Virus record (IMG/VR): IMGVR_UViG_3300029448_000349
Coordinates: 1-26,834 of that record
Length of the DNA stretch: 26,834 nucleotides
Source: a virus
Direction: 5' to 3' (one strand)
Shown: piece by piece, positions 1-26,834 of the stretch
How the letters are laid out: each line of letters begins with the position of its first letter
How positions within the stretch are numbered: position 1 is the first letter of the stretch
Position numbers and translations under genes: made by a program
Notes under the pieces: model-generated
What the model saw: the letters and a program-made list of their open reading frames with translations, nothing else
What the model was told of the DNA's origin: nothing
The model's database searches: none

Positions 1-207
1 GTTCAGGCAGGTCAAGACCCAGAGCAGTGGAATGTAGTTAAAGCAGAGCGCAAGGGTAAACTTGTTGCTTGTGATTGGACTGTTTTAACTGACGTTCCGA
101 TGTCTGATTCTGAAAGAGAACAGTGGAAAACATATCGTCAGACTTTAAGAAATATAACAGATCAACCTGATCCATTTAACATTACATGGCCCACGCCACC
201 AGAATAA
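1..207 (+). CDS. Tail assembly chaperone-like protein, 5' partial
   Basis: Frame 1 is open from the window edge to a TAA at 205-207, giving the last 68 residues of a protein. The C-terminal part contains CDWTVLTDVPMSDSER, then WKTYRQTLRNI, and ends ITWPTPPE. The order 'DWT...D.P..D.....W..YRQ.LR......P....WP.PP' is the signature I associate with the phage tail assembly chaperone family (Phage_tail_APC type), small proteins encoded beside tail fibre genes. The start lies outside the window. The stop abuts the next ATG directly, so the two genes are probably one transcript. Family recognition is from the motif alone; a role in fibre or tail assembly is inferred. Confidence 0.75.
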   Translation, partial: VQAGQDPEQWNVVKAERKGKLVACDWTVLTDVPMSDSEREQWKTYRQTLRNITDQPDPFNITWPTPPE

Positions 208-2043
208 ATGCCACTAATACCTTTTGATAACGTAGGCTCTATAGGGATTATAAAGGATATACCTCCTTATAATCTTCCACAAGGCGCATGGTCTGACGGA
301 AACAATGTAAGATTCTTTGATAACGGCGTAAAGAAAGTCGCAGGTTACAAGGAAGTGATGGCGACTTGTCCGTTTGCCCCTTACTACATTTATCCATACT
401 TGACAGCATCAGGCATATACTATTGGATAGCCTATGGCTCTACAGATATTGCTGTGTATTCAGGAACTACATGGACTGATATTACAAGGCAAAGCACATT
501 AACTTTAAATGGTGCTGTACTGGCAAGTGCGTCTAGCATTACTGTAGATGCAGGAGCGGCATTAACCGCTTTGTCTGCTACTGGCACACTAAGGTTAGGT
601 ATAGACACTGGAACGGCTAACAAATACGAAGAGTTAACTTACAGCGCTAGAAATACATCAACTGGAGTTATTACTCTTACAGGTACAACAGCATATGCTC
701 ATCCAGATGACTCTGTAGTTTATCCTTCTGGGTCAACCGCAACATTAGATAGTGATTACAATGCTAACACATCTAGCCGTAGATGGACTGCCACCAACCT
801 TAATGGTCTTGTGGTTGCCACCAATGGGGTTGATGCGCCACAAATGTGGCCCTTAAACTCAGGTATACCTAGCACTTCTACACCTTTTAGAGAGTTACAG
901 AACTGGCCTAGTGGTAATTCATGCAAATCCATTAGATCATTTAGAACATTTCTTGTAGGTCTTAATTGGAGCAGGGCTAACCAAGAGCCACGATTAGTTA
1001 AATGGTCTACCGAAGCCGCTTATGGTGCGGCTCCTGCTACATGGGATGAGACTGACGCTACTTTAGATGCAGGTGAATATGAATTGTCTGATACGCCCGG
1101 AGATATTGTAGACGGACTACCATTAGGTGACTCATTCTTAATTTATAAAGAAGATTCTATTTACATTATGAACTATGTAGGAACTCCCTACATATTCTCA
1201 TTTAAACTTCTTAGCCCTACTGTTGGCGCATTATCTAAAGAGGCTATTAAAGAATTTGATGGAGGTCATTTCTTTATTGGTAATAGTGATTGTTATATTT
1301 GTAATGGACAAACTGTAACACCATTGCTTTCTAATAAAGTACGCAGGGCAATGTTTGAAGACTTGTCTGGCGATAACTATCAAAAGTGTTTTGTTGCGGC
1401 AGATTATGTTCGTAATGAAATGCTTGCTTGTTTTCCTAGTTCTGGAAGTGATGTAGTGGACAAAGCCCTTATATGGAATTGGAAAGACAACACTTTTTCA
1501 TTTAGAGATTTGCCAAATACATCTTATATACATGATGGCATTGTAGATATAACAGCAGGTGCTACATGGAATGCCAGTACAGAAGATTGGGATTTAGGAA
1601 CAGGCGCATGGGGTGAGCGAAACTATGACAATGTTAAAAAGAACCTAGTATTCTGCGATGTAACTAATACTAAAATATTTCGCGATAGCTTTGGTAACAC
1701 TAAAGACGGAACAAACATGACATCCTTTATTGAGAGAACAGGTCTTGATTTAAATGATCCACAGTCTGTTAAGTTTGTATCTGCTGTATATCCTCAGATT
1801 GAGGTTAGTGGTGACAATACTGTTAATGTTTACATTGGTAAACAAATAAGTACAGAGCAAGGTATTACTTGGGAAGGCCCAGTAGTGTTTAATCCTAACA
1901 GTCAATCTAAAGTGTCATGTCGCGTTAGTGGCAAATACTTTGGTATAAAAGTAGAGTCTACTACTGACATAGATTGGAAACTACATGGTGTAGCATTTGA
2001 GGTACAGCAACGTGGACTTAGAGGTTTAAGAAGTTATGGCTAA
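208..2043 (+). CDS. Large tail structural protein, nozzle/stabilisation-like
   Basis: A 611-residue protein starting right after the previous stop. The N-terminus holds PPYNLPQGAWSDGNNVRF (about residues 19-36) followed by a 'GYKEV' turn. This motif recurs at the start of podovirus structural proteins that I link to the P22 gp10-like packaged-DNA stabilisation or tail nozzle group. The rest is rich in aromatic and beta-prone segments (for example ALIWNWKDNTFSFRDLP) as expected of a beta-propeller. There is no signal peptide or transmembrane segment. Its position directly after a tail chaperone and before a probable receptor-binding protein fits a tail-tube or nozzle part. The exact place in the tail is inferred; a plain 'structural protein' label would also be safe. 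Confidence 0.7.
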   Translation: MPLIPFDNVGSIGIIKDIPPYNLPQGAWSDGNNVRFFDNGVKKVAGYKEVMATCPFAPYYIYPYLTASGIYYWIAYGSTDIAVYSGTTWTDITRQSTLTLNGAVLASASSITVDAGAALTALSATGTLRLGIDTGTANKYEELTYSARNTSTGVITLTGTTAYAHPDDSVVYPSGSTATLDSDYNANTSSRRWTATNLNGLVVATNGVDAPQMWPLNSGIPSTSTPFRELQNWPSGNSCKSIRSFRTFLVGLNWSRANQEPRLVKWSTEAAYGAAPATWDETDATLDAGEYELSDTPGDIVDGLPLGDSFLIYKEDSIYIMNYVGTPYIFSFKLLSPTVGALSKEAIKEFDGGHFFIGNSDCYICNGQTVTPLLSNKVRRAMFEDLSGDNYQKCFVAADYVRNEMLACFPSSGSDVVDKALIWNWKDNTFSFRDLPNTSYIHDGIVDITAGATWNASTEDWDLGTGAWGERNYDNVKKNLVFCDVTNTKIFRDSFGNTKDGTNMTSFIERTGLDLNDPQSVKFVSAVYPQIEVSGDNTVNVYIGKQISTEQGITWEGPVVFNPNSQSKVSCRVSGKYFGIKVESTTDIDWKLHGVAFEVQQRGLRGLRSYG

Positions 2044-2341
2044 TGCTCCAGTTAAAAACATTAAATCAGTAAATAGATGGACTCCTAATCCCGCTCCAAT
2101 AAACGATGAAAATTTATCTGATTACTTGTTTAGTGAATTAAATAGATTGTCAGATATTATATTTAACTTAGATTTAATGCGGCTAGAACAAACTAACACA
2201 GACCCCTCTAATACTACAATTGCAAATAATAGGGGCAAACCTAGAGATGGTGATATAAGATATGCGGATGGTACGAATTGGAATCCCGGTAGCGGTATTG
2301 GCATTTATGCTTACATTGGGGGCAGTTGGACTAAACTCTAA
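2036..2341 (+). CDS. Small virion-associated protein, unknown
   Basis: 101 residues. The start overlaps the end of the nozzle-like gene by 8 nt, which suggests translational coupling. The N-terminal half is predicted helical (NDENLSDYLFSELNRLSDII). The C-terminal part is glycine, aspartate and aromatic rich (RDGDIRYADGTNWNPGSG, then GIYAYIGGSWTKL). Endings of the form 'GDIRYADGTNW..G.G.G.Y.Y.G..W.KL' are common in short tail-associated or fibre-adaptor proteins of aquatic phages, so it is probably a virion component. No function is known to me. Its last 80 nt overlap the 5' end of the next gene in the +1 frame. Confidence 0.7.
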   Translation: MANAPVKNIKSVNRWTPNPAPINDENLSDYLFSELNRLSDIIFNLDLMRLEQTNTDPSNTTIANNRGKPRDGDIRYADGTNWNPGSGIGIYAYIGGSWTKL

Positions 2342-3335
2342 TTTGTATGCAGACTACAAGTCTACATTCCTAGTAGAGAGAGACAAATACAGTACATTAA
2401 ACTGGCTGTCAGATGAAGCAAGCAATCACTGGCGTGACGTAGTTATAGAAAAGTTAAACGCTAACGGCGATACACACGCTGATGTAATGGCTAGAAGTTA
2501 TGACTCTTCGTTTAAAGAGGTAAGTAGTGTTAATAGAGTTGCTTGGCGTGATCGTCTTAATAGGTTGCGTAATAAAAATCTGGCTCCTGTAATGTGGCTT
2601 ATATCTGATGACAGCCCACAAGCCTACAAGCAGGGACTACAGAATCAGATAGACTATCAGAATCAAGTAGTAGACGCAGTAGATGATCTAGTCAGTCATT
2701 ACGTTGTATGCCTTGAGTGCGATGAGTATTACTCAGCACAAGAAGTAAACGTACTAATACAGAACCTTAGAAACAAAGGTGTTAACAAACCTATTGGCGT
2801 ACACCTAACCCCCGGAGTCAAGCCCGAATACTATGCTAAAGCAGACGTTATCTATTTGCAAACTGGTTTTAACCTGAGTGAGTCACAATTCAGAAAAAGT
2901 ATCGAAGAAGCACTTAGGCTTGGTAAGCCCGTTGTCGTATCTGAGTACCACCTCAATGGAACAAGCGCATTGGCAAAAAGGTATGGAGACATTGCTTGCT
3001 CGTACAAGGGAGTTGTGGGAACTGGAAACGGCAGAGGATCAGCAACCTGCGAAACAATGCAGTGGGATCAAGGACGAACAACCAAGTCCGAATGGGACAG
3101 ATGGGAAGACTTTGTAAAGAAAAACGATGATGAGTTATATATATTTGCTTTAGCACTGGTTACTGTTAGTGCGGCTAACTTAATTAACCTACCATTCATG
3201 GCTACATTTAACTACGCTACAGAAAACTATTACGAATTAATGATGGTTAGACCTGTTACAGAAACAATAGATACTGGTGTAACAATTCGTAATGATGGCA
3301 AAGTAATGGTATTTGGAAACTGGAGATTTAAGTGA
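2262..3335 (+). CDS. TIM-barrel glycoside hydrolase-like tail protein
   Basis: The longest form is 357 residues. From about residue 100 it reads like a (beta/alpha)8 barrel: alternating hydrophobic strands and helices (APVMWLIS, YVVCLECDEYY, KPIGVHLTPG, ADVIYLQTGF, KPVVVSEYHLNG). Acidic residues follow strands at E152, D154/E155 and E228, the pattern of retaining glycosidases. It lies among tail genes, so receptor binding or polysaccharide cleavage is likely. The start is uncertain. ATG 2262 lies 80 nt inside the upstream gene and lacks a clear Shine-Dalgarno sequence, though it gives a signal-peptide-like N-terminus (GIPVAVLAFMLTLGAVG). A TTG at 2343 or an internal ATG could be the true start. 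Enzyme activity is inferred. Confidence 0.65.
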   Translation: MRMVRIGIPVAVLAFMLTLGAVGLNSNLYADYKSTFLVERDKYSTLNWLSDEASNHWRDVVIEKLNANGDTHADVMARSYDSSFKEVSSVNRVAWRDRLNRLRNKNLAPVMWLISDDSPQAYKQGLQNQIDYQNQVVDAVDDLVSHYVVCLECDEYYSAQEVNVLIQNLRNKGVNKPIGVHLTPGVKPEYYAKADVIYLQTGFNLSESQFRKSIEEALRLGKPVVVSEYHLNGTSALAKRYGDIACSYKGVVGTGNGRGSATCETMQWDQGRTTKSEWDRWEDFVKKNDDELYIFALALVTVSAANLINLPFMATFNYATENYYELMMVRPVTETIDTGVTIRNDGKVMVFGNWRFK

Positions 3336-3751
3336 AAGCAGGTGTTGTTGGTATAGATCATATACCTAAATTGTGGCATCGTATTGAACCAATGCTAGAA
3401 AAAGTTATTAAACATAGCGAGGGTGAATTAACTACAGATCATTATTTTAACTATTTAATGAATAATGAAATGCAATTATGGGTAGCAATAGAAAATAATA
3501 ATATTGTAATGTGCATGGTTACTCAATTTATTAATTACCCAACTAAAAAAATATTAAGAATTTTATCTATCTCTGGAGAAAGGTTTAAAGAACTGCATGG
3601 CAGGTTTAATGGGATGATAGAAGAATTTGCACTTGAAAATAACTGTTCCGCTCTTGAGTTATGGGGTAGAAAAGGATGGAAAAAAATGCTAACAGATTGG
3701 AATGATTCATATATTGTCTATACTAAAGACTTAAAAGAGAGGGTTCACTAA
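3332..3751 (+). CDS. GNAT-like acetyltransferase-fold protein
   Basis: 139 residues from a GTG start that overlaps the previous stop by 4 nt (GTGA). It shows a GNAT-like pattern: an N-terminal helix and strand, LWVAIENNNIVMCMVTQFINYPTKKILRILSISG read as two or three antiparallel strands, a helix (FNGMIEEFALENNCSA), then a strand with LELWGRKGWKKML. The 'E.WGRKGW.K.L' ending is typical of the small GNAT-like proteins in phage virion operons. The acetyl-CoA loop (Q/RxxGxG/A) is not obvious, so it may be a fold relative without catalysis. Substrate unknown. Location between tail genes suggests a morphogenesis or virion role, which is inference. Confidence 0.55.
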   Translation: MKAGVVGIDHIPKLWHRIEPMLEKVIKHSEGELTTDHYFNYLMNNEMQLWVAIENNNIVMCMVTQFINYPTKKILRILSISGERFKELHGRFNGMIEEFALENNCSALELWGRKGWKKMLTDWNDSYIVYTKDLKERVH

Positions 3752-4383
3752 TGAGCGGCGGAGCAAACAAAATGACACCAGAATATGTTAGGTCACTTCC
3801 TACTGTGGGAGATGAAGACCTTCTATATAACTATGGTGGAAAGATGAGTGACGAAGTTCGCGTGGGTCAGGATGTCTACAAGTTCTACGGCGGCACAGGT
3901 GGTAATTGGGAAAAGATTTTTACGATCCCTGACGATCTGTACGAAGACACCTCAAAAACAAACACATCGTCCCAGTCTTCAAACACTTATGTTCCTAGTG
4001 GCGGTAGTGGAGGAAGTGGACCATCATCATCTGGATACGGTAATAGTGGTTGGGGAACTCAATTAACAGGTAACATATACCATCCTCAATTAGTACAGGA
4101 ATACTCAAGACCTGACATGGTTCCAGTAGAAGGTTTGCTAGACCCAAGAAATCCTTTAAGTTATATTGGTGACGGAGCATTATATCAGCCCGGAACTGTA
4201 CAATCTGCCGCATTTACTCCAGATGGAATAGTGGGTTATCAGCCACCAGAATTAAATGTTGGTAGACCTGAAATGGTAGGAAATCCTTATGGATCATTAA
4301 GATTCCTAGACGAGTGGGAAGAATTATTAACTGGCTTTGACGATCCAGAAGAATCAAGTTCACCAGAAGAGCCAAATAGATAA
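3751..4383 (+). CDS. Probable virion protein, unknown
   Basis: 210 residues, with the start overlapping the previous TAA by one nucleotide (TAATG). It opens with TPEYVRSLPTVGDEDLLYNY, has a Ser/Gly/Asn-rich low-complexity linker at about residues 72-102, then a Pro/Gly-rich region (PEMVGNPYGSLRFLDEWEELL) and an acidic tail ending FDDPEESSSPEEPNR. There are no cysteines, membrane segments or recognisable enzyme motifs. Linker-rich proteins at this position in podoviruses are often minor virion components. I do not recognise the family. A roughly 40-nt gap with a good AGAGGA Shine-Dalgarno sequence follows before the next gene. Confidence 0.7.
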   Translation: MSGGANKMTPEYVRSLPTVGDEDLLYNYGGKMSDEVRVGQDVYKFYGGTGGNWEKIFTIPDDLYEDTSKTNTSSQSSNTYVPSGGSGGSGPSSSGYGNSGWGTQLTGNIYHPQLVQEYSRPDMVPVEGLLDPRNPLSYIGDGALYQPGTVQSAAFTPDGIVGYQPPELNVGRPEMVGNPYGSLRFLDEWEELLTGFDDPEESSSPEEPNR

Positions 4384-4423
4384 AAAATAATGTTGAGAAT
4401 ACTAATTAAAAGAGGAATATAAA

Positions 4424-5485
4424 ATGGCTAAAGGATCAACACAAGTTACAACATCAAGTTCGGCTCCTTGGAAGGGACAACAAAAATATCTTTTAAAAGG
4501 ATTTGATAAAGCGGAAAGTGTGTTCAATACTATGCCAGAATATTACCCCGGAGAAACTGTTGCAGGGTTTGACCCAATGCAATCTCGCGCACAAAATATG
4601 GCTTCTGATTATATACAAGGGCCAAGAGCGCAAGCGCAACAGAATTACGCTGAAGGTGCATTGCTTCGAGGGTTATCAGGACAGACGGGGTTTAACCCAA
4701 CTCAAACTTCTGATTTACTAGCGGGTAATGTACGCACAGGAGCGGGTACACCTTATTCGGCAATGGCTGACGCATTATCTGGCGAAGTTGTTAATAAATT
4801 GCAGGGTAGTATATTGCCCGGAATTAGACAGCAACAAGTAATGTATCAACCCGGAGGTTCAAGTAAGGCCGCACAACAGCAAGACAAAGCTGTGACTGGT
4901 GCGGTCAAGCAAGGGCTAACAACCCCTCTTGCAAATATGTACAGCAACGCTTACCAAACCGCACAGGGCATGAGACTGCCTGCGGCACAGCAAGCAATCA
5001 ATATGCAGAGTAGCGCAATGGGTCAATACCCATCTATTATGTCTGCTCCTCTTAATATGTATGGTGCGCTTGGAGACATTGGAGCGCAACGTAGAGCGTT
5101 AACCCAGAAAACTATGGACGCTGACATGGCTAGGTATCAGTATCAAGCCACAGCACCACAGCAGGCTTTGTCTAACTATATTGCCGCTATACAAGGTAAT
5201 TACGGTGGGGAGAGTATACAAACAAGTCCCGGACCTTCTGCTATGGATCAATTTGGTCAGGCTGTTGGTATTGCGGGTGGTCTTGCGGCATTGTCAGATA
5301 TAAGAATGAAAGAAAACATTGTACCTGAAGGTGGTAAATGGAAGGGTCTTAATGTTTATCATTATAATTATATTGGCGATGATACTCCACGACGAGGTGT
5401 TATGGCACAGGATGTAGAGGTTATATATCCAGACGCAGTGCATGACATTGATGGAATTAAATACGTCAACTACGGAGCAATCTAA
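4424..5485 (+). CDS. Virion protein with C-terminal S74-like chaperone motif
   Basis: 353 residues, preceded by AGAGGA at about 4410. Residues 1-285 are Gln/Ala/Gly-rich and helical (repeated 'AQQ', 'QQQ', 'MQS' runs), like internal or ejection proteins of podoviruses. The C-terminus carries the hallmark of the peptidase S74 intramolecular chaperone domain: SDIRMKENI at 291-299, with the candidate nucleophile S291 and K296, then GVMAQDV (325-331) and YPDAVHDIDGIKYVNYGAI. Only about 60 residues follow the Ser-Asp, much less than a full S74 domain, and the usual C-terminal coiled coil is missing. Autocleavage is therefore doubtful. The stop overlaps the next ATG by one nucleotide. Confidence 0.75.
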   Translation: MAKGSTQVTTSSSAPWKGQQKYLLKGFDKAESVFNTMPEYYPGETVAGFDPMQSRAQNMASDYIQGPRAQAQQNYAEGALLRGLSGQTGFNPTQTSDLLAGNVRTGAGTPYSAMADALSGEVVNKLQGSILPGIRQQQVMYQPGGSSKAAQQQDKAVTGAVKQGLTTPLANMYSNAYQTAQGMRLPAAQQAINMQSSAMGQYPSIMSAPLNMYGALGDIGAQRRALTQKTMDADMARYQYQATAPQQALSNYIAAIQGNYGGESIQTSPGPSAMDQFGQAVGIAGGLAALSDIRMKENIVPEGGKWKGLNVYHYNYIGDDTPRRGVMAQDVEVIYPDAVHDIDGIKYVNYGAI

Positions 5486-5967
5486 TGGCGGCAGGTATGG
5501 AACCAAAGGCGGCAGGTATAAAACCAACTAACGTAGGCGGTCTTGGCGCAGGGGTTAGACCGACTCAGGCTATGGTGGGACAGCCTTATGGATTGGCTAC
5601 AGCGCCTGAGTTATTTAGGCAACAAGAAGCAATTAATGCCTCTGCAATGGGGTCAAATTCAATGCCTAATGTTGTTACACAAACTGGAACAGAATTAACA
5701 AAAGCAAACATGGGTAACACATATAACTCAAATGAACTGATAGAGTTACAAACAGAGTTCGATAGGCAAGAAGAATTAAGGTTAGCACAGCAACAGCAAT
5801 TTGCAGAACTTGCACAAGGTTCTGGTAAACGTGCTACAGCACCAAGTCCAATTAAAGTAGGCGGCGGCGGTGGAGGTCAAATGACTCCATTAAATCCTGC
5901 GGCAATACCCAAGAGAAATGACGATATTCTAACTGGGCCTTTCCTTGGTAGATGGAGAAACAGATGA
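5485..5967 (+). CDS. Small glutamine- and glycine-rich virion protein, unknown
   Basis: 160 residues in a TAATG stop-start overlap with the S74-like gene. It contains a short repeat-like opening (AAGMEPKAAGIKP), a helical Gln/Glu/Leu-rich stretch at about residues 92-112 (IELQTEFDRQEELRLAQQQQ), a six-glycine run near residue 127 and a basic end (FLGRWRNR). No known domain is visible. Composition resembles the preceding virion protein and the position suggests that both go into the same particle. Function unknown; expression as a protein is supported by tight coupling on both sides. Confidence 0.7.
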   Translation: MAAGMEPKAAGIKPTNVGGLGAGVRPTQAMVGQPYGLATAPELFRQQEAINASAMGSNSMPNVVTQTGTELTKANMGNTYNSNELIELQTEFDRQEELRLAQQQQFAELAQGSGKRATAPSPIKVGGGGGGQMTPLNPAAIPKRNDDILTGPFLGRWRNR

Positions 5968-7268
5968 GTGAATTAGATTTAAGTTCTTTTGATACATTTG
6001 ATACGCAACAGATGAGGACTGATTTATTAGCGCCTCAACCAATAAGTCAATCGGTTTTAGATGCTAGAAAAAAAACAGAATCAATGGTAAAGCAATACAA
6101 TGCTATGAACCTTTTTCTGGGCGCTATGGGAAAAACAACTTCAGCACCTATGTCTATGCCTACATATGATGATAGCACAGGATCGTCAACAGAATCAATG
6201 AAGCAGGTTAACAACGCTGTTAACACTGAGTTAATACAATCCCTATCTAAACTGCAAGAACAACTTGGAAGACCTTTAACAAGAGATGAGATTCCCTCTA
6301 TTATTAAAGCCTTTAACATGGGGCCATCACAGTTAAAAACTGTTGATAATATGTTTCCATACATAGGTCTTACTAGAGAACAGCAGTCAAACCTAGAAAA
6401 AGAAAAAAGCGATTTAAATGTGGCGGGAGCGGTTGATGACACAATACAAACTCATCGTTCTTTAATTTCTAATTCTGATCCAAAGTTGATTGGAAACAGA
6501 ATAGAAGAAGCGGTTTCTGATATATACAATAATGAATCTCTTAACCCTGCTGAAAAACAAGCGGCGGTTGATAAAGTTTATGATGAATTTGAAGAGATGT
6601 ATAATCTGGATAAATCTGTTAGAAATGAAGTAAGACAGCAAAAATCAGATATACTCGCTATGGTTGATAAAGCAACGGAGTCTGGTCAGAACATTACTAT
6701 AAATCAACTTACTGAAAAAGCGATTGACAGATTAAATGCAGGAGAGCCTTGGGAGCAGGTTAATCGAGACTTGATAGGTCAGGCTCAAGGATTCTTAAAA
6801 AATAAAGATATCATGGCATCTTTTGTGTCAAGACTAAAAGCATTAAAGCCAGAAGATAAAAGAACAGCGGCTCTTAAAAGTTTTCAAGAAGCGCAAAGTA
6901 TGCTGTCTGCTTCGGGAAATAAAATTTATAATGTTGATACCGTTATCGCAATGGAGATGGAGAAAAGAAGCAGTGATCCTATGATGTACCAATTTACTGG
7001 CCCACAAAACGAGGCTATGGCAATTGAAAAAACATTTTATAATCTTAAACTTTCAGACCCAGACGCAATAGATGAGGATCAGTTTAGGTTAGATTTTAAT
7101 GATTTTAAATTGGGGATTAAAAACCTTACTCAAGAAGAACAAGAAATAAAAATTCAAGAAGCAATGTCTATGCAATCTAAAGAATTACAACTTCCAGAAA
7201 GGCTCTTGTATTACATTGTATATGGCAGAAAAGGATATACAGAATTAGTTAGAGATGGAAAATATTAA
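5964..7268 (+). CDS. Probable internal virion protein, unknown
   Basis: 434 residues from ATG 5964. I prefer this start over ATG 5952 because it makes an ATGA overlap with the previous stop and has GGAG 5-6 nt upstream. The protein is highly charged and largely helical (for example KPEDKRTAALKSFQEAQSMLSASG and NLTQEEQEIKIQEAMSM) with few aromatics, no cysteine clusters and no membrane segment. Such helical proteins just upstream of a very large internal protein are typical of the ejection protein set in podoviruses. I do not recognise a family, so the ejection role is positional inference. Confidence 0.7.
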   Translation: MSELDLSSFDTFDTQQMRTDLLAPQPISQSVLDARKKTESMVKQYNAMNLFLGAMGKTTSAPMSMPTYDDSTGSSTESMKQVNNAVNTELIQSLSKLQEQLGRPLTRDEIPSIIKAFNMGPSQLKTVDNMFPYIGLTREQQSNLEKEKSDLNVAGAVDDTIQTHRSLISNSDPKLIGNRIEEAVSDIYNNESLNPAEKQAAVDKVYDEFEEMYNLDKSVRNEVRQQKSDILAMVDKATESGQNITINQLTEKAIDRLNAGEPWEQVNRDLIGQAQGFLKNKDIMASFVSRLKALKPEDKRTAALKSFQEAQSMLSASGNKIYNVDTVIAMEMEKRSSDPMMYQFTGPQNEAMAIEKTFYNLKLSDPDAIDEDQFRLDFNDFKLGIKNLTQEEQEIKIQEAMSMQSKELQLPERLLYYIVYGRKGYTELVRDGKY

Positions 7269-9943
7269 TGGCTGATTACAGTGGTATTTTTAATCAAGTA
7301 GGCACTATAAAAAAAGTTGTAGAACTTGCAGATAAAGAATCTGGAGGAATGTATAGCGACATCTTTAAAAAAGGTGCGGGTATGGCTATGCAAGGAGGAA
7401 AAGTTGTTGGTTCAGAATTAAGCAGTCTTATTGCTCCTCTTGATAAAGGTAGGGGTGCTGTTTCTGGTGCTAGGGTAGAGGCTTTTAGCACCCCCTCTGT
7501 AACTGATGAAAGGTCTTTTAACGAAAGAATTGTTGATGCCGCTAGAGAAGGTTTTGATAATCCACAGTTTCCTAAAGTTCCCATCCCAGAAAGGTTTGAA
7601 GGTACTGCTATTGGTAAAGTGGGTGAAGTCGGTGGCGGTTTTGCGGCAAGCGTTTTGGAAGACCCTTGGACTTACACTCCGGGCGCTGTAGTATCTATTC
7701 CATTTAGAGTAGGTGCGGCTCTTTTAAAAGCCATAAGTAAAACTAAACCAGTACAGGCCGCATTAGAATCTGCCCCTGTTAGAAATGTTCTTGAGTCGTT
7801 AAATATATATACTGGCGATGCCGCAAAAGCAAAAGAAATTATTGACAGTGTGCGTCTTGAAAGCAGGGGTCAAGAAATTTTATCTCAAAGAGATATGATT
7901 GGATACAATGAAGAGATGCAACAAATAGCAGACAATGCGGGGATTGCAGTTTCAGAATTAAAAGCAGGAATACTTCAGGCGGCAGAAGCAAATGACTTTA
8001 CAAAAGTAAAAGAGATTAGCCAAGAGGCTGTTAAGTTTGCGGGTGATGAAAGAAAATTTTACGAACAAATTCTTGACGCAGAAACATTAGCAGACACCCC
8101 AACAAAAGACATTATGCGAAGGTCGGAAGAACTTGGTATTGAGGGTTACGTTCCCCATGTTCGCAATGATACTTTTACCGCTAAAGTAAAACGATTATTG
8201 TCTGGCTCAATGGGCGCTCAAAAGCAAAGAGGTATTGCAGGAACTATAGAAGAAATTAACGCTCAAAAGGGTACTACATTTTTTATGGATGACCCCGCCA
8301 TACTTAGAACCATGAGATTAAGATGGCACAATCAAATGATGGCGGCTGATAGAGCAATGACTAGAGCGTCATCAGAATTTGGTACTGCTATAGGAAGTAA
8401 CAAAGGCGGTAAAAGGTTAGATACAAATGGCGATCCAATACCAGACGATTGGGTTACCCTAAAGAAATACGCTTACCCACCGCAAATAGGTAGAGTTTTA
8501 AATCAACAATACCAACTTTTAAAATCTCCCGCAAAAGCAAACGAAGTAATTAAAATGTATGATGAAGTTCAGAACTGGTGGAAAAAATATTCACTAGCAT
8601 CAAGACCTGCGTGGCACTCAAGAAATGCTATAGGAAACTTTTGGAATAATTATTTTATTGGTGGTGTTAAAAATCCAATTGTATATGGTGAAGCGGCGGC
8701 TGTTCAAAAAGCAATGCAAACCGAAAAAGGTTCTGTTGTTGAAAGACTTGATAGGCTTACTGGAACTAACCCAGATAAAAACTTTAAAGTCAGCGGAACC
8801 AACATGACTAGAGAAGAAATATTTAATGAAGCAATTAAGCGTGGCGTTTACGAGTCTGGTTTGTATGGTCAAGATTTGGGGCAAGCCGCTGTTACATCAT
8901 CTAACATTCCTTTTACTACAGAATGGAAAGGTATTAACAAAGCATTTGCCGCAGGTAAAACGGTAGAGAATAATGCTAGATTAGCCCTGTTTATAGATCA
9001 AATAAAAAAGGGGAATTCATTAGATGAAGCAGGAAAAATGGTACGCAAAACATTATTTGATTACAGTGATCTTTCTGAATTTGAAAAATCGTATGCTAAA
9101 AGACTTATGCCATTTTATACTTGGTCGCGTAAAAATATTCCTGCTCAGTTTGAGGCTGTGCTAAAACATCCAGATCGCGCTCAAAAATTAAATCTTTTAA
9201 TTGGAAATATGCAAAGCGGTGTTCAAAAAATTGATGAGAATGATGTAGAGAGTTGGGCTAAAAATCAGTTCCCTATATTCTTAAACAATAAGGATAGTGA
9301 AAACTATTATACTTTTGTTACCGCTATGTCTTACCTTCCGACCGCTGAACTTGAAAGAGTATTTCAAACAGGAGAGTACAAAGGGATGATTAGCGATATG
9401 TTATCCCCAGTTTTAAAAGTTCCTTTTGAACTCTTTATGAATCAAAACTATTTTAGAGATGATGTTATTGATTACTCTCAAAGAGGTGTCGCGCTACCAC
9501 TAAGTAAGGGAGAAAGCGGGGAAGGTGCGTTTCCGTTTAGAGCAGACACAACAAAAGGTTCTGAAGAGTTTTTAGGTGTTAGAGTTACACCAAAGGAAAA
9601 GCATATTCTTTCATCTATTGTTTTGCTTAGTGAGGTTGATAGATTAAATCCTTTTAATGTATTTGGAGACACTTCAAGTCGTGAAGAAGATGATAGAAAA
9701 TCTTGGGCAGGTGTTCCCAGAGATGGTCAAGATATGCCAGAAAGCGCAAGATGGATTAGGGCTATGATTGGCGCTCGTGTCTACAAAAGAGAAAAAGGTT
9801 CAGCAGAAAGAAGTGAAGTATTTGATATGATAAGCACAATGAAAGACCTTGAAAGAAAAATTACCAGTTCTAAAGCCGCAAGAAATCCAGAACTAATGGA
9901 GCATCTTCGTTTGGTATTAGAAAATACCCTTGAGGGTTACTAA
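7268..9943 (+). CDS. Large internal virion / DNA ejection protein-like
   Basis: 891 residues, the largest protein in the window, coupled to its neighbours by TAATG overlaps on both sides. It has an Ala/Gly/Val-rich amphipathic or weakly hydrophobic segment near residues 125-160 (FAASVLEDPWTYTPGAVVSI) and long helices after it. Two motifs, WWKKYSLASRPAWHSRNAIG at about 437-456 and LFDYSDLSEFEKSYAKRLMP followed by FYTWSRKNIPAQFEAVLKHP (about residues 596-635), recur in large proteins of aquatic phages. Their composition and position fit proteins stored in the capsid and ejected with DNA. No lytic transglycosylase or protease motif is evident. Role inferred from context. Confidence 0.65.
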   Translation: MADYSGIFNQVGTIKKVVELADKESGGMYSDIFKKGAGMAMQGGKVVGSELSSLIAPLDKGRGAVSGARVEAFSTPSVTDERSFNERIVDAAREGFDNPQFPKVPIPERFEGTAIGKVGEVGGGFAASVLEDPWTYTPGAVVSIPFRVGAALLKAISKTKPVQAALESAPVRNVLESLNIYTGDAAKAKEIIDSVRLESRGQEILSQRDMIGYNEEMQQIADNAGIAVSELKAGILQAAEANDFTKVKEISQEAVKFAGDERKFYEQILDAETLADTPTKDIMRRSEELGIEGYVPHVRNDTFTAKVKRLLSGSMGAQKQRGIAGTIEEINAQKGTTFFMDDPAILRTMRLRWHNQMMAADRAMTRASSEFGTAIGSNKGGKRLDTNGDPIPDDWVTLKKYAYPPQIGRVLNQQYQLLKSPAKANEVIKMYDEVQNWWKKYSLASRPAWHSRNAIGNFWNNYFIGGVKNPIVYGEAAAVQKAMQTEKGSVVERLDRLTGTNPDKNFKVSGTNMTREEIFNEAIKRGVYESGLYGQDLGQAAVTSSNIPFTTEWKGINKAFAAGKTVENNARLALFIDQIKKGNSLDEAGKMVRKTLFDYSDLSEFEKSYAKRLMPFYTWSRKNIPAQFEAVLKHPDRAQKLNLLIGNMQSGVQKIDENDVESWAKNQFPIFLNNKDSENYYTFVTAMSYLPTAELERVFQTGEYKGMISDMLSPVLKVPFELFMNQNYFRDDVIDYSQRGVALPLSKGESGEGAFPFRADTTKGSEEFLGVRVTPKEKHILSSIVLLSEVDRLNPFNVFGDTSSREEDDRKSWAGVPRDGQDMPESARWIRAMIGARVYKREKGSAERSEVFDMISTMKDLERKITSSKAARNPELMEHLRLVLENTLEGY

Positions 9944-10332
9944 TGAAAATATTAAATGCTTTTATTATTTCCGTTATTGCATACTGTGTACTGGTTGCTA
10001 TTCTTATGACACCTGTGCTAGTTAAAGCACAAGATCAAATGCCTGAAGGTATGTACGAGAAACAAATCAAGATGAGCCTTGGCTGTACTGAAGGATTCAT
10101 GGCTATGATAGATATACTTCACGATAACTATCAAGAAGTGCCTGTAGTTATGAGCCATCTAGACATGACTACAACTTTTGTTTTGTTTGTTAACGAAAAG
10201 AAAACCACATCTACATTAGTTATAACTAAAAACTTAAAGACTAAAGAAGAGGCTTGCATTGTGTGGGCAGGACAATCTAATGGTACATCTTTAAGTATTA
10301 ATCCTAATCCTATATTTCCAATAGAAACATGA
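9943..10332 (+). CDS. Small exported protein, unknown
   Basis: 129 residues. It starts with a signal-peptide-like sequence: K2, a hydrophobic core ILNAFIISVIAYCVLVAILM, then VLVKA|QD as a likely cleavage site after residue 29. The mature part is about 100 residues with two cysteines (in LGCTEG and EACIVW), which could form a disulphide in the periplasm, and beta-prone strands (TTTFVLFVNEKKTTSTLVIT). It lies just before a membrane and coiled-coil protein, in the place where lysis or periplasmic functions often sit. No family recognised. Confidence 0.7.
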   Translation: MKILNAFIISVIAYCVLVAILMTPVLVKAQDQMPEGMYEKQIKMSLGCTEGFMAMIDILHDNYQEVPVVMSHLDMTTTFVLFVNEKKTTSTLVITKNLKTKEEACIVWAGQSNGTSLSINPNPIFPIET

Positions 10333-10769
10333 GTGAAGATGGCCTTGTAAAACTATCCGATAAAACTAATGTTGGGTTACCATTAAGAAACTTAATTGGA
10401 TTAGCGTCAGCCGTAGCCATTGGAACGTGGGCTTGGTTTGGATTACAAGAAAGACTTAATCAACATGATATGCGTCTTACTTTAATGAGGGCAGAGGTTG
10501 ATTCTAACAGTCAATTTTCTGAACAGTTACAACGTGGAGAGATTAGCACTGCCTCAAGTCAAGAAATGTTTTTATTATTAGAGCATACAGCAGGACAACT
10601 TAACGCTTTAGAGAAAGAAATTTCTGAAGATAAAGCGGCGTCAATTAACAAGCAACAAGAATTAACTTTAAAATTTATTAGTGATAGGGTAATAACTTTA
10701 GAAAATAAAATAGAAAACTTAAGAGATAAATATGCTGAAATGAAAGCAAACGGTAATGGAGCGCATTAA
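10329..10769 (+). CDS. Single-pass membrane coiled-coil protein (spanin-like candidate)
   Basis: 146 residues with an ATGA-type overlap with the previous gene. A single transmembrane helix lies at about residues 20-39 (RNLIGLASAVAIGTWAWFGL). It is followed by about 100 residues of heptad-like coiled coil (LNALEKEISEDKAASINKQQ, then VITLENKIENLRDKYAEMKA). The layout, short N-terminus, one membrane anchor and long helical periplasmic or cytoplasmic arm, resembles an inner-membrane spanin subunit, but no matching outer lipoprotein is embedded in it. A virion or membrane-anchoring role is equally possible. No catalytic motif. Confidence 0.65.
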   Translation: MSEDGLVKLSDKTNVGLPLRNLIGLASAVAIGTWAWFGLQERLNQHDMRLTLMRAEVDSNSQFSEQLQRGEISTASSQEMFLLLEHTAGQLNALEKEISEDKAASINKQQELTLKFISDRVITLENKIENLRDKYAEMKANGNGAH

Positions 10770-11024
10770 ATGGAAACATTATTTGTATTAGTTTTTTATA
10801 TGAACGGAATTATAAAAGAACATATGGCTTATTGGGAAGAACCAGTAACAAAAGAATGGGTAGAAATGGGATTATCTGGGTGCCTTACTATGAAGCGTAC
10901 ACTAAAAAGACAAGGATGGCATGACTCTGAAGGAGGTAGATATGCCTGTGAAAAACGTGTAGTAGAAACTAGAATAGATTGGGAAGGTAAAAAAGTTATT
11001 GCAAGGATTATTGAGGATAAATAA
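10770..11024 (+). CDS. Small hypothetical protein, possibly exported
   Basis: 84 residues beginning directly after the previous stop. The N-terminus METLFVLVFYMNGIIKE is weakly hydrophobic. The body is a small beta-prone domain with CLTMKRTLKRQGWHDSEGGR and a second cysteine in YACEKRVVETRIDWEGKK, which could form a disulphide. The pattern 'C...K......W......YACEK.....W' is seen in small phage proteins of unknown function. The stop overlaps the next ATG by one nucleotide, so the gene is part of the late operon. Confidence 0.65.
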   Translation: METLFVLVFYMNGIIKEHMAYWEEPVTKEWVEMGLSGCLTMKRTLKRQGWHDSEGGRYACEKRVVETRIDWEGKKVIARIIEDK

Positions 11025-11290
11025 TGGCAACAAAGAAAGACCCAAGGCTTGCAAGAGTAGGAGTATCTGGATTTAATAAACCTAAACGTACACCTAGCCA
11101 CGCTACTAAGTCACACGTTGTAGTGGCTAAAGAGGGAGACAAGGTAAAGACAATAAGATTTGGACAGCAGGGTGTTACTGGAGACAGGCAACCATCTGCT
11201 AGACAAAGATCGTTCAAGGCTAGACACGCTAAGAACATTGCCAAAGGCAAGATGTCTGCGGCATACTGGGCTAAAAAGGTGAAATGGTAA
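11024..11290 (+). CDS. Small basic protein, DUF6321-like
   Basis: 88 residues, very basic. Its sequence reads KKDPRLARVGVSGFNKPKRT, then PSHATKSHVVVAKEGDKVKT, IRFGQQGV, and RQRSFKARHAKNIAKGKMSA followed by AYWAKKVKW. This order of motifs is the one I recognise as the DUF6321 phage family ('GVSGFNKPKRTP.H..KSH.V.AKEG...K.IRFGQQGV...FKARH..NI.KGK.SAAYWA...KW'). Biochemical role unknown; composition suggests nucleic-acid binding. One-nucleotide overlaps link it to both neighbours. Confidence 0.8.
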   Translation: MATKKDPRLARVGVSGFNKPKRTPSHATKSHVVVAKEGDKVKTIRFGQQGVTGDRQPSARQRSFKARHAKNIAKGKMSAAYWAKKVKW

Positions 11291-11463
11291 TGGCAAAAGG
11301 AACATCACATTATTTTAGGGACGGCACTGAACATAAAGGTGCTTATCATAAAATGCCTAATGGAAAACTTCATTCAGGTAAAACTCATGGCAAGACCTCA
11401 AAGCCTTTAGTTCATTTTAAAGACTTGTCAAAAACTGCACAGAAAAAAGCAAGGAGTAAATAA
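11290..11463 (+). CDS. 57-residue basic protein
   Basis: A short gene starting at ATG 11290 in a TAATG overlap with the DUF6321-like gene and ending at TAA 11461-11463. It begins MAKGTSHYFRDGTEHKGAYH, continues KMPNGKLHSGKTHGKTSKPL and ends DLSKTAQKKARSK. It is rich in Lys, His and Gly with almost no hydrophobic core. Matching one-nucleotide overlaps at both ends and lack of a better frame support real translation. Function unknown; nucleic-acid or virion association is a guess from composition. Confidence 0.7.
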   Translation: MAKGTSHYFRDGTEHKGAYHKMPNGKLHSGKTHGKTSKPLVHFKDLSKTAQKKARSK

Positions 11464-11549
11464 TGTACAATAAAAGAATAGCACCATCTAAATCTAAAAA
11501 GCATAAGAAAAAACCTATCAAGAAAAATACTAAACAACGTCCATACTAA
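11463..11549 (+). CDS. 28-residue lysine-rich peptide
   Basis: A very short open frame from ATG 11463 (TAATG overlap with the previous stop) to TAA 11547-11549. It encodes a peptide beginning MYNKRIAPSKSKKHKKKPIK. Twelve of 28 residues are Lys or Arg and none is acidic. The overlap architecture matches its neighbours, and lysine bias of this strength is unlikely by chance in this frame, but peptides this short cannot be confirmed from sequence alone. A protamine-like or virion-core role is speculative. Confidence 0.5.
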   Translation: MYNKRIAPSKSKKHKKKPIKKNTKQRPY

Positions 11550-11553
11550 TGGC

Positions 11554-11943
11554 ATGGGTTTAATTGAATATTTAATAGGCGAAGAAGAACCTTTTTGGAT
11601 GCAAAGGGCTAAAGGTGAAACTAATTCTCCTTTAATAAACGAGATGTACTTAGAGGATAAAAGGGGAAACCCTCAAACAATCTACAGTGCAACTGCACCC
11701 CTTGGAGATGCAAGTCGTACAAGAGAGCCAAGGATAGGGGTTATGTATCCAACCATTAGATACAGGGAGCCTCAAAAAAATGAATACAAAGAAACAATCC
11801 CATATTTAGAAAGGTTGCTTCCTCCGCAAGCATATCGAGAAACTATGCAAAAACAAGACTATATAAAATTTCCTACATTGTGGGATGCAAGTAATTTTGC
11901 TAAAAACTTTAGCCCAACTATAAAAAGGAAAAAACGTAAATGA
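11554..11943 (+). CDS. Hypothetical protein, late operon
   Basis: 129 residues with a short 4-nt spacing after the basic peptide gene. It opens MGLIEYLIGEEEPFWMQRAK, has a central Pro/Arg-rich region (ASRTREPRIGVMYPTIRYRE) and ends with a 'FPTLWDASNFAKNFSPTIKRKKRK' type segment that is amphipathic then strongly basic. There are no cysteines, membrane helix or catalytic motifs. Phage proteins with 'YPTIR......LP.......A.KFS' ends occur in virion operons, but I cannot assign a role. The last 4 nt overlap the next start (ATGA). Confidence 0.6.
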   Translation: MGLIEYLIGEEEPFWMQRAKGETNSPLINEMYLEDKRGNPQTIYSATAPLGDASRTREPRIGVMYPTIRYREPQKNEYKETIPYLERLLPPQAYRETMQKQDYIKFPTLWDASNFAKNFSPTIKRKKRK

Positions 11944-12143
11944 AACATTTAAAGGAAAACAATGAATCGTATCTGCAACACTTACGAAAAGCAATGTCTA
12001 TATCTGGCCTTATGTTGGTTGGGAGTGCTACTGCTTTCGTTCACAGCATTGTACCATTTGTGGCAGTGAATACAACCAGTAAGATATGCAGTAAAGTTAG
12101 AGATAAACTAGAACATAGGAGATGTGTATGTGGAAAAACGTAA
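11940..12143 (+). CDS. DUF6356-like small membrane protein
   Basis: 67 residues. The motif order 'H......YL.HL..A......ML.......VH...PF.......SK.......L..RR' is the one I recognise for the DUF6356 family. Visible pieces are NNESYLQHLRKAM, a hydrophobic helix at about residues 21-45 (ISGLMLVGSATAFVHSIVPF, then VAVN) and KICSKVRDKLEHRR. Members are small bacterial and phage membrane proteins of unknown function. The start forms an ATGA overlap with the previous gene. The 3' end overlaps the next gene by 16 nt. Confidence 0.75.
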   Translation: MKHLKENNESYLQHLRKAMSISGLMLVGSATAFVHSIVPFVAVNTTSKICSKVRDKLEHRRCVCGKT

Positions 12144-12576
12144 TAAAAACTTGGAACGCATTAGACAGTCGGATCAAAATAGTAATCGTAATCGTAGGGG
12201 CATTGGCTATTATGTCCGCAATCTGGGGATCGCCTGCGCCATCAGTGCCAGTACAGTAGGTTGTCAAGCACTAAAGGAGTCAACGATAGTAGCAACAGGA
12301 GCGGGAACAGGTGCGGTTGTTGGGACTGTGATGTCTGGGGGTGTCGGTGCACCGATACTGGGAGCCATGACGGGTGCCTTTGCGACAGATGTAATGACGG
12401 AGGTTTTGACAACAAACCAAGAGACTCAGACTATTATCAAGGCGCCTGATAATTTCTTTACATTACTACATAAAATAGTGGAGATAGGTGGATGGACTTT
12501 AATGTTAATCTTCGTAGCACCAATGATTCTGGGGTGGATAATACCAAGCCCAACGAAACTAAACAGAAAGAGTTAG
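12124..12576 (+). CDS. Lipoprotein-like glycine-zipper membrane protein
   Basis: The open frame runs from a GTG at 12124 to 12576 (150 residues), but the first 30-odd residues are a low-hydrophobicity Arg/Asn-rich shadow of the nested 43-residue peptide. From about residue 28 the sequence looks like a lipoprotein signal: basic residues, a hydrophobic core (YVRNLGIACAISASTVG) and C47 followed by QALKEST, although Thr at -3 is atypical. Then a glycine-zipper region (GAGTGAVVGTVMSGGVGAPI) and a C-terminal transmembrane helix (about 120-140, WTLMLIFVAPMILGWIIP). The true start is unclear (GTG 12124, GTG 12130 or a coupled rare start). Membrane or envelope role, possibly lysis-related, is inferred. 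Confidence 0.55.
   Translation: MYVEKRNKNLERIRQSDQNSNRNRRGIGYYVRNLGIACAISASTVGCQALKESTIVATGAGTGAVVGTVMSGGVGAPILGAMTGAFATDVMTEVLTTNQETQTIIKAPDNFFTLLHKIVEIGGWTLMLIFVAPMILGWIIPSPTKLNRKS
12128..12259 (+). CDS. 43-residue single-pass membrane peptide
   Basis: Open frame from ATG 12128, preceded by AGGAG (12117-12121) at an ideal 6-nt spacing, to TAG 12257-12259. The peptide starts MWKNVIKTWNALDSRIKIVI and has one transmembrane helix at about residues 17-35 (KIVIVIVGALAIMSAIWG), with a Pro/Ser-rich tail (SPAPSVPVQ). It is nested in the +1 frame inside the upstream part of the lipoprotein-like gene that follows. The good ribosome site argues that this frame is the translated one here. Holin-like or membrane-accessory function is possible but unproven. 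Confidence 0.65.
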   Translation: MWKNVIKTWNALDSRIKIVIVIVGALAIMSAIWGSPAPSVPVQ

Positions 12577-12812
12577 TAATAGTAGAGTGGCGTGACATTA
12601 TAGCAACATCAGGGTGGGAGCAAGAACCAACTTGCCCCACCTTTTTTAATGTTGGTTGGTTAGTCAGGGAGGATAAGGATGTTATTGTTATAGCAACCAC
12701 CAAAGACCTCGATGACTTTACAGGAGAGTCATCTGATCCTCCTCCTGTTTACTATGGGTTTCATTCTTTTCCTCGTGGAGCCGTTGTTTCTGTTCGGCCT
12801 GTTTCATCTTAG
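12492..12812 (+). CDS. Small hypothetical protein, last gene of the rightward operon
   Basis: 106 residues, with AGGTGG directly before ATG 12492. The first 85 nt overlap the glycine-zipper gene. The core 'VEWRDI....GW............NVGWLV..DKDVIVIATTKD.......G....PRGAVVSVRPV' matches a pattern I know from small phage and bacterial proteins of unknown function. It is a compact beta domain without catalytic residues. Two oddities: a strong intrinsic terminator lies within its coding region (12613-12647), and its last 95 nt overlap the convergent leftward gene. Full-length message may therefore be a minor product. Confidence 0.65.
   Translation: MDFNVNLRSTNDSGVDNTKPNETKQKELVIVEWRDIIATSGWEQEPTCPTFFNVGWLVREDKDVIVIATTKDLDDFTGESSDPPPVYYGFHSFPRGAVVSVRPVSS
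12613..12647 (+). terminator. Intrinsic terminator of the rightward operon (inside a gene)
   Basis: GGTGGG (12613-12618), a bulged A, GCAAG (12620-12624), loop AACCAA, CTTGC (12631-12635) and CCCACC (12636-12641) form an 11-bp stem with one bulge, followed at once by six T residues (12642-12647). This is a textbook rho-independent terminator reading rightward, placed inside the coding region of the 106-residue protein rather than after it. On the other strand the stem is not followed by T residues, so it should act in one direction. Confidence 0.8.
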
Positions 12813-12984
12813 CGTAAGTGTCTAGGTTCATACCTTCTTTACGCAGAAACACCTGCTCCCAAGTTCTCCATATGTTATCACTGCACTGCACTGTTTCGTG
12901 TTGGTGAACCCAACACCATCTGGCAAAGTAATACCTTTTATCCTCTGCCCATTTTTCTTCTTGCTCTTTAGATGGGTTTAACAT
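12718..12984 (-). CDS. Small hypothetical protein, last gene of the leftward operon
   Basis: 88 residues, starting 17 nt inside the end of the Mom-like gene. It is charged and helical: PSKEQEEKWAEDKRYYFARW, CWVHQHETVQCSDNIWRTWE and a Lys/Gln/Glu-rich tail. Trp, His and two Cys in the middle could form a small folded or metal-binding unit, but no standard motif is complete. The 3' end runs 95 nt into the convergent rightward gene. No leftward intrinsic terminator is evident after it. Function unknown. Confidence 0.6.
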   Translation of the reverse strand: MLNPSKEQEEKWAEDKRYYFARWCWVHQHETVQCSDNIWRTWEQVFLRKEGMNLDTYAKMKQAEQKQRLHEEKNETHSKQEEDQMTLL

Positions 12985-13585
12985 TTTTAGGGTACGGTGA
13001 AACTTTATATCTTAATGCTTGCCTTGCTAACTTCTTAAATCTTTTGTCGCCAACAAAATGTACATAGCGATGCTTGATTGATCTAAGTCTATACCCAACA
13101 TCATCACCATGCTCTTCTTCCATTTGCTTGTAGGTCTTACCCCTGAATGTAGTGTGGTGTAGGTGCGGTCTTGATTTTAAATATATTTCTTTTATAGGTT
13201 TTGTTTGACCAGTATAGGTAAAGTTAGTTGCTTGATAGACTATGCCTAAGTGATCCTGCGCTCCGTCTGCATAACTTACTACAATCTTATTGCCTAACTT
13301 TTTAAGGGTTTGTCCTACTAACTGGGATGCCTCGTTTTTTCTATTGTACTTTAGAACTAATCTATTTAATTCTATAACATCTTTCTTAAACTCTTCGCCG
13401 CATACACCCTTGAGCAATGTATGTGATGGCGGTATACCGTAAGTACATACTCCAACTAACTCTCCATCCTTAAACATACCAAAAGACTTTTGTATTGACG
13501 GCATCCTGTGTGCATAGTGAACATCAAGTATTAAAGGTTTAGTATCTTGATAGTTAATCTCTTCAATTGTGTAGCCTGATTCCAT
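12968..13585 (-). CDS. mom: Mom-like adenine modification protein
   Basis: Resembles the phage Mu Mom family, GNAT-fold proteins that modify adenine in phage DNA (methylcarbamoylation in Mu) and block many restriction enzymes. Visible motifs, counted from ATG 13585: HYAHRMPSIQKSFGMF (23-38), GELVGVCTYGIPPS (41-54), VIELNRLVL (70-78), KNEASQLVG (83-91), IVVSYADGAQDHLGIVYQAT (101-120), then NFTYTGQTKP. The frame stays open to 13693. I chose 13585 (205 residues) because homologous similarity starts there and overlap with the upstream gene is only 23 nt; ATG 13651, with AAGGA upstream, is an alternative. It directly follows a nuclease-like gene. Exact modification and sequence specificity cannot be told from sequence. 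Confidence 0.8.
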   Translation of the reverse strand: MESGYTIEEINYQDTKPLILDVHYAHRMPSIQKSFGMFKDGELVGVCTYGIPPSHTLLKGVCGEEFKKDVIELNRLVLKYNRKNEASQLVGQTLKKLGNKIVVSYADGAQDHLGIVYQATNFTYTGQTKPIKEIYLKSRPHLHHTTFRGKTYKQMEEEHGDDVGYRLRSIKHRYVHFVGDKRFKKLARQALRYKVSPYPKNVKPI

Positions 13586-14051
13586 CAGTGTTGACTGTTC
13601 CGCAGGAATAATCTCGAAGATATTGTGTTGGTATTTTTGCAAACAAATCATCTCTTCCATTCCTTGTTTTAAGTTTAAAGAAGTCATCCTCATCTACACT
13701 GCATTTTAACTTTAGATCATCGTAAATGTCAACTGGATTTACCAAAATAAAATCATCTTCAGTTTCAAATGCAATCATCCTGTCAACCTTTGTTGGCACA
13801 CCCCAACCAATATTACCCGCTACATTTTTAAACTCGTAATAGTGTATTGTAGAATCAACATTTGCATCCCTTCTGTTATTTTTCTTTTTACCTTTTACGT
13901 CAATCTTTCCTTCCTTGCAAAGTATATCCCAATGTTCGTTTCTATCTTCTGATCTTGTTGCTCGTCTGATAAAAGAATCTCCAATCATTTCTATGAATCT
14001 GTCTTCAGTAATAAGACCTTTCTCATAAAAACTTTGCCATTTATTTTTCAT
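13563..14051 (-). CDS. PD-(D/E)XK nuclease-like protein
   Basis: 162 residues. The N-terminal helix carries E21 (FIEMIG), followed by ATRSEDRNEHWDIL with D42, then KIDVKGKKK with D51 and K53. This is the E...D...(D/E)xK arrangement of PD-(D/E)XK nucleases. A later YYEFKNVAGNIGWGV and DRMIAFETEDDFILV fit the core strands of small restriction-endonuclease-like phage proteins. It overlaps the Mom-like gene downstream by 23 nt and the preceding small gene by 11 nt. It could degrade or nick host or unmodified DNA, or process replication intermediates; the partner choice is inference. Confidence 0.7.
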   Translation of the reverse strand: MKNKWQSFYEKGLITEDRFIEMIGDSFIRRATRSEDRNEHWDILCKEGKIDVKGKKKNNRRDANVDSTIHYYEFKNVAGNIGWGVPTKVDRMIAFETEDDFILVNPVDIYDDLKLKCSVDEDDFFKLKTRNGRDDLFAKIPTQYLRDYSCGTVNTDGIRLHN

Positions 14052-14244
14052 TTATCCAATCCTGTATCCTATCATTTAACTCCTCTTTAGTTTTAACGAA
14101 CACATTATCAACGTGTATATAAGTTTGTGCATCAGTGCTTGCTAGAAAGTGCCAACCTTGTGCAGTGTTTGATCTTTCTACCCTGTACTTTCCTACCCTA
14201 CCCAAGTTAAATGCACTACCCCTACCCCATTCAATGCTTGACAT
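14041..14244 (-). CDS. Small hypothetical protein
   Basis: 67 residues, overlapping its neighbours by 11 and 14 nt. Sequence is beta-prone with aromatic positions (GKYRVERSNTAQGWHFLAST and YIHVDNVFVKTKEELNDRIQ) and a final helix. It could be a small DNA- or protein-binding domain. I do not recognise it. Its place between nuclease genes suggests an early accessory role. Confidence 0.6.
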   Translation of the reverse strand: MSSIEWGRGSAFNLGRVGKYRVERSNTAQGWHFLASTDAQTYIHVDNVFVKTKEELNDRIQDWINEK

Positions 14245-14476
14245 CTGGCCCTCTTAATTCTGGTGTAAACCCTACAACATTTTCACCATCATGCTGTCTT
14301 AGCATACGCTTTAAAGCCCTCCACATATACTCATGCCCTGCATACTCTGACTGTTGAGCGCAACCTTCAAGTAAAGATTCCATCTCTTCAACGTCAAACA
14401 GTTCATGCTCAATACCGTCCATAGTTAATTCTAGTGCAGAATCAAAATGAAACACAATCATTGCAGGTATGCTCAT
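14231..14476 (-). CDS. Small acidic hypothetical protein
   Basis: 81 residues, acidic at the N-terminal half (LELTMDGIEHELFDVEEMES) and helical throughout, with YAGHEYMWRALKRMLRQHDG in the second half. An ATGA-style overlap (14473-14476) couples it to the RecB-like nuclease gene upstream. No family recognised. Adjacent acidic small proteins can be inhibitors or adaptors, but nothing in the sequence proves that. Confidence 0.6.
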   Translation of the reverse strand: MSIPAMIVFHFDSALELTMDGIEHELFDVEEMESLLEGCAQQSEYAGHEYMWRALKRMLRQHDGENVVGFTPELRGPDVKH

Positions 14477-15240
14477 TTTATATTCTTTAACCTCTGCTTT
14501 AAAGTTTTAGCGGCTAAAAAGGCTTGAAAGTTTTCTTCGATTTCGGTTGATCGAACCGCCTCAAATTTACCAGACGCTTTGTCACACCTAAGTATATAGG
14601 TAGCATCCACTGGTATACCATGCATATCTTCGACTGCTTTGGCATACGCCGCAACTTGTAGATAATATTCTGGATAAACCCTTTTGCTCGTTTTCCAATC
14701 AATAACACAATATTCTCCATTAATAATAGCCCTTGCATCAACAGTTCCCGCATACTTATATTTTCTATGATAGATTTTTTCTTCGGCTGATTTCCATTCA
14801 ACTACATTTTCACCAACCCAATCTTGAAAAGCATGAATAGCATTGACAGCCTCTTCTTGCTTTGGCATCTTGGGTATTTCACCTTCTGCTATCTTCCAAT
14901 TAATTGCGGCTTCTACCCACTCATGCGTAAGGCTACCTATGTTTAAGGCATCTTTTGATACCCCCCTGTAAGCGCCCTTCATTCCTTTTAACAATGGCTC
15001 TAAAGCCATTCTAGATTTGTACACGCTAGTCTTTTTAGATGATGCTTCTTGGTCGAAGAAAAAGTTCTTCTCCAACCAATCACCACCCACCTTTAAAGCC
15101 CAAGGCACAAGAGCAGGCTTAGAGATAATGTCTAATATTTTAGTAGCATTAGGCACCACCTCTTTACCCACCTTGTATGAATGAAGTTTGCTATCGAATA
15201 ACATCTCAACAACTTCTCCATCATGGTACTCTATCTTCAT
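14473..15240 (-). CDS. RecB/Cas4-like PD-(D/E)XK exonuclease
   Basis: 255 residues with the motif series of RecB-family nucleases: H106 in GSLTHEW, E154 in SAEEKIY, D168 in YAGTVDARAI, D181 and K183 in CVIDWKTSK, and Q195 with YLQVAAYA. These residues bind metal and cleave DNA in this family. The four-cysteine iron-sulphur cluster of true Cas4 proteins is absent. Such exonucleases in phages resect DNA ends for single-strand annealing, which fits the Rad52-type annealase and SSB-like protein in the same operon. The start abuts the previous stop (TAATG, 15240). Polarity of digestion is not known. Confidence 0.85.
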   Translation of the reverse strand: MKIEYHDGEVVEMLFDSKLHSYKVGKEVVPNATKILDIISKPALVPWALKVGGDWLEKNFFFDQEASSKKTSVYKSRMALEPLLKGMKGAYRGVSKDALNIGSLTHEWVEAAINWKIAEGEIPKMPKQEEAVNAIHAFQDWVGENVVEWKSAEEKIYHRKYKYAGTVDARAIINGEYCVIDWKTSKRVYPEYYLQVAAYAKAVEDMHGIPVDATYILRCDKASGKFEAVRSTEIEENFQAFLAAKTLKQRLKNIK

Positions 15241-15476
15241 TAGAAAGGGACTTCTGTTGAAGAAGATTTACTGGCGTTAGATTTACCAGACCCATTCATG
15301 GGTGGTTCCATCCTACCAGAGAAACGAAGTTTACCAGACTCTTTAGCCCACAAGGATACACGCATCTTGGTTCCGTTAATAAGAGCATACCCTGTAATAT
15401 CTGGGCGGTTTTCATTGCCTTCTTTATCGTTTACAAACAGCGATACATCTCCATCTTTTTCTTGATAATCACTCAT
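15240..15476 (-). CDS. Small SSB-like protein with a Pro-Phe tip
   Basis: 78 residues, preceded by AGGAAA at a 6-nt spacing. The core RPDITGYALINGTKMRVSLW then AKESGKLRFSGRMEPP reads as five short strands, an OB-like size and rhythm seen in small phage proteins. The rest is a Gly/Ser/Asn-rich disordered tail ending SSTEVPF. The acidic-hydrophobic end 'E-V-P-F' copies the DDDIPF tip by which bacterial SSB recruits partners. It sits next to the RecB-like exonuclease. Single-strand binding is inferred, not proven. Confidence 0.6.
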   Translation of the reverse strand: MSDYQEKDGDVSLFVNDKEGNENRPDITGYALINGTKMRVSLWAKESGKLRFSGRMEPPMNGSGKSNASKSSSTEVPF

Positions 15477-15485
15477 AAAAGTTTC

Positions 15486-15818
15486 CTATATTAAGTTATT
15501 GTTAAATCTTCGATTGGCTTGCTCAGTTCTCCAGACTTCAATACGAAGTTCCAGTGACTTGAGTTCCCATCTTAGACGCTCTTCGTTTTCAATCGCAACC
15601 GCTACACCTTCAATTGTTTTTGCAACCTGCGGCTGTGTTGAAACCCAATTCTCTTTGTCGGCTACCGTCTTACCTACCGCTGTAGCATACAACAAAGACC
15701 TTTGAGTCTTTTTAAACTCCGTTAACTGATATGTTTCGGCTTTAGCCTTTGCATATTTAGGAGAAGTTTCTTCTATTTTTTCTAGGTATCCCTCTACTAC
15801 CTGCTCAATTGTTTTCAT
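15486..15818 (-). CDS. Helical phage early protein, unknown
   Basis: 110 residues, nearly all helix. The pattern YQLTEFKKTQRSLLYATAVG, KTVADKENWVSTQP and a C-terminal LRWELKSLELRIEVWRTEQA matches a phage family I have seen beside recombinase genes ('Y.L...RK...A.L...A.GKT...REAWA...P.......A.A..E..LRW.L..A....E.WR...A..R'). Its function is not known; association with DNA annealing or replication is contextual. Four nt overlap couples it to the HNH gene. Confidence 0.65.
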   Translation of the reverse strand: MKTIEQVVEGYLEKIEETSPKYAKAKAETYQLTEFKKTQRSLLYATAVGKTVADKENWVSTQPQVAKTIEGVAVAIENEERLRWELKSLELRIEVWRTEQANRRFNNNLI

Positions 15819-16102
15819 AGTTCTATTATACCCTGATTAAATGCTGTGTCAAGTGTTCTGAGAATAAAATATCCCTGCCAATCCATAAACTCTGCGTCAC
15901 CTGAGTGCATCTTATTGTGACAAGTAAAACACATTGGCATTGTCAACCAATCACTAGCCTTGTATCCCATGCCCCCAGACAGCGGGGACATTCTACCTTT
16001 TAAATGATGAGCGACTACCGTACCATCTCTTGCTTCACAACCACTACAAGGTAGGGTAGCCACCCATTCTGTATAAGCCTTACTCTTGATTCTTTTTGCC
16101 AT
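15815..16102 (-). CDS. HNH / DUF968-like endonuclease
   Basis: 95 residues from ATG 16102; a TTG at 16123 would add seven residues but is less likely. C19 and C22 (LPCSGC), H32-H33 (VVAHHLKGR), C58 and C61 (MCFTCHNKMH) with H62 and H66 make a zinc-bound beta-beta-alpha HNH fold like DUF968 and Ref-type phage nucleases. These proteins cut DNA during recombination or replication. The gene overlaps the DUF3310-like gene by 23 nt at its start and its stop overlaps the next start by 4 nt. The specific substrate cannot be predicted. Confidence 0.8.
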   Translation of the reverse strand: MAKRIKSKAYTEWVATLPCSGCEARDGTVVAHHLKGRMSPLSGGMGYKASDWLTMPMCFTCHNKMHSGDAEFMDWQGYFILRTLDTAFNQGIIEL

Positions 16103-16289
16103 TGATTTTCTTTTGTTCGTCAATTAATATGTTAGCATACTCAATGATCTTTGCCAAGTCTGACAAAGGTTCACCTTTCTTATTCCATCTACTAGCGTAT
16201 TTTACTATGTTAGCAGAACAAAAGTCAAGCCTATTTGCAATAATATATTCAATAGGTTGAATCTTCATTATGTAATGCGAAGGTTTCAT
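16080..16289 (-). CDS. DUF3310-like protein
   Basis: 69 residues. The motif HYIMKIQPIEYIIANRLDF, then ANIVKYASRWNKKG and DLAKIIEYANILIDE is the known pattern of DUF3310, short phage proteins often called nucleotide kinase-like ('HY....QPIEYI....L.F..GN..KYV.R...K....DL.KA..YI..LI'). No P-loop is present, so kinase activity is doubtful. It lies between the nucleotide-reductase cluster and nuclease genes, in line with a role in nucleotide or DNA metabolism. Confidence 0.85.
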   Translation of the reverse strand: MKPSHYIMKIQPIEYIIANRLDFCSANIVKYASRWNKKGEPLSDLAKIIEYANILIDEQKKINGKKNQE

Positions 16290-16291
16290 TT

Positions 16292-16447
16292 TTATTTTCC
16301 GTCAGATACTACTTGCTCAATTAATTGATACACTATTTCTTGAAGGTCTTGTACTTTTTTTTCAAGAGTGTCAACACGTTTCTGCATCTCTAACTTATGT
16401 ATACCCTCCCTTGGGGAACTGTACCCATCTAAGTTTGCTCCGCTCAT
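16292..16447 (-). CDS. 51-residue coiled-coil peptide coupled to RNR
   Basis: Open frame on the minus strand from ATG 16447 to TAA 16292-16294. It overlaps the RNR stop as ATGA, a classic coupling. The peptide starts MSGANLDGYSSPREGIHKLE and then forms a heptad coiled coil (MQKRVDTLEKKVQDLQEIVY, QLIEQVV). The coupling and regular heptads argue that it is real. It could oligomerise, perhaps with RNR, or act on its own; its role is unknown. Confidence 0.65.
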   Translation of the reverse strand: MSGANLDGYSSPREGIHKLEMQKRVDTLEKKVQDLQEIVYQLIEQVVSDGK

Positions 16448-18072
16448 ATACCGCATACCCCGCTTAAGCATTGCTCTTCTGAGTTATCCTCGTAGATCAC
16501 GCCACGTTTAGCGTTAGCCTCTTCATAAGGTACAGATGTGATAGGTTGACCACCCCTAGCGCTATCTGGATACACTGTTAGACCCCTTAATCCACTAGCG
16601 TAATCACTAATGATTTTAGCAAACGACTTTATCTTATCCTCATTGTTAAGATCACTACCCCATGCAGGCAGGTTTAGAGTGGAACTAATAGCGTGGTCTA
16701 CATACTTTTGCAACCCATGTTGAAACTTAATTCTACGTTCTGGATCAGCGGCAAGATCAACAGCAGATTCAATCTTATCTGGGTCAATACCAGAATCAAT
16801 TAATCCTTGCGCTGTACCGTCAACGACAAACTGATGTTTCCATTTTGTTCCATCCGAAAGGTAACGTCTGCGGTATGCGACTGCGTATATTGGCTCCACC
16901 CCAGAAGTAGTCCCTGCGAGGATAGAGATTGTTCCTGTTGGAGCAATTGCTCTGTAGCCTTTAGGACGGTTGAGAAAAAGTCTGTCGCAGTGTTCGTCTG
17001 CCGCTTTTTTACTTTCTGTTTCATAAACTTTCATCCATTGTTTCAGTTCATCCACCATCTCATATTTGTATCCACGCTTCAGCAACCATTCGTGCATACC
17101 CATCAACCCTAAACCAATACGACTATTCTTCTGCCTTGTCTCGCTTACTTTTTCGTAGGGTACTTGCGCCCTGATAAGCCCACAAACAAGGAACTTACTA
17201 GCAACAGTAACAACATCCCGAAACTCATCAATGCTGTCAATGTTAGCCATATTAATAGACCCAAGATTACAAACGTCGCTATCATCTTCGCTAGTAATTT
17301 CTGTGCAAGCGTTACGAAGCGTTTCATTTTGCTTGTCTCCAAAGTTAAATGAGAATCCGGGCTCCCCTGTCATCAATGCCTGAGTTACATTCTTTAAAAA
17401 CGTAGGATCAAGATGTCGTTTGTCAGTGTTTAGCCATGCGTCATCGTAATTCAAACTGATGTTCATCATATCCAAAGGTGCATGAGCATTAAAGTCTTTT
17501 TCTTTTGCCGCCTTTACTTCATCACTCCAGTTCTTGATAGTTAATAAGTCGTGAGAATCCTCATGCTTCCAGTTCATGCAACCATACATAGCACTGCGCC
17601 TGCTACCACCCTGCATTACGTTGCGTCCAATCTCATTGGTTGCTAACAGCCAAGGAATTGGCCCACTAGATACACCGCCAGTCTTGGATAGCGTCCTACC
17701 TTTAGGTCTAAAGTTTGTAACATCAATGCCGATGCCACCGCCAGTCATCAAGCATGAGCCTGCTCGTTTCCAAAGGTCTGCCCATTCTTCTCTGGTATCT
17801 TCTTCTGCTTTTAAAAGGTAACAATTATTATAGAACCTTGCTTCTCTACCTGCATACCACAGGTATCGACCTCCGGGCAAGAACTTAAAATTAGCAATGT
17901 CTTGTGAAAGTTTATCCTGATCTGATTTATCCATCAGATTATTTTTCTTACCATCCATAGTGCCGCATACACTGTTGACTACGTTGTGCGCCTTGTCACT
18001 CCATGTTTCATACGCATTGCTTGCATACTTCTGTTTAAAAATTGTCTCGCCTAGTTCGGTTCTAAATTTCAT
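16444..18072 (-). CDS. nrdJ: Class II (B12-dependent) ribonucleotide reductase
   Basis: 542 residues. It converts ribonucleotides to deoxyribonucleotides. Key residues are present: C84 and C268 (the active-site redox pair), the N254-x-C256-x-E258 radical and catalytic triad, 'PTGTISILAGTTSGVEPIY' at 378-396 (phosphate-binding loop), and a C-terminal redox tail C535-x4-C540. There is no N-terminal ATP cone and no NrdB radical subunit in the window, and the sequence pattern fits adenosylcobalamin-dependent NrdJ. This would draw on vitamin B12 in the host. The start overlaps the Rad52-like stop as ATGA and the stop overlaps a coiled-coil peptide start, so it is translated within a coupled early operon. 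Confidence 0.9.
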   Translation of the reverse strand: MKFRTELGETIFKQKYASNAYETWSDKAHNVVNSVCGTMDGKKNNLMDKSDQDKLSQDIANFKFLPGGRYLWYAGREARFYNNCYLLKAEEDTREEWADLWKRAGSCLMTGGGIGIDVTNFRPKGRTLSKTGGVSSGPIPWLLATNEIGRNVMQGGSRRSAMYGCMNWKHEDSHDLLTIKNWSDEVKAAKEKDFNAHAPLDMMNISLNYDDAWLNTDKRHLDPTFLKNVTQALMTGEPGFSFNFGDKQNETLRNACTEITSEDDSDVCNLGSINMANIDSIDEFRDVVTVASKFLVCGLIRAQVPYEKVSETRQKNSRIGLGLMGMHEWLLKRGYKYEMVDELKQWMKVYETESKKAADEHCDRLFLNRPKGYRAIAPTGTISILAGTTSGVEPIYAVAYRRRYLSDGTKWKHQFVVDGTAQGLIDSGIDPDKIESAVDLAADPERRIKFQHGLQKYVDHAISSTLNLPAWGSDLNNEDKIKSFAKIISDYASGLRGLTVYPDSARGGQPITSVPYEEANAKRGVIYEDNSEEQCLSGVCGI

Positions 18073-18521
18073 AGTGATGCCTCATATTCTTTACGCCATT
18101 TCTCAATTTCTTTACCATGCCTTTCTTCCATAAGTTTATCATAACCTTCTGGCGTAGCCCATGATGCAGGGTTTCTGTTTGAATCAAACGCTGAAGGGTA
18201 ATACAAGTACCGACCAATACCCCACAATACAGCCGCTCGTTTGAGCGCATCACTGATACCGCCCTTGTCACCTTCAATATTAGTGTCACCCGCACCATCA
18301 GATTTAGTAACCCACTTGCCACCTATAAGACACGACAGTTTACAGATCATCCTGCCTCCGATATGCTCGTAGTGCGCCTGCCACCCGCCAACATCAAAGA
18401 CTTCATCAAGTCTGTTCATTACCTGACGAGCATCAATGTAGACTAACTCTTTACCGCCTGCACCCTTGCGCCAGTGATGACTTGCAAAAGGTTTCTTTAA
18501 CTCTATCTGTATATGTTTCAT
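18069..18521 (-). CDS. Rad52-type single-strand annealing protein
   Basis: 150 residues. Motifs follow the Rad52/Rad22 family order: VYIDARQVMNRLDEVFDVGG then W, YEHIGGRMICKLSCLIGGKW, 'DGAGDTNIEGDKGGISDALK' followed by RAAVLWGIGRYLYYPSAF. The 'KG..SDALKRA....GIGRYLY' block is the family's hallmark. Such phage proteins anneal complementary single strands after end resection, so they work with the RecB-like exonuclease and the SSB-like protein of this operon. It overlaps the RNR gene (ATGA) downstream and the next gene upstream by 4 nt. Confidence 0.88.
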   Translation of the reverse strand: MKHIQIELKKPFASHHWRKGAGGKELVYIDARQVMNRLDEVFDVGGWQAHYEHIGGRMICKLSCLIGGKWVTKSDGAGDTNIEGDKGGISDALKRAAVLWGIGRYLYYPSAFDSNRNPASWATPEGYDKLMEERHGKEIEKWRKEYEASL

Positions 18522-18727
18522 TCTTTTTCCTTTACTGGTGTTTCGTGATATGAACCATCGTCATCATACCACCCATGATATGTTGTGTCAACTACCTTTC
18601 TTCTTGTAATTACAAAAGGACTATCTTTTGTTCCTTGACCCTCAACATTTCCGTAAGAATATTTTACTGGAGAAAAAAGTTCATCCATAAAACTTCTGGG
18701 AGTCCAATCACTATAACTTGTTTTCAT
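18518..18727 (-). CDS. Small hypothetical protein
   Basis: 69 residues with 4-nt overlap to the Rad52-like gene and 17-nt overlap upstream. Aromatic-rich: SYSDWTPRSFMDELFSPVKY, FVITRRKVVDTTYHGWYDDD. It ends in a charged tail. No family recognised. Co-translation with the annealase suggests an accessory role, without proof. Confidence 0.55.
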   Translation of the reverse strand: MKTSYSDWTPRSFMDELFSPVKYSYGNVEGQGTKDSPFVITRRKVVDTTYHGWYDDDGSYHETPVKEKE

Positions 18728-19052
18728 TTTGTTTCCTTATAAAGTGTTTAGCATCTACGATTGCTAAAGGTTCCTGTCTGTTACGTTTAATGATAAGCAA
18801 AGGTTCGTAGCCCCCTGCATTTGATTGCGCCTGCTTCCATGCATCCCACAAATTAAGTCGCTCGACGTTCTTACATTCGATAGAGTATGGGAATAACTCT
18901 CTTGCTTTAGGCGACAGCATAACATCCTCGCCTTGTGCGCCCATGCTCCTCGAATGAACATCGTCATCATCCAGTTTGAATACTTCAATTAGCGAGTCCC
19001 TTACCCACTGCTGTAACCTTCTCCCTTTTGCTTTTCCTGATGATGTTTTCAT
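18711..19052 (-). CDS. PD-(D/E)XK resolvase-like endonuclease
   Basis: 113 residues from ATG 19052 (TTG 19058 adds two residues). It carries SMGAQGEDVMLSPKA with D43 and PYSIECKNVE with E59 and K61, then WKQAQSNAG with a glutamine helix. This 'G.D...S..A....P..IECKN.......Q' series is typical of small phage PD-(D/E)XK nucleases that act on recombination intermediates. N-terminal KGRRLQQWVRDSL is a basic helix likely to bind DNA. It overlaps the helicase gene by 68 nt. Holliday-junction resolution is the likely role, inferred. Confidence 0.75.
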   Translation of the reverse strand: MKTSSGKAKGRRLQQWVRDSLIEVFKLDDDDVHSRSMGAQGEDVMLSPKARELFPYSIECKNVERLNLWDAWKQAQSNAGGYEPLLIIKRNRQEPLAIVDAKHFIRKQNENKL

Positions 19053-19974
19053 TTGCAAATTCTTTTAATCCACCTGTTTCTAGTTTACCCGCAGGGCCAC
19101 CCTTTGCAGGCGTTGGTAGTATACCTTTGGGATGTAAGCCCTGATTGTAATAATTCAGTGAGGCCATGTCAAGTTTTAAATCCAAGTCCAGTTCCGCACC
19201 ATCAAAGTGTCTCGCTTTACATAGGCTCATGTAAGCATCCGCATGAGGGTCCTCATACAGTCTACCCAAGATGATTACGTTATCCGCCCTGTTAGTAATG
19301 TCGGCGCTACCTGCTACACTCCACTTGTCTAACTTATCCTTGACGCTACCGCCCTTGCGAGCGTGGGCAACCAAGATGATATGGATCCCCAAGTGTCTTG
19401 CTGTATTGGCGATAGACTGAACGACTTGCTTCTGACCATTCCAGTCATCACTGTTCAAACTCATTGTCATCAGCGAATCAATCAAGACTATATCAATATC
19501 AAGATTGTCTTTTGCATACCGCATAACTGACAGCAATGCTTTGGGCGTGATAGTTCCATGTTGGTCATAGAACCATAACTTATCCTTTGCCCATTTGGTA
19601 AACTCAAGACCCGCATCTATATCGGGTTTGTTCTGGAGTGATGCCTGTCGCCACATTCTAGCCAGTTGGGACTTGGGTGACATCTCCAGTGAGATTGACA
19701 GACATTTCTTTCCCTGATCCATAGCAGACAAGAGTATCTGACTGGCGAATAAAGATTTACCCGCCCCATTAATCCCTGCTAATACTGTAACCTCCTCATC
19801 GCGCAGTCTAAACTTGTCATCAAACTGGGACAGCGGTAGTTTGGTTCCCGACATTGCTTCATCGAGATTAAAAAAGTCAAGAGTTTCCTGAGTAAAATCA
19901 TTTGATGGTCTTATCTTGCGCTCGACAGCAGTTAGACTTTCGTATTTTTTGAGGTCATCGTTCGTGATTTCCAT
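18985..19974 (-). CDS. DnaB-like RecA-fold replicative helicase
   Basis: 329 residues of a RecA-type ATPase core. Walker A is GINGAGKS (67-74, K73), a catalytic E97 follows in SISLEMS, Walker B is DIDIVLIDS (159-167, D166), and motif H3 is IILVAHARKGG (H204). A later AGSADITNRADNVIIL matches the H4 region of hexameric helicases. There is no N-terminal primase or DnaB N-domain of full size, only about 55 residues before the core. It should unwind DNA at the phage fork; loader and primase are not in the window. ATG 19974 has GGAA 9 nt upstream. Confidence 0.85.
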   Translation of the reverse strand: MEITNDDLKKYESLTAVERKIRPSNDFTQETLDFFNLDEAMSGTKLPLSQFDDKFRLRDEEVTVLAGINGAGKSLFASQILLSAMDQGKKCLSISLEMSPKSQLARMWRQASLQNKPDIDAGLEFTKWAKDKLWFYDQHGTITPKALLSVMRYAKDNLDIDIVLIDSLMTMSLNSDDWNGQKQVVQSIANTARHLGIHIILVAHARKGGSVKDKLDKWSVAGSADITNRADNVIILGRLYEDPHADAYMSLCKARHFDGAELDLDLKLDMASLNYYNQGLHPKGILPTPAKGGPAGKLETGGLKEFANENIIRKSKREKVTAVGKGLAN

Positions 19975-20360
19975 ATTCTAGTTCCGTATCTCCAGTTCCC
20001 ACCATGACGGTAGTATTGATCGAAAGGTTTACCGCCCGCATTATAGAACTGATCCCAGTTCTGCCCCTGTACATGAGGTCTAATGGATGCGGACTCTACC
20101 CTTAATGGTTTGTTATGGTCATTATCCATAAATTTTGTAGCAACTTTCCCTGACAACCGCTGTAGTCTACCATAAATTGCCCATGCTTCCAAGAGTATTT
20201 TGTTAGAAACATTGCTTGACCTTGATAAAATGTTAAGACATTTAACAGCACTGTTTAGCAGGGTATCTGAGTTGACCTCAGACTGATGGCGAAGATTCGC
20301 CACCAATCTTTTAGGTACATTTCTCAGAATCTTTATCGCTCTTTCTTCTACTCTTCCCAT
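19932..20360 (-). CDS. Hypothetical protein upstream of helicase
   Basis: 142 residues, overlapping the helicase gene by 43 nt. The N-terminal 75 residues are helical and basic (RAIKILRNVPKRLVANLRHQ, ILLEAWAIYGRLQRLSGKVA). The C-terminal half is aromatic, Gly and basic rich (GQNWDQFYNAGGKPFDQYYR). This would suit a DNA- or helicase-binding protein such as a loader, but no loader motif or P-loop is present, so that is only a guess from position. Confidence 0.6.
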   Translation of the reverse strand: MGRVEERAIKILRNVPKRLVANLRHQSEVNSDTLLNSAVKCLNILSRSSNVSNKILLEAWAIYGRLQRLSGKVATKFMDNDHNKPLRVESASIRPHVQGQNWDQFYNAGGKPFDQYYRHGGNWRYGTRIWKSRTMTSKNTKV

Positions 20361-20632
20361 TGCCGTCTAGTGTCCTGATCTTCCGCTTTAGCCATGTCCC
20401 TATCCTGAAGTATGAATACCCCTTGCGTCACGATAGCATCCAACTGAGCCTCATTGATGGGTATGCCATTGCCGTTTATCTCAAGGCAGATAGAGTCATC
20501 ACCACCCTCATAAAGATCAATTCGATTGACCGTACCAACAGACAAGTATTCATCCAAGAGTTTGTTAGCCTCGACCCTGATATCCCGCAGGTATTCATTA
20601 TGGTCAACTTGGTCATCGCATAAATTAATCAT
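20348..20632 (-). CDS. Small acidic hypothetical protein
   Basis: 94 residues, acidic: a helix YLRDIRVEANKLLDEYLSVG, then strands (NRIDLYEGGDDSICLEINGN) and a final helix ending QDTRRQWEE. No recognised domain. It overlaps its upstream neighbour by 8 nt and the downstream one by 13 nt. It belongs to the group of short early genes between the promoter and the helicase, a usual place for host-takeover proteins. Confidence 0.6.
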   Translation of the reverse strand: MINLCDDQVDHNEYLRDIRVEANKLLDEYLSVGTVNRIDLYEGGDDSICLEINGNGIPINEAQLDAIVTQGVFILQDRDMAKAEDQDTRRQWEE

Positions 20633-20756
20633 CTTTTTTCTCCAGTTTAAATCTTTTGATTAGCATACTTGCGAATGCGAAGTCTGAAGTATACACCACC
20701 TTTTCCCCTTTGAAATTAAAAATAAAATATTTTCCGTCTTCAATTTTGTAAGTCAT
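20625..20756 (-). CDS. 43-residue hypothetical protein
   Basis: Open frame on the minus strand from ATG 20756 to TAA 20625-20627. The start shares one nucleotide with the previous stop (TAATG), and the end overlaps the next gene by 8 nt. The protein starts MTYKIEDGKYFIFNFKGEKV, then VYTSDFAFASMLIKRFK and a Lys-rich end. It is a compact strand-strand-helix layout without recognisable family. Coupled overlaps at both ends make translation likely. Confidence 0.65.
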   Translation of the reverse strand: MTYKIEDGKYFIFNFKGEKVVYTSDFAFASMLIKRFKLEKKDD

Positions 20757-20917
20757 TATTTACACCCTTCTTCTCTTTGACATAATTTAATACGCTCTTC
20801 ATCCCAGAAGATTACCTCTTCTGCAAGCCTATCTAAATTTGTCTCAACAAATTTTTTAAGTTCTAATATCACTTCCAGTTCTGATTCATTAATCGGGTAT
20901 CGTTTTAACTCAGTCAT
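20756..20917 (-). CDS. 53-residue hypothetical protein
   Basis: I use ATG 20917, because GGTGA lies at a good distance upstream and the previous stop ends just two bases earlier; the frame stays open to 20959, which would give 67 residues. From this start it reads MTELKRYPINESELEVILEL and then KKFVETNLDRLAEEVIFWDE, almost all helix, ending with EEGCK. No motif recognised. Confidence 0.6.
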   Translation of the reverse strand: MTELKRYPINESELEVILELKKFVETNLDRLAEEVIFWDEERIKLCQREEGCK

Positions 20918-20918
20918 T

Positions 20919-21116
20919 TTATTCACCATAGTTTGTGTAGTAGTAATCTTCCAATTCATCCTGACTAATGCTATTAGATATCATTTCCTCGATCAAGTCA
21001 ATCTTTGCCTGATCCAGATACTTATACATGGGACTGGATAACTCGTTAACCATTTCCCATTTGATATCATCGTGATTGTCTTTATTCAAACTTAAATTGT
21101 ATCTTGATAAACTCAT
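20919..21116 (-). CDS. 65-residue acidic hypothetical protein
   Basis: Preceded by AGGAAATAAA before ATG 21116. Helical and acidic (HDDIKWEMVNELSSPMYKYL, AKIDLIEEMISNSISQDELE) with a tyrosine-rich end (DYYYTNYGE). No family recognised. Its size, charge and early-operon position suggest a host-interaction protein, but this is not shown by the sequence. Confidence 0.6.
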   Translation of the reverse strand: MSLSRYNLSLNKDNHDDIKWEMVNELSSPMYKYLDQAKIDLIEEMISNSISQDELEDYYYTNYGE

Positions 21117-21129
21117 TTTATTTCCTTTA

Positions 21130-21456
21130 TTAATCTAATCTCGACTGTGCGTAACATTTTACACCATTAGACTCTAAGTGTCTAGCGTATGCAACCGCAC
21201 CTGCTTCTTTTGAGGATATGTTTTGAGTCGAATGGCCTGATGGATTCCAAATATCGTAGCCCCCATTCCAAGACGCTAAATTAACAACCCCCGCTTTTTT
21301 TAATTGTCTAGCAAAAGACTGGGTAGCGGGTCTTATTTTGACCCATGCAAAACCGCAAGCGCCACATTCCCCTTGTTTTTTATGGTGATCCTGAGTAGCC
21401 TTTTGTGCAAGTGCTACCGCTTCATTGTGAATTCTGATTGCGTCTGCCTGTTTCAT
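21130..21456 (-). CDS. Conserved-looking hypothetical protein
   Basis: 108 residues, preceded by GGGGAATAAA. It contains GECGACGFAWVKIRPATQSF with a CxxC pair, then ARQLKKAGVVNLASWNGGYD and a C-terminal KEAGAVAYARHLESNGVKCY. The 'CGACGFAWV.I.PA...F...LK..G' block occurs in other phage proteins of unknown role. A single CxxC could bind zinc with other Cys/His residues (H31, H32 of DHHKK, C106). No enzyme assignment. Confidence 0.65.
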   Translation of the reverse strand: MKQADAIRIHNEAVALAQKATQDHHKKQGECGACGFAWVKIRPATQSFARQLKKAGVVNLASWNGGYDIWNPSGHSTQNISSKEAGAVAYARHLESNGVKCYAQSRLD

Positions 21457-21457
21457 T

Positions 21458-21742
21458 TTATTCCCCTAAATAGTCCATGTTTTCCCAATCTTCTGGGAGC
21501 ATACCAGTGATAAGCAATTCTCTTTCATTAGGGTATAGGTAAGGAAAAGCATCCTGTACCAGTTTACCCTCGACCCATTCGCGAATATTTCTCATTATAC
21601 TCTCTGGCGACACTGAATGGTCAGAGTGTGTAATAGAAAAACTAGCGTCAATATTTTCCCCATCACCCTCGAATACATTTATGCAATTAAACGTAGTGGA
21701 TGTTTTATCATGTGTAACGCTGTGCAATCCTTTGTAAATCAT
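21458..21742 (-). CDS. Hypothetical early protein
   Basis: 94 residues with a TAATAAAA leader before ATG 21742. The N-terminal half is beta-prone (TTFNCINVFEGDGENIDASF); the C-terminal half has VQDAFPYLYPNERELLITGM followed by LPEDWENM. The 'QDAFP.L...ERE.L.TG..PEEW..M' pattern recurs in short proteins of unrelated phages as a short helical motif of unknown function. One base separates it from the next gene. Confidence 0.6.
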   Translation of the reverse strand: MIYKGLHSVTHDKTSTTFNCINVFEGDGENIDASFSITHSDHSVSPESIMRNIREWVEGKLVQDAFPYLYPNERELLITGMLPEDWENMDYLGE

Positions 21743-21747
21743 TTTTA

Positions 21748-22083
21748 TTACCTTAAGTATTTTGTGCCGTTATGGTCAATTGATGACTCGCCAACATCAT
21801 CAGCGTTGATGTTACCACGAATCGCCAGTTTGCCAGATTTATCCCTAATTGGGGACTTCCAACTGCCCTTGACAATATCGCCAGATTCAATGTCAACAAA
21901 TGAGTGAACTGATCTTGCTTCCCCAAAAGATGCGAAATATATTCTGGCGAACCGTTTGCCGATGCTAAACTCAATCGTTTGGTCATCAAGATGGGTAAAT
22001 CCCATGCGAGTCTGATATTCTTTATTTAATCGTGCTACCAGTTTTCTGTATTTTTCGATTCTTAAGATTTTATCTGCGTACAT
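21748..22083 (-). CDS. First gene of the leftward early operon, unknown
   Basis: 111 residues from ATG 22083. The frame is open to 22143, but that upstream ATG lies within the -35 box of the operon promoter and cannot be in its transcript. The protein has a helical, basic N-terminus (KILRIEKYRKLVARLNKEYQ), then FSIGKRFARIYFASFGEARS and GDIVKGSWKSPIRDKSGKLA, RGNINADDVG. The 'R.ARIYF...GEARSVHSFVD..SGDI.K.ASWK.P......RGN' pattern is common in aquatic phages. Function unknown. Confidence 0.7.
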   Translation of the reverse strand: MYADKILRIEKYRKLVARLNKEYQTRMGFTHLDDQTIEFSIGKRFARIYFASFGEARSVHSFVDIESGDIVKGSWKSPIRDKSGKLAIRGNINADDVGESSIDHNGTKYLR

Positions 22084-22114
22084 TTTTTTGCTCTTGGTTT
22101 GTTTCAGTAGGGCG

Positions 22115-22143
22115 ACTATAAAACAGGTAAATTTGATTGTCAA
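22115..22143 (-). promoter_or_regulatory. Strong sigma70 promoter for the leftward early operon
   Basis: Read on the minus strand: TTGACA (22143-22138), a 17-nt spacer, then TATAGT (22120-22115). The -35 box is consensus and the -10 box matches 5 of 6. Transcription should begin near 22108, giving a leader of about 25 nt to ATG 22083. All leftward genes down to 12718 are tightly packed behind it, with no other clear promoter seen. Confidence 0.85.
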
Positions 22144-22262
22144 GAATTATTTTAAAAAACGTAGCAATTAATTATCTTTTTCCTGGGTTTCCCTTTATTA
22201 TCAATTACTTACCTTAAAAGATAATAATAACAGGAAGTTTTTTTCTTTTTTTATTCTATCTG

Positions 22263-22271
22263 TGGTACAAT
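22263..22271 (+). promoter_or_regulatory. Candidate extended -10 promoter, rightward
   Basis: TGGTACAAT matches the extended -10 form TGnTATAAT in all but one base. No good -35 box is found 17 nt upstream, where the sequence is a T-rich tract, but extended -10 promoters do not need one. Transcription would begin near 22278 and run through the hairpin-rich region into the gene at 22639. Confidence 0.45.
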
Positions 22272-22277
22272 CTCAGT

Positions 22278-22620
22278 TGAGCGGGTCAAGACTCATTAAA
22301 TTATAGGGCTGATTATCCCTACATCTTGCCAAAAGTAATCACTTATATGGGCGCTAAAGACGGCGTTGGAAACAGGCAAACACTGACATTCTAAGAATGG
22401 GTCTTTGGTTTCACAGCCAATCAAAATAACTGTACCTGACAAACCATATATTTTAAACCTTCGGGGGTTAACAATAACCCATACCGAATTATGACTGGGG
22501 TCAGTACGGTCTTATTGACAATTATAAATTGAACGATAGGCAGAACCTATCAATTACTAAACTGGTATTTAAGGCTATCAAACGATAGTTTATATCTATC
22601 ACTGAATTAGATGACCTATA
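22278..22620 (+). ncRNA. Hairpin-rich region, candidate structured RNA or origin
   Basis: A stretch of about 340 nt with no plausible gene on either strand but many short inverted repeats: TAGGG/CCCTA (22304-22308, 22317-22321); TTGCC/GGCAA (22326-22330, 22375-22379) enclosing AAGT/ACTT; CATTC/GAATG (22387-22391, 22395-22399); TTCGG-GGGTTA/TAACCC-CCGAA (22460-22470, 22475-22488) with a 3-nt bulge; ACTG/CAGT (22494-22505); and GATAGG/CCTATC (22535-22551). It follows a possible extended -10 promoter. It does not look like a tRNA, tmRNA or any RNA family I can name. A replication origin is an alternative. Strand is inferred from the promoter. Confidence 0.4.
22535..22600. repeat. Cluster of GATAG/CTATC inverted repeats
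   Basis: GATAGG at 22535-22540 and CCTATC at 22546-22551 form a 6-bp stem with a 5-nt loop. CTATC (22575-22579), GATAG (22584-22588) and CTATC (22596-22600) follow. AACGATAG occurs twice, at 22532 and 22581, 49 nt apart. Repeats of one short core in both orientations just upstream of a gene look like operator or iteron sites for a DNA-binding protein. Confidence 0.45.
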
Positions 22621-22638
22621 AAGTAATAGGCTAAGGTT

Positions 22639-22806
22639 ATGAGTAGCGACAAAGAAACAAAATTAAAACGACGCAACCTAGTAGCCAAACATTCCCACAA
22701 ATTTAATAAGGGATATACGCATAAAACAAAGGTTGCCTATAATCGCAAATCTAAGGCGCTACAACGCGACCTAAACGATACCCTAGGGGATAACCCTATA
22801 GATTGA
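22639..22806 (+). CDS. 55-residue basic protein, DUF7230-like
   Basis: Open frame from ATG 22639 to TGA 22804-22806, the only rightward gene between the two leftward operons. AGG lies at a suitable distance upstream. The core RRNLVAKHSHKFNKGYTHKT then KVAYNRKSKAL matches the pattern 'RN.VAKH..KFN......D.K..YKRK.K' that I recall as DUF7230. It is strongly basic, with an acidic tail (NDTLGDNPID). Function unknown; RNA or DNA binding is likely from composition. It could share a transcript with the structured region upstream. Confidence 0.65.
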   Translation: MSSDKETKLKRRNLVAKHSHKFNKGYTHKTKVAYNRKSKALQRDLNDTLGDNPID

Positions 22807-22871
22807 TTATCACGCCATACAGTGCGAATGGTGACCTTGTATCACGTTTTAATAGCGTTATTAGTAGGCAT

Positions 22872-22895
22872 AAAAAAAGCGGGAATTAACCCGCT
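22872..22895 (-). terminator. Intrinsic terminator after the GP88-like gene
   Basis: Read on the minus strand: AGCGGG, loop TTAATT, CCCGCT, then seven T residues (complement of 22872-22878). The stem covers 22878-22895. It lies about 35 nt after the stop of the leftward gene at 22929, so it ends the second leftward operon and keeps it from running into the hairpin-rich region. Confidence 0.85.
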
Positions 22896-22928
22896 AAAAA
22901 AACCTTTTAAAGTTTTTATTCTACGTTA

Positions 22929-23513
22929 CTATTTCACCGCTTCAATTATGACGTTTGTCCCATTGTGTTTGTAGCACATGAGGCAGTCAATACATTTTTT
23001 GCCAGTGCAATTTTGCTTTATCCCTGAATCCTTATCCACGTTATTGAATACCTTGTCAAAGCCCCTAGGAACGCCGATAACCTTATCAATTCGAGGATTG
23101 GAGAATATCAAAATAAGATTGCTGGGAACATCCGCAATTTGTCGCACAATTGACGCTCGTTTTGTCCAAAGTGTAAACGTGCAGTGCGGATTCTTTTTGG
23201 CAATGTTAATGATGTTTTTGTAGTGGTTTAGGTTTATCAATTCCCCATGGCCGTTAAATCTAAAATATGCTTGATTAATTATCGGCAACAAATCCCAGTC
23301 GATTAAATCTTTCATCAATTCGCTGTTATGCTGAAAGGCAGGAACGCAGGATTTTCTAAACGTGGTTAACATCTTATGCGAATAACATTTTCCACAAATG
23401 GTATCGGTTGACTTTTGACGGATACAAAACTCATTCGTTGTAGTATCGGTATTGATTGCGCCAATGCCTTGAAGTTTACCGCTCATTTTGCTGATTTTGA
23501 TTTGTTGGATCAT
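22929..23513 (-). CDS. GP88-like cysteine-rich phage protein
   Basis: 194 residues. It matches the 'gene product 88' phage family by motif order: KMSGKLQGIGAINTDTTTN, FCIRQKSTDTICGKCYSHKM with C30, C40 and C43, AYFRFNGHGELINLNHYKN, FTLWTKRA, LILIFSNPRIDKVI, and a C-terminal NCTGKKCIDCLMCYKHN with C169, C174, C177 and C180. Two cysteine clusters suggest bound zinc or an iron-sulphur cluster. The biochemical role of the family is not known to me. It has its own GGAATAAAA leader and lies between two leftward terminators, so it may be expressed at a different level from the genes upstream. Confidence 0.8.
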   Translation of the reverse strand: MIQQIKISKMSGKLQGIGAINTDTTTNEFCIRQKSTDTICGKCYSHKMLTTFRKSCVPAFQHNSELMKDLIDWDLLPIINQAYFRFNGHGELINLNHYKNIINIAKKNPHCTFTLWTKRASIVRQIADVPSNLILIFSNPRIDKVIGVPRGFDKVFNNVDKDSGIKQNCTGKKCIDCLMCYKHNGTNVIIEAVK

Positions 23514-23542
23514 TGTCTTTTATTCCATTGTTGTTGTTACCC

Positions 23543-23563
23543 AAAAACCCCGCAAAAGCGGGG
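23543..23563 (-). terminator. Intrinsic terminator between leftward genes
   Basis: CCCCGC (23548-23553), loop AAAA and GCGGGG (23558-23563). On the minus strand the 6-bp G/C stem is followed by five T residues (complement of 23543-23547). It stands between the gene ending at 23590 and the GP88-like gene, so it should reduce or block read-through into GP88. Confidence 0.8.
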
Positions 23564-23589
23564 TCTGTAGGGTTAATTGAAGGGTTTGT

Positions 23590-23874
23590 TTAAGGCATTA
23601 AACCATCTTCGCACAGTGAATCTAAAAATTCCAAGTCATCCTTTTCAGTTTCGATTTTGTCCACTGCTAGCCAGTTATTAGAACGATTAGCCCATGCCTT
23701 CGCTTCAGATAGTTTATCAAAATATTTGTAGTCTTCTAACGTGCCATATTGATATTCGCGCAATTCCCAATCCCCAGTAGGATTACACAAAATAATAAAC
23801 TCCAATTCGAAATCCTTATTTTCTGCATAATGATTTAAACCACCCGTTGTTTTATATGTGCTGAATTTTAGCAT
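23590..23874 (-). CDS. Small hypothetical protein
   Basis: 94 residues with a GAGGAATAAATAAA leader before ATG 23874. The sequence is beta-prone then helical (DFELEFIILCNPTGDWELRE, DYKYFDKLSEAKAWANRSNN) with an acidic tail (EKDDLEFLDSLCEDG). The 'F.KLSEAK.WA' segment resembles small DUF-type early phage proteins, but I cannot name a family. An intrinsic terminator follows it. Confidence 0.6.
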   Translation of the reverse strand: MLKFSTYKTTGGLNHYAENKDFELEFIILCNPTGDWELREYQYGTLEDYKYFDKLSEAKAWANRSNNWLAVDKIETEKDDLEFLDSLCEDGLMP

Positions 23875-23879
23875 TTTAT

Positions 23880-24143
23880 TTATTCCTCGTTAATGGTTTT
23901 TCTAATGGGATCAGATAATTGCGCATCAATATTATAATTACAAATGCGCCATTTATGATTAAGTAAATTCTTTTTACTTTCATAATAGTCATAAAGTTTT
24001 AACTGTTTTTCGGTTAATGTCTTTTCTAATGTCGAATCACTGCAAAGCGGATAACCGTCAATATCTACTTGGATTCCCGCATCAATTAATAACTTCGTTT
24101 GTGCGTTATGCGCTTTTAAATATAGTGTTTTGAATTTATTCAT
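23880..24143 (-). CDS. Small hypothetical protein
   Basis: 87 residues with AGGAATAAATAAA before ATG 24143. Helical: FKTLYLKAHNAQTKLLIDAG, then SDSTLEKTLTEKQLKLYDYY and KKNLLNHKWRICNYN. Two cysteines, no metal-site pattern. No family recognised. It is the second gene after the promoter at 24273-24301. Confidence 0.6.
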   Translation of the reverse strand: MNKFKTLYLKAHNAQTKLLIDAGIQVDIDGYPLCSDSTLEKTLTEKQLKLYDYYESKKNLLNHKWRICNYNIDAQLSDPIRKTINEE

Positions 24144-24144
24144 T

Positions 24145-24243
24145 TTATTTATTCCTTTTTTGTTTGTTTATCATTTCAACAGCGTAATCAATAAATCCCG
24201 CTGAAACGATTATTAAACCAAAAATTAGCATCATAATTAACAT
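24145..24243 (-). CDS. 32-residue membrane micropeptide
   Basis: Minus-strand frame from ATG 24243, preceded by GGGAATAATA, to TAA 24145-24147. The peptide begins MLIMMLIFGLIIVSAGFIDY, a single transmembrane helix, and ends KQKRNK. It has the same leader style as its neighbours and is the first gene after the promoter. Its size makes confirmation from sequence alone impossible. It could be a membrane-acting takeover or exclusion peptide, which is speculation. Confidence 0.5.
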   Translation of the reverse strand: MLIMMLIFGLIIVSAGFIDYAVEMINKQKRNK

Positions 24244-24272
24244 TATTATTCCCTTTTGTTTAATTGTTATCG

Positions 24273-24301
24273 ATTATTTCATACAAATAGCATACGGTAA
24301 A
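24273..24301 (-). promoter_or_regulatory. Promoter of the second leftward operon
   Basis: Minus strand: TTTACC (24301-24296), 17-nt spacer, AATAAT (24278-24273). The -35 box matches 4 of 6 and the -10 box 5 of 6. The spacing is ideal and the start of transcription would be near 24266, about 23 nt before ATG 24243. Confidence 0.6.
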
Positions 24302-24627
24302 TCATAAAGATTTTATAGGGGCATAAACTAAGTTAATGACTAGGGTACTGGTGTTTTGAATGTTCCCTACACGCACACACACACCGACCAAAGCAATCGG
24401 CTTTTTATTGGCTACTAATAGTGGCAATACTTTCCCGCTATTTATTGACGCAATTAAACCCCAGACTATTGAAGGGTAACGGCATCAATCGGCTATGGTT
24501 CCTACCTACAAAAAATCGACGCCAGACGAAACTGGAGCCCCCCGACCCCTTTTTTTTCTAGATGTATCGATATATGTCCTCTCCACTCACCATCGGGGTA
24601 AAATACCCTCTATAAGAAAACACTAAT
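24302..24627. other. Non-coding control region before the terminase operon
   Basis: No convincing gene on either strand. It holds a (CA)n-like tract (24370-24384), a TAGGG/CCCTA pair (24341-24345, 24365-24369), the direct repeat CAATCGGCT at 24394-24402 and 24486-24494 (92 nt apart), and a C6 run then a C4T8 tract ending at 24558. The position just upstream of the terminase operon would suit a packaging site or control region, but no consensus can be named. Confidence 0.4.
24596..24616 (+). promoter_or_regulatory. Palindrome with TATAAG -10 box
   Basis: GGGTA-AAA-TACCC (24596-24608) is a perfect 5-bp inverted repeat with a 3-nt centre. TATAAG (24611-24616), a 5 of 6 match to the -10 box, follows, and ATG 24628 is only 12 nt further on. 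No good -35 box is found. The palindrome would overlap the RNA polymerase footprint and may be an operator. Confidence 0.35.
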
Positions 24628-26391
24628 ATGGCTAACTTACAATATATTAATGAGCAATTAGGAGTTCCCGAAGAAGAGGAAAAAGGATTTCTTGCAAGAG
24701 CGGTATCCACTATTGATGCGCCTAGACAATTCCTTTTAGAAAAAACTATAGAAGGCATTTCTGGGGAAGATGTTGAAAGGGGTAATTTAAATTTTGGGGA
24801 TGTGACTGAGGGTCTTTTAGGCAATCAGTTTATGGCTAACAACCCTAAAACTTATGCCGCTTTGTCTACTGCTGGTGATATTCTTTTCGACCCATTAAAT
24901 CTACCAATATTTAAAGGTGCAAAAGGATTGCTTGGAATGGCAGGGTCATTACCATATTTGGCTAAACAAGCAAAATCTCCAAACCTTGCTGATGCGGCCT
25001 TAACACAAGATATAACAAGAATGACAAAAGGTTACGAGCAGAACCACCCTAGAAGCGTAACTATAGCAGGTAAAGAACACACAATGCCAAACTGGTATGG
25101 GCCTAGTCACGCCAAACCAATGCACCTAGCGCATGGTGTAGGAAGACTTGCGGGAGATGTAGCGCAAATGGCGGTAGACCCAAAATCTGCGGCAATATTT
25201 TCAAAATATGGTGTTTCCCCAACAAACGCCAGAGAAATTGAAAGGCTTGTTTCCAACCTTAATAACCCTGATGCAACAAAAGTTCATTATGATCTTTTAG
25301 GGTTAAAAAGAACTGCTACTGATAAACCTGTAAATAAAAATGCAGTGATGAATGAGTTACATTCTCAACTTGCCTATACTTCTTCAATACTTAGAAAGTA
25401 TATTCCAAACGATGCCAGAAGGGAGGCATTTGAAAAAGATCTTGGCCCATATCTTTTTCCGAAGCAAAGAGCGGGGACAGTTACAGAGTTTAAAAATAAC
25501 CCAAATATGATAAGGGAAACACTGGAACTACCAGATTCAATTTCTGATAATGTTATATTAAACCACATTGCAAACAGAGTGCCTAAAGGTTTTGGTCAGG
25601 AATTATCTGGAAATATTACCATAAACTCTAAGCCTTACCAAAATTCAGCCTCAAAATCCGCAGCATTTGGTCAAGTAAAAACACAGTCATACCAAGATTT
25701 CTTGGATACTTTAAAAGAATTTTCTGGTAGCAAAACTCCAATTAATCTGGAAACAATAAGAAAGGCGGCGGAAAACAAATTTAAAAATACATCATTAAGC
25801 AAACCAAAGCAAAAGCAAAGGGTAGATGAAATGATGTCTAAACTAACCGACTCTGATGGATATATATCAATACAAGGAACAAGGTTGGTGGAAGATCGTC
25901 TTTTAGCCCATATTAATCAAATAATGTTGGTTAAGAAGGGAAGCAAGAAACAAAAAAGAGGGACTGGCGATCCGCACCAAGACGGATTCGTTATTTTATA
26001 TGACCAGATGAAACAAGGAAGCGGATCAAATTTAGCGGAAAAAGTATTTGATTTGGGTTCTAAAAATAATTTTATTGCTGTAGATTCTGCCCCTTTCCAA
26101 ATTGGGCCGAAGAAAAGTCCAAGCAAAAAAAGAGAAGGTATTTATGAGGGTGAATTATTTTACGGTCAAAAAGTTGAAAATCCCAGAGTATCTTCAGTAA
26201 TATCACAAACTCCAGACCCTTCATTAACTATGCTATCCCCGCAAAGAGTAGAAGATATTTCTAGCAAAGCAATGGATATTATAAACTACAGGCCAACAAT
26301 TTCAGAATACGGCTCACAAATACAAGATAGGTTAGCCGATATTAATTTGTTGCAAAAAACCCAAAAAGAGGAAGATGAACTTGCGTACTGA
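24628..26391 (+). CDS. 587-residue protein of unknown function
   Basis: It opens the terminase operon. The N-terminus is Ala/Gly-rich with amphipathic helices (FLARAVSTIDAPRQFLLEKT, ALSTAGDILFDPLNLPIFKG, AKGLLGMAGSLPYLAKQ), which resembles the start of capsid-stored or ejected proteins, including the 891-residue protein of this phage. The remainder is soluble, basic and mostly helical, with a Lys-rich linker (MLVKKGSKKQKRGTGDPHQD) and FFYG-like turns. No enzyme motif is visible. The Shine-Dalgarno sequence is weak. The stop overlaps terS by 17 nt. Possible roles are an ejected protein or a packaging or scaffold accessory; none is proven. Confidence 0.6.
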   Translation: MANLQYINEQLGVPEEEEKGFLARAVSTIDAPRQFLLEKTIEGISGEDVERGNLNFGDVTEGLLGNQFMANNPKTYAALSTAGDILFDPLNLPIFKGAKGLLGMAGSLPYLAKQAKSPNLADAALTQDITRMTKGYEQNHPRSVTIAGKEHTMPNWYGPSHAKPMHLAHGVGRLAGDVAQMAVDPKSAAIFSKYGVSPTNAREIERLVSNLNNPDATKVHYDLLGLKRTATDKPVNKNAVMNELHSQLAYTSSILRKYIPNDARREAFEKDLGPYLFPKQRAGTVTEFKNNPNMIRETLELPDSISDNVILNHIANRVPKGFGQELSGNITINSKPYQNSASKSAAFGQVKTQSYQDFLDTLKEFSGSKTPINLETIRKAAENKFKNTSLSKPKQKQRVDEMMSKLTDSDGYISIQGTRLVEDRLLAHINQIMLVKKGSKKQKRGTGDPHQDGFVILYDQMKQGSGSNLAEKVFDLGSKNNFIAVDSAPFQIGPKKSPSKKREGIYEGELFYGQKVENPRVSSVISQTPDPSLTMLSPQRVEDISSKAMDIINYRPTISEYGSQIQDRLADINLLQKTQKEEDELAY

Positions 26392-26755
26392 AAAGCAAGA
26401 AATATTTATAGACCAATACTGTATGCATGGTAATGCGGCTAAAGCCGCTGAGATGGCAGGTTATTCGCATCCCAAGCAAAGGGGTTATGAATTAAAGAAC
26501 CAGTTCACCTCAGAGATTGAAGCCAGAACCAGAAAATTAATTAAGGATGCTGTCCCTGCCGCACTGCTTGTCCTACAAAATTTAGCACAAAACGCAGAAA
26601 GTGAGTCTGTAAAATTAGGGGCGGTAAAAGATATCCTTGACAGGGCGGGACTTAAGCCTACAGACAAGGTAGAGCAGACCGTCACCAGTGTAGAGGGTAA
26701 GTCCACAGAAGAGTTACAGAAGGAACTGGAGTCCCTTATAGGGCCATTAAATTAG
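26375..26755 (+). CDS. terS: Terminase small subunit
   Basis: 126 residues with GAGGAAG before ATG 26375. The N-terminal helix-turn-helix EIFIDQYCMHGNAAKAAEMA then GYS is the DNA-binding motif of many TerS proteins. It is followed by a helical oligomerisation region (VPAALLVLQNLAQNAESESV, KLGAVKDILDRAGLKPTDKV) and a short acidic tail that would contact TerL. TerS recognises phage DNA and starts packaging. It overlaps the previous gene by 17 nt and the next gene by one nucleotide. Confidence 0.88.
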   Translation: MNLRTEKQEIFIDQYCMHGNAAKAAEMAGYSHPKQRGYELKNQFTSEIEARTRKLIKDAVPAALLVLQNLAQNAESESVKLGAVKDILDRAGLKPTDKVEQTVTSVEGKSTEELQKELESLIGPLN

Positions 26756-26834
26756 TGGATGTAGAAAAAGCAGTAGAACTAGCCAAGGAGTTAAAGAAAC
26801 GACAGAGATTTGAGAAGATATCCTTCTATGATCC
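26755..26834 (+). CDS. terL: Terminase large subunit, 3' partial
   Basis: A frame beginning at GTG 26755, which shares one base with the terS stop (TAGTG), is open to the window edge. Its 26 residues include ELAKELKKRQRFEKISFYDP. A basic helix followed by 'FYDP' is how many TerL proteins begin, just before the adenine-binding motif. No Walker motif is inside the window, so the call rests on position after terS and this short match. Confidence 0.75.
   Translation, partial: MDVEKAVELAKELKKRQRFEKISFYD

Follow-up and report, generated by a model that had tools for sequence, protein, structure and literature searches.

A pseudoknot-rich structured RNA with alternative cores upstream of a DUF7230 gene in genomes of uncultured phages

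GOLLD and ROOL, which like the RNA presented here are phage- or prophage-borne, pseudoknot-rich and noncoding RNAs without an established role (PMC12286853), appear to be the known systems nearest in spirit to the family described in this study. GOLLD comprises one conserved and one less conserved region, is often longer than 800 nt and, like ROOL, is usually found near tRNA islands (PMC12286853), whereas the stretch of viral DNA analysed here in full (26,834 nt, hereafter the window) contains no tRNA, no Rfam match and no match to the GOLLD or ROOL family covariance models. The nearest model for a cis-acting role would be the leader of T4 gene 32, in which a pseudoknot is located on the 5' side of the mRNA of a phage protein that binds nucleic acid (PMC535899); that leader carries one small pseudoknot and acts through autogenous binding, whereas here the fold spans 250 nt and autogenous binding would be a possibility. 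Type III toxin-antitoxin systems resemble the locus in carrying a pseudoknotted RNA (ToxI) upstream of a co-transcribed protein gene, and differ from it in their toxin nuclease, in place of which we find a 55-aa DUF7230 protein (PMC5086642). Their class is recognised by tandem antitoxin repeats before a ToxN/AbiQ/CptN-type nuclease; a search for such repeats, its hallmark, found none here, and the downstream protein matches DUF7230 only. The phi29 packaging RNA is a further folded noncoding phage RNA, which differs from the window RNA in size, genome context and fold, and which gave no match in the Rfam search.

The locus and its homologs

The window is the linear IMG/VR virus record IMGVR_UViG_3300029448_000349 (26.8 kb), whose 611-aa structural protein shows 33-40% identity to podoviruses, e.g. 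Pseudomonas phages tf, NV1 and DL54; elsewhere it encodes a Mom-like DNA modification protein (12968-13693, - strand; Pfam Mom, E 3e-36). A first-pass annotation had singled out a hairpin-dense, gene-free region (22278-22620) as a possible new structured RNA or origin. This region is flanked on the left by a divergent leftward gene (21748-22143, DUF7717 in Pfam) and on the right by a convergent gene (22929-23513, GP88 in Pfam). Within 22278-22620 the ORF list contains no + strand ORF of at least 60 aa, and neither ARAGORN nor Rfam identified a tRNA or tmRNA gene. Just beyond the end of these positions, however, a DUF7230 gene below the default ORF-list length begins, its match exceeding the Pfam curated cut-off of 27 bits, which makes the region a presumably transcribed stretch ahead of a gene. 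The extended -10 promoter said to point into it proved real and predicts initiation at about 22278-22279, the position of helix P1. A search for + strand terminators between the RNA and the DUF7230 ORF was negative.

On the opposite strand, a near-consensus sigma-70 promoter (TTGACA-17-TATAGT, 22115-22143, - strand), divergent from the RNA promoter, drives the leftward gene cluster. Between these promoters and just upstream of the RNA is a 10-bp inverted repeat, ATTATCTTTT/AAAAGATAAT (22171-22180 / 22216-22225), whose arms enclose a conserved ATCAATnACTTA motif (22200-22211) that is inverted in L028, L118 and L126; repeat and motif together look like an operator.

Searching viral contigs with the DUF7230 ORF yielded nine near relatives (DNA 86-91% identical across the region) as well as diverged ones, and further homologs were obtained from pattern scans with conserved stretches and a helicase-alignment scan. 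The type-A analysis set comprises 18 distinct full-length sequences; two partial type-A members, L050 and L081, were found via a covariance model. Covariance model R1, built from 7 sequences with the window and its near relatives left out, matches the window at 22283-22526 (118.6 bits, E 1.6e-32).

Comparisons with known families were negative. In Rfam 15, no family reached its gathering threshold for the window, and relaxed thresholds (E up to 5-10), applied to the window and four homologs of types A and B, gave chance-level matches at most; an alpha_tmRNA match in L036, which scores 12.7 bits where the cut-off is 50 and extends into the ORF, was rejected. A blastn search of three members against 50,697 phage records returned nothing substantial, while a pattern scan of genome contigs gave 20 matches, about the chance expectation, of which the covariance model confirmed none. 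DUF7230 goes unmentioned in the literature searched, and a broader literature search revealed no matching system. The RNA matches no known family, though it could still turn out to act in an already familiar way.

Covariation and the fold of the RNA

Folding energy by itself is modestly unusual (z = -2.9 for 22278-22638, -2.1 for the RNA core and -2.3 for the minus strand) and constitutes weak evidence; nor would hairpin density alone settle the case for a structured RNA. The comparison of homologous regions bears out the first-pass reading, with covarying base pairs far beyond controls, from which we consider the RNA structure almost certainly real. In a MAFFT alignment unfitted to structure, 82.4% of cells are paired, compared with 67.2% for shuffles and 36-42% for slid partners, and the covariation score is 0.422, compared with 0.170 for shuffles and 0.05-0.10 for slid structures. 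Column pairs were evaluated against a null that preserves the tree and, on each branch, its substitutions, in our own implementation after R-scape rather than R-scape itself. In the curated alignment the five top-ranked pairs under this null are all proposed pairs, and six column pairs reach E<=0.05, five being proposed pairs and the sixth revealing an additional helix, P13. In a separate L-INS-i alignment, again unfitted, the 27,730 column pairs include five significant ones (E<=0.05), every one of them a proposed base pair: two in P8, one in P2 and two in P13. Because P13 had entered the structure through the first test on these very sequences, its return serves as a check on the alignment rather than as new data. 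New data are provided by the type-B counterpart of P13, which shows five different pair sets in five sequences. Among these 18 related sequences, most helices taken singly fall short of significance. Helix cells overall comprise 801 Watson-Crick, 65 G-U and 12 A-C combinations, with 11 of the 12 A-C cells at one doubtful P1 position; the large excess of G-U over A-C argues that the + strand RNA is the conserved molecule.

Helices were segmented by hand and checked letter by letter against the loci (Table 1). In type A, eleven (P1, P2, P3, P4, P5, P6, P8, P9, P10, P11 and P12) are conserved in the 18 homologs; nearly all helices carry compensatory changes and nearly all pairs are kept, the exceptions including P10 and P11, with some broken outer pairs, and P9, unassigned in L051. 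P4 encloses a central domain made up of P5, P6 and the P8/P13 pseudoknot, in which P13 joins the P8 loop to the strand preceding P6 and is paired in 18/18 sequences with six different sets. Since P3 and P12 are absent from the covariance model, their pairing is not a product of fitting. P12 retains 6/6 pairs in 18/18 sequences with six pair sets, including AUUGAC/GUCAAU (L006, L036), GUUGCC/GGCAAC (L024, L030) and GAUGGC/GCCAUC (L012), and in the curated alignment one of its pairs reaches E<0.005. Covariation is also seen for a local GCC/GGC helix in this part of the RNA, but that helix shares a strand with the much better P12 and was set aside as a possible alternative.

By these comparisons the pseudoknots P2/P3, P8/P13 and P11/P12 are supported. 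A fourth, P14, linking the P5 loop to the 3' tail, is likely: it forms 4-6 bp in 18/18 sequences but is almost invariant in type A, so that it is inferred from near-invariant complementarity together with a type-B equivalent, GGCAACCC/GGGUUGCC, which covaries at one pair. These three pseudoknots and likely fourth, the strand-specific G-U pairs and the lack of an Rfam match strongly support the proposal of a new structured RNA. As to its details, the 11-bp stem reported in the first pass is real, has an ATA bulge and an ACAA loop, and corresponds to conserved helices P9 and P10. A TTGCC/GGCAA pair, thought to enclose a further hairpin, found no support, as homologs do not keep this pairing; TTGCC falls in the strand joining P2 and P3, and GGCAA overlaps P6 and its 3' flank. 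The hairpins listed there are conserved only in part, those after about 22530 being located in a linker that differs between homologs.

Table 1. Positions of promoter, RNA helices, linker and DUF7230 gene in the window
Feature	Position	Strand	Remarks
Extended -10 promoter TGgTACAAT	22263..22271	+	Sequence; most homologs carry a comparable -10 element in this position
Structured RNA, type A, 248 nt	22279..22526	+	R1 match; covariation
P1 hairpin GAGc/aCUC	22279-22282 with 22291-22294	+	3/4 pairs only in window-like members
P2/P3 H-type pseudoknot	22305..22340	+	P2 and P3 paired in 18/18
P2	22305-22308/22317-22320	+	
P3	22311-22316/22335-22340	+	Outside covariance model
P4 AUAUGG/CCAUAU	22345-22350 with 22444-22449	+	Many pair sets; paired in 18/18
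P5 hairpin	22351-22354 with 22363-22366	+	Loop UAAAGACG 22355-22362
P14, candidate pseudoknot	P5 loop 22357-22361 AAGAC with 3' tail 22509-22513 GUCUU	+	
P6 CAGG/CCUG	22373-22376 with 22435-22438	+	Sets CAGG/CCUG, CAAG/CUUG, CGAG/CUCG
P12 long-range pseudoknot ACUGAC/GUCAGU	22382-22387 with P11 loop 22500-22505	+	
P8/P13 pseudoknot	22405..22433	+	P8 22405-22408/22417-22420; P13 22413-22415/22431-22433
P9 + P10	22460..22488	+	Conserved CACAAGA-like loop
P11 hairpin ACUG/CGGU	22494..22510	+	Loop forms P12
Conserved 3' tail CUUAUUGACAAUUAUA	22511..22526	+	Alignments
Variable linker, window-clade hairpins	22527..22638	+	RNA end to ORF 25-141 nt in type-A homologs
55-aa basic protein, DUF7230 (PF23876)	22639..22806	+	Pfam E 1.4e-6, 28.8 bits

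Alternative cores and the DUF7230 neighbour

The DUF7230 ORF is present 3' of every homologous RNA with enough downstream sequence. The genes on both sides of the RNA-DUF7230 unit differ between homologs, and on this comparison RNA and DUF7230 are kept as a unit while their surroundings change. The linker between them varies in length and sequence, and neither a shared element masking the DUF7230 start site nor a conserved expression platform was seen in it among the homologs. A hairpin, GUUGUA..UACAAC, before the DUF7230 start was rejected, being perfect in some members only and broken in L012, L024, L127 and L131. Shine-Dalgarno pairing is weak at DUF7230 starts, with a median of -2.9 vs -5.6 kcal/mol for other window genes (Mann-Whitney p 0.001, uncorrected for relatedness and with start sites of our choosing).

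DUF7230 is also found without this RNA in other phages (L015-L020, L164, L168, L170), of which L164, L168 and L170 have TTATCCACA-like (DnaA-box-like) repeats upstream of it. In L011 (2-403), an HNH, endonuclease-VII-like ORF overlaps the DUF7230 start, the sequence further upstream lying off the contig. A DUF7230 variant without the RRN-VAKH motif (L111:2014-2169, - strand) is still located 3' of a type-B RNA.

Type B occupies the same locus before the DUF7230 ORF in L118, L126, L127, L128, L131 and L111 (and copies). It has in common with type A the helices P1, P2/P3, P4, P5, P6 and P8/P13 and the loop-tail pairing, and differs in its interior and 3' part, with a length of about 270-300 nt. 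A third form, type C, is represented by one sequence (L143:4860-5098, - strand), with the same P1-P3 domain, a similar tail and a core that looks unrelated; type-A models detect types B and C weakly. The core types are scattered over a tree built from 23 helicase rows, and parsimony requires six changes for the three types and five for A and B alone, with four changes for A and three for B forced by well-supported branches. L143 (type C) and L144 (type A) are close sisters on this tree, while L030, whose helicase is 99% identical to that of the window, has window-like RNA ends and a very different core. Furthermore, types A and B are both found with both main DUF7230 alleles. We interpret this pattern as an exchange of core cassettes while the ends stay constant, and infer selection for core diversity.

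Proposed function and alternative readings

We favour, with about an even chance of being correct, the reading in which this region encodes a noncoding RNA that folds over about 250 nt and would act in trans, over that of a cis-acting leader. An RNA polymerase of the sigma-70 type would start synthesis from the extended -10 promoter, and because no + strand terminator was found between the RNA and DUF7230, the transcript probably continues into this ORF, the folded RNA forming its 5' portion. Less certainly, the folded RNA would be the main product and would work in trans, with the basic DUF7230 protein as a putative binding partner. The target contacted by the variable core may change with the host or with the competing phage (e.g. 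a factor in host defence or regulation), and the repeated replacement of the core between constant ends would thereby be explained.

A folded 5' stretch of mRNA is most often cis-regulatory, however, and the invariant pairing with DUF7230 suits a leader equally well. It is quite possible, although short of an even chance, that the RNA controls DUF7230 translation or stability as a 5' leader, for instance through autogenous binding of the basic protein, in the manner of the T4 gene 32 leader pseudoknot, where the gene product represses its own translation, or through ligand sensing, given that it is located between a promoter and an ORF that always adjoins it, with no + strand terminator found, and that translation from the weak Shine-Dalgarno pairing may depend on upstream structure. 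Our leaning towards a trans-acting RNA arises from the lack of a shared expression platform in the 25-141 nt linker and from core swaps that are independent of the DUF7230 allele, the two combining freely; in addition, an RNA of about 250 nt that contains three or four pseudoknots is large for a leader.

That the RNA instead belongs to one of the known large classes (group I intron, tmRNA, RNase P or GOLLD/ROOL) and has diverged so far that the models miss it is suggested by its richness in pseudoknots and by its more constant and more variable parts, which recall GOLLD (PMC12286853); this appears highly unlikely, since members of types A and B give no Rfam match beyond chance level and the size and order of the helices differ. 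Extremely unlikely is a DNA element, whether a replication origin or a protein-binding site, for which the non-coding, hairpin-rich character of the region and the 10-bp inverted repeat between divergent promoters could be cited. The origin reading of the first-pass annotation was rejected on the asymmetry between G-U pairs, which persist, and A-C pairs, which do not, and a DNA element is further disfavoured by the interleaved, single-strand pairing of the pseudoknots, by the promoter at the start of the region and by the tie to the following ORF.

A bolder and less likely extension of the trans-acting reading is that these RNAs form a new class of phage noncoding RNA, in which the 5' pseudoknot domain stays constant and the cores (A, B and perhaps C) can be exchanged; its members would act in trans with DUF7230 as partner, and conflict with rival phages or with the defences of the host would keep them diverse. 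The family, with at least three and probably four pseudoknots, joins the short list of large phage RNAs lacking an assigned function. A constant protein neighbour, together with cores swapped naturally among phages that are otherwise alike, is an unusual combination that makes the role of the RNA directly testable. The family also provides an entry point to the so far uncharacterised DUF7230 proteins.
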